Position numbers and translations under genes: made by a program. Of a stretch of 64,000 nt of DNA, positions 1 through 64,000 are shown piece after piece. How positions within the stretch are numbered: the stretch's first letter is position 1; each line of letters begins with the position of its first letter. Origin of the DNA: Bradyrhizobium sp. PSBB068 (GTDB lineage Bacteria > Pseudomonadota > Alphaproteobacteria > Rhizobiales > Xanthobacteraceae); the NCBI GenBank assembly GCA_016839165.1, contig CP069300.1:5084001-5148000 (forward strand), written 5' to 3'. The notes under the pieces are model-generated. The model had not been told where the DNA came from, did no database searches, and was given only the letters and a program-made list of their open reading frames with translations.

Positions 1-2012
1 GTATCGTCCTCGTTGCGCAGCGTGTCTTCGTCGACTATGGCTTCCAGGCGCGCGGCGGCTTCGCCTTCATAGCCCTGCCGCTCGCGGCAGATATTCAGCG
101 CGGCAGCAACTGCGTCGAACAGCCGCCCGCAGGACGAAGCAAGCGGCGCATTGATGCCGTTTTTGATCATCGTGTCGAGCGTTGCCCGCGGCTTGCTCGC
201 GAGATAGGCGTGTACGTCGAGGTCTTCGAAGTTCATCGTGAAGGCGGGCCACGCCATCTCGGCCATGAGATGGGCATAGAGATTTCGCCAGGGTTCACGG
301 GCCGCCTGCGCACCGCCCGGCATCGCGACCGGCTTGAAGGTTCCGAGACGTTGATAATTGCGGTAGTCGGCGAGCAGGAATTCGCCGCCCCATAGCGTGT
401 CGTCGCCACCCCATCCCAACCCATCGAGCACGATGCCGAGCACCGCCGGCCCGTCGAGCGGATGACCGTTCTCGGCGAGGCAAGCCGCGACGTGGGCGTG
501 GTGATGCTGCACTTCCAGCAAAGGCAGCCCATCGGTAGCTGCACGCTCGCGCGCGAGTTTCGAGGACAGATATTCCGGATGCAGATCGCCGGCCAAGGCT
601 GTGGCCGCATGGTCGAACAGCTTTTGATACAGTGCGAGATTGTTCCGATAATCGTCGAAGGTCCTGACATACTCGAGATCGCCCTGATGCTGCGACAGGA
701 TCGCCGCCCCGTCCTTCACCAGACAGAACGTCGACTTCAGCTCACCACCCGTCGCCACCAATTCAGGCGCGGCTTCGAAGCCCCTCGGCAGAGTGATCGG
801 CTCGGGCGCGTACCCCCTGGCCCGGCGCAGCACGCGCACCCGCCCGGCAACGACGCACGCCACCGAATCGTCGATCCGATTGGCGATCTCGCGATTGTGG
901 GTCAGTACGTAGGTGGCAACGCCGCGGAGCCGCTCGGCCGCTTCCTGGTCGGAGATCACCTGCGGCTCGTCCGACAGATTGCCGCTGGTCATCACCACCG
1001 GTCTGTTCATCCGCCGTAGCATCAGGAGGTGCATTGGCGTAGTCGGCAGCATGAAGCCGAGCGTCGCGAGGCCTGGCGCGACGACTTCGGGCAGCTTCTC
1101 GATGCCATCGGCGCGCAGCAGCACGATTGGCGCCGACGGCCCGGCAAGCAGCGCCTGCTCCGCTGCACCGACGCTGCAATACCGCCTGATCACGTCGAGA
1201 TCCCGCGCCATCAGCGCGAACGGTTTGGCGTCGCGGTGCTTGAGCTGCCGCAGCCGCGCCACCACATCGGCCTTGGTGGCGTCGCATGCGAGCTGATAGC
1301 CACCGATGCCCTTGATGGCGACGATCTCGCCATTCTTCATCAAGCCGCAGGCAGCGTCGACATCGTCCATCATTGAAAACTGGTCGAAGCCGAACGCGCT
1401 GCCGTCGAACCGGACCAGCCTCGCCTTCGGGCCGCAAACGTGACAGGCAATGGCTTCAGCGTGGAAGCGCCGATCGGCCGGGCTATCATATTCGGCGCGG
1501 CAGGCCGGACACAGGTCGAATGGCGCCATGCTGGTGTTGGCGCGGTCGTAGGGAACGCCGCCGACAATGCTGAGCCGCGGCCCGCAATGGGTGCAATTGG
1601 TGAACGGATAGCGGTAGCGCCGCTCGAACGGACTGGCGACTTCCTCGGCGCAGGCCGCGCAGATCGCCGCGTCCGGCGCAACCTGGGTATGGACACGGCC
1701 TCCAAGGCTGCCGGCAATGGTGAACGCGGCCGCGAGTTCGCCGAAATAGGGTTGCGTGTCAATCGCGTCGATGCGGGCGAGCGGCGGCGGATCGCGCCGG
1801 ATCCGCGCGATCAACGCCTCAACCGCCGACGCGCTGCCGAAGACGCGGATCAGCACGCCGCTGGAATCGTTGAGCACCTCACCGGAAAGGTCCAGGTCGC
1901 GCGCGTAGCGCCAGACGGTCGGCCGGAAGCCAACGCCCTGCACGCGGCCCCGCACCCTGATCTCGACGGCGAGACGGCCGTCTGCTGCGGCGATGTTGGC
2001 ACGGCGGCTCAC
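1..2012 (-). CDS. hypF: Carbamoyltransferase HypF, C-terminus outside the window
   Basis: HypF makes the thiocarbamate on HypE that becomes the CN ligands of the [NiFe] hydrogenase active site. The frame opens with a GTG at 2012 and runs off the window at base 1, giving about 670 residues of a family usually near 750. The N-terminus has the acylphosphatase signature RVRGRVQGVGFRP at about residues 19-31. Two zinc fingers with paired CxxC motifs follow (for example CAAC near residue 110), then a YrdC-like domain and the start of a Kae1-like domain. The GTG overlaps the TGA of the upstream NHL gene as GTGA, which argues for translational coupling and fixes the start. It is the last visible gene of the hydrogenase operon; other hyp genes may lie beyond the edge. 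The identity is secure. Confidence 0.93.
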   Translation of the reverse strand, partial: MSRRANIAAADGRLAVEIRVRGRVQGVGFRPTVWRYARDLDLSGEVLNDSSGVLIRVFGSASAVEALIARIRRDPPPLARIDAIDTQPYFGELAAAFTIAGSLGGRVHTQVAPDAAICAACAEEVASPFERRYRYPFTNCTHCGPRLSIVGGVPYDRANTSMAPFDLCPACRAEYDSPADRRFHAEAIACHVCGPKARLVRFDGSAFGFDQFSMMDDVDAACGLMKNGEIVAIKGIGGYQLACDATKADVVARLRQLKHRDAKPFALMARDLDVIRRYCSVGAAEQALLAGPSAPIVLLRADGIEKLPEVVAPGLATLGFMLPTTPMHLLMLRRMNRPVVMTSGNLSDEPQVISDQEAAERLRGVATYVLTHNREIANRIDDSVACVVAGRVRVLRRARGYAPEPITLPRGFEAAPELVATGGELKSTFCLVKDGAAILSQHQGDLEYVRTFDDYRNNLALYQKLFDHAATALAGDLHPEYLSSKLARERAATDGLPLLEVQHHHAHVAACLAENGHPLDGPAVLGIVLDGLGWGGDDTLWGGEFLLADYRNYQRLGTFKPVAMPGGAQAAREPWRNLYAHLMAEMAWPAFTMNFEDLDVHAYLASKPRATLDTMIKNGINAPLASSCGRLFDAVAAALNICRERQGYEGEAAARLEAIVDEDTLRNEDD

Positions 2013-3211
2013 GGCGCAGCCTCCCAAAGTAGAATGCGATTATTGCCGGCGTCGGCCACGACCAGCAGATTGCCGCAGGCCGCAGCACCATACGGCCAGC
2101 ACACGCTGTCGCGGCCGGCGGCGCGCCAGCGATTGTCGCCCTTTTCCGAAAACAGCCGTTGCCCGGCCAGCGCGATAGCTGGCGAGTCCATCCCGAGACC
2201 ATCGAGCTCGAAGCCCAACAGGCGGGAATTTGCGGTATCCGCCACCACAAGCATGCCGTCATGGACGGTCAGACCGTACGGCATGTTCAGTGCGCTTGAG
2301 TTCGGATGGTAGAAGGCGCGGTTGTGATCGAGCCCCATGAAGTCGGCTTGCCCGATCACGAAATCGCATGCGCTGCCGTTCGCGCCGGGAAAATGTCTCC
2401 ATGCCATCACCCGGTTGTTGCCGGCGTCGGAAATGAACAGCATGCCACCCGCGACCGCGATGCCGTGCGGCCAGCGCATGCCGAGCGCACCGCCGGCTTC
2501 GCCGGCGTTGTCGTCGCGTGTGATGAAATCGCGCTGACCGAGGACCAGATCGGCCGCAGCACCGTTCACCGACGGAATCGCGTTCCAGACCAACACGCGG
2601 CGATTGCCGGTATCGGCAACGATGAGCTTCCCGTCGGCAATCGCGACGCCATAGCACCAGTTCAGGGTCGCGGCGGTCGGCACGCCGGCGCCGCGATTGG
2701 CAACATGTCCGCTAAAGTCGGCATGGCCCAGCACAACGTCGGCAGGTTGATTCGAGGTTGCGGGATAGCCATGCCAGATCAGGACGCGATGGTTCCAGGC
2801 ATCGGCGACCGCCAATATGCCGTCGCGGGCCGCAACTCCGGTCGGCATATTGAGCGTGGCAGCGCCAACCTCGCCCTTGGCGTTGCGTCCCTCGCGCGAG
2901 AAATCCGGCTGGCCGATCACAAGGTCGGCGCCAGCCTGATCGCCGGATGGCGGCTTGCGCCAGATCATCAGCCGGTGATGCCCCGTATCGCAGACGAACA
3001 GCGGGCCGTGCTCGTTCGCCAGGCACGCGCCGCGCGGTCCGAACAGGGTGTCGGCGCCCGGGACGATCGATTTCGCCAGCCCATTCGCCAACGCCTCGCC
3101 GCCGAGCACCACGTGCGCGCCGCGCAGCGACAGCAACGGCCGCGCCACATGGTTGTCGCCGGCCCGGAGCGGGGCCTTTTGCAATCTGTTCGGTGCGAAC
3201 GAGACCTGCAT
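2009..3211 (-). CDS. NHL-repeat protein of the hydrogenase cluster
   Basis: This 400-residue protein is built almost wholly from NHL repeats. Units of the type DGxLxVADxxNxRVLxW recur about every 50-60 residues, with motifs such as VADTGNRRVLVW and ISDAGNNRVMAW, and predict a beta-propeller. No signal peptide is visible, so a cytoplasmic location is likely. NHL proteins occur in group 1h hydrogenase clusters; their role is unknown and scaffolding of the complex is only a guess. I start it at ATG 3211, three bases after the stop of the NifU-Rieske gene. A longer frame to 3298 would run inside that gene. Its stop overlaps the GTG of hypF. A weak Shine-Dalgarno suggests translation coupled to the upstream gene. 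Confidence 0.85.
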   Translation of the reverse strand: MQVSFAPNRLQKAPLRAGDNHVARPLLSLRGAHVVLGGEALANGLAKSIVPGADTLFGPRGACLANEHGPLFVCDTGHHRLMIWRKPPSGDQAGADLVIGQPDFSREGRNAKGEVGAATLNMPTGVAARDGILAVADAWNHRVLIWHGYPATSNQPADVVLGHADFSGHVANRGAGVPTAATLNWCYGVAIADGKLIVADTGNRRVLVWNAIPSVNGAAADLVLGQRDFITRDDNAGEAGGALGMRWPHGIAVAGGMLFISDAGNNRVMAWRHFPGANGSACDFVIGQADFMGLDHNRAFYHPNSSALNMPYGLTVHDGMLVVADTANSRLLGFELDGLGMDSPAIALAGQRLFSEKGDNRWRAAGRDSVCWPYGAAACGNLLVVADAGNNRILLWEAAP

Positions 3212-3213
3212 GG

Positions 3214-4083
3214 CTATTTCGAAATCCTCACTTCGATTCGTGCGCCGATCACGCGCACAGCGTGCGATTGCAACTGCACCTCCGGTGCGGTCAGGCACTC
3301 CCCGCTGGCGAGATCGTATTGAAAGCCGTGATGCGGACAGGTGATTATGCCGTTCTCGATCTCTCCGTCATGGATCGGGAAACCGAGATGCGCACACGCG
3401 TCCTGGAAGCAGGTGACGGTCGCACCATTGCGCGACAGCAGGACTCTTTCACCGCCAAGGGTGGTTGAGCGGATTCCGCCATCGGGAATCTCCGACAGCA
3501 AGCCGGCGGCGATCCAATCGCCCTTGGCTCCGAGGGCGAACGGACTGACGAAGCGAACGCCGTTTTCTTCCGGGCCGCCCAGTCCCTTCACCTGGATGAT
3601 CTCGGTGATCTCCGGGCAGCCTTCCTGAACCGCTTTCTTGACCCCGGCGTGAAACGTCAGCGCGGAGGCCGGGCATCCGTCGCAGGCACCGATGAAGCGC
3701 ACCTCGACGACGGGCGGCCTGACCTTGACGAGTTCGACATCGCCACCGTGCGACGCAAGCATCGGGCGGACACCGTCAAGCGCCGCTTCGACGCGCTCGT
3801 TCAGGCTCGGCTTGACGATCTCATGCCGCCGCAGCACCGCGTAGACGATTTCGTCGGCCAGCGCATTCTTCATAGCAACAAGCGCAGCCGGGTCTGTCTT
3901 CAGGCTCCGGATCAGCCGCCGCAGCGCCTCGCCGTGCAACTGTTCGATCGCAAGCTTGTAGGCGCCGACCGCGGCCTGCTGGTTCTCGTCCCAAGTCGCG
4001 AAGATGGTCTCAAGACGCTCGACGTCGCCAAGAAACCCGGTGAGGTCGGTACGCATCGTCGAGGCCATGTCGTGGACGTTCAT
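3214..4083 (-). CDS. NifU C-terminal domain / Rieske [2Fe-2S] fusion protein (HhyE-like)
   Basis: This is a 289-residue iron-sulfur protein. Residues 1-90 are helical and unassigned. Residues 95-165 match the NifU C-terminal (Nfu) domain with the cluster-binding pair C134-x2-C137. Residues 175-289 form a Rieske domain with ligands C230-x-H232 and C249-x2-H252. Rieske proteins of this kind accompany group 1h hydrogenases (HhyE in mycobacteria) and are thought to pass electrons from the hydrogenase towards the respiratory chain; the Nfu part suggests scaffold or carrier work. ATG 4083 is chosen because the conserved sequence begins there; a frame to 4191 would run into the upstream gene. It lies between two tiny membrane proteins and the NHL gene. 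Confidence 0.88.
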   Translation of the reverse strand: MNVHDMASTMRTDLTGFLGDVERLETIFATWDENQQAAVGAYKLAIEQLHGEALRRLIRSLKTDPAALVAMKNALADEIVYAVLRRHEIVKPSLNERVEAALDGVRPMLASHGGDVELVKVRPPVVEVRFIGACDGCPASALTFHAGVKKAVQEGCPEITEIIQVKGLGGPEENGVRFVSPFALGAKGDWIAAGLLSEIPDGGIRSTTLGGERVLLSRNGATVTCFQDACAHLGFPIHDGEIENGIITCPHHGFQYDLASGECLTAPEVQLQSHAVRVIGARIEVRISK

Positions 4084-4112
4084 CCTGAACTCACCGGTTG
4101 TCTTCGATGTCC

Positions 4113-4337
4113 TCAGAGGTATCTCAGATCCTTGAACAGGTAGGGCTGCAAGCCGCCGCCGAGCAGCGCCGCCACCAGCGCGGCCAGCCACAGTGGTGCG
4201 CCGGCCTTGGCGAGGCCGACAAACAGGATCGCGGTGACGACGATGCCGATCGCCAATTGCCTGGTGACCATGCGTGGATCAGCGAACAACTTGCCGCGGA
4301 AGAACAACACGATGGAGTTTTTCGTCATTTCCCACAT
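4113..4337 (-). CDS. Small two-helix membrane protein of the hydrogenase operon
   Basis: A 74-residue protein with a basic N-terminus and two hydrophobic stretches (about residues 27-44 and 48-63) separated by a short turn at KAGAPLW. It ends in charged residues. No known catalytic motif is visible. Position between a second tiny membrane protein (12 bases upstream) and the NifU-Rieske gene suggests a membrane anchor or assembly factor for the otherwise soluble hydrogenase complex. That role is inference from context only. Confidence 0.7.
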   Translation of the reverse strand: MWEMTKNSIVLFFRGKLFADPRMVTRQLAIGIVVTAILFVGLAKAGAPLWLAALVAALLGGGLQPYLFKDLRYL

Positions 4338-4349
4338 CGAGGAAACTCC

Positions 4350-4559
4350 TCAGCCGATGATTGCGAGAACGATGATGCCGATCACGATGCCCGCGACCCC
4401 GGCAAGCGGCCCGTAAAACCCTCCCATCATCGCTGCGAGTTCATTTCCCAGGACCTTGCCGCCGACGAGCATGCCGCCGGCGGCGCCGCCGGCAACCGAC
4501 GCGAGCGCGCTCGCGATGAGGGCTAAGACCATCGCCAGAGGCGTCAGTGTAGGCATCAT
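4350..4559 (-). CDS. Small glycine-rich membrane protein of the hydrogenase operon
   Basis: A 69-residue, strongly hydrophobic protein rich in Gly and Ala. Two membrane helices are likely (about residues 6-30 and 48-68) around the short polar segment GGKVLGNE. The start ATG at 4559 overlaps the TGA of the TPR gene as ATGA; a second ATG follows at 4556. No family is recognised. It may pair with the next small membrane protein to tie the hydrogenase to the membrane, but nothing in the sequence proves this. Confidence 0.68.
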   Translation of the reverse strand: MMPTLTPLAMVLALIASALASVAGGAAGGMLVGGKVLGNELAAMMGGFYGPLAGVAGIVIGIIVLAIIG

Positions 4560-5638
4560 TGCTTCGAGACTCCTGTTGATGAGTTCAAGGATTGCTGCGC
4601 ACCGCGACCGTTCGTCGCCGGCAACATCAGCAACTCGCGCTGGGTCTGATCGACGGCCTCGGTGACGATGCGCGCCTTCTCGAGGTCGCCGTGCTCGACA
4701 AAGACGGCGCGCGCCTCGCGGTAATAGGCATTCGCCAGGGTGAGGTTGGCGCGGTTGCCGACATCCGGATTTGCCGGATCGTCCGGCAAATTCCACAGGC
4801 AATTGGCTTTGTTGGAGATCGTGTTGGCGTATTCCAGCGGCGTGGTCTCGCGCGTGCGGACCTTCAGCGCCTCGTCATAGGCGTCGAGCGCGCGAAGATT
4901 GTTTTCCAGCGTATGGCTCGACGAGACGTATTGCAGCGCGTTGCCGAGGTTGTTCTGCAACATCGCATATTCGGTCGGATAATCGATCAGATTGACGACC
5001 TTGAGGCCCTCTTCGAAGGCCTGCACGGCAAGCGCTTCGCGCATCTTTCCGCGCTCGTCCGTCATCGGCATCGATAGGAAGGCGGTCGCGAGATTGCTCT
5101 GCAGAATGACGAATTCACGCGGGTATTGGCTTTTGGTGAAGACACGCAGTGCACGCTGATAGGCCGAAATCGCGTCGGTGATCCGCGCCCGGCCGGCGCC
5201 GGCAAGATTTTGAATCACCAGGCCGAGATTCATTTCGGCCTCGGCGATCTCTTCCGGCTTGCCGGACTCGATCAGCGACGGCATCGCGTTTTCGAACGTT
5301 GCGCGTGCCTGCTCGAGCGCCGTCGTACCTTGTTCCGGGATCGCCTGCAGTGCGGTGGCCTTGCGTGCCAGAATGCGCGCGCGCAATAGGTGCATGTCTT
5401 GCGGGCAAACCGTGAGGGCTTTGTCATACAGCGCGATTGCGGACTGCAACTGATCGGGTGACTTCGGCTGCTGCTGCAGCCCCATCGCGATCTCCATCAG
5501 CATCTCCGCGCGTTCGGCCGGCGTCGCATCCGCATCATCTGCGGCCGAGAGCGCGGCACGGATTTCGTCTGCGATGAGGCTCGCGGCCACCGGCTCCTCC
5601 CTGTCGTGCGTCTCACGCACGTTCTGCTTGGAAGTCAC
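4556..5638 (-). CDS. TPR-repeat protein of the hydrogenase cluster
   Basis: A 360-residue soluble protein made of helical repeats with the TPR pattern: AIALYDKAL, AISAYQRALRVF, AVQAFEEGLKVV and ALDAYDEALKVR each close one helix-turn-helix unit, with asparagine-rich first helices such as LQSNLATAFL and LQNNLGNALQ. The ends are low-complexity and charged. TPR proteins of this type are found beside group 1h hydrogenases and presumably hold partners together during assembly, but the partner is unknown. It sits 48 bases after the conserved hypothetical and overlaps the next small gene by four bases. Confidence 0.82.
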   Translation of the reverse strand: MTSKQNVRETHDREEPVAASLIADEIRAALSAADDADATPAERAEMLMEIAMGLQQQPKSPDQLQSAIALYDKALTVCPQDMHLLRARILARKATALQAIPEQGTTALEQARATFENAMPSLIESGKPEEIAEAEMNLGLVIQNLAGAGRARITDAISAYQRALRVFTKSQYPREFVILQSNLATAFLSMPMTDERGKMREALAVQAFEEGLKVVNLIDYPTEYAMLQNNLGNALQYVSSSHTLENNLRALDAYDEALKVRTRETTPLEYANTISNKANCLWNLPDDPANPDVGNRANLTLANAYYREARAVFVEHGDLEKARIVTEAVDQTQRELLMLPATNGRGAQQSLNSSTGVSKQ

Positions 5639-5686
5639 TTTAGCGCTGGCTTCCGCTCGATGTCTACATGTTATACGAATTGAAAA

Positions 5687-6007
5687 CTAAGTTTGCAGTC
5701 CGAAGACGCCAGCCGATACCAGGGCCGCCTGCTCCGTCGACCAGACCACGGAAAGGTCGAGCACTGCGTTGTCGTCGATGCCGTGTTCGCGGAAGAAGTC
5801 CGGCGCGTGCACGACACGATCACCGGCCTTGTTGCGCAGCTTGAGGAGATAGCCCCCGGCAGCCGCATGCTTGACTGGCAGAATGCAGAGATCCTGACCG
5901 CGGCGCAGCAGAATGACCGCCTCGAGCCCGGCGAAATAGCGGTCGCAGACGTCGCAGCCCAGATAAAGCGCGCCGCGCTTCAGGGTGACGGCCGATCCGG
6001 CGTTCAT
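5687..6007 (-). CDS. Conserved hypothetical protein of the hydrogenase cluster
   Basis: A 106-residue protein I cannot assign to a named family. It contains a Cys pair CDVC near residue 19 and a third Cys near residue 41, then a mostly beta-type sequence ending in GVFGLQT. The ATG overlaps the stop of the maturation protease gene (ATGA at 6004-6007), so the two are translationally coupled. The Cys pair might bind metal, but the pattern is too short to call a zinc finger. Context points to a role in making or stabilising the hydrogenase. Confidence 0.7.
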   Translation of the reverse strand: MNAGSAVTLKRGALYLGCDVCDRYFAGLEAVILLRRGQDLCILPVKHAAAGGYLLKLRNKAGDRVVHAPDFFREHGIDDNAVLDLSVVWSTEQAALVSAGVFGLQT

Positions 6008-6492
6008 CCGGTTTCACCCTGCACAACAAGGCGCGATCTGATCAGCACCTCAACGCGATCCGTCACTCTGGCAACCGCGGACGCAACCCGTTCCGAGAGA
6101 CCGATCCCAAGCTCGGTTGTCTGCACCTCGATGAGCAGCACCACCACGTCGGAAGGGAATTGCTCACGAAAGATCTGCCTACCGGCGTACAGGGCGTGAT
6201 CCCAGCGAAAATCATGCAGATTGAGTGACGGCTGGTAGGGCTGCTCCAACTCGTCGCCCGGCACCTCGAAGACCGCCCCCGGGTCGGAGCCCGAGCGACA
6301 TGCGTCGACGATGATCAGGCTCCGGCAGCCGCGCGCAGCGAACATTGTTGCCATGCCGTCCGTCCCGGCGGCGAGCAGACGGACGCGCTGCTCATCCGTG
6401 CCGATGCCGCGCGCCCGCAGCCGATGCAACACCTCGATGCCGGCACCGTCATCCAGGCGATTGGAGTTTCCGCATCCGATTACAGCGATCAC
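6004..6492 (-). CDS. [NiFe]-hydrogenase maturation endopeptidase (HupD/HyaD family)
   Basis: A 162-residue member of the M52 family, which removes the C-terminal tail of the large subunit once nickel has been inserted. The N-terminus has the diagnostic motif GCGNSNRLDDGAG, with the acidic residue that binds nickel in this family, followed by the central VDAC segment in the middle of the Rossmann-like fold. The substrate is expected to be the large subunit encoded about 0.8 kb upstream, which still carries a tail after its last ligand Cys. The gene overlaps the next one by four bases. Length is normal for the family. Confidence 0.9.
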   Translation of the reverse strand: MIAVIGCGNSNRLDDGAGIEVLHRLRARGIGTDEQRVRLLAAGTDGMATMFAARGCRSLIIVDACRSGSDPGAVFEVPGDELEQPYQPSLNLHDFRWDHALYAGRQIFREQFPSDVVVLLIEVQTTELGIGLSERVASAVARVTDRVEVLIRSRLVVQGETG

Positions 6493-6570
6493 GACAGCTA
6501 CCCTGGGCTCGACGTGTTGGTGATCCGGCGCATCCGGACGCAGCCCGGTAAACTGCCTTGAGCCACCCGG

Positions 6571-6879
6571 TCAGATCCGCCAGAGTCTGCACGACCACCC
6601 GGGCTCGACCGGGAGGTTGAGCTCTGGCAATTCACAGAAGCGCTGATGGACCTTGTAGTACATGCAGGTCTCACAGGGCTGCTCGATGTCGCCATGCGTG
6701 ATCGCATGAAGCGTAAAGCCGCTGATCACGAGCTTGGATTTGAGGTCGTCGCCGGCCGATTTCAGTCGGCCAACGATCGACTGCACCTCCTCGTGGGTAT
6801 CGGCGCGCGGAAAAACCTCGGTCTTGAGACCGCTTTCGAGCAGGAATTTGATTTCGGCGCGCAAGCCCTCGCTGCTCAT
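6571..6879 (-). CDS. HiPIP-like small cysteine protein, second of a tandem pair
   Basis: A 102-residue protein, clearly paralogous to the next gene upstream. Its C-terminal third has four Cys (C69, C72, C82, C97) as CX2CX9CX14C and ends VEPGWSCRLWRI. High-potential iron-sulfur proteins bind one [4Fe-4S] with a similar layout: a CxxC followed by aromatic residues, a later Cys next to Leu-Pro, and a last Cys inside a Gly-Trp/Trp context. The spacing between the second and third Cys is shorter here, so the HiPIP assignment is an inference. Residues 1-60 are helical with no export signal. It probably carries electrons for, or regulates, the hydrogenase. Confidence 0.72.
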   Translation of the reverse strand: MSSEGLRAEIKFLLESGLKTEVFPRADTHEEVQSIVGRLKSAGDDLKSKLVISGFTLHAITHGDIEQPCETCMYYKVHQRFCELPELNLPVEPGWSCRLWRI

Positions 6880-6917
6880 AGCTCATTCCTCGCATCCCGA
6901 CCGATGTTTCGAGGCAG

Positions 6918-7229
6918 CTAGATTCGCCACAAGCGACACCACCATTCCGGTTCGACCGGAACGGCGAGTTCGGGCAGATCGCACCACCTCCGATGCACCA
7001 GGTAATACATGCATTCGAGGCAGCGTTGCCTGTCCGGCCCGTACGGATGATCCAGGAAGCCGCCGACAACCAGTTTGCTCTTCAGATCCTTCGGATCGAG
7101 CTGGCGCAACTGGTTCAGGATATCGGCGAACTCCTTTTCGGTCTCCGGAAAGGGCTCGACCTGCGTTTCGAGCCCCTTCCCGAGCATATCGGCAATCGCC
7201 TTGAGCACCGCCCCGTTATCGGACCCCAT
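6918..7229 (-). CDS. HiPIP-like small cysteine protein, first of a tandem pair
   Basis: A 103-residue protein lying 94 bases after the large-subunit gene. It shares with its neighbour the block LKSKLV.GGF, the motif CxxCMYY.VH, then CxLPEL, PVEP and the ending CRLWRI. The four Cys (C70, C73, C83, C98) have exactly the same CX2CX9CX14C spacing, so they are under selection and probably bind one [4Fe-4S] cluster. The acidic N-terminal half differs between the copies. Two copies in a row suggest either a two-step electron relay or division of labour after duplication. Neither copy has a Tat or Sec signal. Confidence 0.72.
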   Translation of the reverse strand: MGSDNGAVLKAIADMLGKGLETQVEPFPETEKEFADILNQLRQLDPKDLKSKLVVGGFLDHPYGPDRQRCLECMYYLVHRRWCDLPELAVPVEPEWWCRLWRI

Positions 7230-7323
7230 CGATGCTGCCTTTCAGGATATCCGTTCGACACTATCAGGGCAGCGCGCCCCGATATCAATCATGACGTACT
7301 CCACTTTGCCCGCCTTTGAGTCA

Positions 7324-8922
7324 TCAGGCGGTTCTGAACCGGGCCAACTCCTCTCCGGTCTTCGCGTCATGGGCGTGAACGGTGCATACCAGACAGGAAT
7401 CGTAGGAGCGGCAGACGTGCCCCACCTCGACCGGATCATGGACATCCTTAATCGGCGAGCCGATCAAGGCCTGCTCCATCGGGCCGCGAACGCCGTCGGC
7501 CGATCTCGGTCCGACATTCCACGTCGTCGGCGCGATGATCTGATAGTTCTTGATCTTGCCGTCCTTGACCTCGATCCAATGACAGAGCGCCCCGCGGATC
7601 GCCTCCGTAGCCCCCCAACCACGGCCGTCCCGCTCGGTCGGCTTGATGTACCATGGGTCGTTCAGCTTGAACTCGCGCAGCGCGTGCTCGGCCTGGCGAT
7701 ACAGCTTGACGCCCTCGTGCATCCGCGCGAAGTGGCGGAGCATTACGCTGGCGCCGCCCAGCTTTTTGTACATGTCGAGTACCACCGGATCGTGGTGCTG
7801 CCAGGATTCGCCGTGTTTGCCGCCGGCGACCAACTGCCGCGCCAGAGGGCCGGCCTCGAGCCGGCCGTTTTCTTCGTGCCGAACTGCAGTCGCCCAAGAG
7901 TATTTGCCCGACATGTCGACGGTGTTCTTCTGCGTCGGGACGGTGGTGCGGTCAAACGGATGCAGGCCGCCGGGCTCGTCATACCAGGCGTGCATGGTGT
8001 CCTCGCGGGTGTACTTTTGATCCATCAGCTTGAACTGGTCGGTCTTACCGTCATAGACCCCGCTCTTCATAATCAGCGCAGCGTTGCGGCCGTCGATCGT
8101 CGGCTTCTGGTACTTGTCCTCGTGCGGCAGATATCCCCAGGAAATGAACCGGCCATGACCGTGGCCGAACTTGTCCATGCCGCAATCCTCGCTCATGCGC
8201 CAGAACATGCCTAGATCGGAATTGGCATGCTCGGGCTTCTCGTCAAGCCAGGCCTTGAAATCGTCATAGGACTTGATTTCTTCGTAGCGTTCGAGCGAGC
8301 AGCCGAGCCAGATCTTCTCCATCCAGTCGCGGCGGAAATATTCCAGGATCGACCATGCGCGGGTAACGTCGGTGAGGGTCGGCGCGCACATCACGCCCCC
8401 GGGCACCATGTAGCTGGAATGCGGCCATTGGCCGCCGAGCAGCGCGTAGATCTCGACCGGCTTTCCGGAGATGGTGACGCCGATCTCGTAATTGGTGCCG
8501 GTGAACGGCGCCCACCGCTTGACCGCCTCTTGGTAGAATTTCGACTTCGCGTAGTTCTTGTTGGTGTAGTCGATCATGAAGAGCCCATAGTGATGACGCG
8601 GCAGGCTCTGCAGGCTCTCGACGATCTGGCCGAGATTACGTGCCAGAATCGCATTGCGGGGCACCTCGGTTTGCCACGCGGTATCGAGCGCCCATGCGGC
8701 ACAAGTCAGGTGCGACGCACCGCAGATGCCGCAAGCGCGCGGCGTCACCACGAGGCCTGCCTGCGGATCCTTGTCGCGCAGGATCACCTCGAAGCCCCGA
8801 AACAGTTCGGCCTGAGTCCAGGCGTCGACGACGACGCCGTCCTGGATGTCGACACGAACGTCGAGATCGCCCTCGACGCGGCCGACGGGTGAGATATCGA
8901 GAGTTTGAACAGCTGATGGCAT
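7324..8922 (-). CDS. hhyL: [NiFe]-hydrogenase large subunit, group 1h type
   Basis: The catalytic subunit oxidises H2 at a Ni-Fe(CN)2CO centre. All ligands are present: C64 and C67 in RACGICGASH and C510 and C513 in DSCLVCTVH. The conserved RVEGDLDV stands at residues 15-22. The form DSCLVC, the length of 532 residues and the neighbouring genes fit the actinobacterial-type group 1h enzymes, which in other bacteria oxidise trace or atmospheric H2. After H516 there is a 16-residue tail for the maturation protease to remove. The gene follows the small subunit after 64 bases. It is complete with no frame damage. Confidence 0.94.
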   Translation of the reverse strand: MPSAVQTLDISPVGRVEGDLDVRVDIQDGVVVDAWTQAELFRGFEVILRDKDPQAGLVVTPRACGICGASHLTCAAWALDTAWQTEVPRNAILARNLGQIVESLQSLPRHHYGLFMIDYTNKNYAKSKFYQEAVKRWAPFTGTNYEIGVTISGKPVEIYALLGGQWPHSSYMVPGGVMCAPTLTDVTRAWSILEYFRRDWMEKIWLGCSLERYEEIKSYDDFKAWLDEKPEHANSDLGMFWRMSEDCGMDKFGHGHGRFISWGYLPHEDKYQKPTIDGRNAALIMKSGVYDGKTDQFKLMDQKYTREDTMHAWYDEPGGLHPFDRTTVPTQKNTVDMSGKYSWATAVRHEENGRLEAGPLARQLVAGGKHGESWQHHDPVVLDMYKKLGGASVMLRHFARMHEGVKLYRQAEHALREFKLNDPWYIKPTERDGRGWGATEAIRGALCHWIEVKDGKIKNYQIIAPTTWNVGPRSADGVRGPMEQALIGSPIKDVHDPVEVGHVCRSYDSCLVCTVHAHDAKTGEELARFRTA

Positions 8923-8986
8923 TTGAGTTCATCCTGTTTAATCTGGGGTGTGAAGATGTTCTCGCGATCCGTCCGACGAACACCCG

Positions 8987-9952
8987 TCAAACGACGAAGA
9001 TGTCTTCTTCGGCCCAGGCTGGAGATGCCGCTTTCGCTGCTGCGGTAAGTTTGATGTAGCCGGCCTTGTCGACGCCGGTCGGCATGTCCTTCGGTACGCC
9101 CATCACGGTCTGCGTCTTGAAAACGGTACCCGGCATCAACTCGAAGAACGGGAACTCGGGCTCGGTGCAGCCCATGCACGGCATCCCCGCCCGCGTCTTC
9201 GACGACTGGCGATTCCAGAGAATGCGGTTGCAGGGCGAATGCGTCATCGGACCGCGGCAGCCCAGATCATAGAACAGACAGCCCTTCCGCTGACCGTACT
9301 CGGTCGCCGAAACCTTGTAGGCGAAGTGCATGTTGCGCGTGCAGCCGGTCTGCGTGAAGCTGGTGAAGAAGGTCTTCGGCCGCTGGAATTCGTCGAGTGA
9401 GAGATCGCCGCCGCGCCCGGTCGCGACCGCCACGACGATCTGCGTGATCCAGTCGGGGTGCGCCGGGCATCCGGGTACGTTGATGACGGGCAAGCCCGCC
9501 TTCGACTTGTAGCCGGTGCCCAGGAAGCCGCCGTGCTTGCGCTTGAGAAACTGCAGTCCCTCGCTTTCCGACGGGTTTGGTGCCGTTGCCGGAATCCCGC
9601 CCCAGGTCGCGCAGTCGCCGATTGCCACCGTGTAGGACGCGACCTTAGCCAGGTCGGCGACCCAATCCTTCATCGGCCGGCCGGCGAAGCGATTCCATTC
9701 GCCCGTTCCGTTCGGTGCATTCACGACCGTGCCCTCGAACACAAAGATATCGAGCGGCAGCTGGCCCGACGTGAGCGAGTTCAGCAGCTTCTTCAGATTG
9801 TCGCCGAGCTCCATGCCAAGCGACGGATGCCAGAGCACGTTGATGCCGAAATCGGTAACGAGATCGCACGCACTCGGCTCTTCGGCATTGAGGAACGACA
9901 TCGTATTGCCGGAGCACGCGCCGCCTTGAAGCCACAGCAGATTGGCCATCAT
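8987..9952 (-). CDS. hhyS: [NiFe]-hydrogenase small subunit, group 1h type, no Tat signal
   Basis: A 321-residue electron-transfer subunit that carries three Fe-S clusters. It starts directly with LLWLQGGACSGN and has no twin-arginine signal, so the enzyme should stay in the cytoplasm, as for Ralstonia eutropha AH. The usual CxxC for the proximal cluster is C13-x2-N16 here; group 1h enzymes are known to use three Cys and one Asp at that cluster. Further Cys motifs are GDCATWGG, VPGCPAHPDW, TGCTRNMHF, GCLFYDLGC and GMPCMGC. Two ATGs (9952, 9949) follow a strong GGAGGG Shine-Dalgarno. A sigma-54-type promoter lies about 60 bases upstream. Confidence 0.93.
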   Translation of the reverse strand: MMANLLWLQGGACSGNTMSFLNAEEPSACDLVTDFGINVLWHPSLGMELGDNLKKLLNSLTSGQLPLDIFVFEGTVVNAPNGTGEWNRFAGRPMKDWVADLAKVASYTVAIGDCATWGGIPATAPNPSESEGLQFLKRKHGGFLGTGYKSKAGLPVINVPGCPAHPDWITQIVVAVATGRGGDLSLDEFQRPKTFFTSFTQTGCTRNMHFAYKVSATEYGQRKGCLFYDLGCRGPMTHSPCNRILWNRQSSKTRAGMPCMGCTEPEFPFFELMPGTVFKTQTVMGVPKDMPTGVDKAGYIKLTAAAKAASPAWAEEDIFVV

Positions 9953-10010
9953 TCCCTCCCAAGTCTGTTCAAAAGGCGCGCGCTGGCGCCGTCTCGCGCT
10001 AGCGAAATTT

Positions 10011-10025
10011 GCAAGTCGCGTGCCG
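10011..10025 (-). promoter_or_regulatory. Sigma-54 (-24/-12) promoter of the hydrogenase operon
   Basis: Read on the minus strand, CGGCAC, five bases and TTGC then A match the sigma-54 consensus TGGCAC-N5-TTGC(A/T) at every position but the first. The invariant GG and GC are correctly spaced. Transcription would begin near 10000, leaving a leader of about 50 bases before the hhyS ATG. The NtrC-type activator encoded just upstream is the natural partner. About 260 bases lie between the promoter and the end of the zinc-ribbon gene, enough for activator sites; I did not identify them. Confidence 0.75.
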
Positions 10026-10215
10026 CGTCGCTATCGAATGGGATGTCCAAGTCAAAGCAATGACTTGCGCGGAATGATGCAATAGCACTGACGCATTTTC
10101 ACGAGCGCCGACGCTGCAAACTATCTTCGCAATGACAAGATGGTTTTCAAAAAGCCGACCGCCGCGCGACGAGCCGATCGAACGCCCATAGCGTTTTCGA
10201 ACGAAGTGGCTGCTG

Positions 10216-10291
10216 GTTCGTGCGAAGAAAACCCGTCCATCCTACGAGCCGGAGCTTCTGTTCTGATTCCATCAGAATCGAAAATGCTCTA
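10216..10291. repeat. Dispersed palindromic element next to the zinc-ribbon gene
   Basis: The stretch at 10261-10280 is an imperfect palindrome centred on TTCC (TTCTGAT / ATCAGAA arms) followed by AAAATGCTCTA, and is preceded by a GC-rich segment. It resembles short extragenic repeats I associate with Bradyrhizobium genomes. It may also serve as the transcription end for the zinc-ribbon gene, whose TAG is at 10289-10291. No second copy was found in this window, so the repeat call rests on general knowledge. Confidence 0.35.
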
Positions 10292-10534
10292 GCCGTGACG
10301 GTTGCCACAAACCGGACAGCTCACCTCGAGCAGATATCCGTACCAGATCCCGTGGCAGCGGCTGCACCAATGGCCGGTGGCCTGGCGCTCGGGCAGGCCC
10401 AGCTTCTTGGACAGGCTGCTGAGCCCCAACTCCCTGAAGGGAGCATTGCTCCCCGGAGGCTGCGCGCGGGATTGCGGAAAGCGGACGATTTCAGCCTCTG
10501 GGTGATCGCCGTCAGAATCACTGTCATCCGGCAT
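10289..10534 (-). CDS. Small zinc-ribbon protein between activator and hydrogenase genes
   Basis: An 81-residue protein, or 85 if TTG 10546 is used. The first half is acidic and disordered; the second half has two CxxC knuckles 15 residues apart, CSRCHGIW and CPVCGN, which form a zinc ribbon or rubredoxin-like site. ATG 10534 is preferred because GAGG stands six bases before it; TTG 10546 would overlap the stop of the activator gene as TTGA. It is co-oriented with both neighbours. HypA proteins also use such a zinc site, but the N-terminal nickel motif MHE of HypA is absent. The function is unknown. Confidence 0.68.
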   Translation of the reverse strand: MPDDSDSDGDHPEAEIVRFPQSRAQPPGSNAPFRELGLSSLSKKLGLPERQATGHWCSRCHGIWYGYLLEVSCPVCGNRHG

Positions 10535-10542
10535 GAGACACC

Positions 10543-11985
10543 TCAATGAGGATGGTCGAGACCGTAGCGCTTGATCTTGTTCGCCAAGCCGACGCGCGAC
10601 AATCCAAGTTCGTTTGCTGCTCGGCTTTGATTCCAGCGGTGGCGCGTCAAGGTTTCCTCAAGGATGTGTTTCTCGAGACCCTCGACCTTCTCCTTCAGCG
10701 TTGTCCCCTGTGCCAAATAACCGGCTCGATCTGGCCGCGGGCGCGGCGGCGCCGACAGAATCGCGGGGGACATATTTTTAGTCGTCAGATATTCGCCGTC
10801 TTCGGCCAGCGCCACCATTCGGCGGATTTCATTTTCGAGTTCGCGGACGTTGCCCGGGAAGTCGAAGCCGACAAATTTCTCCAGCGCTCCCGCCGATATC
10901 CCCAGAATCTTGCGGCCGATCGCATTGCTATGCTTTGCGGCAAAGAATTCCGCCAACGCAGGGACGTCATCAGGCCGGTCACGCAGCGGCGGCACTTCGA
11001 GTTCGAACCCTTTGAGACGGAAATAGAGATCCTGGCGAAATTTTCCGGCCGCCACCAGCGCACGAAGCGGGCGGTTCGACGCCGCGATAATCCGGACATT
11101 GCTCGATTCGATCTTGTCGGAGCCGAGCGGCTTGATCTCGCCCTCCTGGAGAAAACGCAGCAGGCTGACTTGGAAGGACGGCGACACTTCCGATATCTCG
11201 TCGAGAAAAACCGTCCCGCCGTCGCCGGCGCGAAACAGGCCGAGTCGATCGGAAATCGCACCGGTGTAGGCGCCGCGCTTGTGCCCGAACAATTCCGATT
11301 GCAGCAACTCGTCCGACATTCCCCCGCAATTCTGGACCATCAGCGGGCTCGCACGGCGATTCGAGTTGTAGTGAATCGCGCGGGCGAGCAACTCCTTGCC
11401 GGTGCCGGTCTCACCCTGAATCAGGATCGGCAGTTCGGTACGCGCTGCCTTGCGCGCGAGTTCGCATAGCTCGGTCAGCTTCTCGCTGACATAGACGAGC
11501 TTCTCGAATCGCTGGCTTTCCGCCTGCAACGGCATGCCATGGCGTGCATGAATCTGGATGGAATCGGCGGAAAACTTGAATTCGCGTGACAGCAGGCGAT
11601 GACGTCTCGCCAGTTCGCGGGATTCCAGACCCCGCTCCACCACGAGCCCGATCTGCTTGGCGTCGAGCGGCTTGCGAACGAACTGATAGATCGCCGCCGG
11701 CGAGATCGCCTGCTTGGTCAGCACGGTCTTTGCCTCGAGCGCCAGGACGCGAATGATATCGGGATGGGAGATGCGGAGATTGGCAAGAAACTCCAGTCCG
11801 TCGCCGCTGGCGCCGTGCTCGGCCAGCACGATATCGACATGCGCGTCCGATAGCGCGCTCGCCGCGTCCTCGGCGGAGCGGGCCGTCAGCACCCGATAGT
11901 CATATTCGTCCGACAGCACGTCGGCCGTGGCGGACCATTGCGGCCCGCCTCGCGCAACGATCAAAACCGTTCCGAGCGCATCCAT
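10543..11985 (-). CDS. Sigma-54-dependent activator, HoxA/HupR type, with degenerate receiver
   Basis: A 480-residue NtrC-family regulator. Residues 1-125 are a receiver-like domain in which the usual phospho-acceptor Asp is Glu56 (DIVLAE), while the Lys of VRKP is kept. Residues about 160-400 are the AAA+ domain with Walker A GETGTGKE, the sigma-54 contact loop GAYTGA and Walker B VFLDEI. A Fis-type helix-turn-helix closes the protein (NQSRAANELGLSRVGLANKI). HoxA-type activators of uptake hydrogenases work in the unphosphorylated state, and a Glu at this site could make the protein always active. The sigma-54 promoter downstream is its likely target. No cognate kinase gene is visible. Confidence 0.9.
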   Translation of the reverse strand: MDALGTVLIVARGGPQWSATADVLSDEYDYRVLTARSAEDAASALSDAHVDIVLAEHGASGDGLEFLANLRISHPDIIRVLALEAKTVLTKQAISPAAIYQFVRKPLDAKQIGLVVERGLESRELARRHRLLSREFKFSADSIQIHARHGMPLQAESQRFEKLVYVSEKLTELCELARKAARTELPILIQGETGTGKELLARAIHYNSNRRASPLMVQNCGGMSDELLQSELFGHKRGAYTGAISDRLGLFRAGDGGTVFLDEISEVSPSFQVSLLRFLQEGEIKPLGSDKIESSNVRIIAASNRPLRALVAAGKFRQDLYFRLKGFELEVPPLRDRPDDVPALAEFFAAKHSNAIGRKILGISAGALEKFVGFDFPGNVRELENEIRRMVALAEDGEYLTTKNMSPAILSAPPRPRPDRAGYLAQGTTLKEKVEGLEKHILEETLTRHRWNQSRAANELGLSRVGLANKIKRYGLDHPH

Positions 11986-12178
11986 GTATTCTTCTTTGTC
12001 AATTTGAAAACTTACTTAGCAGCCTTGCGGGAGGCGTTCAATCGCTTTGTCCGCGCCGGCCGATCGCCGCCAGGCCTGAAGCGAAAGGTCCAGGCTTTCA
12101 GACAGCAAGAAGCGGAGGCATTGTCACATCATCGGCAGCCGGCCGGATAGGCATCATCTTGGCACCATCCGCGGCGGC

Positions 12179-13339
12179 CTATTTCGCTGCGCGTTCCCGC
12201 AACCGGTAGAACTGGATGGCGGTGCGGGCGGTCTCCGGCTTCAGCTTGTTGAAGGGGACGAGGAATTTATCGACTTCCCCGAGCGGGGTACGTTTGGTAG
12301 AGGCCTGCAGCGTCAAGACGGCCCTGGTCGCGCTCCACGACAATTCAATGGACTTTGCCAGCATCAATATCTGATCTGCCCCATCATGGACCAGCGCGCG
12401 CTCAACCGCGCCAAGGGGCACAGCGCACATCAACGACAGTGCGATGGCTGTCTCGTCGAACCGCCCGGCCGAAGCAAACTCGCGCAGGCGGTGCTCATTC
12501 AACCCACCGGACTGGTTCAGCAGTCGGACGTGGGCGTCGGCCGACGCAAAATCGGAAGACAATTCACGGGTCTTCGCTTGAATCTGATCCGAGGCCTGCT
12601 TGAGCATTCCCTGAATCAGGCCTGCCTTCTTGCGATCCGCCGCCTCGAACTGACGCCGAACCGCCTCGGACGCGGCGGCGAACAATGCGAGCAGGTGTTC
12701 CCGCGGGATTTCAGGACGAGACCAGACCGCGAGTGCGAGTTCATCGTCGGTTTTTGAGCGCGACACCAGGGTCGAATAACCGAACTCGGAGAATCTTGCG
12801 CCGAGGTTCGCCGCCGTGCTGACGACGACGTCATGGTCGCCGCGCTCCACCAGAACATCGGTAACGTCCTCGTTCAGCAATTTGCGTCGCGAAATCGCCA
12901 GCAAATGCGCCTGTCCCTTGGTCCTTGCTCCCGTAACCAGGGTCTTATCGTCGAGACTTTCCGAGCGCGACAGCAATGGCCCGGCCACCTCAATCGAATC
13001 GTGCAGCGCTAGCGTGCGACTGACCAGTGGGGGCGCGTTCGCGATCGTGGAAAGTCGCAGCCCGAACGCCGCGCACGCGGTATGATCGATTTCGTCTATC
13101 AACCTGCACATGACGTCGTCGAAAAGCGCCACTTGCTCAACGTCGAAGCGTTTGGCACCGGCAACGAACAGATCTGTCACCCGCTGCAGGATTCCGACGC
13201 GAGCGCCGATGTCCCGGCTCGCGAAGGCAGTTTCCAGTTGGTCGAGCAGCGACTGGTGGCCGGCTGCATCGGCGCGATTGTGTAACGGTGACCGGTTGAT
13301 GCCGTCGTTCCCGTGTCGCCCCCTATGCGGCATCTTCAA
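12179..13339 (-). CDS. DUF2336 domain protein
   Basis: A 386-residue, mainly helical soluble protein that fits the DUF2336 family of alphaproteobacteria. It has the HEAT-like N-terminal half (GILQRVTDLFV, LFDDVMCRLI) and the later LALSLMCAVPLGAVERAL segment typical of the family. No catalytic motif is seen. Family members are often linked to signalling genes. Here it overlaps the end of the GGDEF-EAL gene by 17 bases, so both are probably one transcript. ATG 13333 is an alternative start. The function is unknown. Confidence 0.78.
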   Translation of the reverse strand: MKMPHRGRHGNDGINRSPLHNRADAAGHQSLLDQLETAFASRDIGARVGILQRVTDLFVAGAKRFDVEQVALFDDVMCRLIDEIDHTACAAFGLRLSTIANAPPLVSRTLALHDSIEVAGPLLSRSESLDDKTLVTGARTKGQAHLLAISRRKLLNEDVTDVLVERGDHDVVVSTAANLGARFSEFGYSTLVSRSKTDDELALAVWSRPEIPREHLLALFAAASEAVRRQFEAADRKKAGLIQGMLKQASDQIQAKTRELSSDFASADAHVRLLNQSGGLNEHRLREFASAGRFDETAIALSLMCAVPLGAVERALVHDGADQILMLAKSIELSWSATRAVLTLQASTKRTPLGEVDKFLVPFNKLKPETARTAIQFYRLRERAAK

Positions 13340-15023
13340 TGCCCTGGCGCTCGTGGGTCACGTCGAAGTCAATCTCGCAAAGCGGCCGGGCGCGGCTGAA
13401 CAGATAGCCCTGCAACGAAGTTGCACCGGCCAACCGGAGCAGGCGGTACTGCTCGTCGGTTTCGACGCCCTCGGCGGTAGTGTGCATTCCGAGCCCCTGC
13501 GCAAGAACCAGGGTGGACTGAACGATTGCCGCGCAGTCGGCGCGGGTGGTCATGTTCTGGGTAAAGGACTTGTCGATCTTGATCTTGTCGAACGGGAACA
13601 TCGTCAACTGGCTGAAGGACGAATAGCCCGTCCCGAAATCGTCGAGTGCGATTGTGATGCCGAGGTTCTTGAGCTGGGCGAGCGTACGCAGGCATTCTTC
13701 CGGCGACTCGATGAGCGACGTTTCGGTGATTTCGAGTTCCAGCCGTTCGGGCGAGAGCCCGGAATGCGCGAGCGCGTATATCACCACGTCAGCGAGATCG
13801 CTGTTGCTGAATTGCCGGGTGGACAGGTTGACCGCAACCTTGACGTGGGCGGGCAAGCTCGCCGCATCGACGCAGGCGGTTCGCAGTACCCACTCCCCAA
13901 TCGACATGATCAGACCGGTCTCCTCGGCGAGTGGAATGAATCGATCGGGATAGATCATGCCCTTGACGGGATGCCGCCACCGCAGCAGTGCCTCGGCGCC
14001 GCATATCCGCGAACTGACGGTGTCGATGATTGGCTGGTAATGGAGCTCCAGTTCGCCATGCTCGATGGCGTGCCGCAAATCGCGCTCGAGTTCTCGGCGC
14101 GCCTTGGCGCTCTCGCTCATTTCCTGATCGAAGAAGCAATACCCGTCGCGGCCGGCACCTTTGGCCTGGTAGAGTGCGACGTCCGCCGCCCTCAGGATGG
14201 TCGCGGCGTCACTGGCGTGATCGGGCGCCAAGGCAATGCCGATGCTCGCGGAAACCCTCAGGACGTGTCCACTGATCTCGATCGGTTCGGCTATCATCTG
14301 GACGATGCGGTCGGCAAGTGCACTGGCATCGTCGGGACCGTCGATCCCGCATTGCATGATCGCGAACTCGTCACCGCCGAGCCGTGCAACGGTATCGCCC
14401 TCGCGGACCGAGCCACGGAGCTTCGCCGACACGACCCTCAGCAATTCGTCGCCGAGCGCGTGGCCCAGCGAGTCGTTGACGTCCTTGAAGCGGTCCAAAT
14501 CGATGCACAACAGCGCGTGGCGCACCCCATATCGCACACGTGCCAGAGCATGATTGATCTCCAACTGCAGTAAGGATCGGTTCGCAAGACCGGTCATGGC
14601 GTCGTGGTGCGCCATATGGCTGATGCGCGCTTCGGATTGGCGCCGTTTGGTGACGTCAACCATCGTAACAAGGGCGCCCGCCCGCCCCTCATAGGTCACC
14701 GCCTGCGTATAGACGTTGGCGTCGATCGTCACTCCGTTCGCTTTACGGTGGCGCCAGCTCCGGTCCTCGAACTCATATCCGCCGAGATCGATGATTTCCT
14801 TCAGTTCGTCCCGATCTTCGGCCGGTCGAATGTCGAATATGGTCTTTGCCAGAAACTGTTCGCGGCTGTGTCCATACAGCAGCACCGCGGCATCATTCAC
14901 GGCGAGAAATTTGAGGTTTTCGCGATCATAGACCCACATCGGCAATGGGGCACGATTGAATAGCGTCTGGAACGCGTCATGCGCCAGGAAGAAACCTTCA
15001 ATTTGATCGTTCGGATCAGACAT
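13323..15023 (-). CDS. PAS-GGDEF-EAL cyclic-di-GMP signalling protein
   Basis: A 566-residue protein. Residues about 12-130 are a PAS domain (MWVYDRENLKFLAVNDAA) that may sense a small ligand or redox state. Residues about 135-300 are a GGDEF domain with an intact RLGGDEFA motif, so diguanylate cyclase activity is possible. Residues about 310-560 are an EAL domain with EALLRW, NLSTRQF, DDFGTGYSS and TTAEGVE, so c-di-GMP phosphodiesterase activity is also possible. No membrane segment is seen. Which activity dominates cannot be told from sequence. It is co-transcribed with the DUF2336 gene. Confidence 0.92.
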   Translation of the reverse strand: MSDPNDQIEGFFLAHDAFQTLFNRAPLPMWVYDRENLKFLAVNDAAVLLYGHSREQFLAKTIFDIRPAEDRDELKEIIDLGGYEFEDRSWRHRKANGVTIDANVYTQAVTYEGRAGALVTMVDVTKRRQSEARISHMAHHDAMTGLANRSLLQLEINHALARVRYGVRHALLCIDLDRFKDVNDSLGHALGDELLRVVSAKLRGSVREGDTVARLGGDEFAIMQCGIDGPDDASALADRIVQMIAEPIEISGHVLRVSASIGIALAPDHASDAATILRAADVALYQAKGAGRDGYCFFDQEMSESAKARRELERDLRHAIEHGELELHYQPIIDTVSSRICGAEALLRWRHPVKGMIYPDRFIPLAEETGLIMSIGEWVLRTACVDAASLPAHVKVAVNLSTRQFSNSDLADVVIYALAHSGLSPERLELEITETSLIESPEECLRTLAQLKNLGITIALDDFGTGYSSFSQLTMFPFDKIKIDKSFTQNMTTRADCAAIVQSTLVLAQGLGMHTTAEGVETDEQYRLLRLAGATSLQGYLFSRARPLCEIDFDVTHERQGIEDAA

Positions 15024-15601
15024 TGCGGCAAAATTGGCCGCGAAGGCTCAACTTCAAGTTAAGCGGAGGTTGTCGCAGCGGCGCTTGGTTAACGGCTGAT
15101 AAGAGTCTGCTGCTGCTTACGTCAATAGGGATATCAAAATCGCTTGTTCCCGCCAGGAATGGAAAACTCCTCCAACGCGGCCAGGCATTGATGTCGGGCT
15201 CTCCGCCCGCTCCCCAGTAGGCAGACACGTCCCATAGCCGCAGATTCAGCGGATGTCGTCCGTTTGTGTGCTTTCGACTCCTTGGCTCTCGCAACATGTA
15301 ACTTGGTCTTGTCGACAAATCGTCGAGAGCACAATCGAGCCACCCATTATCTAAGTGAAGGCCTGCGCCGACGAGCCGACCAAAACGTCCGTTTGGCCGC
15401 TCAAATATCCAATTCTACGACGCGAACGTATTCGACCTTTGCATCGGATCCCCGCACTGTATCGAATGGGGTGAAGATACAGAAAACAAGGGAGAGCCGA
15501 ACAGTAACCTGGCCGAATCCGCCGGCACAAAAGCGCCGCACGAGACCCACTTTTTCTCAGCGTCTCTCTCTCGAAGGTCTTGGAAAACAACAATTTTCCA
15601 A
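15024..15601. other. Intergenic region without recognised gene
   Basis: I see no reading frame here with protein-like composition on either strand. The part next to 15024 should carry the promoter of the PAS-GGDEF-EAL gene. At 15580-15601 there is a TTGGAAAA/TTTTCCAA inverted repeat, immediately downstream of the tRNA gene, that could end or process the tRNA transcript. Confidence 0.4.
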
Positions 15602-15677
<76 letters not shown>

Positions 15678-15792
15678 GGAACTTGTCCGGAAATGACCCT
15701 CGCAAGAGAGGCCGTCGTTTAGCAAAGCGATTCCGCGATGTCCAGCAAGCTCGCGCAAGTTTTCCCGACTTTTACCAACCCTGCCGCCAGCC

Positions 15793-15821
15793 GAAAGGCC
15801 GCTGGATTCCGGCGGCCTTTC
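15793..15821 (-). terminator. Hairpin downstream of the LTXXQ gene
   Basis: GAAAGGCCGC and GCGGCCTTTC form a perfect ten-base stem around a nine-base loop, 34 bases after the LTXXQ stop codon. The stem itself ends in TTT on either strand, so it may stop transcription from both sides, including read-through towards the tRNA gene. Confidence 0.6.
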
Positions 15822-15854
15822 ATGGGCTTGGCGAGGATGCCGGGCAGCTGGCAT

Positions 15855-16436
15855 TCAGAGCCTGCCGGAGCGCTCCTGATCGGGGCCGTCATCGCGGTTG
15901 AAATGGTGGTCGCGGCCGCCGCGCTCCCAGCGGTCCATGTCGCGCTCGAGCCGATGGCGCCGCCAGCCCTCGGAACCGAAGCCGCGCCCCTCCATGTGAG
16001 TGAGCATGGTCAGCCGCCGCTTCTGGTTGTCGTCGAGCGTCTTGTAGAGCGGGTCGGCGGCATCGGCGATCTTCTTCAGCGAGGTGGCGGTCGCCGCCAT
16101 GTTGTCGGCACGCTCGCGCAGGCGAGTGACCGGATCATCCGGCCTCGCGGCCTTGTCGGCATCGGTCTTCTCCGCGGTCATCCGCGCATTGGCGCGATCG
16201 AGCCGCATCTTGGCGAAGTCGCGCACCGCGGCTTCCACCGGCGGCCACAGCTTCTCCTGATCGGCGGTCAGCTTCAGCCCGGCATGCACGGCTGCGATGC
16301 GCGCGTCGAGAAAGGCGGCCCGATCCTCTTGACTCATCTGCGTATGGCCATGGAACCAGGGGCGATGCTGGGCATAGACCGCGGTCGAACCGGCTACCGT
16401 GAGCGCTGCGATGCCGGCGAGCAGAACGTTCCTCAT
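15855..16436 (-). CDS. LTXXQ (Spy/CpxP-like) periplasmic protein
   Basis: A 193-residue exported protein. Residues 1-22 are a clear Sec signal (basic MRN, hydrophobic core, cleavage near VYAQ). The mature part is helical and contains the family motif as LTADQ with a following LW, and a second helical half (RLRERADNMAATATSLKKI). It ends in a His/Arg/Asp-rich tail that might bind metal. Relatives in enterobacteria are periplasmic chaperones or stress sensors. ATG 16436 is chosen because the signal peptide starts there and GGAGG lies just upstream. The gene stands alone. Confidence 0.82.
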   Translation of the reverse strand: MRNVLLAGIAALTVAGSTAVYAQHRPWFHGHTQMSQEDRAAFLDARIAAVHAGLKLTADQEKLWPPVEAAVRDFAKMRLDRANARMTAEKTDADKAARPDDPVTRLRERADNMAATATSLKKIADAADPLYKTLDDNQKRRLTMLTHMEGRGFGSEGWRRHRLERDMDRWERGGRDHHFNRDDGPDQERSGRL

Positions 16437-16584
16437 GCAAACCTCCTTCAAGGGTTGCTTTTAGGATGATACCGCCCGCGACAGCCTTCAACTTACGGAT
16501 TAGACAGAGAGACCTCTCTTACCAAGATGTAATCCGCTTCATTGCCCGCCAGAAACATCCAAAGCGCAAATGTTGCGCCTTGGT

Positions 16585-17871
16585 TCAGATCATTCCCAAT
16601 AGCCGCGGCAGCCACAGCGAGATCTCCGGCACGTAGGTGATCAGGCCGAGGAAAACCAGCATCGCGCACAGCCACGGCAGCACCGCGATCGTGATCTCGC
16701 TGATGCCCATCTTGGCGATACTGCTCGCGATGTAGAGGTTGAGGCCAACAGGCGGATGGCACAGCCCGACCTCGGTGTTGACGATCATCAGGATGCCGAG
16801 ATGCACCGGATGCACACCGAGCTTGGTCGCCAGCGGAAACAGGATCGGCGCCATGATCAACAGGATCGACGACGGATCCATCACGTTGCCGGCGAGCAGC
16901 AGGATGACGTTGACGACCAGCAGGAACATCCACACCGAGAAGTTCTTGTCGATGATCCAGGCCGCCATCTCCTGCGGGATCTGCTCATGCGTCATCAGGA
17001 ACGAGAACAGCACCGCGTTGGTGATGATGTAGAGCAGCATCGAGCTCATGCTCGCCGCTTGCAGCAGCACCTTCGGCACCTCTGAGAGCTTCAGCTCCTT
17101 GTAGACGAACACGGTGATGAAGAAGGCGTAGGTCGCGGCGACCGCGGCGGCTTCGGTCGGCGTGAAGACGCCGCCATAAATGCCGCCGAGCACGATCGCG
17201 ATCAGCAGCAGGCCCCAGATGCTTTCGCGGAATGCCGTGAACTGCTGGCCGATGGTCGCCCGCGGCATCTTCGGATAACCGTTGCGCTGGGCGACGAAGA
17301 AGGTCACCGCGGCCAGCATCAGCGCGAGCAGCACGCCCGGCACGATGCCGGCCATGAACAGCGCACCGATCGAGGTGTTGGTGGAGACGCCGTAGAGCAC
17401 CAGGATGATCGAGGGCGGCACCAGGATGCCGAGCGCGCCCGAGGTCGAGATCACGCCGACGCCGAACCGCTTCGGATAGCCGTGATCGACCATCGCCGGC
17501 ATCATGATCGAGCCAATCGCAACCACGGTTGCGACGCTCGAGCCGGAGATCGCCGCGAACATCGCGCAGGCTGCGACGCCGGCAAGCCCGAGGCCGCCGG
17601 GCAGATGCCCGACCAGCGAGGTCGTGAATGCGATCATGCGCCGCGCGACGCCGCCGCGGGTCAGGAAGGTGCCGGCCAGGATGAAGAACGGGATCGCCAT
17701 GATGCCGAAATTGTCGAGACCCGAAAACAGCTTCAGGCCGACGCTCTCGATCGGCACCTCGGTCATCGTGAACAGGAAGGTGAGCACGGTCAGGCCGAGC
17801 GAAATCGAGATCGGCATGCCCGTCAGCATCAGGGCAAACAGCAGTCCGAAGATAAGTGCGGCGCTCATCAC
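16585..17871 (-). CDS. dctM: TRAP transporter large permease DctM
   Basis: A 428-residue integral membrane protein, the transport subunit of a tripartite ATP-independent periplasmic system driven by an ion gradient. About twelve hydrophobic helices are visible; family motifs include FFILAG near residue 60 and GGIYGGVFTPTEAAAV near residue 223. It overlaps dctQ by four bases and forms one transcript with dctQ and dctP. The substrate is usually a C4-dicarboxylate or another organic acid, but cannot be assigned here. Confidence 0.93.
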   Translation of the reverse strand: MMSAALIFGLLFALMLTGMPISISLGLTVLTFLFTMTEVPIESVGLKLFSGLDNFGIMAIPFFILAGTFLTRGGVARRMIAFTTSLVGHLPGGLGLAGVAACAMFAAISGSSVATVVAIGSIMMPAMVDHGYPKRFGVGVISTSGALGILVPPSIILVLYGVSTNTSIGALFMAGIVPGVLLALMLAAVTFFVAQRNGYPKMPRATIGQQFTAFRESIWGLLLIAIVLGGIYGGVFTPTEAAAVAATYAFFITVFVYKELKLSEVPKVLLQAASMSSMLLYIITNAVLFSFLMTHEQIPQEMAAWIIDKNFSVWMFLLVVNVILLLAGNVMDPSSILLIMAPILFPLATKLGVHPVHLGILMIVNTEVGLCHPPVGLNLYIASSIAKMGISEITIAVLPWLCAMLVFLGLITYVPEISLWLPRLLGMI

Positions 17872-18440
17872 GCTTCTCCAAGCGCGACGGGCGCGGTCTT
17901 GCTGGTCTCGACGCCGTCGACATGGGAGGCGTCATGGTGCGGCAGCTCGTCGGTCCACCAGTAATTCCAGCACACCTGCAGGAAGCGGAAGCACATCAGG
18001 TAAGAGCCGAGCGGGATGCAGGCGTAGACGATCCAGCTCGGGATCTCCATGTCGGGCGAGACCTGGTCGGTGTGCATCAGCTCGTAGACGAATTTGGCGC
18101 CCATGGTGCCGACGATCGCGGTGAACAGCGCGCCGCCGAGCAGGCCGAAGGTAATGGTGCGCTTGCGCCAGGTGTCATTGAAGCGATTGATCAGCACGTC
18201 GACGCCGACATGGATGCCGGTGCGCACGCCATAGGCGGCGCCGAACTTCGCCATCCAGATGAACATGTAGATGCAGAGTTCCTGCGACCAGGCGAGATTG
18301 ATGCCGAACAAGTACGGATAGAGCACGGGAACGTCGACCAGGAATCGGTGCACGACCGTGACGAAAGTCAGCAGGGTCGCGGCGCCCATCAGGCTCGCGA
18401 TGATGATTTCCTCGAGCCGGTCCAGAATCTTCAGCAGCAT
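17868..18440 (-). CDS. dctQ: TRAP transporter small permease DctQ
   Basis: A 190-residue membrane protein with four predicted helices, the small subunit that joins DctM. Conserved features are the early EEIIIASLMGAATLLTFV helix and WSQELCIYMFIWMAKFGAAY in the second part. The C-terminal 30 residues are polar and less conserved. The stop overlaps the start of dctM. A 201-base gap holding a palindromic repeat separates it from dctP upstream. Confidence 0.9.
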   Translation of the reverse strand: MLLKILDRLEEIIIASLMGAATLLTFVTVVHRFLVDVPVLYPYLFGINLAWSQELCIYMFIWMAKFGAAYGVRTGIHVGVDVLINRFNDTWRKRTITFGLLGGALFTAIVGTMGAKFVYELMHTDQVSPDMEIPSWIVYACIPLGSYLMCFRFLQVCWNYWWTDELPHHDASHVDGVETSKTAPVALGEA

Positions 18441-18482
18441 AGATCTCCCCTGTCATGGCCGCCCCCGCGGCCAGAGCACTTG

Positions 18483-18633
18483 ATCTCCCTCCCCCCGTTC
18501 TTACAGGGAGAAGGTTGGGGTGAGGGGCTCCATCCGCGCGCAAGTTGATCATTGCGCTCGCGGAGCCTCCCCCTCACCCGACATTCAAGCTCCGCTTGAA
18601 TTTCGACCTCTCCCCGCAAGCGGGGCGAGGTGA
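18483..18633. repeat. REP-like palindromic pair between dctP and dctQ
   Basis: Two GC-rich arms in opposite orientation (a CTCCCTCCCCCC/GGGTGAGGGG block and CCTCTCCCCGCAAGCGGGGCGAGG) flank a short core. The same style of element (CTCTCCCC, GGTGAGGG, CCCTCACC) recurs at 43075 and 55785. It lies between two genes of one operon and may lower dctQM expression relative to the abundant binding protein, or stabilise the dctP message. Confidence 0.55.
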
Positions 18634-18641
18634 AGCACGCC

Positions 18642-19646
18642 TTAGTTCATCGGGCTGCGGCCCGTCTCTTTCAGGAATTCGTCGATCAGCGGCTGGCCGA
18701 CGCGCGAGGCGACGTCCTTGTAGACCGGCAGCATCGCCTTGCGCATCGCTTCGTCCTGCTCCGGCGTCAAGGTCACGATCTCGGTCTTGCCGGCCTTCTT
18801 GATCTCGGCGAGCGCGTCGTCGTTTTCCTTGGCCGACTGGTTGTTGCCGTAGTCGGTGGCTTCCTTCATCGCCTTGGAGAGCTCGTCGCGGACATCACCC
18901 GGCAGGCCGTCCCAGAACTTCTTGTTCACGACCACGACATAGCCGATGTAGCCGTGATTGGTGACGGTGGCGTACTTCTGCACCTCATGCATTTTCTGGG
19001 TGTAGATGTTCGACCAGGTATTCTCCTGGCCATCGACCACGCCAGTCTGCAGCGCCTGGTAGACGTCCGAGAACGCCATCACCTGCGGTATCGAACCGAG
19101 CGCGCGGAACTGGGCCTCCAGCACCTTCGACGACTGGATGCGGAATTTGAGCCCCTTGTAGTCGGAAGGCGCGACCAGCTTCTTGTTCGCGCTCATCTGC
19201 TTGAAGCCGTTGTCCCAATAAGCGAGGCCGGTCATGCCCTTGGAGTCGAGCTTCTTGAGCAGCTGGGCGCCGAGCGGACCGTCGGTCACCTTGCGCAGCG
19301 ATTTCAGGTCGGGGAGGATGTAGGGCAGATCGAAGACTTCGAATTCCTTGATGCCAATCGGGCCGAACTTCGAGTTCGACGGCGCCAGCATCTGCACCGC
19401 GCCGAGCTGCAATGCCTCGAGTTCTTCCTTGTCCTTGTAGAGCGTCGAGTTCGGATAGACCTCGACCTTCACCTTGCCGCCGGTATACTTCTCGGCGAGC
19501 TCCTTGAACTTGTCCGCCGCCTTGCCCTTCGGCGTATCCGAGGCCACCACGTGGCTGAATTTGAGGACGATCGGCGACTGCGCCGACGCCTGCCCGACAA
19601 AGCTCAAGGCCGCGATCGACGCCGCAGCCAAAATGAATTTACGCAT
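18642..19646 (-). CDS. dctP: TRAP transporter substrate-binding protein DctP
   Basis: A 334-residue periplasmic binding protein. The signal peptide is residues 1-23 (cleavage near GQASAQS). The mature sequence shows DctP hallmarks: LKFSHVVASDTPKGKAADKF at the start, LPYILPD, the central KGLKFRIQ with the substrate-clamping Arg, and VDGQENTW. ATG 19646 is picked because GGAGG stands seven bases before it and the signal begins there; a frame from 19769 only adds non-conserved residues. First gene of the dctPQM operon. Confidence 0.93.
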   Translation of the reverse strand: MRKFILAAASIAALSFVGQASAQSPIVLKFSHVVASDTPKGKAADKFKELAEKYTGGKVKVEVYPNSTLYKDKEELEALQLGAVQMLAPSNSKFGPIGIKEFEVFDLPYILPDLKSLRKVTDGPLGAQLLKKLDSKGMTGLAYWDNGFKQMSANKKLVAPSDYKGLKFRIQSSKVLEAQFRALGSIPQVMAFSDVYQALQTGVVDGQENTWSNIYTQKMHEVQKYATVTNHGYIGYVVVVNKKFWDGLPGDVRDELSKAMKEATDYGNNQSAKENDDALAEIKKAGKTEIVTLTPEQDEAMRKAMLPVYKDVASRVGQPLIDEFLKETGRSPMN

Positions 19647-20081
19647 GTTTCCTCCCGCGTAATTGCGGGGCACGAGACCGGCCCCGAGACATCCGGTCGC
19701 ACCATTACAGAGAAGCAACGACGATTGCCATTGCCCCTTTAGCAGGGGCCGATTGCGCCATTGCTGCACTGCAAAATTCGATACGGCGGTATTCCCGTCG
19801 GCTCTTGCGACCGTTCAACGACACTGCCCGCACGCAGTGCCCGGCCACGTCCGCGTGGTCAATGCGAGGTTGGGCAATGGCGGGTTCGCCGGGCGCGAAT
19901 GTTGGTGCCTGAAGCGGATCGATCGTCGACATCGAACCGCGCCTTTGCGATATCAGCTCTGGGCCACCAGCGGCCGTGGCAGCCACCATCGCAACTGCCA
20001 CGACGAGACGCTCGGGCCTAGGTGCAGACAGTTTGCTGCGCCCAGGGGATGCCGACCGGCATGGCCACGTCTCGCTGGTCC
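19647..20081. other. Intergenic region without recognised gene
   Basis: No convincing coding frame is seen on either strand. The part beside 19647 should hold the dctPQM promoter, and the part beside 20081 the 3' end of the LivK-type gene. I see no strong hairpin with a T-tract. Confidence 0.4.
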
Positions 20082-21293
20082 TCAGCGCGACGCCGTGCTG
20101 ATGTTCTCGCCGAAGAACTTCCAGGTCTTGCCGTCGAACTTCGCGAGCTTGAACGTGTCGAAGGTGGAATAGTCGGTCGGCGACACCGAGACCGTGATGC
20201 CGGGAAGCAAAAGCGGCAGCGAGACCTTGCTGATGTTGGTGGCCTGCTTCAGCAGGTTTTCGCGCGTCAGCTCGTCGCCGCAGTTCTTCAGGATGATGGC
20301 CGTGAACTGCGCGGAGAGATAACCGATCTGGTTGCTGCCATCGATCGGATTGCCCTCGGGATACCACTGCTTCATGAAGGCGAGATAGTCCTGCACGCCC
20401 TTGTCGGTATCCCAGGCCGGATCGCCCACCACCTTGGTCGCCAGCGCCGTCATCAGTCCGGTGGATGCTTCGAGGCCCGCAGGCTCGAGCACACCGCCGA
20501 TCGAGCTCGCAACCGACACGATGAAGTGCGTCGGCTTCCAGCCGAGATCGGCAACCTTGCGGATCGCCTGCGCGCCGAATTTCGGCGTCGTGATCGTCAT
20601 CAGCACGTCGGCGCCCGCGGCCTTCAGATTGACGATTTGGGAATCGATCGTGGGATCGGTCACCTCGTAGCTGAGCTCCTTGACGATGAGACCGGCCTTG
20701 TCGCCGAGCGCCTCCTTGAAACCCCTGAGATAGTCCTTGCCGAAATCGTCATTCTGATAGATCACGCCGATCTTCGCGCTCGGCAGCTCCTTGAGGATGT
20801 ACTTGCCGTAGATCTTCGCTTCCTGCGCATAGGGTGGATAGAACGGCGTGGTCCAGGGAAACTCCTTCGGATCGTTCCACTTCGAGGCCCCTGTGGAGAT
20901 CAGGAGATGCGGGATCTTCTTGCTGTTCAGATATTTTTGAATCGATGAATTGGTCGGCGTGCCCAGAGAGCCGATGTCGGCGAGGATCTCGTCCTGCTCC
21001 ACCAGCTTGCGGGTCTGCTCCACCGTCTTCGGCGGGCTGTAGCCGTCGTCCATGCTCAGCAGCGTGATCTTGCGGCCGTTGATGCCGCCCTGGCTGTTGA
21101 TCATCTTCCAGAAGGCGGCCTCCGCCCTACCCTGCGTGCCATAGGCCGAAGCCGGACCGCTGTAGGGCATGGTCTGCCCGATCTTGATTTCGGTATCGCT
21201 GGCGCCAGGATCGTATTTCTTGTCGGCGGCAAGTACCGCCGACGTGGACACAAGGCTGAACGCGGCGATTGCCGCGAGCGTGATGCAACGCAT
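20082..21293 (-). CDS. Branched-chain amino acid-type ABC substrate-binding protein (LivK family)
   Basis: A 403-residue periplasmic binding protein of type I fold. The signal peptide spans residues 1-24 (cleavage near VLAADK). The mature part begins DTEIKIGQTMPYSGPASAYG and includes GGINGRKI and the central IYQNDDFGKDY, all typical of the family. Members bind amino acids, urea, amides or aromatic acids, so the ligand is open. ATG 21293 has GGGGAG just upstream. No permease or ATPase gene is adjacent; the nearest Liv permease genes are 20 kb away. Confidence 0.9.
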   Translation of the reverse strand: MRCITLAAIAAFSLVSTSAVLAADKKYDPGASDTEIKIGQTMPYSGPASAYGTQGRAEAAFWKMINSQGGINGRKITLLSMDDGYSPPKTVEQTRKLVEQDEILADIGSLGTPTNSSIQKYLNSKKIPHLLISTGASKWNDPKEFPWTTPFYPPYAQEAKIYGKYILKELPSAKIGVIYQNDDFGKDYLRGFKEALGDKAGLIVKELSYEVTDPTIDSQIVNLKAAGADVLMTITTPKFGAQAIRKVADLGWKPTHFIVSVASSIGGVLEPAGLEASTGLMTALATKVVGDPAWDTDKGVQDYLAFMKQWYPEGNPIDGSNQIGYLSAQFTAIILKNCGDELTRENLLKQATNISKVSLPLLLPGITVSVSPTDYSTFDTFKLAKFDGKTWKFFGENISTASR

Positions 21294-21406
21294 TTGTTCT
21301 CCCCATTCGCGTCGCTGTTTGCCGCGACGTCCGGCGAGATAATGATCATGCCCGCGCGCGATGTCGACCCCTGGGGGCGGAAATCTGCATCGACCGACGT
21401 CGAAGG

Positions 21407-22018
21407 TTACAACCCCAACCAGCTCATCACCGCTCCGAACGATGCCCAGAGCGTCCATCCGAGCCCGAGCAGGCAAAGCAGCGCCGCCGCCATCGCGATC
21501 GTGAGCAGCAGGCCGTCCTCCTGCAGATAGGCGATCGCAATCAGCACGACCACCATTCCCGGAATGACGTTGACCAGCGGCAGCGGCCAGCCTGCCGAGA
21601 AGGCCAGCAGGAACACCACCAGACCGACGAGGCGGTCGATCACGTCGCGACGCGCGTCCCAGCGCGGCCGGCTGATGCGTTCGATCGCCTGCAGCATCGG
21701 GCGGACAAAGACGGTGAACCGCTTGAAGCGCTTGAAATCGAACTGCCGCTTCGAGACGAATCGCGGAAACGCCGGCGCGCTGCGGCCAAGCATCATCTCG
21801 ACCGCCGGAAACAGCAGCGCCAGCGTCGCGATCGTCGCGACGCCGGGAATGATCACCAGGAGCCCCAAAAGCAACAGGAGCAGGCCGAAGGACCGCTTGT
21901 CCAGGTTGCTGAGGAGCCATTCGAGGTCGACGGGGCCGTCCGGTGCTTGAGCGACGAGTTCCTCAAGAAGCTGGGACGTGTGCGTGGGGGCCAATGGGGC
22001 TCCGGACGAGGGGGACAT
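21407..22018 (-). CDS. ExoD family membrane protein
   Basis: A 203-residue membrane protein of the ExoD family, named after a Sinorhizobium gene needed for exopolysaccharide production and alkali tolerance. It has about four hydrophobic segments, with the family pattern RSFGLLLLLLGLLVIIPG near residue 42, then the polar block with RPRWDARRD, and PLVNVIPGMVVVLIAIAYLQEDG. The molecular activity of ExoD is unknown. It stands alone, 113 bases upstream of the start of the LivK-type gene. Confidence 0.82.
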   Translation of the reverse strand: MSPSSGAPLAPTHTSQLLEELVAQAPDGPVDLEWLLSNLDKRSFGLLLLLLGLLVIIPGVATIATLALLFPAVEMMLGRSAPAFPRFVSKRQFDFKRFKRFTVFVRPMLQAIERISRPRWDARRDVIDRLVGLVVFLLAFSAGWPLPLVNVIPGMVVVLIAIAYLQEDGLLLTIAMAAALLCLLGLGWTLWASFGAVMSWLGL

Positions 22019-22082
22019 GCCTGCAAAGTGGTCAGACTCGGCCTCGATTGCAACTGCTGCCGAAGCGGATTAGGAAGCATAG

Positions 22083-22604
22083 GTGACCAATGATTCCGAT
22101 CAGGCATGGCACCACCATGCGCCGACAAGCCCGATTCCTGCCGCTCGCCGCCGCTGGCCGTGGTTCCTGCTGGTCGTCGTCCTCGCCTGCGCCGGTGCCG
22201 GGGGCGTCTACGCTTGGCCCCAGATCGCACCGCTGGTTCCGTCGCTCGGCAACACGGCGGCCAGCGACAAGACGGCCGCAGGCGACAAGGAGACGTTGCC
22301 GGATCTGCTCGCGACCCAGCAGAAGCTCGAGGATGACATCGGGGCACTCAGCAAGTCGATGGCCGACCAGCAGGACCAGTTGAAGACCATCGTCGACCAG
22401 CTGGCGGCCCTGACGTCGAAGGTCGACGCGCTGCAGCGCCCGGGTTCGGCTCCGGTGCCGGCAGCGGCGATCACCGAGCAGCCGCATGCACCGGTCGCGC
22501 AGGCTGCGGCGAAGCCGCGAAAGCCGCCAGTTCGAGCGCCCAAACCATCTGGTCCGATTTCGACCGGGGGTGCGCCGCTCAACGTCGCACCCGGCGGTCG
22601 CTGA
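22083..22604 (+). CDS. Membrane-anchored coiled-coil hypothetical protein
   Basis: A 173-residue protein started by GTG 22083 with AGGA eight bases upstream. One membrane helix lies at about residues 26-46 after an RRRWPW basic stretch, so it is likely N-in with most of the protein outside the cytoplasm. Residues about 70-118 have heptad spacing (LLATQQKLEDDIGALSKSM) and predict a coiled coil. The tail is rich in Pro, Ala and Lys. No family is recognised. It is the only plus-strand gene for several kilobases. Confidence 0.65.
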   Translation: MTNDSDQAWHHHAPTSPIPAARRRWPWFLLVVVLACAGAGGVYAWPQIAPLVPSLGNTAASDKTAAGDKETLPDLLATQQKLEDDIGALSKSMADQQDQLKTIVDQLAALTSKVDALQRPGSAPVPAAAITEQPHAPVAQAAAKPRKPPVRAPKPSGPISTGGAPLNVAPGGR

Positions 22605-22657
22605 GCCGGCGTCTCGCATCAGTTCATGATCGATGCAGGCCTGTCCGCGGCGGCGGT

Positions 22658-23362
22658 CTAGTCGCGGGGCCGCTCCATGCCTGCCCGCCTGATGGCCGCG
22701 AGCAGCAGGTCGGTATCCGAGGAAAGAAACTCGATCAGGCGCCCGGCCGCTTCAGGGGCTGTCGAGTCGCCGACGATTGCGGCAGTGAAGGTTTGGACAA
22801 GCTGAAGATCAGCAGGCAGCAGACCCACGACCTCGATGCCGGTCTCCTGCACCAACTCGCTGGTCGGCCCGATCGAGAGATCAGCCCTGCCCGCGCGCAG
22901 CGCTTCGGCCGCCTCGGTGCCGCGCGCCTCGAGGGTGAGCGTCACCGTGTCCGGCAGGTTCAGCTTCGGGACGACCTGGTCGCGAACAAATCGTCCGCTG
23001 GTGCTGCTTGGCGCCACCACCCGGCCGGCGTCGATCAAGGCTTGCCTGAGCGCGGCAGCATTGCCGATGTCGGGCTTGGGCGAGCCGGCGCGAACTGCGG
23101 CAGCCAGCGGCGCCGTCGCGAGGCCCGATTCGGATCCCGCACGAATCCGGCCATCTTCGTGCAGCCCGCGCAGGCCCTCGCGCGACAGGATCACGACGTC
23201 CGCTTTGGCGCCGTGCGCAAGCTGGTGCCTGATGGTCTTCGGACCAATACCCTCCGACGCTCCTGATCCGGTTTCCACCTTGATGCCGGTGCTGCGCTCG
23301 AATTCAGGCAGCACCTCGCGGTAGACCGCAGCGAAGCCGCCCGAAATGATGACCTTGATCAT
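22658..23362 (-). CDS. ModA-like molybdate/oxyanion-binding protein without signal peptide
   Basis: A 234-residue protein of the ModA/type II binding-protein fold: it opens IKVIISGGFAAVYREVLPEFE and has KADVVILS, APSSTSGRFV and a C-terminal EFLSS segment as in molybdate and tungstate binders. No signal peptide precedes the first strand, so the protein seems cytoplasmic. It follows the dienelactone hydrolase gene after 17 bases, downstream of the molybdenum-dependent formate dehydrogenase genes, which supports a molybdate link. ModBC genes are absent nearby. The ligand is not proven. Confidence 0.75.
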   Translation of the reverse strand: MIKVIISGGFAAVYREVLPEFERSTGIKVETGSGASEGIGPKTIRHQLAHGAKADVVILSREGLRGLHEDGRIRAGSESGLATAPLAAAVRAGSPKPDIGNAAALRQALIDAGRVVAPSSTSGRFVRDQVVPKLNLPDTVTLTLEARGTEAAEALRAGRADLSIGPTSELVQETGIEVVGLLPADLQLVQTFTAAIVGDSTAPEAAGRLIEFLSSDTDLLLAAIRRAGMERPRD

Positions 23363-23379
23363 GCGGGCGGCCGGTCCGG

Positions 23380-24174
23380 CTATTTCTGCAGGTTCGCGGC
23401 GAACAGCTTGGCTGCTTCGGCCTTGGATTCCTGATCGGCCTTGGCGTCGTATCGGAGCGGCAGGTTGAACTTCTTGCCGAGCTCGGTGGCCTCGGGGTTG
23501 GTGAACGCGTGCACGGCGCCGGGATATTCGATGATCCGGTAATCGGCCTTCGCCGCGTCGAAATCCTTCTTCAGCGCATCGTATTGCTCGCGCTTCACGA
23601 ACGGGTCGTCGGCACCGTTCAGGATCAGGATCTTCGCCTTGACGGTGCCCGGCGCCGGCGCGGGAGTATTGAGGCCGAGAGATGCGTGGAAGCCGGCAAC
23701 GGCCGCAAGATCAGCGCCGGTGCGCGCCATGTTCAGCACGACCGCGCCGCCGAAGCAGTAGCCGACGGCCCCGATCCGCTGCGGATTGACGGAAGGCTGC
23801 TTGGCGAGTTGCTCGCGCGCGGCGTTGAAGCGCTGCTCCATCACCTTCGGGTCCTTCATCACCGAGCCGGACAGCGCGCCTGCATCCTTAGGATTGTCGG
23901 CGGTCTTGGCGTCGCCATACATGTCCGCGATGAAGGCGACATAGCCCTGCTCCGCGAACTTCTTCGCCTCGTTGTGGATATGCGGGGTGATGCCCCACCA
24001 TTCGTGCACCATGACGATGCCGGGCCGCTTGGCCTGCGTCGCGTCGTCATAGACCACGAAGCCCTTCATCGTGGTCTCGCCGTCGGTGTAGGTGACCGGC
24101 TCTTCCTTCACCGCCGCTTGCGCGCTCGCCATCATTGCGATGGCGCAAAGGGCTCCCAAGATGTTCGTTCGCAT
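23380..24174 (-). CDS. Exported dienelactone hydrolase family protein
   Basis: A 264-residue alpha/beta hydrolase with an N-terminal Sec signal (residues 1-20, cleavage near SAQAA). The nucleophile elbow is GYCFGG, with Cys in place of Ser as in dienelactone hydrolase; the acid is the Asp of NGADDPFVK and the base the His of GAVHAFTNP. The oxyanion region VMVHEWWG is also conserved. The natural substrate is unknown: many members have nothing to do with chloro-aromatic breakdown. It lies 34 bases after fdsA and may belong to the same transcript. Confidence 0.85.
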   Translation of the reverse strand: MRTNILGALCAIAMMASAQAAVKEEPVTYTDGETTMKGFVVYDDATQAKRPGIVMVHEWWGITPHIHNEAKKFAEQGYVAFIADMYGDAKTADNPKDAGALSGSVMKDPKVMEQRFNAAREQLAKQPSVNPQRIGAVGYCFGGAVVLNMARTGADLAAVAGFHASLGLNTPAPAPGTVKAKILILNGADDPFVKREQYDALKKDFDAAKADYRIIEYPGAVHAFTNPEATELGKKFNLPLRYDAKADQESKAEAAKLFAANLQK

Positions 24175-24208
24175 ACCGATCTCCCTTTACCTTGCATATC
24201 CCGGATGG

Positions 24209-26995
24209 CTACTCCGCCGCCGTCCGGATATCGATCTTCTCGGCGCGGACCGCGCAGAACTTGAATTCGGGAATCTTGCCGAACGGATCGAGCGCCGGGT
24301 TGGTCAAGAGGTTCGCCGCCGCCTCCGCGTAGCAGAACGGCATGAACACCATGTTCTCGGGCACGTCGCGGTCGGCGCGCACCTTGACCTCGACCGCGCC
24401 ACGGCGGGTTTCCAGGCGAATGAAGTCGCCGGGCACGAGCCCCTTCTTGCGCATGTCCTTCGACGTCATGAACGCGACCGCCTCGGGCTCGATCTGGTCG
24501 AGCACCTGCGCGCGACGCGTCATCGAGCCGGTGTGCCAATGTTCGAGAACACGCCCGGTCGACAGCACCATCGGATACTCGTCGTCGGGCAGCTCGTCCG
24601 GCGGGATCACCTTGGCCGGCACGATCTTGCCGCGACCGCTTGCGGTCGGGAAGCCGGTCGTGAAGATGATCTCGTTGCCCGGCTTGTCGGGATCGTCGAC
24701 TGGATAGGTCACCGCGCCCTCGCGAACCAGCCGCTCCCAGGTGATGTTCTTCAGCGACGGCATCAGCTCGGCCATCTCGGTGAAGACCTCGCCTGGCCCG
24801 GCATAATTCCAGGGCAGTCCCATCCGCTTGCCGATCTCCTGGATGATCCAGAGATCCTGCCGCGCATCGCCCGGCGGCTTGATCACCTCGCGCGCCAGCT
24901 GCACGCGGCGGTCGGTGTTGGTGAAGGAGCCGGACTTTTCGGCGAACGCCGAGGCCGGCAGGATGACGTCGGCGTGGAACGCGGTCTCGGTGACGAACAG
25001 GTCCTGCACGACGAGGTGATCGAGCTTGGCGAGCGCCTGTCGCGCGTGCTGCAGATCCGGATCGGACATCGCTGGATTTTCGCCCTCGACATACATGCCG
25101 TGGATTTCACCGGCGTGGATCGCGTTCATGATCTCGACGACGGTCAGCCCGCGCACCGGATCGAGCTGCTGCCCCCACAGTCTCTCGAAGGCACCGCGCA
25201 TGTCGTCGCGGCCGACCGGCTGATAGTCCGGCAGGAACATCGGGATCAGGCCGGCGTCGGAGGCGCCCTGCACGTTGTTCTGGCCGCGCAGCGGATGCAG
25301 CCCGGTGCCGGGGCGGCCGACCTGGCCGGTGATCAGCGCCAGCGCGATCAGGCAGCGCGCATTGTCGGTGCCGTGGACGTGCTGGCTGATGCCCATGCCC
25401 CAGAAGATGATCGACGATTTGGCGCCGGCATAGGCGCGCGCGACCTCGCGCAGCGTCTCGGCGGGAATACCGCAGATCGGCGCCATGCGCTCCGGTGTGA
25501 ACTCCTGGATTTTCGCCTTGAGGTCGTCATAGCCCTCGGTGTAGCCGGCGATGTACTGCTCGTCGGTGAGACCTTCAGTGATGATGGTGTGGATCATCGC
25601 GTTCAGCATCGCGACGTCGCTGCCGGGCTTGAAGGCGAGGTGCTGCGTGGCATGGCGCGACAGCGTCTGCCGTCGCGGGTCCATCACGTACAACTTGGCG
25701 CCGCGCTTGGCGGCGTTCTTGATGAAGGTCGCGGCGACCGGATGGTTCACGGTCGGATTGGCGCCGATCACCCAGATCACCTCGGCATCAGCGGCGGCTG
25801 CAAACGGCGCCGACACCGCGCCAGAGCTCAGTCCTTCGAACAGCGCCGCCACCGACGAGGCGTGGCACAGCCGCGTGCAGTGGTCGACATTGTTGGAGCC
25901 GAAGCCGGTGCGCACCAGCTTCTGGAACAGATAGGCCTCTTCATTGGAGCCCTTGGCCGAACCGAACCCGGCGAGTGCCTTGGCACCCTTCTCGTCGCGG
26001 ATTTTTAGCAAACCCGCGGCGGCAAGATCGAGCGCTTCTTCCCACGATGCTTCGCGGAAATGGGTGTAGGGATTGGCCGGATCGACCTGGTCGTTGGCGT
26101 CCTTCTTGACGCCGGGCAGCCGTACCAGCGGCTTGGTCAGGCGATTGGGGTGATGGATGTAGTCGAAGCCGAAGCGGCCCTTGACGCAGAGCCGGTTGTG
26201 ATTGGCAGGCCCATCGCGGCCTTCCGCGTAGATCACCTTCTCGTCCTTGACCTCGTAGGTGACCTGGCATCCGACGCCGCAATACGGGCACAACGAGTCC
26301 ACCTTGCGGTCGGGCCAGGTGACGCGGGTCTGCTTGTCGTCGAGCATCACGGCCGGCATCAGCGCGCCGGTCGGACAGGCCTGCACGCACTCGCCGCAGG
26401 CGACGCAGGTCGATTCGCCCATCGGATCGTCGAAGTCGAACACGATCTTCGAATCGTGATTGCGATAAGCCATGCCGATCACGTCGTTGACCTGCACCTC
26501 ACGGCACGCCCGCACGCACAGCCCGCACTGGATGCAGGCATCGAGATTGACGCGCATCGCCGGGTGGCTGGTGTCGGCCTGCCAACGCTCGGCCGCCGGG
26601 AATCGGCTTTCGGTGACGCCGGTCTTCTCGGCCCAGTGCCAGAATTTCGAGTCCGGATCGTGCGAAGTCTCGCGCGCCGGCTGATCGGCGACGAGCAACT
26701 CCATCACCATCTTCTGCGCCGCGACCGCGCGTTGGCTCGCCGACTTCACCTTCATGCCGACCGCAGGCGTGCGCTTGCAAGACGCTGCCAGCACGCGCTC
26801 GCCCTCGATCTCGACCATGCAGGCGCGGCAATTGCCGTCCGGCCGATAATCAGGCGCGGGCGAATAGCAGAGATGCGGGATCTCGGTGCCCTGACGCTTG
26901 GCGACCTGCCAGATGGTTTCGCCGGCCCGCGCTTCGACTTGCTGCCCGTCGAGCTCGAACTTGATCGTCTGGCCGGAGTTCTGATGGTTGCTCAT
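24209..26995 (-). CDS. fdsA: NAD-dependent formate dehydrogenase, alpha (molybdenum) subunit
   Basis: A 928-residue subunit that oxidises formate to CO2 at a bis-MGD centre. In order: a [2Fe-2S] ferredoxin domain (CYSPAPDYRPDGNCRACMVE region), a His-Cys3 cluster, two [4Fe-4S] sites (CIQCGLC.RAC and CVACGECVQACP), and the catalytic domain with its own [4Fe-4S] site CPYCGVGC. The active-site residue is a Cys in HCTRLCHASS, not selenocysteine, followed by the conserved His. A MGD-binding domain closes the protein. It lies 36 bases after fdsB. The enzyme is soluble and delivers electrons through FdsB to NAD. Confidence 0.95.
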   Translation of the reverse strand: MSNHQNSGQTIKFELDGQQVEARAGETIWQVAKRQGTEIPHLCYSPAPDYRPDGNCRACMVEIEGERVLAASCKRTPAVGMKVKSASQRAVAAQKMVMELLVADQPARETSHDPDSKFWHWAEKTGVTESRFPAAERWQADTSHPAMRVNLDACIQCGLCVRACREVQVNDVIGMAYRNHDSKIVFDFDDPMGESTCVACGECVQACPTGALMPAVMLDDKQTRVTWPDRKVDSLCPYCGVGCQVTYEVKDEKVIYAEGRDGPANHNRLCVKGRFGFDYIHHPNRLTKPLVRLPGVKKDANDQVDPANPYTHFREASWEEALDLAAAGLLKIRDEKGAKALAGFGSAKGSNEEAYLFQKLVRTGFGSNNVDHCTRLCHASSVAALFEGLSSGAVSAPFAAAADAEVIWVIGANPTVNHPVAATFIKNAAKRGAKLYVMDPRRQTLSRHATQHLAFKPGSDVAMLNAMIHTIITEGLTDEQYIAGYTEGYDDLKAKIQEFTPERMAPICGIPAETLREVARAYAGAKSSIIFWGMGISQHVHGTDNARCLIALALITGQVGRPGTGLHPLRGQNNVQGASDAGLIPMFLPDYQPVGRDDMRGAFERLWGQQLDPVRGLTVVEIMNAIHAGEIHGMYVEGENPAMSDPDLQHARQALAKLDHLVVQDLFVTETAFHADVILPASAFAEKSGSFTNTDRRVQLAREVIKPPGDARQDLWIIQEIGKRMGLPWNYAGPGEVFTEMAELMPSLKNITWERLVREGAVTYPVDDPDKPGNEIIFTTGFPTASGRGKIVPAKVIPPDELPDDEYPMVLSTGRVLEHWHTGSMTRRAQVLDQIEPEAVAFMTSKDMRKKGLVPGDFIRLETRRGAVEVKVRADRDVPENMVFMPFCYAEAAANLLTNPALDPFGKIPEFKFCAVRAEKIDIRTAAE

Positions 26996-27031
26996 TCGAA
27001 TCCTCGTCGAAATTCGCCCTGCCCGGCCCGC

Positions 27032-28744
27032 CTATTCGGCGGCTTGCTGCGGACGAAAGCCGTCCGGAAAATACTTGATCACTGATGTCAGCGGATTGGA
27101 GGCGGCCTGACCGAGGCCGCAAATCGACGCATCGCGCATCGCCTGGCTCAACTGGTCGAGCAGTTCCTTGTCCCAGACCGGTCGCTGCATCAGCAGCGCC
27201 GCCTTCTCGGTCCCGGCGCGGCAGGGCGTGCATTGCCCGCAGCTCTCATCCTCGAAGAACTTCATCAGGTTCAGCGCGGCCTCCCTGACGTCATCAGCCT
27301 GCGAGAGCACGACGACGGCGGCCGAACCGATGAAGCAGCCGTATTTCTCCAGCGTGCCGAAATCGAGCGGGATGTCATCCATCGAGGCCGGCAGGATGCC
27401 GCCGGATGCACCGCCCGGCAGATAGGCCTGCAAGGTGTGGCCGTCGGCCATGCCGCCGCAGAACTCGTCGATCAGTTCGCGCAAGGTGATGCCGGCGGGC
27501 GCGAGCTTGACGCCGGGATCCTTGACGCGTCCAGACACCGAGAAGCTGCGCAGGCCGTGGCGTTCGTTGCGGCCGTGGCTCTTCCACCAGTCGGCGCCCT
27601 TCTCGACGATGTCGCGCACCCACCACAACGTCTCGATGTTGTTGATCAGCGTCGGCAGGCCGAACAGCCCGACCTGGAACGGATATGGCGGCTTGTGCCG
27701 CGGCAGGCCGCGCTTGCCCTCGATCGATTCCAGCAGCGAGGATTCCTCGCCGCAGATATAGGCGCCGGCGCCGCGCCGCAGATGCAGGGTCGGACCACCG
27801 GGCGGAAGCTTTGCGATCTCGCGCTCGAGGATCTCGCGGCAGGCCGGGTATTCGTCGCGGATATAGATGTAGACGTCCGGCGCCTCCACCACGTGCGCGC
27901 CGATCAGCATGCCCTCGAGGAAGCGATGCGGATCGGTCTCGAGATAATAGCGGTCCTTGAAGGTGCCGGGCTCGCCCTCGTCGCCGTTGACGGCCATCAG
28001 CCGCGGCCCGGGTTCGCCGAGCACGGCGCGCCATTTGCGGCCGGTCGGGAAACCGGCGCCGCCGAGACCGCGCAGCGAGGCATCGTCGAGCGCCTTCAGC
28101 AGGTCTTCGCGCGGCAGCACGCCTGAGCGCAGCCGCGCCAGCAGTTGGTATCCGCCGCCCGTAACATAGGCGTCGTAGTCGACGTAGGGCGGCAGATGCA
28201 CATGGGTATCGCCGCTCTTCGCCGCCGCGAGCACATTGGTGACGGTCGCATGATCGACGAAGTTGTGGCCGACCTCTGCAGCAGGCGCGGTGTCGCAGCG
28301 GCCGACGCACGGTGCACGCACCACGCGGATGCCGGGGCCGGCGCGGGACTGAAGATCCTTCAACAGCTGCTCGCCGCCGAGCATCGCGCAGGTCAGCGAA
28401 TCGCAGACGCGCACAGTGAGCGGCGCGATGTCAGGCTCGCCCTCCTTCACGATGTCGAAATGCGCGTAGAAGGTCGCGGTCTCGAACACTTCGGCGAATG
28501 ACAGCTTCATCTCGTCGGCGAGCGCGGCCAGATGCGCCGCCGAGATCTGATGGTACTTGTCCTGGATCAGATGCAGGTACTCGATCAGGAGGTCGCGCCG
28601 GCGCGGCCGGTCAGAGAGCAGCGCCTCGATCTCATGCGCGGCGGCAGGGTCGACCTGGCGTCCCTTGGGCGTGGCTTTCGCCCGCTTTCGGCCGGCTCCG
28701 GGATGCTCGAACGCGCGAACCTTGTGAACGTCGTCTCCGCTCAT
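27032..28744 (-). CDS. fdsB: Formate dehydrogenase gamma-beta fusion (NuoE/NuoF-like, NAD and FMN)
   Basis: A 570-residue fusion. Residues about 45-180 are NuoE/FdsG-like with [2Fe-2S] ligands in VCDSLTCAMLG and APCVGRCD. Residues about 200-560 are NuoF/FdsB-like with GLRGLGGAGFPTGRKW-type FMN/NAD motifs, NGDEGEPGTFKDR, and the [4Fe-4S] site ESCGQCTPCRAG. In Cupriavidus these are two proteins. The N-terminal 45 residues are Lys/Arg-rich. ATG 28744 is chosen since earlier frame (to 28828) is not conserved. It passes electrons from formate to NAD+. Confidence 0.93.
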   Translation of the reverse strand: MSGDDVHKVRAFEHPGAGRKRAKATPKGRQVDPAAAHEIEALLSDRPRRRDLLIEYLHLIQDKYHQISAAHLAALADEMKLSFAEVFETATFYAHFDIVKEGEPDIAPLTVRVCDSLTCAMLGGEQLLKDLQSRAGPGIRVVRAPCVGRCDTAPAAEVGHNFVDHATVTNVLAAAKSGDTHVHLPPYVDYDAYVTGGGYQLLARLRSGVLPREDLLKALDDASLRGLGGAGFPTGRKWRAVLGEPGPRLMAVNGDEGEPGTFKDRYYLETDPHRFLEGMLIGAHVVEAPDVYIYIRDEYPACREILEREIAKLPPGGPTLHLRRGAGAYICGEESSLLESIEGKRGLPRHKPPYPFQVGLFGLPTLINNIETLWWVRDIVEKGADWWKSHGRNERHGLRSFSVSGRVKDPGVKLAPAGITLRELIDEFCGGMADGHTLQAYLPGGASGGILPASMDDIPLDFGTLEKYGCFIGSAAVVVLSQADDVREAALNLMKFFEDESCGQCTPCRAGTEKAALLMQRPVWDKELLDQLSQAMRDASICGLGQAASNPLTSVIKYFPDGFRPQQAAE

Positions 28745-28944
28745 GAAACCCGCCTTGGAACCTCTGGCTCTTGCACAAACCGCGCTTGTTGCACCAACTC
28801 TATTCTCTGGCATGCCACAGGCAAGCATATTTAGAACGCCTCCAGCGGCGTCGGGTTGCCGCGCAGGTCGTTGTTAATGTTTGCCTATCGAGCGATCTGA
28901 TTTTCCAATCGCGCGATCGCCCGACCCGCGCGATCTCGACCGCG

Positions 28945-30198
28945 TCACAGCAGATCGGCGTAGCCGAGGAAGCCGACGGTATCGCCCGGCTCGACCCGCA
29001 CGACGGTCTCGCCGAGTTCGACCAGTCCATCCGTCTCGACCAGCGACGACAGCAGGCCGGCCCCTTCGCGAGGAAACTTGGTCGCCTCCAGCGCACCATC
29101 CGCCGCCCGCCGCAGCGAAACGCGGACATATTCGCGCCTGCCGCTCTTCTTCTTGTAGCTGAAGGCGGCGCGGATCGGCAGCGGCAGCAGCGGAGCCGGC
29201 ACCGCGCCCGAGAGCGCCAGCACGGTCGGCCGCACTACATGGACAAAGGTGACGAAGCTCGCCACGGGATTGCCGGGCAAGCCGATCAGCGGCGTGCCGT
29301 CGATGATGCCCATCGCCACCGGACGGCCCGGCTTGATCGCCATCCGCCACAGCACCAGCGAGCCGGCCTGCTCGATGCCGGCCTTGACGTGGTCCTCTTC
29401 GCCGGTCGAGACGCCGCCGGTGGTCAGGATCAGGTCAAAGCTGCGTGCGACCTGCTTGAGCGCCGCAGCGAGTTCGGCCCGCTCGTCGCGCAGGATGCCG
29501 AGATCGCCGACCTCGCAGCCGAGCCGCCGTAACATCGCCATCAGCATGAAGCGGTTGGAATCATAGAGCTGCGCTTCGGCACGCGCACTCCCCGGCGCGG
29601 CCAGCTCGTCTCCGGTGGAGAACACCCCGACCCGCAGCCTTCGCACCACATCGAGCGTGCTCAACCCGAACGCCGCGGCGACGGCGATGTCCTGCGGGCG
29701 CAGGCGCCGGCCCGATGCCAACGCGACAGCACCGCGCGCAATGTCCTCGCCGGCCGGCCGCACATTGGCGCCGGGCTTCAGGCCGGGCGGCAGGATCACA
29801 TTGCCGGCGTCGTCGATCCGCACGTCCTCCTGCATGAACACGGTATCGGTGCCGCCGGGCATCGGCGCGCCAGTGAAGATCCGCACCGCCTGGCCGGGCC
29901 GTGCGGGCTGTGCCGGCGCACCCGCCTGCACGCGTCCGGCGACCGGAAATGCGCGCTCGCCATCCGTCGGCAGGTCCGCACCCGATACCGCATAACCGTC
30001 GACGGCGGAGTTCATGAATGGCGGCAGCGGCAGAGGCGCGGCAATGTCGCCGGCCAGGATACGTCCGTCGGCATCCACCAGCGCAACGGCCTCGGTCTCG
30101 CCGACCGGCTTGACGCGCGCGGCGATGATCGCGACGGCCTCGTCGACCGACATCATCGGCCCGCCGAATGCGAAGCAGTCGTCGGAAAGCTGCGCCAT
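28945..30198 (-). CDS. moeA: Molybdopterin molybdenumtransferase MoeA
   Basis: A 417-residue enzyme that inserts molybdate into adenylylated molybdopterin. The four-domain MoeA layout is visible: PPFMNSAVDGYAV near the start, GAPMPGGTDTV, the MoaB/Mog-like domain with GVFSTGDEL and TTGGVSTGEEDHVK, GLPGNPVASFVTF, and the C-terminal beta domain. It is on the same strand as fdsB, 200 bases upstream of it, so it probably supports formate dehydrogenase assembly. The start at 30198 (MAQLSDD) is preferred to 30210. Confidence 0.93.
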   Translation of the reverse strand: MAQLSDDCFAFGGPMMSVDEAVAIIAARVKPVGETEAVALVDADGRILAGDIAAPLPLPPFMNSAVDGYAVSGADLPTDGERAFPVAGRVQAGAPAQPARPGQAVRIFTGAPMPGGTDTVFMQEDVRIDDAGNVILPPGLKPGANVRPAGEDIARGAVALASGRRLRPQDIAVAAAFGLSTLDVVRRLRVGVFSTGDELAAPGSARAEAQLYDSNRFMLMAMLRRLGCEVGDLGILRDERAELAAALKQVARSFDLILTTGGVSTGEEDHVKAGIEQAGSLVLWRMAIKPGRPVAMGIIDGTPLIGLPGNPVASFVTFVHVVRPTVLALSGAVPAPLLPLPIRAAFSYKKKSGRREYVRVSLRRAADGALEATKFPREGAGLLSSLVETDGLVELGETVVRVEPGDTVGFLGYADLL

Positions 30199-30358
30199 CG
30201 TCTCTCTCAATCCTCGGCCATCGACAGGATGTGTTCAAGCCGGATCGCCAATTGCGGCGTGATCTCTAAAGCCGGACCATCAGTGGCAGTTCCGGCGGAG
30301 CGGCGGAAAGTGGCCAGTCCATCTCCGATCGTGCTTATATCCCCAGCTCCATTGCCGT

Positions 30359-31267
30359 GTGAACCCATCGGGACTGCGACCTGTGACCACGAAAACCACC
30401 GCTCCCATCATTGTTCCAGACCCGGACGATCCGCGGCTGACGGAGCGCGTGGTCGGCGTCGACCAGACCGGCGCGCGGACCGAGATCAAGGTGCCGGTCG
30501 AGCGGCCGCTCACGCTATACCTCAACGCGCAGGAGATCGTCACGATGATGACGATCAACGACTATCCCGAATACCTCGCGCTCGGATATCTGCTGAACCA
30601 GAACATGCTCAAATATGACGACGTCGTCACCGAGGTCGAATATGACGACGATCTCGAGGTCGTCGTGGTGCGCACCGCGCACCACACCAATTTCGAGGCG
30701 AAGCTGAAGAAGCGCACGCAGACCTCGGGCTGCGCCCAGGGAACGGCGTTCGGCGACCTGCTCGAAGCCGTCGAGAAGGTCGCGCTGCCGAAGGCCGAAC
30801 TGCGAACGTCCTGGCTCTACCGGATGACGCACACCATCAACACGATGCCGTCGCTGTATCTGGAAGCGGGCGCCATCCACGGCTGCGTGCTGTGCAAGGA
30901 GAGCACGCCGGTGTGCTACACCGAGGACGTCGGCCGGCACAACGCCGTCGACAAGATCGCGGGCTGGATCTACCGCCACAATGTCGATCCGGCCGACAAG
31001 ATCCTCTACACCACCGGGCGGCTGACCTCGGAGATGGTGATCAAGACGGTCCGGATGGGCATCCCGATCCTGGTCTCGCGCTCCGGGTTCACGGCATGGG
31101 GCGTCGATCTGGCGCGGCAGGTCGGATTGACGCTGGTCGGGCGCGCGCGCGGCAAGCGCTTCATCGCGCTGTCCGGCCAGGAGCGGATCGTCTACGACCA
31201 GAACCTCGACTATGTCGAAGAGGAATCGATGCGTCACAAGCGCAAGGGCGAGACCGACAATGACTGA
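30359..31267 (+). CDS. fdhD: Formate dehydrogenase accessory sulfurtransferase FdhD
   Basis: A 302-residue protein that passes sulfur to the molybdenum cofactor before it enters formate dehydrogenase. Recognisable parts are [18 protein letters not shown], the loop Cys in [20 protein letters not shown], and [13 protein letters not shown]. The start is GTG 30359; a second GTG at 30383 is possible. It is divergent from moeA with 160 bases between them and overlaps mobA by eight bases, so a fdhD-mobA operon supplies the cofactor for the fds genes on the other strand. Confidence 0.92.
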
Positions 31268-31877
31268 CATTCCCGGCGTGCTGCTGGCCGGCGGCCTCGC
31301 GCGGCGGATGGGCGGCGGCGACAAGCCGATGCGCCAGATCGCGGGCCGCACCATCCTGCAACGGGTGATCGACCGACTCGCGCCGCAATGCAGCGGGCTG
31401 ATCATCAACGCCAATGGCGATCCCGCGCGGTTCGCCGCGTTCGGCTTTCCGGTCGTAGCCGACGATGTCGTCGATTTTCCCGGTCCCCTCGCCGGCATCC
31501 TCGCCGCACTCGACTGGACCGCGGCCAACCGGCCGGATGCGAAATGGGTGCTGAGCGCGGCGGGCGACTGTCCGTTTCTTCCGCGCGATCTCGTCGCACG
31601 CCTGGAGCAGGCGCGCGCCGCCGAGAATGCCGAGCTCGCAGTCGCCTCATCCGGCGGCCAGACCCATCCGGTGATCGGCCTCTGGAGCGTGCGCCTGCGG
31701 AACGAATTGCGCCATGCGCTGGTCGAGGAGGATGTGCGCAAGATCGATCGCTGGACCGCGCGCTATCCGCTGGCAACGGTCGAATGGCCGACCGAGCCGC
31801 TGGATCCGTTCTTCAACGCCAACACCGTTGAAGACATCGCGGAAGCCGATCGTCTCGCCGCGCTGGACGGCGGATAG
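31260..31877 (+). CDS. mobA: Molybdenum cofactor guanylyltransferase MobA
   Basis: A 205-residue nucleotidyltransferase that adds GMP to Mo-molybdopterin to form MGD, the cofactor form FdsA needs. The N-terminal GTP loop is [16 protein letters not shown]; the metal-binding Asp is in AAGDCPFLP; the later THPVIGLW and FFNANT segments are conserved. The start ATG 31260 overlaps the end of fdhD, which suggests coupled translation. Length is normal. Confidence 0.93.
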
Positions 31878-31889
31878 GCGGCTGCGTGC

Positions 31890-32078
31890 CTAGCCGGTGA
31901 AGCTCACACCGCTGAGGTTGCCGCCGGCGTCATATGTAAAGGTCCATCCCCATGCCGTGGTGGATCCACCTCTTGCGTCAATCACGTTCTCGCTGACATG
32001 ATTCTGGTCCCACTTCATGCCGCCCGCGACGTCATCCAGCTGATCGAGGCTCAGTTCGGTTGCGTTGAGATTCGCCAT
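31890..32078 (-). CDS. Small double-glycine-leader peptide (putative bacteriocin/RiPP-like precursor)
   Basis: A 62-residue peptide. The first 20 residues have the double-glycine leader pattern: LSLDQLDDVAGG, with hydrophobic residues at the positions read by C39-peptidase ABC exporters. Cleavage after GG would leave about 42 residues (MKWDQNH...), rich in Gly, Asn and Trp and lacking Cys. AGGAG stands eight bases before ATG 32078. No exporter, immunity or modifying enzyme gene lies within 10 kb, so a function as bacteriocin or signal is only a possibility. It converges on mobA. Confidence 0.6.
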   Translation of the reverse strand: MANLNATELSLDQLDDVAGGMKWDQNHVSENVIDARGGSTTAWGWTFTYDAGGNLSGVSFTG

Positions 32079-32211
32079 CGCCGTTGCTCCTGTTTGAGAC
32101 TGCGGCGGAGGCTTACGTCGATTGGATTTGAGCTACCGTGACGTGGGTCACATCATCGCGGGTGGACGACTGGAGAAGCCGCTGCGTTCGTCAATCCGCC
32201 CTGCAATCCCT

Positions 32212-32242
32212 CCAAACAAAACGCGGCGCCGAAGCGCCGCGT
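32212..32242 (-). terminator. Rho-independent terminator of leuA
   Basis: On the minus strand the stem CGCGGCGC, loop TTCG and stem GCGCCGCG are followed by TTTTGTTTG. The stem is perfect (eight GC pairs) with a stable tetraloop, and lies 27 bases after the leuA stop. Confidence 0.88.
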
Positions 32243-32268
32243 CTCAACTTGCCGATCGTGCCTGTCCG

Positions 32269-33828
<1,560 letters not shown>

Positions 33829-33916
33829 GTCAGAAATTCCTTTGAGCTTTTGCGCCCGTCATTGCTGCTTGAGCGATTGGTTGGGCGATTATCAGGGTCC
33901 GGTGATCTCGTACAAA

Positions 33917-33959
33917 CCCCTGAGTGCCCAGGCACAGATGCCCAGCCGGCCCTCAGGGG
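33917..33959 (-). promoter_or_regulatory. Attenuator-like hairpin in the leuA leader
   Basis: On the minus strand CCCCTGAG at 33959-33952 pairs with CTCAGGGG at 33924-33917, with an inner GGCA/TGCC stem, and is followed by TTTGT. The left arm contains the stop codon of the leader peptide, so ribosome position would decide whether the stem forms. The T-tract is short, so this may be a weak terminator or act through an alternative pairing with the Leu-codon region. Confidence 0.65.
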
Positions 33960-34069
33960 CAGGTAAGAAGCAGGCCGCCAATAAGCAGGGTGGGCCGCGC
34001 GGCCGGGATCGTGGCGGTAGCCTGGGCCACCTCCCCCGAAATCCCATCGATTTGGCCGCGAATCAGCAT
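33953..34069 (-). CDS. leuA leader peptide (attenuation)
   Basis: A 38-codon frame starts at ATG 34069 with AGGG seven bases upstream and ends at TGA 33953-33955. Its last third reads TLLIGGLLLTCP, that is five Leu codons in ten (CTG, CTT, CTG, CTT, CTT), just before the stop. The stop lies inside the first arm of the hairpin described above. This is the classic layout of transcription attenuation by a starved ribosome at Leu codons. It is too short for standard gene calling. The leuA ATG follows 124 bases later. Confidence 0.72.
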   Translation of the reverse strand: MLIRGQIDGISGEVAQATATIPAARPTLLIGGLLLTCP

Positions 34070-34156
34070 TGCCAGACCCTGTTGAGCGCCAAAACCCTCG
34101 GTCAAAACCATTGACGGTTGGTTGCCGGGACGCGCTTTGCGCCGTCGTTCTAGACG

Positions 34157-34184
34157 ATTATGGCAAGCCGCCGCAATGGGTAAA
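34157..34184 (-). promoter_or_regulatory. Candidate sigma-70 promoter for the leuA leader
   Basis: On the minus strand TTTACC (34184-34179) and CATAAT (34162-34157) are separated by 16 bases. They resemble -35 and -10 boxes and stand about 90 bases before the leader peptide ATG. Other weak matches exist nearer to the ATG, so the start point is uncertain. Confidence 0.4.
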
Positions 34185-34570
34185 GATGGTCAGGGGGATT
34201 GACCTAACGTGGCGAGACAGCTTGGCGCATCAGGGACGCGAAAGCGGGGGGCTCTCCTCCCCTCGGGCGACCGCCGCAGCCACGCTTGGCCAAATCTCGC
34301 AAAACAACCCCATGCAAAGGGGAGCGGGCGGCCGCCGGCGTTGGACAAGGCACTTGACGCGTCGGGCAACTCACGGCTACATTTCTAATATTCCGAAATC
34401 ATTCAAGCGCCTCGCATCGGACCCCAGCAAGGCGAGCCGAGCCCAACCGGTGGGCTCACCTCACATCGGCCAGCGATATAGCGCGGGTTGCGCCGCAGCC
34501 GCGCCGCATTGCAGACCTCGAAGCATGGTCGGACACTGGCGCGTCGCGCGATCCGGCAAAGGGGCCGGCG
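34185..34570. other. Intergenic region without recognised gene
   Basis: No conserved-looking coding frame is seen although a long open frame crosses the region on the plus strand. Its translation is rich in Arg, Pro and Ser with no protein-like pattern. A promoter-like TTGACG-N18-TACATT stands near 34353-34385 on the plus strand. Confidence 0.4.
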
Positions 34571-34939
34571 GTGATGAGGTCCGATTCCGGCCAGCACGTC
34601 CCGCCGCGCCGACCTGGATCGAACCGATCAATCAGCCCCGGAGATATCGCGCTCGATCACACCGATCACATGATCGGCGCGGAGGCGATCGCCCGCTTCA
34701 TCTCGACCGAGATGCACCGCCCGTTCTCCGAGATCGACATCGCGTTCCGCGCGGTTCATGCCGACGGCGACAGCGTCATCGTCGAGGAACGCATGCGCGC
34801 CACGCTGCCCGGCGGCCGGACTTACGACAACGACTACTGCTTCGTGGTCGAGGTCGAGGTCGGCCGCATCAAGCAGGTGCGCGAATACATGGACACGCGC
34901 AAGGGCTGGCAGATGGTGTTCGGAGAAGCTGCGGCGTGA
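34571..34939 (+). pseudogene. 5'-truncated SnoaL/NTF2-like protein remnant
   Basis: The frame encodes 122 residues, of which only those from about 34670 look conserved: MIGAEAIARFISTEM, VIVEERMRATLPGGRTYDNDYCFVVEVEVGRI and REYMDTRKGWQMVFG are typical of the second half of SnoaL/NTF2-like proteins. The first helix and substrate-pocket part that normally precede are missing; the leading 33 residues are unlike the family. I therefore read it as a gene that lost its 5' end. It ends 36 bases before a mobile repeat, which may have been involved in the loss. Confidence 0.6.
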
Positions 34940-35021
34940 AGCGTGCTGGGCGCGCTCCGGCGCAGTTGCATGCACACGTAAGGGACGCACCAGCGGGCGG
35001 GTTCCCTCCCCCCTTGCGGGG

Positions 35022-36199
35022 TAGGGGAATCGCATATGGCGATGGAGGGGTGTTGCCAAGCGGTTGGAACTGGATTCTTTGGGTGTCTCTCGCTTCCCGA
35101 GGGAGACCAGAATGCGCCAACTCAAGCGCCTGCTTCGACCACTCAAGGACCCCCGCGCCAGCAACGTGCGGCACGATCTGGTGGAGATCATCGTCATCGC
35201 CTTGGCGGCGACACTGGCCGGCGCCAAGACCTGCACCGAGTTCGAGTTCTTCGGCAAAGGCCGAGAGGAGCTGTTGCAGCGGTTCCTGGAGCTCAGATCC
35301 GGCATCCCCAGCCACGATACGTTCAGCAACGTCTTCCGTGCTCTGGACCCGAAGGGGTTGGAAGCGATTTTGCGCAAGCTCAGCAAGGGCTTCGGCATCA
35401 AGGGCGTGGTCAGCATCGACGGCAAGGCGTTGCGCGGCGCCTTCATGCGTGGGCGGCAATCCACACCGCTGCATATGGTCAATGTCTGGGCGGCAGGCAC
35501 ACGCATGGCGCTGGCTCAAAGGAAGGCCCCCAATCGCAACGAGGTTGCCGGCGTTCTCGAAGTCCTCGCCTCGCTCGATCTGGACGGCGCTCTTGTCACT
35601 GCCGACGCCTTGCATTGCCGGCCCGATGTCGCGCAAGCCATCCGCGACCGGAAGGGCCACTACGTTCTGGCCATCAAGAGCAATCGCGGCCGGCTCTTCA
35701 AGGCCGCCAAGGCGTTGCTCGACACCGCCCGACGGCCTGCGCGAGCAAGCCAGCGAAGAACCGCCGCCCACGATCGCATCGAGCGCCGGCAAGCCATCAT
35801 CGTGCCGGCACCGCAATTGGCGAAGCAACATGGCTTCCCCGCTATCGTCGCGGTCGGCCGCATCGACAGCTGGCGCGCAACTGCCGGCAAGCCTGCCAAG
35901 CGGACGGCCCGATACTTTCTGGCTTCGCGGCGGCTGCCAGCCAAGAAGCTGCTCGACGTCGTCCGCGCCCACTGGAGCATCGAGAACAACCTGCACTGGG
36001 TTCTCGACGTTCTGTTCGACGAGGACGCTTGCCGCAGCCGCAAGGACCACGCCCCGGAGAACCTTGCCGTCATCCGCAAGCTCGCCATCAACGCCCTGCA
36101 AGCCACGCCAGGTCCAGCGCGAACCAGCCACAAAATGCTCCAGGCAAGATGGAGCAACGACTTCCTTCTCACCGTCCTGGCCCATATGCGATAGCCCTA
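35022..36199 (+). mobile_element. ISAs1-family insertion sequence, copy 1 (1178 bp)
   Basis: The element has 18-base terminal inverted repeats, TAGGGGAATCGCATATGG at the left and TAGGGCTATCGCATATGG (reverse complement) at the right, 16 of 18 identical. A 10-base direct repeat CCTTGCGGGG flanks it at 35012-35021 and 36200-36209. One transposase gene fills it, and its stop codon lies within the right inverted repeat. Copy 2 at 39006-40183 has the same length and appears identical. It is inserted in the left arm of a MITE-like repeat. Confidence 0.93.
35112..36194 (+). CDS. ISAs1-family transposase, copy 1
   Basis: A 360-residue DDE transposase of the ISAs1 (H-repeat-associated) family. Motifs include PLKDPRASNVRHDL near the start, VSIDGKALRG with the first catalytic Asp, TADALHC with the second, the HYVLAIKSNR strand, and HWSIENNLHWVLDV with the catalytic Glu. 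ATG 35112 is chosen since GAGGGAG stands eight bases upstream and conservation starts there; ATG 35064 gives 376 residues. The frame is intact, so the element is probably active. Confidence 0.92.
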   Translation: MRQLKRLLRPLKDPRASNVRHDLVEIIVIALAATLAGAKTCTEFEFFGKGREELLQRFLELRSGIPSHDTFSNVFRALDPKGLEAILRKLSKGFGIKGVVSIDGKALRGAFMRGRQSTPLHMVNVWAAGTRMALAQRKAPNRNEVAGVLEVLASLDLDGALVTADALHCRPDVAQAIRDRKGHYVLAIKSNRGRLFKAAKALLDTARRPARASQRRTAAHDRIERRQAIIVPAPQLAKQHGFPAIVAVGRIDSWRATAGKPAKRTARYFLASRRLPAKKLLDVVRAHWSIENNLHWVLDVLFDEDACRSRKDHAPENLAVIRKLAINALQATPGPARTSHKMLQARWSNDFLLTVLAHMR

Positions 36200-36607
36200 C
36201 CTTGCGGGGGAGGGTTAGGGAGAGGGGTGGCCACACGGAGACTCTCTCGACTTTTTGCAACGACGCACGATCAAGATTGCAGACGCAACGCTTCGCCTCG
36301 ATGACCTTCGCCCGGGGCTCACCCCTCTCCCCACCCTCCCCCGCAAGGGGGGAGGGAGCCGCCGAGGGTGCTCACCTCACGTTCGCAGGCAGACTGAACA
36401 CGCTGAGCGGCGTAGTCACACGTGCGCCGGGACGCGCACCGCGAAAACCCTTCCTACACCATGACATCAGGCATGATCTCGACCGGCGACAACCATCGCG
36501 CGTGCGCGGCCGCCGAAGTCAATCTTTGCTCAACGGGTTGCCTTTAGGGTGCCGGCGGCGGCCGGATGTTAGGGCGCGACCTGTTTGGTTAAGGAGATAT
36601 AGCGATC

Positions 36608-38815
36608 ATGCCCGCGACGAACGTGGCCGAAGGGCCCAATCAGCGACAAGCCGGCTTCAATCTCTTCCTCGTCGGCTTCCTGATCCTGTTCCTCGAGCTG
36701 GCCTGCATCCGCTGGTTCTCGGCCAAGGTCGTCTTCCTGCAATTCTTCACCAATATCGTGCTGCTGGCGGCCTTCCTTGGCATGTCCTGCGGCTGCCTTG
36801 CCGCGCGGCGGACCACCAACTGGCTTGCGCTGTTTCCGGGGCTCGCGCTCGTGACCTTCGCCGCCGTGGCCACGATCATGGTGCTGTATTTCCAGTGGGG
36901 CGAGTTCGCAGTCGACGTCGGCCATCAGGCCTCGCCGCAGGAGGTGTTCTTCGGCACCGAATATCGCAACCCGGATCTCGCCAAATTCGTGGTGCCGATC
37001 GAGGCGATCGCCGGGCTGTTCTTCGTGCTGATCGCGCTGATGTTCGTCGGCCTCGGCCAGACGCTCGGCCGCGCCTTCGATGCCTACCCGAACCGCGTCG
37101 CCGGCTATTCGCTCAATATCGGCGGCAGCCTGGCGGGCATCGTGGGGTTCTCGCTGCTGTCGTTCGCACAGGCGCCGCCGGTGGTCTGGTTCGGCATCAG
37201 CTGCGCCGGCATCGCCTATCTGCTCTATCAGGACAAGGCGCTGTCGCTGCTGCGCCTCGTGACGATCATCTTCGTGGTCGGATTTACCGGATTCTACACC
37301 GATCGTTCCGGCAACCATGACATCCGCTGGTCGCCTTACTACGCCGTCGACCTCAACAAGAAGAGCGGCGAAATCACCGTCAACAGCATCGGCCATCAGG
37401 AAATGATGCCGTTCAGCGAACGCGGCTCGTCCTATTCGCTGATCCATTTGCTGCAGCAGCACAGCGGCGGCGCGCCGTTCAAGGACGTCATGATCATCGG
37501 CGCCGGCTCCGGCAACGACCTGGCGCACGCCTTGCGCTTCGGCGTGGAGCGCGTCGATGCGGTCGAGATCGATCCCGCGATCCAGGACATCGGCATCCAC
37601 AACCATCCCGACAAGCCCTATCAGGACCCGCGGGTGGTGCCGCATCTCGACGACGGCCGGCATTTCCTGCGCACCACCGAACGCAAATACGATCTCGTGG
37701 TGTATGCGCTGGTCGACTCGCTGATCCTGCACAGCGGTTATGCCAACATCCGTCTCGAAAGCTACCTGTTCACCGAACAGGCGTTCCAGGACGTCCGCCG
37801 TGTGCTGAAGCAGGACGGCATCTTCGTGATGTACAACTACTACCGCCAGGGCTGGATCGTGCAGCGCGTCGCCGAGATGGCCAAGCAGGTGTTCGGCTGC
37901 GATCCGCTGGTGCTGCCGCTGCCCTACAAGGAAACCCTGACGTCATCGGAAGCGGTCGGCTTCACCACCATCATCGCGGGCTGCAATCCCCGCATCTCCA
38001 CCGCGTTCCGCGACCGCGGCAAGTTCTGGCTGAACAGCATTCCGCCGGAGAACCTCGCGGTCGACGGTTTCGACAAGCCGCAGGAGAAAGCCAAAGACAA
38101 GGCAACCACGCAGCGCGGCGACTGGGTGCCGCTGGCGCCGGCGAAATTGGTGGTCGACAATGAAGGCGCCAGGCAATCGACCAGCGACGACTGGCCGTTC
38201 CTCTATGTCAGCGGGCGGCTGATCCCCGACCTCACCGTTCGCTCGATGATCCTGCTCGGCGTGCTCGGGCTCGGCCTCGTCTATCTGTTCAAGCCGAAGG
38301 GCGCCTGGCGGCCGAACAACCGGATGTTCTTCCTCGGCGCGGCCTTCATGCTGCTCGAGACCAAGGCGGTGGTGCAGATGGCACTGCTGTTCGGCAGCAC
38401 CTGGCTGGTCAACTCGGCGGTGTTCTTCACCGCGCTGCTGCTGATCCTCGCCGCCAATCTGTATGTGATCAAGGTGCCGTCCACCCGGCTGGTGCGGCAC
38501 TATGCCGGGCTGCTGCTGCTGCTCGCGGTCTCGGTGCTGGTGCCGCTCGACACCTTCCTGAGCGGCGGCATTGTCTGGCGCTACGTGATCCCGTGCGCGC
38601 TGGCGCTCGGCCCGATGTTCTTCGCCGGCGTGATCTTCGCCCGCACCTTCCGCGACGAGGCCAATCCCGACCAGGCGTTCGGATCCAACATCGCGGGCTC
38701 CGTGATCGGCGGCCTCGCCGAGTCGTGCTCGACCCTGCTCGGCTTCCGCTATCTCCTGATCGTGGCGATCGGCTTTTACCTCTTGTCCGCCTGGATGCCC
38801 TCGCGCAAGGGCTAG
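36608..38815 (+). CDS. Polytopic membrane protein with spermidine-synthase-like domain
   Basis: A 735-residue protein with three parts. Residues 1-235 hold about six membrane helices (FLILFLELACIRWF opens the first). Residues about 250-520 form a soluble Rossmann methyltransferase/spermidine-synthase-like domain with the nucleotide motif VMIIGAGSGNDLAHAL, VDAVEIDPAIQDIG and DDGRHFLRTTERKYD. Residues about 545-735 hold six or seven more helices. Such MFS-like/SpeE proteins are widespread but uncharacterised. It is alone between two IS-bearing repeats. AAGGAG lies eleven bases before the ATG. Whether it makes polyamines is unknown. Confidence 0.85.
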   Translation: MPATNVAEGPNQRQAGFNLFLVGFLILFLELACIRWFSAKVVFLQFFTNIVLLAAFLGMSCGCLAARRTTNWLALFPGLALVTFAAVATIMVLYFQWGEFAVDVGHQASPQEVFFGTEYRNPDLAKFVVPIEAIAGLFFVLIALMFVGLGQTLGRAFDAYPNRVAGYSLNIGGSLAGIVGFSLLSFAQAPPVVWFGISCAGIAYLLYQDKALSLLRLVTIIFVVGFTGFYTDRSGNHDIRWSPYYAVDLNKKSGEITVNSIGHQEMMPFSERGSSYSLIHLLQQHSGGAPFKDVMIIGAGSGNDLAHALRFGVERVDAVEIDPAIQDIGIHNHPDKPYQDPRVVPHLDDGRHFLRTTERKYDLVVYALVDSLILHSGYANIRLESYLFTEQAFQDVRRVLKQDGIFVMYNYYRQGWIVQRVAEMAKQVFGCDPLVLPLPYKETLTSSEAVGFTTIIAGCNPRISTAFRDRGKFWLNSIPPENLAVDGFDKPQEKAKDKATTQRGDWVPLAPAKLVVDNEGARQSTSDDWPFLYVSGRLIPDLTVRSMILLGVLGLGLVYLFKPKGAWRPNNRMFFLGAAFMLLETKAVVQMALLFGSTWLVNSAVFFTALLLILAANLYVIKVPSTRLVRHYAGLLLLLAVSVLVPLDTFLSGGIVWRYVIPCALALGPMFFAGVIFARTFRDEANPDQAFGSNIAGSVIGGLAESCSTLLGFRYLLIVAIGFYLLSAWMPSRKG

Positions 38816-39005
38816 CGTGGGGCGAGTAAGGGACGCAACAGCAGAAGGGTTCCCTCCCCCCTTGCGGGGTAGGGTTAGGGAGAGGGGTACCACACGGGGA
38901 CTCTCTCGATTTGTCTTTCGACGACGCGATCAAGATTGCAAAGGCAACACTTCGCCTCGATGATCTCGCCCGGGGCCACCCCTCTCCCCACCCTCCCCCG
39001 CAAGG

Positions 39006-40183
39006 TAGGGCTATCGCATATGGGCCAGGACGGTGAGAAGGAAGTCGTTGCTCCATCTTGCCTGGAGCATTTTGTGGCTGGTTCGCGCTGGACCTGGCGT
39101 GGCTTGCAGGGCGTTGATGGCGAGCTTGCGGATGACGGCAAGGTTCTCCGGGGCGTGGTCCTTGCGGCTGCGGCAAGCGTCCTCGTCGAACAGAACGTCG
39201 AGAACCCAGTGCAGGTTGTTCTCGATGCTCCAGTGGGCGCGGACGACGTCGAGCAGCTTCTTGGCTGGCAGCCGCCGCGAAGCCAGAAAGTATCGGGCCG
39301 TCCGCTTGGCAGGCTTGCCGGCAGTTGCGCGCCAGCTGTCGATGCGGCCGACCGCGACGATAGCGGGGAAGCCATGTTGCTTCGCCAATTGCGGTGCCGG
39401 CACGATGATGGCTTGCCGGCGCTCGATGCGATCGTGGGCGGCGGTTCTTCGCTGGCTTGCTCGCGCAGGCCGTCGGGCGGTGTCGAGCAACGCCTTGGCG
39501 GCCTTGAAGAGCCGGCCGCGATTGCTCTTGATGGCCAGAACGTAGTGGCCCTTCCGGTCGCGGATGGCTTGCGCGACATCGGGCCGGCAATGCAAGGCGT
39601 CGGCAGTGACAAGAGCGCCGTCCAGATCGAGCGAGGCGAGGACTTCGAGAACGCCGGCAACCTCGTTGCGATTGGGGGCCTTCCTTTGAGCCAGCGCCAT
39701 GCGTGTGCCTGCCGCCCAGACATTGACCATATGCAGCGGTGTGGATTGCCGCCCACGCATGAAGGCGCCGCGCAACGCCTTGCCGTCGATGCTGACCACG
39801 CCCTTGATGCCGAAGCCCTTGCTGAGCTTGCGCAAAATCGCTTCCAACCCCTTCGGGTCCAGAGCACGGAAGACGTTGCTGAACGTATCGTGGCTGGGGA
39901 TGCCGGATCTGAGCTCCAGGAACCGCTGCAACAGCTCCTCTCGGCCTTTGCCGAAGAACTCGAACTCGGTGCAGGTCTTGGCGCCGGCCAGTGTCGCCGC
40001 CAAGGCGATGACGATGATCTCCACCAGATCGTGCCGCACGTTGCTGGCGCGGGGGTCCTTGAGTGGTCGAAGCAGGCGCTTGAGTTGGCGCATTCTGGTC
40101 TCCCTCGGGAAGCGAGAGACACCCAAAGAATCCAGTTCCAACCGCTTGGCAACACCCCTCCATCGCCATATGCGATTCCCCTA
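39006..40183 (-). mobile_element. ISAs1-family insertion sequence, copy 2 (1178 bp, inverted)
   Basis: Same length and terminal repeats as copy 1, opposite orientation. The flanking 10-base direct repeat is CCCCGCAAGG at 38996-39005 and 40184-40193, which is the reverse complement of the duplication around copy 1. It therefore entered the equivalent sequence of the other arm of a second MITE-like repeat. The two copies can recombine and invert the 2.8-kb segment between them. Confidence 0.93.
39011..40093 (-). CDS. ISAs1-family transposase, copy 2
   Basis: The 360-residue product is identical to that of copy 1 in every residue I compared, and the same shadow frames are open in both copies, so the DNA is also essentially identical. 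This points to recent transposition or gene conversion. Start and motifs are as in copy 1; the stop lies within the terminal inverted repeat. Confidence 0.92.
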   Translation of the reverse strand: MRQLKRLLRPLKDPRASNVRHDLVEIIVIALAATLAGAKTCTEFEFFGKGREELLQRFLELRSGIPSHDTFSNVFRALDPKGLEAILRKLSKGFGIKGVVSIDGKALRGAFMRGRQSTPLHMVNVWAAGTRMALAQRKAPNRNEVAGVLEVLASLDLDGALVTADALHCRPDVAQAIRDRKGHYVLAIKSNRGRLFKAAKALLDTARRPARASQRRTAAHDRIERRQAIIVPAPQLAKQHGFPAIVAVGRIDSWRATAGKPAKRTARYFLASRRLPAKKLLDVVRAHWSIENNLHWVLDVLFDEDACRSRKDHAPENLAVIRKLAINALQATPGPARTSHKMLQARWSNDFLLTVLAHMR

Positions 40184-40271
40184 CCCCGCAAGGGGGGAGG
40201 GAGCCGGACGAGTGTGCTTACCTTACGTGGCGGGGCACGAGCGCGAGAAAAACGCCGCCGCTTTTCACGTC

Positions 40272-41207
40272 CTACTTCGCCTTCTTCTCCGCCGCGCCGC
40301 CCTTGCCTTCGGCTTCCAGCGCCGCGCGGATGTGCTTGAACTCGCTCAGATCGGCCTTGCCGACCACGGGGAATTTCAGATCGAGCCGGTCGAGCGCGCT
40401 CACGATGGTCGAGCCGATCACGGCACGGGCGAACCATTTGTGGTCGGCCGGCACGATGTGCCAGGGCGCGTCCCTGGTCGCGGTGTGGTGGATCATGTCC
40501 TGGTAGGCGGCCTGGTATTTGGCCCAAAGCTGCCGCTCGGAAATGTCGGCCATCGAGAACTTCCAGTACTTGGCCGGCTCCTCGAGCCGGTCGAGGAAGC
40601 GCCGGCGCTGCTCCTCCTTGGAGACGTGCAGGAAGAACTTCAGGATCATGGTGCCGTTGCGCGACAGATAGCGCTCGATCGCGGAGATGTCCTCGAAGCG
40701 CTCGCGCCAGATGTTCTTGGTCACCAGCTTCTTCGGTATCTTCTGCTTGTCCAGCACCTCGGGATGCACCCGCACCACGAGGCACTCCTCATAATAGGAG
40801 CGATTGAAGATGCCGATGCGGCCCCGCTCCGGCAGCGCGATCATCGCGCGCCACATGTAGTCGTGGTCGAGCTCGCGGGTCGAGGGCTGCTTGAAGGAGG
40901 AGACCTCGCAGCCCTGCGGATTGACGCCCTCGAACACGCTCTTGATCGCTGAATCCTTGCCGGCGGCATCCATGCCCTGGAAGATCAGCAACAGCGACCA
41001 GCGGTCCTGGGCGTAGAGCTTCTCCTGGAAATCGTTGAGCCGCTTGCGGTTGGCCTCGATGATCTTGCCGCCGGCGTCCTTGTCGATGCCGCCCTTCTCG
41101 GCGGTCGGGTACGACTTGAGGTGAAATTCGCCACTCCCGTCGAAACGGAACGGCGCAACGAAGGGTTTCAGTTCATCGGCGAGCGATGGGGACGGTTTGT
41201 TGTTCAT
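40272..41207 (-). CDS. ppk2: Polyphosphate kinase 2 family protein
   Basis: A 311-residue PPK2 enzyme that uses polyphosphate to phosphorylate nucleotides. It has the Walker A motif GMDAAGKDSAIKSV, the lid/Walker B region GRIGIFNRSYYEECLVVRVHP, and KFFLHVSKEEQRRRF. An ADP/AMP preference cannot be read with certainty; the single-domain length is typical. The start ATG 41207 overlaps the end of livM by 35 bases, an unusually long overlap that suggests the gene is read with the liv operon. The tail is rich in Lys, Ala and Gly. Confidence 0.88.
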   Translation of the reverse strand: MNNKPSPSLADELKPFVAPFRFDGSGEFHLKSYPTAEKGGIDKDAGGKIIEANRKRLNDFQEKLYAQDRWSLLLIFQGMDAAGKDSAIKSVFEGVNPQGCEVSSFKQPSTRELDHDYMWRAMIALPERGRIGIFNRSYYEECLVVRVHPEVLDKQKIPKKLVTKNIWRERFEDISAIERYLSRNGTMILKFFLHVSKEEQRRRFLDRLEEPAKYWKFSMADISERQLWAKYQAAYQDMIHHTATRDAPWHIVPADHKWFARAVIGSTIVSALDRLDLKFPVVGKADLSEFKHIRAALEAEGKGGAAEKKAK

Positions 41208-42183
41208 GACCTCTCGGCGGCTTGCGTGGCGATTTGATCCGGTCGATCACGCTACCAAGAATGCCCTTGGGCAGGAAGATGATGAACAGCACCAGCAGGA
41301 CGCCATAGACCAGGTTGTCCCAGCCGACCGCCTTGGTGCCGAACGAGATCCGCAGCACCTCGGCCAGCACGATGGTGATGACGGCGCCGACCGTCGGCCC
41401 GAGCGCGACATAGACGCCGCCGACGATCGCCGCGAACACCATCTGCAGGGAGACCGCAATCCCGCTCACCGTGTCGGGCGAGATGAACATCTGGTACTGG
41501 CAATACAGCGCCCCCGAAAGCGCGGTCATCAGCGCGCTGATCAGCGTGATCTTGAGCTTTTCGGCGGTGACATTGACGCCGGCCGCGGCAGCCGCGTCCT
41601 CATCCTCCGAGATCGCCTCCATGGCGTGGCGGATCATGCTGCGGTCGATCGCGCGCCAGATCACGAGGCCGAAGGCCCAGACCGCAAGCGCGATCAGGTA
41701 CCAGGTGATCTTGTCGTCGAATTGCAGCGCGAACAGCCCCTTGCCGCTCGGCGCGCGTTGCGGCGTGTAGCCGAGCGAGCCGCCGGTATAATCGCGGGTC
41801 GCGGTGATGACCTGCAACACGATGCCCGACAGCGCGAGCGTCACCAGCACGAAATAGTGCCCCGTGATGCGGAAGCGGAAGCAGGGATAGGCGACGACGA
41901 GCGCGAGCCCGCCCGCGGTCGCCATGCTCAGGGGAATCCCGATCCAGGGCGACAGCCCGAGATGGTTCCAGAGCAACGCGGTGACATAGGCGCCGATCCC
42001 CATGAAGCCGCCATGGCCGAGCGAGACCAGGCCGAAGCGGCCCATGATCGACCACGAGGTGTAGGCGAACGACCAGATCAGGATCAGCACCAGGAGATGC
42101 AAATGATAGGGATCGCGGTGCACGAAGGGCAGCGCGACGAGCACGAGGAGTGCAATGATCCAGCCGGCAGCCTGCCTGCTCAC
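41173..42183 (-). CDS. livM: Branched-chain amino acid-type ABC permease LivM
   Basis: A 336-residue inner-membrane permease with about nine helices. Family motifs: GRFGLVSLGHGGFMGIGAY near residue 45, FRITGHYFVLVTLALS, and the C-terminal VGGVYVALGPTVGA. The start is GTG 42183, which overlaps the TGA of livH as GTGA; a longer frame to 42261 runs inside livH. It forms the channel with LivH. Confidence 0.9.
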   Translation of the reverse strand: MSRQAAGWIIALLVLVALPFVHRDPYHLHLLVLILIWSFAYTSWSIMGRFGLVSLGHGGFMGIGAYVTALLWNHLGLSPWIGIPLSMATAGGLALVVAYPCFRFRITGHYFVLVTLALSGIVLQVITATRDYTGGSLGYTPQRAPSGKGLFALQFDDKITWYLIALAVWAFGLVIWRAIDRSMIRHAMEAISEDEDAAAAAGVNVTAEKLKITLISALMTALSGALYCQYQMFISPDTVSGIAVSLQMVFAAIVGGVYVALGPTVGAVITIVLAEVLRISFGTKAVGWDNLVYGVLLVLFIIFLPKGILGSVIDRIKSPRKPPRGHEQQTVPIARR

Positions 42184-43061
42184 GAGCGCCTCGCGAGCAG
42201 GCCCGCAGGCCGGATGAACATCATGACGATGAAGAAGGCGAAGGCCAGCACGTAGCCCCATTCGAGATCGGAGAACAGGCCGCCGAGCGAGATGATCTCG
42301 GCGAACACGAAGGCGGCGACGAACCCGCCGATGAAATTGCCGAGGCCGCCGAGCACGCAGATCAGGAAGGTGATCGGCCCGAACGACAGGCCGACGAACG
42401 GATGCACGTCGTATTGCAGCACCAGAAGGCAGGCCGCGAGGCCGGCGAGCCCGCCGCCGATCGCCGAGGTGACGAGATAGATGCGCTTGGGATCGACGCC
42501 CATCAGTGGCATGATCTGACGGTCCTGTGCGATGGCGCGGATCGCGGTGCCGGTGAAGGTGCGGGTCAGGAACAGATAGACGCCGATCATGCCGGCCAGC
42601 GCCGCGGCAAACGACAGCAGCCGGGCGTAGCTGAAATTCATCTCGCCGAGCGCCAGCACCGGCAGGCGGATGCCGAGATTCTTGAAGTCGATGCCGAAGG
42701 CGACGGTGGCAAAGCTTTGCAGGATGAACAGCACGCCGCCGGTGGCGAGCAGCTGGTTGATCGGCGGCGCGGTCAGCAAGGGCGCAATGACGAGGAAATG
42801 CAGCGCGGCGCCGAGCAACGCCACCAAGAGGATGACGAGCGGCGCGGCGGCCCAGTATGGCAGATGGAACACCTGTACGAGATAGTACATGCCGTACATC
42901 CCGATCATCACGAGCTCCGCATAGCAGATCCAGGTGACGTCGATGACGCCGAAGATGAGGTTGAGCCCGAGCGCGAGCAGCGCCAGCACGCCGCCGAGCA
43001 GAATGCCGTTGATGACGGCCTCCAGCAGGTAGATGTCGAAGATGTCGAGGAAGGATTGCAT
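42180..43061 (-). CDS. livH: Branched-chain amino acid-type ABC permease LivH
   Basis: A 293-residue permease with about eight helices. Typical sequence: INGILLGGVLALLALGLNLIFGVIDV near the start and RAIAQDRQIMPLMGVDPKR, the cytoplasmic loop that contacts the ATPases. It is separated from livF by 187 bases that hold a REP-like pair. The solute could be an amino acid, amide, urea or aromatic acid. Confidence 0.9.
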   Translation of the reverse strand: MQSFLDIFDIYLLEAVINGILLGGVLALLALGLNLIFGVIDVTWICYAELVMIGMYGMYYLVQVFHLPYWAAAPLVILLVALLGAALHFLVIAPLLTAPPINQLLATGGVLFILQSFATVAFGIDFKNLGIRLPVLALGEMNFSYARLLSFAAALAGMIGVYLFLTRTFTGTAIRAIAQDRQIMPLMGVDPKRIYLVTSAIGGGLAGLAACLLVLQYDVHPFVGLSFGPITFLICVLGGLGNFIGGFVAAFVFAEIISLGGLFSDLEWGYVLAFAFFIVMMFIRPAGLLARRS

Positions 43062-43074
43062 GGCTGCCTCTCTC

Positions 43075-43208
43075 TTACCTCTCCCCGTCGGGGAGAGGTC
43101 GGCGCGGAGCGCCGGGTGAGGGCAACAGGTCCCACGAGAGAGCGTGCCCCCTCACCCGGATCGCATCTGGCGATGCGATCCGACCTCTCCCACAGGGGGA
43201 GAGGTGAA
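43075..43208. repeat. REP-like palindromic pair between livF and livH
   Basis: CCTCTCCCCGTCGGGGAGAGG forms a perfect hairpin followed by GCGCGGAGCGCCGGGTGAGGG, a short core, and the mirrored CCCTCACCCGGATCGCATC...CCTCTCCC half. It belongs with the elements at 18483 and 55785. Being inside an operon it may act on messenger stability between the ATPase and permease genes. Confidence 0.6.
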
Positions 43209-43248
43209 CCGCCGATGCCGCAACACTTTCCGATATTGTCAGCACGTC

Positions 43249-43953
<705 letters not shown>

Positions 43954-43958
43954 GCGGC

Positions 43959-44732
43959 TCACGCCCCGATCCGGCGGCGCGCCTGCGCCGCGGCCGCCGC
44001 CGCAAGGCTCGCATCCGCATCGGTGCCGAGATAGACCTCGATCACGCGGGCATCGCCGGCGATGTCGGCCGGCAGGCCTTCGGCGATCTTCTCGCCGTGA
44101 TCGAGCACCATGACGCGGTCGACCACGCGCATCAACACGCCCATGATGTGCTCGACCCAGATGATGGTGATGCCGAGCTCGTCGCGGATCCGGCGCAGCA
44201 TGTCGGCAGCCTGGTCCATCTCGGCCTCGTCGAGCCCGCCGAGACTTTCGTCGGCGAGCAGGAGTTTCGGCCCAGTGGCGAGCGCCTTTGCCAGCTCGAG
44301 CTTCTTCAGGCCGGCGGCGCCCAGACCCTCGACGCTGCTGTGCCGATCGGTCGGCAGGCCGACCATCGCAAGCGCCCGCTCGGCCGCCGCCTCCGCCTTG
44401 CTGCGGCTGTGGCGGCCCTGGCCGTAGAAGCCGGCGAGCGCGACATTCTCGAAAATGCTGAGGCGATGGAACGGCCGCGGGATCTGGAAGGTACGGCCGA
44501 TGCCGCCGACGATGATCCGGTGCGGCGCGAGCCCCGCGATCTCGCGGCCGTCGAACAGGATCGAGCCCGAGGTCGGCGGCAAGGTGCCCGACAGCATGTT
44601 GAAGATCGTGCTCTTGCCCGAACCGTTCGGGCCGATCAGGCCGAGGATCTCGCCCTGCTCGACGCGGAACGACACGTTGTTGACGGCTCGAAAGCCGCCA
44701 AACCGCTTGACCAGGCCTTCGACGGCGAGCAC
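43959..44732 (-). CDS. livG: Branched-chain amino acid-type ABC ATPase LivG
   Basis: A 257-residue ATPase started by GTG 44732 with AAGGG seven bases upstream. Walker A GPNGSGKST, the LivG-specific GRTFQIPRPF, Walker B KLLLADESLGGLDEAEMD and WVEHIMG are present. The signature segment EGLGAAGLKKLELAKAL departs from the usual LSxGxQ: it lacks the SGG core, as is seen in some LivG relatives. First ATPase gene of the livGFHM operon; no binding-protein gene precedes it. Confidence 0.88.
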   Translation of the reverse strand: MLAVEGLVKRFGGFRAVNNVSFRVEQGEILGLIGPNGSGKSTIFNMLSGTLPPTSGSILFDGREIAGLAPHRIIVGGIGRTFQIPRPFHRLSIFENVALAGFYGQGRHSRSKAEAAAERALAMVGLPTDRHSSVEGLGAAGLKKLELAKALATGPKLLLADESLGGLDEAEMDQAADMLRRIRDELGITIIWVEHIMGVLMRVVDRVMVLDHGEKIAEGLPADIAGDARVIEVYLGTDADASLAAAAAAQARRRIGA

Positions 44733-44765
44733 GGCGATCCCTTTCGCAGCGCGATGAGCCGGCGC

Positions 44766-44822
44766 CTATCGGCGATGCCGACGTGTCGCAACACGCCGAC
44801 GCGCAGCCTTGGTGACCCGCAT
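44766..44822 (-). CDS. Possible 18-residue basic leader peptide or remnant upstream of livG
   Basis: ATG 44822 is preceded by a strong GGGAGGG Shine-Dalgarno at about six bases and opens an 18-codon frame, MRVTKAARRRVATRRHRR, ending in TAG 44766-44768, 33 bases before livG. A ribosome site of this strength is normal before a binding-protein gene, which this operon lacks. It could be a tiny leader peptide or the scar of a lost gene. The rest of 44823-45063 shows no gene. Confidence 0.3.
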   Translation of the reverse strand: MRVTKAARRRVATRRHRR

Positions 44823-45063
44823 GAATCCCTCCCGGAGATTGTGCACTGCATTTTTTGTTGTCTTGCCGCCCTATCACAGGGGGAGCGGCGGATGATGTCA
44901 AGCGCGATGGCTGCGGACGTACGGCGCCAGGTGCTTACGTACAGAGCCGCATCCACCTTGCCCTCCCGGGCAAGCACGCGCGATCCGCTGTCGGGATGGC
45001 GGACTTCCGTTCAATAATGCCGTGGAGGTCGAGATGATCGTTGAAGCGGCCGAGTGATCACCA

Positions 45064-45777
45064 TTACTCCGACAATTGCGTCTCGATGAACGCGGTGACG
45101 AAGCGCGGCATTGCCGCGGTGAGATCGGCGCGGCTGCGCACCAGATGGATGCCGACAAGCTCGGGATTTTCCTGGCGTGCGAGGTTGGACTCGATCTTTG
45201 TCCGCAGCGCGTCAGCAGGCATGTCGACGCGCAGAATCCGCATCATCGCGAGCGCAACCCCGGTGTAGATGCAGTGCCAGTCGGCGTCGCCGCGGCAATC
45301 CGACGGCTTGAGCCCGGTCTCCTCCTCGAGCTCGCGCATCACGCTGCCGGCGATATCCACCGTCTCGCCCCTGATGTCGTCGAGATCGGGCGTACCGGAG
45401 GGAAAATAGATCCGTCCGGCATTCGCAGTCCGCTCGCCCATCACCCCGCACACGAAGGCGCCGTCGCTCGAGAGCAGCGCGCCCATGCCGAAGCCGTTGA
45501 AGACCTCCTTGTCCGGAAAGCCCCAATCACGCCAGGCGAGGAAGCTTGCGAAGTCGGTCTCGAAATAGCTCGCGCTGAGCCGCTCACCGGCAAACACCGG
45601 ATCGCGCCCGAGCAGGACGCGGCCGTTCCACAGGTTCGGGTTCAGCCGCTGCTGCTCGGCGAAATGCGTGTCGATCTCGGCGCGCCGCTGGTCCGCGAAC
45701 GGCCAGGGACGCCGCTGCAGCGCGAGGTCCAGCGCGGTGACGCGGCAAATCAGCGGAGACTGCATGTCGCTCACCAC
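45064..45777 (-). CDS. NUDIX hydrolase domain protein
   Basis: A 237-residue protein. The C-terminal half of the Nudix box is intact (RELEEETGL), preceded by GETVDIAGSVM; the usual first Gly and Glu of the box are not at their standard spacing. Around it are SGTPDLDDIRG and IYTGVALAMMRIL. Such proteins cleave nucleoside diphosphates linked to another moiety; the substrate is unknown. ATG 45765 is a possible start. It lies 31 bases after... the NMT1 gene stop at 45808 on the same strand, so the two may be co-transcribed. Confidence 0.78.
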   Translation of the reverse strand: MVSDMQSPLICRVTALDLALQRRPWPFADQRRAEIDTHFAEQQRLNPNLWNGRVLLGRDPVFAGERLSASYFETDFASFLAWRDWGFPDKEVFNGFGMGALLSSDGAFVCGVMGERTANAGRIYFPSGTPDLDDIRGETVDIAGSVMRELEEETGLKPSDCRGDADWHCIYTGVALAMMRILRVDMPADALRTKIESNLARQENPELVGIHLVRSRADLTAAMPRFVTAFIETQLSE

Positions 45778-45807
45778 GCACTCATTCCGGCATGATCTTC
45801 GTGCAAA

Positions 45808-46833
45808 TTACTTCGCGCTTCCGGTCGTCTTCTTCACCTGATCGACGAACCTGTTGGTGTAGGTCTTGGTGACGTCGATGCCGGCCTTCGCGACCTCGGG
45901 CGAGCCCTCGCTGAACACCGCGAGAACGGCTTCGGCGCCCTTCGGGTCCATCTTGCCGGTTTCCGAGTACATCGGGATCGTGTTCTTCAGCGCGGCCAGA
46001 TATTGCTCCTTGTTCTTGCCGACGAGGTCTTCCGGCATCTTGGCCATGATGTCTTCGGCGGAATGCGAGTGGATCCAGCCGAGCGTCGCCATGATCGCAT
46101 TGGTCAACGCCTGCACTTCCTTCTCATGGCCGTTGACCCAGGCGGTGGTCGAATAGAGCGCGCCGCCCGGATACTCGCCGCCGAACACCGCAAGCGTGTC
46201 GTGCTGGGTGCGGGTGTCGCTGAGGATCTTGAGGTCCTTGTAGCTGCCTTGCAGCACCGTGACGGAGGGATCGAGCATCACGGCGGCGTCGATCTGGCCC
46301 TGCTCCATCGCGGCCACCGCGGTGGCGCCGAGGCCGACGCCGATCACGGCGGTGCCGGCCGGATCGAGGCCGTTCTTCTTCAACAGATATTTCAGGAAGA
46401 AGTCGGTCGAGGAGCCCGGCGCGCTGACGCCGACCTTCTTGCCGACGAGATCCTTAACCGAGCTGATCTCGCCGGTGTGCTTCGGTGACACGACCAGCAC
46501 GAGGCCGGGATAGCGGTCATAGACCACGAAGGCCTGCATCTCCTGCTTCTTGGCGGCAATATTGACGCAATGGTCGAAATAGCCGGAGACGACGTCGGCG
46601 CTGCCGCCGAGCACGGCCTTCAGCGCGTCCGAGCCACCCTTGAGGTCGACCAGTTCGACCGCAAGCCCGGCCTTGTCATATTCGCCAAGCTGCTTGGCCA
46701 GCACGGTGGGCAGGTAGCACAGGCAGGCGCCGCCCCCGACCGCGATGGTGATCTTGCTTTGCGCCGCGGCAAGGCCCGTGGACAGGGTCAGCGCCAGCAG
46801 CGTTCCGGCAAGTGTGCCAAGCAGTTTCTTCAT
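45808..46833 (-). CDS. NMT1/SsuA-type ABC substrate-binding protein
   Basis: A 341-residue periplasmic protein with a Sec signal (residues 1-24, cleavage near LAAAQS). The family pattern is seen in ITIAVGGGACLCYLPTVLAKQLGEY, LKGGSDALKAVLGGSADVV, VGVSAPGSSTDFFLKYLL and VAAMEQGQIDAAVMLDPS. Members bind nitrate, sulfonates, thiamine precursors or aromatic compounds. GGAGG stands five bases before ATG 46833. Permease and ATPase genes of the matching class are 5.5 kb away at 52338-53938. Ligand unknown. Confidence 0.88.
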   Translation of the reverse strand: MKKLLGTLAGTLLALTLSTGLAAAQSKITIAVGGGACLCYLPTVLAKQLGEYDKAGLAVELVDLKGGSDALKAVLGGSADVVSGYFDHCVNIAAKKQEMQAFVVYDRYPGLVLVVSPKHTGEISSVKDLVGKKVGVSAPGSSTDFFLKYLLKKNGLDPAGTAVIGVGLGATAVAAMEQGQIDAAVMLDPSVTVLQGSYKDLKILSDTRTQHDTLAVFGGEYPGGALYSTTAWVNGHEKEVQALTNAIMATLGWIHSHSAEDIMAKMPEDLVGKNKEQYLAALKNTIPMYSETGKMDPKGAEAVLAVFSEGSPEVAKAGIDVTKTYTNRFVDQVKKTTGSAK

Positions 46834-46989
46834 GACGTCCTCCGTTCGATTGGCCGGCAAGATAGAGGAGCAGGCGCGCCTTGAGAAGGCGACTTTCCAG
46901 GTGCTGGCCAAGCCTGTGGCCACGGCATAGCATCGCGAAATACAGGAGAACACCAAGAATACTTCAAGGAAACACCAAGGGAGGCCTTC

Positions 46990-47439
46990 ATGAATCGCAT
47001 TGCAACCGCGCTGTCGCTCGCCACCGCCTTCGCCGCCGGCTGTGGCGTCATCCATCTGCTGCGGCCGGCGCTCGCGGCCGAGAGCATCACCGCGCAAATC
47101 ATCCACACCGGCGAGATGGAGGGCGACAAGCTCGGCGACGCCAACAAGACGGGCTTCCGCTCCAGGACGTTCGTTTCCGCCGACGGCGCCACCGTCTCGA
47201 TCCAGGACGGCAATGTGCCGAAGCACATGCATCCCAACACCAACGAGATGCAGTTCATCCTCGAGGGCACCGGCACGGTCTGGCTCGGCGACAAGGAAGT
47301 GCCGGTGAAGCCGGGCGACCTGATCGTGATCCCGAAAGGCACCCCGCATGGCGGCACCAAGCCGAACGGCCGCCCGTTCAAGGCGATCGCGATCAAGACG
47401 CCGCCGCAGGCGCCTGACGATACCAAGCTGCTGGATTGA
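46990..47439 (+). CDS. Exported cupin-domain protein
   Basis: A 149-residue protein with an N-terminal signal (residues 1-29, cleavage near ALAAES). The cupin barrel has motif 1 PKHMHPNTNEMQFILEGTG, with two His and a Glu as metal ligands, and motif 2 KPGDLIVIPKGTPHGG. It would be a small periplasmic metal-binding cupin; catalysis is unknown. It is divergent from the NMT1 gene (156 bases between them). Confidence 0.85.
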   Translation: MNRIATALSLATAFAAGCGVIHLLRPALAAESITAQIIHTGEMEGDKLGDANKTGFRSRTFVSADGATVSIQDGNVPKHMHPNTNEMQFILEGTGTVWLGDKEVPVKPGDLIVIPKGTPHGGTKPNGRPFKAIAIKTPPQAPDDTKLLD

Positions 47440-47499
47440 GAACGGCGGTCTTTCTACCGTCATTGCGAGGAACGGATTTCCTGCCGAACTTGTGACCGT

Positions 47500-47625
47500 C
47501 ACCCTGAGGAGACCGCGGAGCGGCCGTCTCGAAGGGTCGACGGCCCGACTGTGGGCCGTCCATCCTTCGAGACGCGCGTTCCGCGCTCCTCCAGCGACAA
47601 AGGCGAAGCCTTTGCGCGGGGATGA
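47500..47625. repeat. GC-rich inverted-repeat element between cupin and Fe-S genes
   Basis: The block holds GGAGACCGCGGAGCGGCCGTCTCGAAGGGTCGACGGCCC-type sequence mirrored by GGGCCGTCCATCCTTCGAGACG, that is CGTCTCGAAGG against CCTTCGAGACG. Nothing coding is seen in 47440-47756. It resembles dispersed extragenic elements of related genomes but has no second copy here. Confidence 0.45.
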
Positions 47626-47756
47626 CGTAGCTCACTTCGTTGGCGGTGCATGAGCGTCATCCGGGCTCTTGCAAATCTCGTCGCTTTCAGGATGCAGTTC
47701 CATTGCATGACGATCGACAGATAATTCACTTGCCTCGCCTCTCGCCACTCCATAAT

Positions 47757-47770
47757 ATGACGATTGTCAT
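47757..47770. promoter_or_regulatory. Operator-like palindrome before the Fe-S/SCP2 gene
   Basis: ATGAC-GATT-GTCAT is a perfect five-base inverted repeat ending 18 bases before the preferred start of the Fe-S gene. Its place, overlapping the likely promoter or leader, fits a repressor site of the TetR or similar type. No regulator gene is adjacent. Confidence 0.35.
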
Positions 47771-47788
47771 TTCATGGAGATCAGGACC

Positions 47789-49114
47789 ATGAGCCTGGAT
47801 GATCACCCCACGGTCAGGGCCGTGCGTGCGCGCAGCAGCCAACCGGTCTACGACGCCCCGGTGTCTTCGGACCTGCTCAAGCGGATCGCGCGGGAATGCG
47901 GCGCCGACGATGTCGGCATCATCGAGTTCGACCGCGCTGCGATCGCGCCGCAGCGCGACTTCATCCGCAAGGTCTATGGCCGGACGCGTTCCCTGCTCGC
48001 GATCGCCTGCCACATGAACCGCGAGCCGGTGCGCTCGCCGTCGCGTTCGGTCGCCAACGAGGAATTCCACTCGACCTACGATCACGTCAACGAGACCGCC
48101 CGCGCCATCGTTCGCGCGCTCGACGAGCACGGTATCCCGGCCTGCAATTCAGTCGCCGCTTTCCCGATGGAGATGGACCTGCCGAGGATCATGATGGTCC
48201 AGCACAAGCCGATCGCGGTCGAAGCCGGGCTCGGCCGGATGGGAATCCATCGCAGCGTGATTCACCCGAAATTCGGCAGCTTCGTGCTGCTCGGCACCGT
48301 GCTGCTCGGCTGCGAGGTCGACGCCTACGACCAGCAAATCGACTACAATCCGTGCCTGGAATGCAAACTGTGCGTCGCCGCCTGTCCGGTCGGCGCCATC
48401 AAGCCGGACGGCGGCTTCGATTTCCTGTCCTGCCACACCCACAATTATCACGACTTCCTCGGCAACTTCACGCAGTGGGTCGAGAAGGTCGCGGACGCAA
48501 AGGATGCCAGGGATTATCGCGCCCGCGTGCCGCGCACCGAGACGCTCAACATCTGGCAATCGCTGTCGTTCAAGCCGGGCTACAAGGCGGCCTATTGCAT
48601 CTCGGCGTGCCCGGCCGGCGAAGACGTGATCGGCCCCTTCCTCAGCGATCGCGACGCGCATTTTTCCGACGTGGTGCAGCCGCTGATCGACAAGGACGAG
48701 TTCGTCTACGTGATCCCGGATACCGACGCCGAGGACACCGTGACGCGGCGCTTTCCGCACAAGAAGATGCAGCATGTCAGCTCCGGCCGCCATACCGGCA
48801 GCATCCAGGCCTACATCTTCTCGCTGTCGCTCGGATTCCAGCGCGGCCGGGCGCGGGGCCTCGATTTCGTGACGCATCTGCGCTTCACCGGGGCGAGCGC
48901 GCTCGACATGACGGTCGCGATCAAGGGCCGGGATCTGCAGGTGGTGCCGGGACGTCACGTCGGAGAGGCGGCCTTGAGCATCACCGCCGACACCCAGGCA
49001 TGGCTGCGCGTGCAGAACCGCGACCTCGATCTTGCAGAGGCGATCGACGCAGGCCTGGTGAGCCACAGCGATGAAAAGCTGTTCGCGGCCTATATGCGGT
49101 GCTTCCCGCTCTGA
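47789..49114 (+). CDS. Reductive-dehalogenase/QueG-like [4Fe-4S] protein with C-terminal SCP2-like domain
   Basis: A 441-residue protein (446 if ATG 47774 is used; ATG 47789 has GGAG and AGGA upstream). Residues 25-185 resemble the cobalamin-side domain of QueG and reductive dehalogenases (GLGRMGIHRSVIHPKFGSF). A ferredoxin site follows, C189-x2-C192-x2-C195-x3-C199-P, and a second set C215, C270, C274. From about residue 350 the sequence turns into an SCP2 sterol-carrier-like fold (FTGASALDMTVAIKGRDL, LSITADTQAWLRVQ). No signal peptide. This domain pairing suggests a redox enzyme with a lipophilic substrate, but no reaction can be named. Confidence 0.78.
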   Translation: MSLDDHPTVRAVRARSSQPVYDAPVSSDLLKRIARECGADDVGIIEFDRAAIAPQRDFIRKVYGRTRSLLAIACHMNREPVRSPSRSVANEEFHSTYDHVNETARAIVRALDEHGIPACNSVAAFPMEMDLPRIMMVQHKPIAVEAGLGRMGIHRSVIHPKFGSFVLLGTVLLGCEVDAYDQQIDYNPCLECKLCVAACPVGAIKPDGGFDFLSCHTHNYHDFLGNFTQWVEKVADAKDARDYRARVPRTETLNIWQSLSFKPGYKAAYCISACPAGEDVIGPFLSDRDAHFSDVVQPLIDKDEFVYVIPDTDAEDTVTRRFPHKKMQHVSSGRHTGSIQAYIFSLSLGFQRGRARGLDFVTHLRFTGASALDMTVAIKGRDLQVVPGRHVGEAALSITADTQAWLRVQNRDLDLAEAIDAGLVSHSDEKLFAAYMRCFPL

Positions 49115-49120
49115 GCCTGC

Positions 49121-49843
49121 TCACACCAGCAGGCCACCGCCATCCACTGCAAGAACCTGCCCGGTCACGTAGCTGTTCAGCATCACATAGACATAGGTGG
49201 TAGCCGCCTCGTCCGGCGATGCGGCGCGCGGCAGCGGCAGGCCTGCCACATAACCGCGCACCCGCTCCTCCGGCATCTGCCTGACGCGCTCGGTGAGGAT
49301 GAGCCCGGGGCACACCGCATTGACGCGGACCGGCGCGAGATCGACGGCAAGGCCGCGGGCCAGGCTCTCCATCGCGCCCGCAGCCGCGGTCACGAACGGC
49401 ATGCCCTTCTGCGGGCGATGGGCCAGCAGGCCGCCGGTCAGCGTGATCGATCCGTTCGCGGCGATCGCACGGCTGGCGTGCTTGACCGCCGCAAGCGAGC
49501 CCCAGAAGCGGAGGGCGAGAGCTTCCCGCGCAACCGCGAGATCGAGATCGCGCACTGTGCCGAACGCAGGCAGGCCCTGATCGCCCGCCGTGATCGCGAG
49601 GTGATCGAAGCCGCCGACCTGATCGAAGAAGCGCGACACGCCGGCTTCGTCGCGCAGATCGACGGCGCTGCCCGATGTTCCCGGCAGCCGCGCGACCGCC
49701 GCATCGACGTTGGCCTGATTGCTGGAGGCGATCACCACGTCCGCCCCCTGCTGCTGCGCGAGCGCGGCGACGGCAAAGCCGATCCCGGACGATCCCCCGA
49801 TCGCGATCACGCGCTTGCCGGCAAGCGACATTGCGTTGGTCAT
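49121..49843 (-). CDS. SDR-fold protein lacking the catalytic Tyr/Lys
   Basis: A 240-residue short-chain dehydrogenase. The cofactor loop GGSSGIGFA and the structural SITLTGG and VNAVCPG segments are clear. Where classical members have YxxxK this one has VTAAAGAMES, so the catalytic Tyr and Lys are missing. A known subgroup of annotated SDR proteins shares this feature, so it may not be a reductase of the usual kind. ATG 49843 is the start. It is followed 16 bases upstream by the epimerase gene, same strand, and converges on the Fe-S gene. Confidence 0.82.
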   Translation of the reverse strand: MTNAMSLAGKRVIAIGGSSGIGFAVAALAQQQGADVVIASSNQANVDAAVARLPGTSGSAVDLRDEAGVSRFFDQVGGFDHLAITAGDQGLPAFGTVRDLDLAVAREALALRFWGSLAAVKHASRAIAANGSITLTGGLLAHRPQKGMPFVTAAAGAMESLARGLAVDLAPVRVNAVCPGLILTERVRQMPEERVRGYVAGLPLPRAASPDEAATTYVYVMLNSYVTGQVLAVDGGGLLV

Positions 49844-49859
49844 GGTCTCGTCTCCGGCG

Positions 49860-50753
49860 CTACAGCGCAAAATAGGCGGGATGATCCATGTCGGCGAGCA
49901 GCCCGGGCTGCTGCGGCTGCCAGTCGAGCCGCGCACGCGTCCGCGCACTGGAGGCCGGCATGTCGGCGCCGGTAAACCGGCCGAGGAAACCGAAATGCTC
50001 CAGTGCCTCCTCCGGCGACTTCGACACCAGCGGAATGTCCAGGCGCCGCGCGATCACCTCGGCGATCGCCTTGAACGGCACGCCCTCGTCGGCGATGGCA
50101 TGGAAGGGACCGCCTTCGACGCCGCGCTCGAGCGCGAGACGATAGAGCCGGGCCGCATCGAGGCGATGCACGCCCGGCCAGCGATTGAGCCCTTCGCCGA
50201 CATAGGCCGAGACGCCCTTGTCGCGCGCAATCGCGATGAGGCGCGGCACGAAGCCGTGATCGCCATGGCCATGCACCGACGGCGCCAGCCGGACCACGCC
50301 GGCGCGCACGCCGCGCGCCGCAACCGCGGTCGTGGCCGCTTCGGTCATGCGCGGCAAAGCGGGCGACGGCGGATGCGGCGCGTCCGCCTCGGTGGCGACG
50401 CGGCCCTGCGCCACGGTCGCGACACCAGACGTCGTGATCAGCTGCCGGTTTGATCCCTCAAGCACGGCGCCGAACGTCTCGATCGCACGCCGGTCATCCT
50501 CGGAGTTCTGCGCGAATTTCGAAAAGTCGTGGTTGAAGGCGCAGTGGATCACGGCGTCCGCCTGCGCCGCGCCGCGTTTCAAGCTATCGAGATCTTCCAA
50601 CGTTCCGTAGTGAACCTCGGCACCGGCGGCGGCGAGCGCTTCCGCGCCCTTGTCCGAACGGGTCATGCCGAGCACCTTGTGGCCGGCGGCGATCAGATCA
50701 TTGGTGACGGCCGAGCCGACCCAACCGGTGGCTCCAGTAACGAACACACGCAT
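49860..50753 (-). CDS. NAD(P)-dependent epimerase/dehydratase family protein
   Basis: A 297-residue extended SDR. The N-terminal Rossmann motif is [12 protein letters not shown]; later come [29 protein letters not shown] and [13 protein letters not shown]. The usual YxxxK is not visible at the expected place. ATG 50753 is chosen since GGAG stands seven bases upstream. With the SDR gene it forms a two-gene unit divergent from the XRE regulator, which probably controls it. Confidence 0.85.
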
Positions 50754-50832
50754 AAGCAATCTCCAGGTTTTGCTGGAGACAGAATTGGGACGCCGCGCTA
50801 TCGTGGTAAAGTAGTGACCTTATCATGGTATA

Positions 50833-51693
50833 ATGGCTAACAGGATGAGCGAACCGCTCGCACACGAGAACCTTCTCGGTGCCTACCTGAAGGACCGTCG
50901 CAGCAAGCTCGATCCTGCGACGTTCGGCTTTCCGCCGGAGCGGCGGCGGACGCCGGGCCTGCGCCGCGAGGAAGTGGCGCAGCGCGCCAACATCAGCGCG
51001 ACCTGGTACACGTGGCTCGAACAGGGCCGCGGCGGCGCGCCGTCGGCCGACGTGCTCGACCGCATCGCGCGTGCGCTGATGCTGACCGATGTCGAGCGCG
51101 AGCATCTGTTCCTGCTCGGCCTCGGCCGGGCCCCCGAGGTGCGCTATCACCGAAGCGAAGGCGTCACGCCGCGGCTGCAACGCGTGCTCGACCTGCTGGA
51201 GCCGCATCCCGCCATCATCAGGACCGCGACATGGGACGTCGTCGCCTGGAACCGGGCGGCGACCGTGATGCTGACCGACTACGGGGCGCTGCCGCCACGC
51301 GAACGCAACGTGCTGCGCTTCATGTTCCTCGATCCGCGCGTCCGCGCCGCGCAACACGATTGGGCCAGCGTGGCGCGCTTCGTCGTCGGTGCGTTCAGGG
51401 TGGACGCGGCACGCGCAGGGGCTGCCGCCGAGGTGCAGCCGTTCGTCGACGAGCTCTGCCGGCTCAGTCCGGAATTCGCGGCGCTGTGGCGCGACAACGA
51501 CGTGCGCGCCCATGGCGAGGCTATCAAGCAGCTCCGGCACCCGATCCTCGGCCCGGTCAGGTTCGAGTATTCGGCATTCGCGGTCGATGGCCGCTCCGAC
51601 CTCAGCATGATCGTCTACAATCCTGTCGACCCCGAGGTGAAAGAGAAGATCCGCGGGCTGATGGAGGCGTCGCCGGCGCACGAACACGCGTGA
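50833..51693 (+). CDS. XRE-family regulator with MmyB-like ligand domain
   Basis: A 286-residue regulator. Residues about 12-85 are a helix-turn-helix of the XRE type (RRRTPGLRREEVAQRANISATWYTWLEQGR region). Residues about 105-270 match the MmyB-like ligand-binding domain (TWDVVAWNRAA, DPRVRAAQHDW, HPILGPVRFEY). Relatives in alphaproteobacteria and actinobacteria often sit divergent from an SDR gene they regulate, as here. The 79-base space contains TGGTAAAG and TGGTATAA blocks near 50805-50835 that could be binding half-sites. Confidence 0.88.
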   Translation: MANRMSEPLAHENLLGAYLKDRRSKLDPATFGFPPERRRTPGLRREEVAQRANISATWYTWLEQGRGGAPSADVLDRIARALMLTDVEREHLFLLGLGRAPEVRYHRSEGVTPRLQRVLDLLEPHPAIIRTATWDVVAWNRAATVMLTDYGALPPRERNVLRFMFLDPRVRAAQHDWASVARFVVGAFRVDAARAGAAAEVQPFVDELCRLSPEFAALWRDNDVRAHGEAIKQLRHPILGPVRFEYSAFAVDGRSDLSMIVYNPVDPEVKEKIRGLMEASPAHEHA

Positions 51694-51819
51694 TCGCCAG
51701 CGCAAGGGACAGGCCCGAACTGGAATACGACTGTCGTTTGAGTCGAACGAATCAGACTGCACGCGCACCGACTGACGCTGCGGACATGGCAAGAGGCCGA
51801 CAAGGCCCCATTTGCCGGA

Positions 51820-52332
51820 ATGTCCGCGGACCCTGCCGTGATGCAGCATCTGCGTCCTCTTCCGACACGAGAGGCAAGCGATGCCTGGGTCGATTTCCAG
51901 ATCGAGCATCAATCGACCCACGGATTCTGCATGTGGGCCACGGAATTGAGCTCCTCCGGAGTGTTCGTCGGCGCAGTCGGGTTGCTGGTCGTCAACTTCC
52001 GGGCTCACTTCACGCCTGCCGTGGAGATTGGCTGGCGCCTGGCTCGTGAATTCTGGGAACAGGGACTCGCCACGGAAGCCGGTCGCAAGGCGCTCGAATT
52101 TGGTTTCCGAGAACTGGCTTTGCCCGAGATTGTCGCGCATGCGAGCGTTCACAACACGCGCTCTCTTCGCGTCATGTCGAAATTGGGGATGTCCCACGAC
52201 GAGGCTGACGATTTCAATCATCCGCGTGTCAGCGAATCCGATCCGCTCCGACGACAGGCGCTCTATCGCCTGGCACGAAACGATTGGCTTATCTCGACAG
52301 GGCCGACGCAGCGGCCCGGCGCGACAAGCTGA
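51820..52332 (+). CDS. GNAT-family N-acetyltransferase with doubtful 5' end
   Basis: From ATG 51820 the frame gives 170 residues with RimJ/RimL-type sequence: EIGWRLAREFWEQGLATEAGRKAL is the acetyl-CoA loop, NTRSLRVMSKLGM the closing part. Yet the conserved N-terminus of such proteins (HAHRLTLRTWQEADKAPFAGM) is readable in the same frame upstream of this ATG, back to about 51757. There is no ATG, GTG or TTG between it and the in-frame TGA at 51739. Either a rare start codon is used, or the 5' end is damaged and the protein starts short. Substrate unknown. Confidence 0.72.
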   Translation: MSADPAVMQHLRPLPTREASDAWVDFQIEHQSTHGFCMWATELSSSGVFVGAVGLLVVNFRAHFTPAVEIGWRLAREFWEQGLATEAGRKALEFGFRELALPEIVAHASVHNTRSLRVMSKLGMSHDEADDFNHPRVSESDPLRRQALYRLARNDWLISTGPTQRPGATS

Positions 52333-52337
52333 AATAT

Positions 52338-53123
52338 CTAGTCCCGCGCCGCCGCCGTCGGGCGCCACACCAAGAGCCGCTTCTCGACCGCGGTCACCGC
52401 CATGTCGATCAGGATCACGAAAGCCGACAGCACGAACATGCCGGCGAACACGCCGGCGACGTCGAACACGCCTTCGGCCTGCTGGATCAGATAGCCGAGG
52501 CCGGCGGCGGAGCCGAGATATTCGCCGACCACCGCGCCGACCACGGCAAAGCCGACCGAGGTGTGCAGCGAGGAGAACATCCATGACAATGCCGACGGCC
52601 AATAGACGTGGCGCATCAGCTGCCGCTCGTTCATGCCGAGCATGCGGCCATTGTCGAGCACCGTGGCCGGCACTTCCTTGACGCCTTGATAGACGTTGAA
52701 GAACACGATGAAGAACACCAGGGTCACGCCGAGCGCGACCTTGGACCAGACGCCGAGCCCGAACCACAGCGCGAAGATCGGCGCCAGCACCACGCGCGGC
52801 AGTGCGTTGACCATCTTCACATAGGGATCGAACACGGCGGCGACGCGCGGCTGCCGCGCGAACCAGAAGCCGACCAGGATGCCGCCGGCCGAGCCGATCA
52901 CGAAGGCAAGGATGGATTCCCACAGCGTGATCGCAAGGTGCTTCCAGATCACTCCGGTCGAGAACCACTTCACAATCTGGCTGAAGACGTCGACCGGGTT
53001 GGAGAAGAAGAACGACGGCAGCAGCACCTTGCCGAACACCGGCACGGTGGCGAAGACCTGCCACAGCGCCAGCGTGACGACCGCAACCAGGACCTGCAGC
53101 GCCAGCAACGTGATGCGCGACAT
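52338..53123 (-). CDS. SsuC/TauC-type ABC transporter permease
   Basis: A 261-residue inner-membrane permease with about six helices. The cytoplasmic loop that meets the ATPase is visible around TVLDNGRMLGMNERQLMRHVYWPSA, and VGAVVGEYLGSAAGLGYLI is typical of the nitrate/sulfonate/taurine class. The ATG overlaps the end of the ATPase gene as ATGA. No binding-protein gene is adjacent. Confidence 0.9.
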   Translation of the reverse strand: MSRITLLALQVLVAVVTLALWQVFATVPVFGKVLLPSFFFSNPVDVFSQIVKWFSTGVIWKHLAITLWESILAFVIGSAGGILVGFWFARQPRVAAVFDPYVKMVNALPRVVLAPIFALWFGLGVWSKVALGVTLVFFIVFFNVYQGVKEVPATVLDNGRMLGMNERQLMRHVYWPSALSWMFSSLHTSVGFAVVGAVVGEYLGSAAGLGYLIQQAEGVFDVAGVFAGMFVLSAFVILIDMAVTAVEKRLLVWRPTAAARD

Positions 53124-53938
53124 CAGGCGGCTCCCGCCTGCGTCGACTGGGCATAGCCCTTCATCACCTCGTCCTTCAGCACGCCCCAGATCTCGCGGTG
53201 CAGGGCATGGAAATCCTTCTCCATCCTGATCTCGGCAATGTCGCGCGGCCGCGGCAGCGTGATGCGCCAGTCGCCGATGATGCGCGCCGACGGGCCGGCC
53301 GACATGATCACGACGCGGTCGGCGAGCGCGATCGCCTCCTCGAGGTCGTGGGTGACGAACAGCACCGCCTTGCGGTCGGCGGTCCACAATTCGAGCAGTA
53401 GATTGCCCATGATCTGCCGCGTCTGGGCGTCAAGCGGACCGAACGGCTCGTCCATCAAGAGGATCTTCGGATCGCGGATCAGCACCTGCGCCAGCGCGAC
53501 GCGCTTGCGCTGGCCGCCCGACAGCATATGCGGATAGCGGCTAGCGAAGGCGCCGAGCCCGACCGAGGCCAGCCATTGCTGCGCGCGCGCCAGCGCATCA
53601 GCGCGCGGCGTACCGCGGATCTCGAGCCCGATCGCGACATTGTCGATCGCGGTCTTCCACGGAAACAGCGCGTCGGCCTGGAACAGGTAGCCGGCGTCAC
53701 GGTTCAGGCCGTTCAGCGGCTTGTCGAAGATCCGCGCCGTTCCTGCGGCCGGTTTCAGCAGCCCCGCAGTGACGTTGAGCAGCGTCGACTTCCCGCATCC
53801 GGTCGGGCCGACAATGGCGACGAACTCGCCATGATCAACCGAAAGATCGGCCTGCTCGACCGCGGTATAAACCCGCCCATCCGCCAACCGAAACGCCACC
53901 GTCGCACCGTCAAGTGCGACCGCCGTCGGCTCCGCCAT
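53123..53938 (-). CDS. SsuB/TauB-type ABC transporter ATPase
   Basis: A 271-residue ATPase with Walker A GPTGCGKST, FQADALFPWKT in the Q-loop, signature LSGGQRKRVALAQ, Walker B ILLMDEPFGPLDA and switch VTHDLEEA. ATG 53938 is used; GTG 53944, four bases after GGAGG, is an equally possible start. It forms a pair with the permease and could work with the NMT1-type binding protein at 45808. Confidence 0.9.
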   Translation of the reverse strand: MAEPTAVALDGATVAFRLADGRVYTAVEQADLSVDHGEFVAIVGPTGCGKSTLLNVTAGLLKPAAGTARIFDKPLNGLNRDAGYLFQADALFPWKTAIDNVAIGLEIRGTPRADALARAQQWLASVGLGAFASRYPHMLSGGQRKRVALAQVLIRDPKILLMDEPFGPLDAQTRQIMGNLLLELWTADRKAVLFVTHDLEEAIALADRVVIMSAGPSARIIGDWRITLPRPRDIAEIRMEKDFHALHREIWGVLKDEVMKGYAQSTQAGAA

Positions 53939-54143
53939 TGCCACGATTCCTCCCCGAACTTTCCGAAATGGCTTAGCGGTTCGGGCAGCCAAGTTCAACG
54001 CAGGAAGATGGCGCAGGAGGCGCTGAGAGGACCGCGGTCACGCGGTTTTCAGGCCGACGAGGTTGCGCACTGCGCAACCGGGTTGCCTGTCGCGCCGACT
54101 TCGTCGAGGCTGCGGTCCAAAGCGACGGACAGGGAGATGATAG

Positions 54144-55067
54144 ATGCGGATCGCAGTGGTAGGCGCCGGAGGCGTCGGGGGCGGCTTTGGCGCGGCGCTG
54201 GCGCATGCTGGAGCCGACGTTACCTTTATCGCGCGCGGCACCCACCTCGCCGCCATGCGCAGCGAAGGCCTGAAGGTCCAGGGCGGCCGCGGCGAGACCC
54301 ATCTGGTCCCGACCCAGGCGACCGACGACCCCGCAAGCGTCGGCCCGGTCGATATCGTGCTGTTCTGCGTCAAGCTGTGGGACGTCGAGAGCGCCGGGGC
54401 GCACATCAGGCCGATGGTCGGCCCCGACACCGCGGTGATCCCGCTGCAGAACGGCATCGACGCGCCCGACCGGCTGATCCCGATCCTGGGCCGCGACGCC
54501 GTGATGGGCGGCGTGGCGCAGATTTCGGCCTCGATCATCAAGCCCGGCGTGATCAACCAGGTCGGCACCTTCATGCGCATGATCTTCGGCGAACTCGACG
54601 GCCGCATCACGCCGCGCGGCAAGGCACTGCTCGAGCTCTGCCTGAAAGCCGGCTTCGATGCGACGCTCAGCGAGGCAATCAACACCGAGCTGTGGATGAA
54701 GTTCATCGGCCTCGCCACCAATGCCGGCATGACCGCGGTCACCCGGCTGCCGATCGGCAGGCTGCGCGACGATCCCGACCTGCGTCCGTTGTTCGTCTCC
54801 GCCTGCGAGGAGACCATCGCAGTTGCCCACGCCAGCGGCATCGAGCTGCCAAAAGATGCGCTGGCGAAGGTGCTCGACTTCATCGGACACGCGCCGCCGG
54901 CGATGAAGGCGTCGATGGCGCTTGATCTGGAACGCGGCAACCGGCTCGAGCTGCCCTGGCTGAACGGCAAGGTGGTCGAACTCGGCCGCAAGCTCGGCGT
55001 GCCGACGCCGACCCACGCCATGCTGTATGCCGTGCTGAAGCCCTATGCGATGGGCGCGCCGTCGTAA
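54144..55067 (+). CDS. panE: Ketopantoate reductase family protein (PanE/ApbA)
   Basis: A 307-residue NADPH-dependent reductase. The N-terminal loop is VVGAGGVGGGFGA; LFCVKLWDVE and PLQNGIDA follow, and the C-terminal helical domain has ELWMKFIGLATNAGMTA with the catalytic Lys and LELPWLNGKVVELG. It converts 2-dehydropantoate to pantoate in coenzyme A synthesis, though many genomes have several paralogues with other 2-oxoacid substrates, so the physiological role is not certain. It stands alone. Confidence 0.85.
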   Translation: MRIAVVGAGGVGGGFGAALAHAGADVTFIARGTHLAAMRSEGLKVQGGRGETHLVPTQATDDPASVGPVDIVLFCVKLWDVESAGAHIRPMVGPDTAVIPLQNGIDAPDRLIPILGRDAVMGGVAQISASIIKPGVINQVGTFMRMIFGELDGRITPRGKALLELCLKAGFDATLSEAINTELWMKFIGLATNAGMTAVTRLPIGRLRDDPDLRPLFVSACEETIAVAHASGIELPKDALAKVLDFIGHAPPAMKASMALDLERGNRLELPWLNGKVVELGRKLGVPTPTHAMLYAVLKPYAMGAPS

Positions 55068-55366
55068 GCAGGCCGCCGCGCGAACGCGCGATGCTGCGTT
55101 GGGCGCGACGCAGGGTCAGCCGGAATGTGACCTGCCGGCCCGAAACAGCCATAGGTGTTGATCGGATAACCGTGTAGGCTGCCCTTGCGGTCAGCGTTTG
55201 GCTGACCGAGAGCTGCAATAAGGCGGAGACATGCCGAACTCTCCGCTTGCGACGGTTGGCAGCCTATTCCATCGGCAACCATTGTTTTCGACTCCCGTAT
55301 TCACGCGGCAGCGAATGTGGGCATCCACATGCGACACGCATGACCTAAACATTGATCACAGGGAGA

Positions 55367-55753
55367 ATGACAGTGAGAGCAGAAACCACCGTTGCCTTGT
55401 CCATGCTGGCCGGCGTTGCGATCGGCGCCGTCGCAATCGAAGGACTTCACGCACAATCCACCCCGAAGGCCTATGTCGTCACCGAGGTGGAGGTCCTCGA
55501 TCAGGACGCGCAGAATGCCTATATCCCCAAAGTCACGGAGGTGATCAAGTCGACCGGCGGAACATACCTCGCTCGCGGCGGAACCACCGTCGCGTTCGAG
55601 GGAGAGGCGCCCAAGCGCGTGACCATCACCGTCTATGACAGCCTTGCAAAGGCTCAGGCTTCGCGCAGTTCGGCCGAGTGGAAGGCACTGAGCGCAGAGC
55701 GGAGCAAGGCGATCAAGGCCAGATCTTACGCCACCGAAGGTTTGGCCAACTAA
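55367..55753 (+). CDS. Exported DUF1330 protein
   Basis: A 128-residue protein with an N-terminal hydrophobic stretch (TTVALSMLAGVAIGAVAIEG) that is probably a signal peptide, then a DUF1330 ferredoxin-like fold: AYVVTEVEVLDQDAQNAYI, GGTYLARGG, VTITVYDSLAKAQAS and SSAEWKALS. The family is related to dimeric alpha-beta barrel proteins; function unknown. AGGGAG is only one base from ATG 55367 but well placed for GTG 55373, so the latter may be the true start. Nothing recognisable lies in 55068-55366. Confidence 0.78.
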   Translation: MTVRAETTVALSMLAGVAIGAVAIEGLHAQSTPKAYVVTEVEVLDQDAQNAYIPKVTEVIKSTGGTYLARGGTTVAFEGEAPKRVTITVYDSLAKAQASRSSAEWKALSAERSKAIKARSYATEGLAN

Positions 55754-55784
55754 AGCGCGATAAAGTTAGGTTGAATCAGTTGGG

Positions 55785-55945
55785 CCACGAACCTCTCCCT
55801 TTGGAGAGATCGATTTGCGCAGCAAATCGGGTGAGGGATTACGGTCTATCGAGGGAGCAAGAAGCCCTCACCTGGATTGCTCTGGACGATGCTTCGCATC
55901 GCCGGGCGCAATCCGACCTCGCCCCGGCGGGGAGACGTGAACCGA
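55785..55945. repeat. REP-like palindromic pair after the DUF1330 gene
   Basis: CCTCTCCCTTTGGAGAGAT, GCGCAGCAAATCGGGTGAGGG, a short core, then GCCCTCACC, GATGCTTCGCATC and CCTCGCCCCGGCGGGGAGACG. The arrangement matches the elements at 18483 and 43075 (CTCTCCC, GGGTGAGGG, CCCTCACC in mirrored order). Confidence 0.6.
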
Positions 55946-55990
55946 GGGCGCGCCAGGCCGAGTTAATCAAAACTCATCCCGCTGTAGCCC

Positions 55991-56087
55991 GCGATGAGAT
56001 TGGGTTGAATCGTCATCTCGCTTTGGCTGCTTGTTCGAGCATGAACTTTTAGGAAAACCGCCTCGCACTTTTCCGGATCACGCTCTA
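55991..56087. repeat. 97-base dispersed repeat, copy 1
   Basis: Begins GCGATGAGATTGGGTTGAAT and ends TTCCGGATCACGCTCTA. The same sequence with few changes lies at 60925-61021 in the same orientation. The second half is an imperfect hairpin built on GAGCATGA...GGAAAACCGC and GCACTTTTCCGGATCA. Non-coding. Confidence 0.75.
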
Positions 56088-56179
56088 ATCCCGGAAGCAA
56101 GGCGCCTGTCGACGCTGGACGATGGCGCAGGCAGGCGCCTCTCCGTGTCACGGCCGCGCGAATGGAGCCGCAGCTCCGC

Positions 56180-59100
56180 TCACGCATGCTGGGGCGGGGC
56201 AAGCGTGGCGACCTGGTCGGAATGCACCGTGATTGCCGTGCCGCCATGTCCATCGCTCGCGGCGACGAAGGTGGATGCCATGTAGTTTCCGAGCAGGGCG
56301 ATGCTGGCGGTGTGGATGCCGTCCGAGACCGTGACCGATCCGCCGGCGCTGTTGCCGGCAAAGCCCACGGTTTGCCCGGCCGCAAAATTGATGTTGGCGA
56401 GATCGATCGCGTCGGCGCCCGACATGCCGGCGACGGTGCCGGAGAAGCCGGCGGGGTCGTCGAGCCTCAGCGTCCCGGTGTCCGATGCAAAGGAGATCTG
56501 AGCCGCGCTCGCGGACGCAAGCTCGAGGGTCTGTCCGGCCGGAATGATCGAGGGATCGCTGATCGTGAAGGCGCTGGACCAGGCGCCCCAGACGGTCCCG
56601 TCATTGGCCTTGATCCACAGCGTGTCGGTGCCCGATCCGACGTGATACGCAAGTTGCGAGAGCTGCGAGGCCGAGACGATGTCGTCCTGATTTGCTCCGA
56701 GCGTGACACCGTTCAGCGTGAAGTAGCCGCTCCCGCCGCCGCTATTCCAGACATCATACGATGTCGCGGAACTGCCGAACGGATCCGAATAGCTGAACAG
56801 CGAGGACACAGCGAAGGTCTGGCCTTGAACGGACAGCGTGCTTGAATTGGTCGGGGTGACGACCGGACCGCTATCGACCGGCGCGGTCACGGTGAAGGCA
56901 CTCGACCATGCTCCCCAGACGGTGCCGTCATTCGCGCGGACCCACAGCGTGTCCGCTCCCGAACCGGATTGATAGCTCAGCGACGCCAACTGGGCAGCCG
57001 TGACGTAATTGTCCTGGTTGGTCGACAGCACCGCCCCGTTCAGAACGAAGTGCCCGCCTCCCGTACCCGTGTTCCAGACGTCATATTGGCTCGCAGCGCT
57101 GCTGAACGGATCGCTGTAGGTGAACAGCGACGAGGCCGCATAGCTCTGGCCGTGGGGCGCGATGATGTTCGACACCGCCTCGACGGGCCCGCTGTCGATC
57201 GGAGCATTGACGGTGAAGGCGCTCGACCACGCCCCCCACACCGTGCCGTCATTGGCGCGGATCCAGAGCGTGTCGACGCCGGAGCCGGATTGATAGCTGA
57301 GCGAGGCCAGCTGGGCGGCCGTGATGTAATTGTCCTGCGTGGCCGAAAGTGCCGCTCCGTTCAGAACGAAGTGCCCACCGACGGTGCCGGTATCCCAGAC
57401 ATCATATTCGACGGCCAGGCTGTTGAACGGATCGCTGTAAGTGAACAGCGACGAGGCCGCATAACTCTGACCGTGGGGCGCGGTAATGTTCGACACCGCC
57501 TCGACGGGTCCGCTATCGACCGGGGCTTGAACGGTGAAGGGGTTGGACCAGGCCCCCCAAACCGTGCCGTCATTGGCGCGGATCCAAAGTGTGTCGGTCC
57601 CCGAGCCGGACTGGTAGTTGAGCGAGGCCAGCTGGGCGGCAGTGATGTAATTGTCCTGGTTGGCCGGCAGCGCCACGCCGTTCAGGACGAAGTGCCCACC
57701 GACGGTGCCGGTATCCCAGACATCGTACTCGACGGCGGGGCTGCTGAACGGATCACTGTAGGTAAACAGCGACGAGGCCGCATAGCTCTGGCCGTGGGGC
57801 GCGACGATGTTCGACACCGTCTCGACGGGCCCGTTGTCGACCGGAGCTGCGACGGTGAAGGCGCTCGACCACGCTCCCCACACGGTGCCGTCATTGGCGC
57901 GGATCCAGAGCGTGTCGATCCCGGAGCCGGATTGGTAGCTGAGCGAGGCGAGCTGGGCGGCCGTGATGTAATTGTCCTGTTTGGCCGACAGCGCCACGCC
58001 GTTCAGGACGAAGTGCCCGCCTCCTGTACCCGTGTTCCAGACGTCGTATTGTGTTGCAGGACTGCTGAACGGATCGCTGTAGGTGAACAGCGACGAGGCT
58101 GCATAGCTCTGGCCATGGAACGCGGCGACGTCCGACACCGTCTCAACGGGGCCGTTGTCGACCGGAGCCGTGACTGTGAAAGCGTTCGACCACTGTCCCC
58201 ACACCGTCGAGTCGTTGGCCCGGATCCAGAGCGTGTCCGAGCCCGAGCCCGATTGATAGGTCAATGACGACAGCTGCGCGGCCGTGACGTAATTGTGCTG
58301 GTTGGCGGCAAGCGCCACTCCGTTCAAAACGAAGTGGCCGCCACCGGTGCCGGCGTCCCAGACGTCGTATTGGGCGGCCGCGAAGCCGAACGGGTCGTAA
58401 TAGGTGAACAGCGACGACACGGCAAAGCTCTGGCCGTGCCATGCCGTCACGTCTGCGACCGTCACCACGGGCCCTTCCGGGATTGCCGCAAATTGGGCCC
58501 ATGTGCTCCAGGACACGCCGTTGAACGCCCGCACCCACAGCTGGTCGCTCGCGGGACCGAACTGGTAGGCAATGTTGGACCATTGTGAAGCAGCGACGTC
58601 GACCTCAACCCCGTTCGCCTGCGCCACCCCGCCTACAGTGAAGTGGCCGTTACCGGTGGAGTCCCAAAGCGCATACTCGATCACCGGCAAAGTACCGCTC
58701 GTCACATAGAACATGGACGATGCCGGAAGCGAGGTTTGCACCCGGCCGGTTATGTTGGAGGCGACCACCGTTGGCGCGACGTCGACGGCGCCGGAATTAT
58801 CGATGACGAAGTCGCCGCCCTCACTGGCGATCTGGGTGAGCGATACTTCGAATTGCACATCCCAGTTTTGACCGGGATAGCTGTTTCCCCACGGATTGCG
58901 AACGATGAAATTGCCGGTCGCACTGTCATAGCCGACGACTCCGAAAGCGTGATCCGGGACCAGCTGGATATTTCCGGCGCTGTCATAGGTGTACGGCGAT
59001 GTCGAAGGAATCTCGAGGATGACGTCGTCGTAGCTGGCGAGCGCAGCGATATAGACGGACTTGTTGCTATACCAATTGGACGCGCTGCTCATGTAATAGC

Positions 59101-59947
59101 TGACGCTGGTTGCGTCAGTCAGATTCTCCAGGACATCGGTCGGAGGATCCGCAGAGATGTTGTTGTAGCTGTTGACCGCCGGGTGCCCGATCTGTCCCGT
59201 TGCGCTGAGTTGCGCATACGCCTTCTCCACCAGGGCAACCCACATCGCGGTGGGTTGCTCATTGTAGTTGTGACCGTAGTCGAGTTCGGTCCCATTGACC
59301 GTTGGAAACATGTCGTTGACGGTTTCCCACGTCTCCTGCCCCCCGACATAGAAGCGCACGCCATAGGTGCCGTTTCCATTGTCGACGAACATGGAACTCA
59401 GGACCTGCGGATGAAAGACGACGACGTCGATCAATCCTGACATCAGTTCGCAATCGCCGTCGGCTCCCTGACAGATGTCGTTGACGGTGGCTGCGCCCGC
59501 CGAGGAATACAACGGTCCGACAACCGCGCTGTAGCCCTGCAATGTCCAGCCGTTCGCATCCGGCGGCAAAGTCGGATCCGGGAGATCGGTTCCCAGGAAC
59601 CACTTCCCGAGCAGCTCGGACATCTGCGTCGACGTCGTGCCGACCTGCAGATTGCCGAGCGTGACATGGACCGTACTGCCCCCCGTCAAGGTGGCGTTCG
59701 CCGGATTACCGTCAACGAGCTGGCCGAAAAGATGGGAGACATAGTCCGATGTGGACAGCCCGCTGTTCAGATTGGCCGCAATCACCTGCAGCGAGTTCAG
59801 CTCATTCGCGGTCACGCTGCCGCGATTAGCGACGTTGGCCAGCAAGTCATAGGCTTCGGCGTAAGTGAAAACCCCGTCCGCAGCAAAGTTGAGCATGTCG
59901 GACTTGACGCCGCTGTCGACCAGGGAATTGATCCAGCTTGCAGTCAT
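56180..59947 (-). CDS. Large calpain-like (C2) cysteine protease with tandem 107-residue repeats, probably secreted
   Basis: A 1255-residue protein. Residues 1-125 are helical and polar. Residues about 130-390 resemble a calpain catalytic core: C166 in GADGDCELMSG, the helper motif MWVALVEKAYAQL (235-247), H333 in PDHAFGVVGYD and N351 in VRNPWGN, giving a Cys-His-Asn triad. Residue 391-492 is a diverged repeat; 493-1134 hold six 107-residue units. The last 120 residues (FSGTVAGMSGADAIDLANI, NYMASTFVAASDGHGGT) resemble C-termini of type I secreted proteins. No Sec signal. ATG 59947 follows AAGGA; frame to 60007 is not conserved. No secretion genes nearby. Confidence 0.82.
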   Translation of the reverse strand: MTASWINSLVDSGVKSDMLNFAADGVFTYAEAYDLLANVANRGSVTANELNSLQVIAANLNSGLSTSDYVSHLFGQLVDGNPANATLTGGSTVHVTLGNLQVGTTSTQMSELLGKWFLGTDLPDPTLPPDANGWTLQGYSAVVGPLYSSAGAATVNDICQGADGDCELMSGLIDVVVFHPQVLSSMFVDNGNGTYGVRFYVGGQETWETVNDMFPTVNGTELDYGHNYNEQPTAMWVALVEKAYAQLSATGQIGHPAVNSYNNISADPPTDVLENLTDATSVSYYMSSASNWYSNKSVYIAALASYDDVILEIPSTSPYTYDSAGNIQLVPDHAFGVVGYDSATGNFIVRNPWGNSYPGQNWDVQFEVSLTQIASEGGDFVIDNSGAVDVAPTVVASNITGRVQTSLPASSMFYVTSGTLPVIEYALWDSTGNGHFTVGGVAQANGVEVDVAASQWSNIAYQFGPASDQLWVRAFNGVSWSTWAQFAAIPEGPVVTVADVTAWHGQSFAVSSLFTYYDPFGFAAAQYDVWDAGTGGGHFVLNGVALAANQHNYVTAAQLSSLTYQSGSGSDTLWIRANDSTVWGQWSNAFTVTAPVDNGPVETVSDVAAFHGQSYAASSLFTYSDPFSSPATQYDVWNTGTGGGHFVLNGVALSAKQDNYITAAQLASLSYQSGSGIDTLWIRANDGTVWGAWSSAFTVAAPVDNGPVETVSNIVAPHGQSYAASSLFTYSDPFSSPAVEYDVWDTGTVGGHFVLNGVALPANQDNYITAAQLASLNYQSGSGTDTLWIRANDGTVWGAWSNPFTVQAPVDSGPVEAVSNITAPHGQSYAASSLFTYSDPFNSLAVEYDVWDTGTVGGHFVLNGAALSATQDNYITAAQLASLSYQSGSGVDTLWIRANDGTVWGAWSSAFTVNAPIDSGPVEAVSNIIAPHGQSYAASSLFTYSDPFSSAASQYDVWNTGTGGGHFVLNGAVLSTNQDNYVTAAQLASLSYQSGSGADTLWVRANDGTVWGAWSSAFTVTAPVDSGPVVTPTNSSTLSVQGQTFAVSSLFSYSDPFGSSATSYDVWNSGGGSGYFTLNGVTLGANQDDIVSASQLSQLAYHVGSGTDTLWIKANDGTVWGAWSSAFTISDPSIIPAGQTLELASASAAQISFASDTGTLRLDDPAGFSGTVAGMSGADAIDLANINFAAGQTVGFAGNSAGGSVTVSDGIHTASIALLGNYMASTFVAASDGHGGTAITVHSDQVATLAPPQHA
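56546..58471 (-). repeat. Six in-frame tandem 321-bp repeats in the calpain-like gene
   Basis: Each unit encodes 107 residues of the pattern PVETVSNI.APHGQSYA, SSLFTYSDPF, YDVW.TGT.GGHFVLNG, NYITAAQLASL.YQSGSG, DTLWIRANDGTVWGAWS and FTV.APVDSG. The six units start at 58471, 58150, 57829, 57508, 57187 and 56866. The middle ones are nearly identical, the first and last more diverged, as expected if repeats were gained by unequal exchange in the middle. The number is likely to vary between strains. Confidence 0.9.
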
Positions 59948-60284
59948 GGAATTCCTTCGCAGGTCTTGACGGGCTAAGATTGCTGTCGACCAGGCCGGTC
60001 CTGGCAAGGTCGCATGCGTCCCATCGAGACGAATCCAGCAATGGACTACGTAACTATCGCGTTAGTTGTGGCCGAATTCGAGGCACCTGTCGATCTCGCC
60101 GGATGCAGCCGTCAACGAAGGGAACCCGTATTCTCGTGAAGATTCGTTAACGTCTGCCTGCTACCGCGCCCGCCGCCCAGCATAGCGGTAGGGGCGACAC
60201 CCGATGTCAGGTTCCTGGTTACCGCCTTGGCCCGCGCGCACGCGTTCGGGGACGGCTGGCGCGATGCCCTGAAGGCTTCCTTCC
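59948..60284. other. Intergenic region upstream of the calpain-like gene
   Basis: No gene is seen. The half next to 59948 should carry the promoter of the calpain-like gene. It is less GC-rich around 60040-60140 than the neighbouring genes. Confidence 0.4.
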
Positions 60285-60530
60285 GATGAAGCGCTGCAGC
60301 GCTATCAGGCCGCGCGGCTGACGCGGACCAATGCGACCATGGCGAAGTCGGCCGGGAGCGCCAGGCGCTTCCATAATCCGGCGCCGGCCGACGCCGAAGG
60401 CGCCGAGGCCTATGTCTCGCACGAATGGCGGCCGGACCGCGTGCGCGAACGCTACGGCTGGCTGTTCACCTACGACGCGATGAAGGTACCGGTCTGGCGG
60501 CAGGCGTTCGACCTGCCCGGTGCTCCCGCG
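60285..60530 (+). pseudogene. 3' remnant of an FAD-dependent (salicylate-hydroxylase-like) monooxygenase
   Basis: The plus-strand frame from 60285 reads [20 protein letters not shown], then [38 protein letters not shown] and KVPV. That is the last ~70 residues of class A flavin monooxygenases related to salicylate hydroxylase. The FAD- and NAD-binding parts are absent upstream, and the frame runs past its natural end (about 60497) without the expected stop. It is a decayed gene end, now lying tail-to-tail with a DUF3551 gene. Confidence 0.65.
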
Positions 60531-60800
60531 TCAGCGCGTGTGATGCCGTCCGCGGTGAGCCGAGCGCTTCGGTGGCGGCGGCGGCGCGAAGAAGGGATTC
60601 TCCGAGCACATCGCACCCCGGCCCGACGCTGACGCCTGGCACTGCGGGATCGAAGTGAAGCTGCAATCGATGTAGCTCCCGCCGAACTTGCCCTGAAAGA
60701 CGTGCATGCATACCGGATAGTTCGGATCGTAGGCCTGACCGGCGGCAGGTCCGGCCAGGGCGACCGCAAATCCGGCGATCGCGAACAGTTTCAGGCGCAT
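60531..60800 (-). CDS. DUF3551 small exported protein, copy 1
   Basis: An 89-residue protein with a signal peptide (residues 1-21, cleavage near AAGQA) and the DUF3551 core: [31 protein letters not shown] with four Cys likely paired as disulfides, then NPFF. The tail is rich in Pro, His and Arg. The family is common in Bradyrhizobium and of unknown function. A paralogue lies 218 bases upstream on the same strand. Confidence 0.8.
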
Positions 60801-60924
60801 CGGTCTGTCCTTGTCGTGGCGGGAGGTTCCTCACAACTGCCGGAGTTAGTCAACATCACTGCCGGCGCGACGGCCATGCAGATCATCACGGGCAAACGAC
60901 GTGCCGATGCGCAAGCGCTACAGC

Positions 60925-61021
60925 GCGATGAGATCAGGTTGAATCGTCATGGCGCTTGAGCTCGCTGTTTGAGCATGATCTTTTCGGAAAACCGCTTCGC
61001 ACTTTTCCGGATCATGCTCTA
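60925..61021. repeat. 97-base dispersed repeat, copy 2
   Basis: Second copy of the element at 55991-56087, same orientation, with the hairpin GAGCATGATC...GGAAAACCGC / GCACTTTTCCGGATCATGCTC better preserved. Its end supplies the TAG stop of the neighbouring DUF3551 gene (61019-61021), so insertion may have reshaped that gene's C-terminus. Confidence 0.75.
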
Positions 61022-61291
61022 GGTGGCAGGTTGGCGGTGTCGCTTGCTCCGCTCTCTGGGCTGCGTTTTCGGGCCCTTGTAGAAGGGATTGACCGAACAC
61101 GTCGCCGATCGTCCCGAGGCTGTTGCCTGACACTGCGGAAGCGACGTGAAGCTGCAATCGATGTACTCGGGCGTCAGCCGGCCGCCATAGACCTCCATGC
61201 AAACCGGATAGTTCGGATCGTACATTTGCGCGGCGGCGGGCCCGGCGAGGCAGACGCCGACGGCGGCGATGATGGTGAATTTCAAGCGCAT
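61019..61291 (-). CDS. DUF3551 small exported protein, copy 2
   Basis: A 90-residue paralogue of the protein at 60531. Signal peptide residues 1-22 (cleavage near AAAQM), then [33 protein letters not shown] and NPFYKGP. The four Cys positions match the other copy. The stop codon lies inside a dispersed repeat. Function unknown. Confidence 0.8.
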   Translation of the reverse strand: MRLKFTIIAAVGVCLAGPAAAQMYDPNYPVCMEVYGGRLTPEYIDCSFTSLPQCQATASGRSATCSVNPFYKGPKTQPRERSKRHRQPAT

Positions 61292-61332
61292 CGAATGCTC
61301 CTCAAGCTTGGGTCTCGAACGCCGGGGCGTGG

Positions 61333-62004
61333 CTAGCGCTGTTCGCCGGCCGGCTTGCCGTCGTCCTCACCCAGACAGCGGATCATGAAAGCCGTTGTGT
61401 CCCGCGGCAGCACCTGTGCGGCGCGTGCCTTGAGACGGCATTCGAGCTGCGCGATCTGGCGCGCCCGCTGCCGTTCCGACGGCAATGCTGATTGCCGCAA
61501 CCGCCGCAAGGTCATCGGTGAGCCATCCGACTCGAAGCTCAGCTCGTATTTCTTGCCGTTCTGGTCGGTGGCAGCGCAGGCAACGGTCGACACCTGCCGC
61601 GTGATGAAGCTTCCGACCTGGCGGCAGGAGCCGGTCGACATCTCGACCAGCGGCACCGGCAGTCCATCGACACGCGGGCGGTCGCTCGACTTCAGCAACA
61701 TGCGATCGACCGCGAGCTCGAACAGATTGTCCTGGGTGCGCTCGGTGCTCTCGCCGGAGAACGAGACGATGTGGCTCTTGTCGGCGGGATCGTCGAGCAC
61801 CACGGTGAATTCGGAGCGGCCGCGCAGCGTGTGGAAATAGGCCACCGCCTTGCAGGTGTAGCTGCGGCCGGCAATGCTGACATTGCGGCAGGTGCCCGAC
61901 ATCAACGCATAAAGGTCGACGTCATAGACCGGGCCCGCGGCGACAGCGAGCGCCGGCCAGCAGACAATGGAAACCGCAATCAATTGAGCGAAACGGGAGA
62001 TCAT
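61333..62004 (-). CDS. Exported hypothetical protein
   Basis: A 223-residue protein with a signal peptide (MISRFAQLIAVSIVCWPALAVAAG, residues 1-23). The mature part shows TCRNVSIAGRSYTCKAVAYFHT, GRSEFTVVLDD, SFITRQVSTVACAAT and a last basic helical part (RQRARQIAQLECRLKARA) ending with DTTAFMIRCLGEDD. Several Cys pairs fit a periplasmic protein. I do not recognise the family. ATG 62004 is chosen for the signal peptide; ATG 62043 is possible. Confidence 0.68.
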   Translation of the reverse strand: MISRFAQLIAVSIVCWPALAVAAGPVYDVDLYALMSGTCRNVSIAGRSYTCKAVAYFHTLRGRSEFTVVLDDPADKSHIVSFSGESTERTQDNLFELAVDRMLLKSSDRPRVDGLPVPLVEMSTGSCRQVGSFITRQVSTVACAATDQNGKKYELSFESDGSPMTLRRLRQSALPSERQRARQIAQLECRLKARAAQVLPRDTTAFMIRCLGEDDGKPAGEQR

Positions 62005-62172
62005 GCTGAAACGGTCGAGAACGCGGTCGTTGGAGAGGCCCATGGCGCAGGGTCGCCGATTTCCACGGACTGTGCAACGAAGAAGCGGGCCCAAATGTGG
62101 AGGCCCCGCAAGCAATCGCCCGGGAAACGCAGGGCAAACCATGCGGAAAGGCCGCGGCGCTCGTGGCTTGCG

Positions 62173-63009
62173 TCAGATTTGCGGGCCGGACAGAGTGACC
62201 TCGCGCTCCGCGCGGAAGACGTTGCTGTAAAGATTCGCGATCCACTGACGACCGCTTGCCGTCATGTTCAGGCAATTGATGGCGCCCTGGATGTGCGGCG
62301 CAACCATATTCCAGTAGAATTGCGGATAGCGGTCGACGATGTCGGCCGGCGATTCATAGCCGAGCTGGCGGTTGATACCGACTTCCTCGAACTCGTGATA
62401 GAGCGCGTTGGCCTTCCTGATGTAGTTGGGATCGCCGAGTTGCCCGATGAAATCGGCTGCCCGGACGATCGCCGCCTCGTCGTCATAGTGCTGGCCTTCG
62501 GGCGATGGAAACCGTGTGCCCTCGATGTTGCGCGCGACGCGCTCGCGATCGAGCGGCAGCACGGCCTCGAGCCTGTCGAGCACATAGAGCTTCGAGCGGT
62601 CGACGTGATACGGCATCAGGCCGGCATCCGACGAGCCTCGCGGCAGCACGACCTTGTTGCCCGCGGCATCGATGACGTAGCCATCCGGTCCATCGCCCTT
62701 CAGCAGGCCGCGCACATAGCCGATGTCGTGCGTCAGGCAGGCGATGATCGTGTGGGTGTAATCCTCCGCGGTGACGTGGGTGTGCAGCGCGCGGCCGCGG
62801 ATGATGTCGTGCCCGGCCAGCGTGACCAGCATCGTGTGCTCGACATTGTGGTAGAGCGCATCGCTGTTGCCGATGCATTCCAGCGCGATGCGCGCGGCGG
62901 CCGGCAGGAGTTCGCCAAAGCGCGCCTGCGAGGCCCCGAAGGTGCGGCTGACATGGGTGGCGAGAAACTTCTCCAAAGCACCCGCTGCCAACTCAGGTAA
63001 CGTCATCAT
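62173..63009 (-). CDS. HD-domain metal-dependent phosphohydrolase-like protein
   Basis: A 278-residue protein with the HD signature: an early His in YHNVEHTMLVTLAGHDI and the HD doublet in CLTHDIGYVRGLL, and a later Asp in IVRAADFIGQLGDPNY. Such domains hydrolyse phosphate esters of nucleotides, including cyclic ones, with a bound metal; the substrate here is unknown. Two ATGs (63009, 63006) are possible starts. No operon partner is seen. Confidence 0.82.
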   Translation of the reverse strand: MMTLPELAAGALEKFLATHVSRTFGASQARFGELLPAAARIALECIGNSDALYHNVEHTMLVTLAGHDIIRGRALHTHVTAEDYTHTIIACLTHDIGYVRGLLKGDGPDGYVIDAAGNKVVLPRGSSDAGLMPYHVDRSKLYVLDRLEAVLPLDRERVARNIEGTRFPSPEGQHYDDEAAIVRAADFIGQLGDPNYIRKANALYHEFEEVGINRQLGYESPADIVDRYPQFYWNMVAPHIQGAINCLNMTASGRQWIANLYSNVFRAEREVTLSGPQI

Positions 63010-63237
63010 CGATGCAGCCCCCGACCGCGCAACGTTCCTCACTCGTCCCGATCTCACGTCGTAGTTGGGTGGCAACTATAGCGTATCTGCGGGCGTGCGG
63101 CTATGCGCTGGCGGGCGCGCGATTCATTCAGCCGTACTTTTCCGGTCTTGCCGGCTGCGGCACCAAAGTCGCTGATAATGGCATGAACCGTGCATGATTC
63201 GGTTCAGACCGGGTTAATCCTACGGATAAACACCATC

Positions 63238-63453
63238 ATGCTCGTTACGCTCGTCGCCATCCTCTGCAATGCTCAGCTCTGCATGGAAAAGGTCGTCACC
63301 AACAGCGACCAATCCGGCATCACCATGGGCGCATGCGCCGTGAATGCCCAAATCGGCATCGCCGATTGGCTCGCCAAGGGGCCGTATCACGATTGGCGCT
63401 TGCAGAGCTACAAGTGCATCATGGGCAAATACGTCCCCAAGAACGAAGTGTGA
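63238..63453 (+). CDS. Small Cys-containing hypothetical protein, likely exported
   Basis: A 71-residue protein beginning with a short hydrophobic run (MLVTLVAILCNAQLC) that may be a signal. The rest has CMEK, MGACAVNAQIGIADWL and YKCIMGKYVP, with four or five Cys, in the style of small rhizobial exported proteins. A GTG at 63190 would add 16 residues. Function unknown. Confidence 0.6.
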   Translation: MLVTLVAILCNAQLCMEKVVTNSDQSGITMGACAVNAQIGIADWLAKGPYHDWRLQSYKCIMGKYVPKNEV

Positions 63454-63625
63454 TGTGTGCTCACAGCCCCCGAAGGGGCTGACCGGTTTCATCTGCCCGA
63501 CTGGAACAGCCTGCGAAACCGCGTGATGCAGGCGCGTGCACCACAAGTCAAAGTCCATTTTATGGGCTATCACTGTCGTCCGCGATGGTGAAAGACACGT
63601 GAGGTCGCCCAGGAATGGCCAGAGA

Positions 63626-64000
63626 ATGCCCGCAACGCCGCTGATTGCCTACGCGCATGTCGGCAAGAGTTTTGACGATGGACGCGTGGTGGCGGTCGAC
63701 GACGTCTCGCTTGACGTGGCCGAGGGTGAATTCCTGGCTGTTGTCGGCGGCTCGGGCTCCGGCAAGACGACGCTGCTCAGGCTGGCCAACCGCCTGATCG
63801 AAGCCGACCGCGGCAGGATCGCGGTCGAGGGTGAGGATGTCAGCCGCATCGACCCGATCCTGCTGCGGCGCCGCATCGGCTATGTCTTCCAGAGCGGCGG
63901 GCTGTTTCCGCACCTTTCCGTCGCCGGCAATATCGGCATCACGCCGAAGCTGCTCGGCTGGCCGCAGGCGGAGATCTCCGCACGGGTCGACGAGTTGCTC
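63626..64000 (+). CDS. Osmoprotectant-type ABC ATPase (OpuBA/ProV-like), 3' end outside window
   Basis: The first 125 residues of an ABC ATPase. Walker A is GGSGSGKTT, followed by LLRLANRLIEADRGRI and the Q-loop YVFQSGGLFPHLSVAGNIGI, which is characteristic of glycine-betaine/choline ATPases of the OpuBA type (LxNRLxE after Walker A). Start ATG 63626. Permease and binding-protein genes should follow beyond the window if it is a complete operon. Confidence 0.85.
   Translation, partial: MPATPLIAYAHVGKSFDDGRVVAVDDVSLDVAEGEFLAVVGGSGSGKTTLLRLANRLIEADRGRIAVEGEDVSRIDPILLRRRIGYVFQSGGLFPHLSVAGNIGITPKLLGWPQAEISARVDELL

Follow-up and report, generated by a model that had tools for sequence, protein, structure and literature searches.

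A calpain-headed Bradyrhizobium protein with a repeat arm and a candidate type I secretion tail

Calpains are generally regarded as intracellular. Where, then, does a calpain act that carries a long arm of tandem repeats and ends in the same few residues as proteins encoded beside type I secretion pumps? The gene in question lies on the minus strand of the 64-kb stretch of DNA analyzed here (the window), from Bradyrhizobium, a bacterium of soils and plants, at 56180..59947, with its ATG—preceded by a purine-rich, Shine–Dalgarno-like stretch—at 59947, and its stop at 56180. It encodes an acidic protein of 1255 aa (103 Asp + Glu versus 17 Lys + Arg). Our reading, to which we give a probability of about 70%, is that this is an extracellular cysteine protease of the calpain type, exported by a type I secretion system (T1SS) by means of its C-terminal tail, its head projected or held in place by the arm, and probably independent of the classical calcium sites. 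An exported calpain with a named pump, if such it is, would give bacterial calpains a testable site of action.

Residues 1–145 (59513..59947; minus strand, like all features below) comprise a helical stretch, with AlphaFold helices at 4–117, and the entry to the calpain PC1 region. VIA matches of the model to calpain cores start mostly near residue 67, and relatives as distant as cyanobacteria align from this N-terminal stretch (loci L088 and L090 from residues 7 and 9). The protease core follows, residues 146–395 (58763..59512). It matches PF00648 (60.9 bits, E-value 1.4e-16; the cut-off is 23.8 bits) and, in a PDB sequence search, calpain-8 at 8.7e-9; NCBIfam gave no match above any cut-off. 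Structure prediction, which the earlier note had proposed, yields a papain-like calpain core fold in the AlphaFold model, and its claim of a calpain head is upheld by all three lines of evidence: Pfam, PDB and fold. The residues it named—C166, H333 and N351, together with MWVALVEKAYAQL—are where it placed them; one correction concerns the motif around the cysteine, which is GDCW in animal calpains and GDCE in this protein. The triad order Cys–His–Asn and the GDC and NPW motifs are all present. Cys166 (59450..59452) is conserved in 43 of 45 aligned sequences, His333 (58949..58951) in 44, and Asn351, within NPWG (58895..58897), in all 45; 43 of the 45, the window's protein among them, have the full triad. 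By Pfam match, triad and core fold the protein is a member of peptidase family C2, with predicted activity. The search for homologues of the head was confined to scoring the 7995 candidates with the most words in common, of which the best 120 of 360 were listed; counts of homologues rest on the 118 calpains among those matches, some of which are incomplete sequences. The head is under purifying selection: dN/dS is 0.07–0.15 against all six relatives tested, and for this reason we do not regard the calpain observation as chance.

Calcium dependence, which the earlier note suggested assaying, is not borne out by conservation of the calcium ligands in the 45-sequence alignment. The residues compared are those listed in PMC4631099, and the site-2 stretch after NPWG falls outside the alignment. 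The equivalent of Asp96 is D157, kept in 45 of 45 sequences, but that of Glu175 is A234, in a column that is Ala in 16 of the 45 and Asp in 10, and the two calcium sites that mark a classical calpain core were not recovered in the window protein. C2-like domain III and the penta-EF hand are also absent, Pfam at E-values up to 1 giving PF00648 alone. Judging from these residues, the head probably cleaves without need of the classical calpain calcium sites, and its substrates would be proteins outside the cell.

Behind the core comes the arm, described earlier as one diverged and six regular modules. The number of modules stands; the regularity of the sixth does not. Module 0 (residues 389–491, 58475..58783), the first seven residues of which overlap the end of the core, is 32–37% identical to the other modules. 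Five regular modules of 107 aa follow (492–1026, 56870..58474), mutually 71–87% identical, and at the DNA level TRF finds 4.9 copies of 321 bp. The sixth (1027–1130, 56558..56869) is 104 aa long and more diverged, 59–63% identical to the five. Structure models of arm modules find Ig/FN3-like matches, and with the tandem modules these bear out the claim of a repeat arm. No Pfam cadherin match was found in the window protein at E-values up to 1; cadherin-type matches do occur in paralogues from the same genome that bear the same arm. Outside the cell, the arm would project the head, or retain it in the cell surface or exopolysaccharide layer.

The protein ends in a beta domain of 125 aa (residues 1131–1255, 56183..56557), the last eight residues of which, TLAPPQHA (56183..56206; mean pLDDT 56 over the last 10 residues), are a candidate type I secretion address. 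A fold search with the C-terminal model was dominated by Ig/FN3 modules and barely probed the beta domain's own fold. A search for this C-terminus on other proteins, also proposed in the earlier note, was productive: it occurs on arm proteins from the same genome and on RTX proteins from the genus. Two of the latter, in genomes G162 and G087, have 956 and 949 aa, 20 and 23 copies of GGxGx[DN], and the ends LAMPQHA and LAPPQHA, and their genes stop 38 and 27 bp ahead of an hlyB frame. Which part, though, would be the address? The beta domain occurs behind heads of very different kinds, on at least 72 proteins outside the calpain list, and a 999-aa metalloprotease-like protein encoded beside one of the genome's own HlyBs has the arm but not the tail, ending in FHFIV. 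Both facts favor a signal in the beta domain or the arm, with the tail a mere by-product of the domain's shared ancestry. We consider this unlikely, however, since the tail is also found where the beta domain is not: on RTX proteins, on BTAi1-type calpains, which have little sequence after the core and yet possess the tail, and on 13 of 102 calpain homologues without the domain among the matches listed. We favor the extreme C-terminus, of the form [S/T]xLAxPxH(A), which in the window protein would be borne on a folded beta domain.

As a raw DNA pattern the tail is not enriched: the genus yields 84 matches, and the backward control 136. Gln precedes the His in 31 of 59 matches that end in a stop and in none of 25 that end in TGG; Fisher's test gives 7.5e-7, a descriptive value only, because this subset was picked after the matches had been seen and related genomes are not independent. 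Within the genome itself, L[AT]xPxHA before TRR has three matches—the calpain and two arm-and-tail proteins—against two for the control, and no RTX protein ends this way by the DNA pattern, which detects CTN leucines only. The shorter L[AT]xPxH before TRR has eight matches against 28. Reading frames were viewed for five of the eight: one is a lyase-like protein, two are short, one closes a frame longer than 500 aa that may include a membrane stretch, and one a 424-aa frame that is possibly the wrong one. Among the remaining three matches, TGG ends two and an internal stop interrupts the third. At the protein level, 790 ORFs were predicted in the scanned stretches, and 19 of them end in the looser L[AST]xP: 14 encode calpains, an arm protein, or the HlyB-adjacent lyase-like protein, and five are unrelated. 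One calpain (L080), which in its correct frame ends in TLAMPMAA, is counted in the tail figures; another calpain ORF (L042) is in the wrong frame or a broken copy. Among the other HlyB loci examined, L170 contains masked bases and L182 yielded no ORF that passed the filter.

Gene neighborhoods around relatives lend support to type I export. Seventy-nine loci were fetched, and in 58 of them the sequence continues for 5 kb or more beyond the match on its downstream side; 14 of the 58 have both an HlyB-like and an HlyD-like gene, and at L074 the pair lies divergently upstream, making 15 of 79 in all. In nine of the 15, HlyB scores 684–873 bits with an HlyB of the window's genome. In seven loci—three from Bradyrhizobium, one from Siculibacillus, and the rest from metagenome-assembled genomes named Rhizobiales, Xanthobacteraceae and Ancalomicrobiaceae—hlyB is on the same strand, 126–430 bp after the calpain stop (a distance that runs to where the tblastn match begins); at L046 it is 3.7 kb beyond. 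Seven of the nine calpains adjoining this HlyB class have the L[AST]xP tail, those of L046 and L058 being the exceptions. Eight of the nine group apart from the window type, and so the linkage is one of family, not of orthology; the idea that the window gene has lost its operon is likewise unsupported. None of 13 window-type Bradyrhizobium loci, 10 with at least 5 kb downstream, has an HlyB/HlyD pair, nor does the 64-kb window contain a full HlyB or an HlyD above cut-off. The type I secretion suggested in the earlier note is supported indirectly: relatives' T1SS neighbors, the shared tail, the acidic composition and the lack of a hydrophobic N-terminus speak for type I export, and the absence of RTX nonapeptides (no GGxGxD, no PF00353) and of T1SS genes at the locus speaks against it.

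Could the protein simply be cytoplasmic, its arm and tail having no role in export? Hydropathy gives no sign of a Sec signal (the highest 19-residue value within the first 70 residues is 0.68), and cyanobacterial calpains are taken to be cytosolic for want of transmembrane helices, according to PMC9380684. The T1SS genes at relatives' loci point the other way, as do two proteins encoded by this genome that share the calpain's arm, beta domain and tail and resemble strand-loop-strand (AIDA-like) adhesins. No protease domain was found in either; one is encoded near a gene for a TibC-like heptosyltransferase. We judge a cytoplasmic calpain decidedly improbable, and, between the effector and the surface-attached protease that the earlier note suggested, these adhesin-like proteins incline us toward a surface or matrix location.

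Because its last residues recur at the ends of proteins whose genes adjoin one class of T1SS pump, the calpain is probably exported. On our reading it has no Sec signal and leaves the cell in a single step, through an HlyB/HlyD-class system whose genes lie at another place in the chromosome. The likeliest pump is the pair at C1:6178-6182 kb, the pair at C1:2534-2539 kb, or the two together, both belonging to the HlyB class with a C39-like domain. Their HlyBs are 63% and 62% identical to the HlyB of the BTAi1 calpain operon, the next in the genome only 37%. All six HlyBs typed, five calpain-linked and the 2535-kb copy, exceed the TIGR01846 cut-off, as does the 6179-kb copy. One of the two is flanked by a 2301-aa arm-and-tail protein and the tail-less metalloprotease-like protein; the other comes after a polysaccharide-lyase-like protein ending in LTKPHH. 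Most other HlyB loci examined have no tailed neighbor, and at L185 a 53%-identical HlyB adjoins a protein ending in LTAPTV, which satisfies the loose pattern.

Bradyrhizobium employs type III effectors, and proteases are frequent among effectors; an injected protein that works inside plant cells might be imagined, instead. It would surprise us greatly. A tts-box search gave two matches in the 64 kb, each with three mismatches and more than 30 kb away, where 1.24 are expected by chance; the long arm and C-terminal tail do not suit an effector, and relatives occur in non-symbionts, including cyanobacteria. Type I-exported calpains could form a general class of extracellular bacterial proteases, with one HlyB clade of Rhizobiales and kin reading a portable [S/T]xLAxPxH(A) on calpains, RTX proteins, strand-loop-strand adhesins and a polysaccharide-lyase-like enzyme, regardless of the domains that precede it. 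This is a tentative proposal, for which we would not quite offer even odds; were it true, a short tail would predict the cargo of the clade, and extracellular proteins of many Bradyrhizobium strains could be listed from sequence.

Among the papers listed by our literature searches, none describes a calpain exported by a type I system, and none joins bacteria, calpain and type I secretion; the 'calpain' of an RTX review (PMC3034196) is the host enzyme. The bacterial calpains of family C2 surveyed by Rawlings (2015, PMC4631099) share the PF00648 core and Cys–His–Asn triad, and mostly lack the calcium sites. They are patchy and rare per genus; here, 20 of 195 genus genomes have one, the window's included. 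In most the peptidase is C-terminal, whereas here it is an N-terminal head with a C-terminal arm. RTX domains are credited there only to Gloeobacter, and neither 'Bradyrhizobium' nor 'type I secretion' occurs in the main text of that paper. RTX proteins with HlyB/HlyD (PMC3034196) use the same exporter class, and those of the genus have the same tail, but the calpain has no RTX repeats. Its LAxPxHA end also differs from what the T1SEstacker paper (PMC8861453) reports for RTX proteins, an [FLI][VAI] end and C-termini depleted in Pro. Another parallel is PrsDE of Rhizobium leguminosarum and its Rap/Ply substrates (PMC9298526): a single T1SS serves many dispersed genes, as we propose here, and adjacency to HlyB/HlyD is hence not required of a substrate. 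Rap/Ply hydrolases are fused to cadherin-like domains of ~110 residues and act at the surface and on exopolysaccharide, a likeness by description; Rap/CHDL proteins are defined by at least one cadherin-like domain of 100–120 aa. Unlike PrsDE, the candidate pumps here are of the C39-containing HlyB class, and the head is a calpain; unlike its paralogues, in which a DxDGD-like motif is common, the calpain has an arm from which that motif is missing.

The calpain encoded at 56180..59947 on the minus strand is a modular protein of 1255 aa, in which a calpain core (the head) is followed by an arm of tandem modules, an end domain, and the C-terminal residues TLAPPQHA. The arm begins with a diverged module 0 (residues 389–491; 32–37% identity to the others), continues with modules 1–5, of 107 residues each and 71–87% identical to one another, and finishes with module 6, which has 104 residues and is 59–63% identical to modules 1–5. 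The earlier note, which counted one diverged and six regular 107-residue modules, was right about the diverged module and five of the regular ones, but not about the sixth. The lengths of listed proteins P0001–P0009 lie near 1150, 1257 and 1364 aa; since these steps approximate one 107-residue module, the number of modules, judged by sequence length, probably varies between strains. In predicted models the arm region matches Ig/FN3-like folds, and the end domain, C-terminal to it, is a 125-residue beta domain, modeled confidently save for its last ten residues. The protein is acidic (D+E 103 versus K+R 17), has two cysteines, and displays no hydrophobic N-terminus by sequence hydropathy.

Two further proteins of the same genome, of 1984 aa (chromosome C1:3517–3523 kb) and 2301 aa (C1:6169–6176 kb), carry the arm and end domain behind strand-loop-strand (AIDA-like) heads. 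A third, of 999 aa, has the arm without the end domain, and a metalloprotease-like motif, HELMHGFG, seen by eye; no Pfam peptidase match was found in it. The 2301-aa and 999-aa genes lie on either side of genes for an HlyB (TIGR01846, 1030 bits; cut-off 725.55) and an HlyD (TIGR01843, 410 bits; cut-off 208.65), the latter one of six HlyDs above the family cut-off in this genome. Genes encoding a TibC-like heptosyltransferase and FkbM methyltransferase (L014:3782–6045) lie between hlyD and the 2301-aa gene, and suggest that the strand-loop-strand protein is modified with sugars. The end domain of the window calpain is covered by no Pfam or NCBIfam model. This domain, of 123 aa, sits behind many kinds of head among listed proteins P0121–P0192; by their precomputed Pfam accessions these heads are galactose oxidase-like, M10 with RTX, GDSL, sortilin-like and GH16.

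Sampling one genome per species gave 295 relatives, the best 80 of which represent 79 loci. HlyB-like and HlyD-like genes accompany the calpain in 14 of the 58 loci with at least 5 kb downstream—mutually related loci, and not independent events—against a chance expectation of ~1.6% of positions within 10 kb of an HlyD (6 HlyDs in 7.67 Mb, own genome). In eight (L046, L053, L054, L058, L062, L066, L080 and L092) HlyB scores 684–873 bits against our strain's own; in two cyanobacterial loci (L101, L108) it scores 601–603 bits, with genes upstream or on other strands; and four Aquitalea loci (L075–L078) have a weaker-matching pair (207–219 bits). A fifteenth, L074, is divergent (844 bits). In seven loci the hlyB match starts 126–430 bp past the calpain stop. 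The own HlyBs nearest that of BTAi1, a strain with a calpain–hlyB operon, are those at 2535 kb (63%) and 6179 kb (62%); the next is at 37%. The former (L119:10724–13474) is 916 aa long and matches TIGR01846 from residue 217; ahead of that point it also matches a related HlyB in its C39-like part. In a calpain tree of 78 rows, the window type shares its cluster with only L046 of the nine calpains linked to this HlyB class; the other eight fall in a second cluster.

Seven of the nine calpains adjoining this HlyB class terminate one to three residues after L[AST]xP (for example TLAMPLAA, TLASPLG, TLSSPLH and LLATPMH), and what precedes this tail ranges from little sequence to long arms. Among the matches listed, the tail fits 27 of 118 calpain homologues, 13 of these being among the 102 that lack the end domain, and 40 of 72 non-calpain proteins that bear it. 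In the window's own genome L[AT]xPxHA before a stop-like TRR (which includes TGG, not a stop) has three matches, the calpain and two arm-and-tail proteins, versus two for the reversed pattern; over 98 genus genomes it has 84 versus 136. A real stop follows 59 of the 84, and 31 of these 59 read LA[PQH]PQHA, whereas none of the 25 TGG-ended matches has Q in that position (Fisher 7.5e-7, descriptive). Eight LA[PQ]PQHA loci comprised six RTX proteins, with 10–13 repeats within the last 508 residues, one calpain, and one arm protein with end domain.

HlyB occurs at E ≤1e-220 in 17 of 249 genomes of the order (19 loci), and in two of these the tail ends an RTX protein just upstream of the hlyB frame: LAMPQHA, with 20 repeats, 38 bp away in G162, and LAPPQHA, with 23, 27 bp away in G087. 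Next to hlyB at a second G162 locus is a 2614-aa Ig-repeat protein whose last residues are LTRPQC; at 2535 kb in the window's own genome, those of a polysaccharide-lyase-like protein are LTKPHH. The remaining HlyB loci examined had no tailed neighbor, save a loose fit at L185 (53% HlyB).

We envisage that the calpain would be translated without a Sec signal, its tail recognized by HlyB of this clade, and the protein exported in one step to fold outside. The arm would then stand at the surface layer or within it, and there the head would cleave proteins. Computation supports the head, the arm, the sharing of the tail and the class of pump; export, retention and protease activity we infer. The analogue is PrsDE of Rhizobium leguminosarum (PMC9298526), whose hydrolase substrates carry cadherin-like domains and are encoded by genes scattered over the genome. 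Bacterial calpains have been described already (PMC4631099), and secretion is proposed there for a few, on other grounds; neither its main text nor that of PMC9380684 contains ‘Bradyrhizobium’ or ‘type I secretion’. A search of mainly open-access literature turned up no account of a calpain exported by a type I system.

The calcium ligands of the calpain-2 core, as given in PMC4631099, are Ile89, Gly91, Asp96 and Glu175, and Glu292, Asp299, Gln319 and Glu323. The equivalent of Asp96, D157, is invariant (45 of 45 aligned) and is the sole acidic ligand clearly kept; the stretch of the second site falls outside the alignment. Glu175 aligns with A234. The arm has SDPFxS-like text where modules of three own-genome arm paralogues often have a DxDGD-like motif. 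Dependence through the classical sites is thus unlikely, though calcium may act at other sites.

Against six window-type relatives, dN/dS is 0.07–0.15 for the head and 0.18–0.28 for the end domain. The calpain core exceeds the cut-off in 20 of 195 genus genomes, the window's own counted. panE, the 61333–62142 and 62173–63075 proteins and the DUF3551 protein occur as a full set, at varying distances, in 11 of the 13 window-type loci, two of which (L035 and L041) are short contigs; the DUF1330 neighbor occurs in one. Elsewhere in the window, two 376-aa ORFs in opposite orientation (35064–36194, plus; 39011–40141, minus), with identical beginnings and ends as printed, resemble transposase genes by eye and are perhaps a mobile-element pair. 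Between them, at 36608–38815, lies a membrane-like protein of 735 aa.
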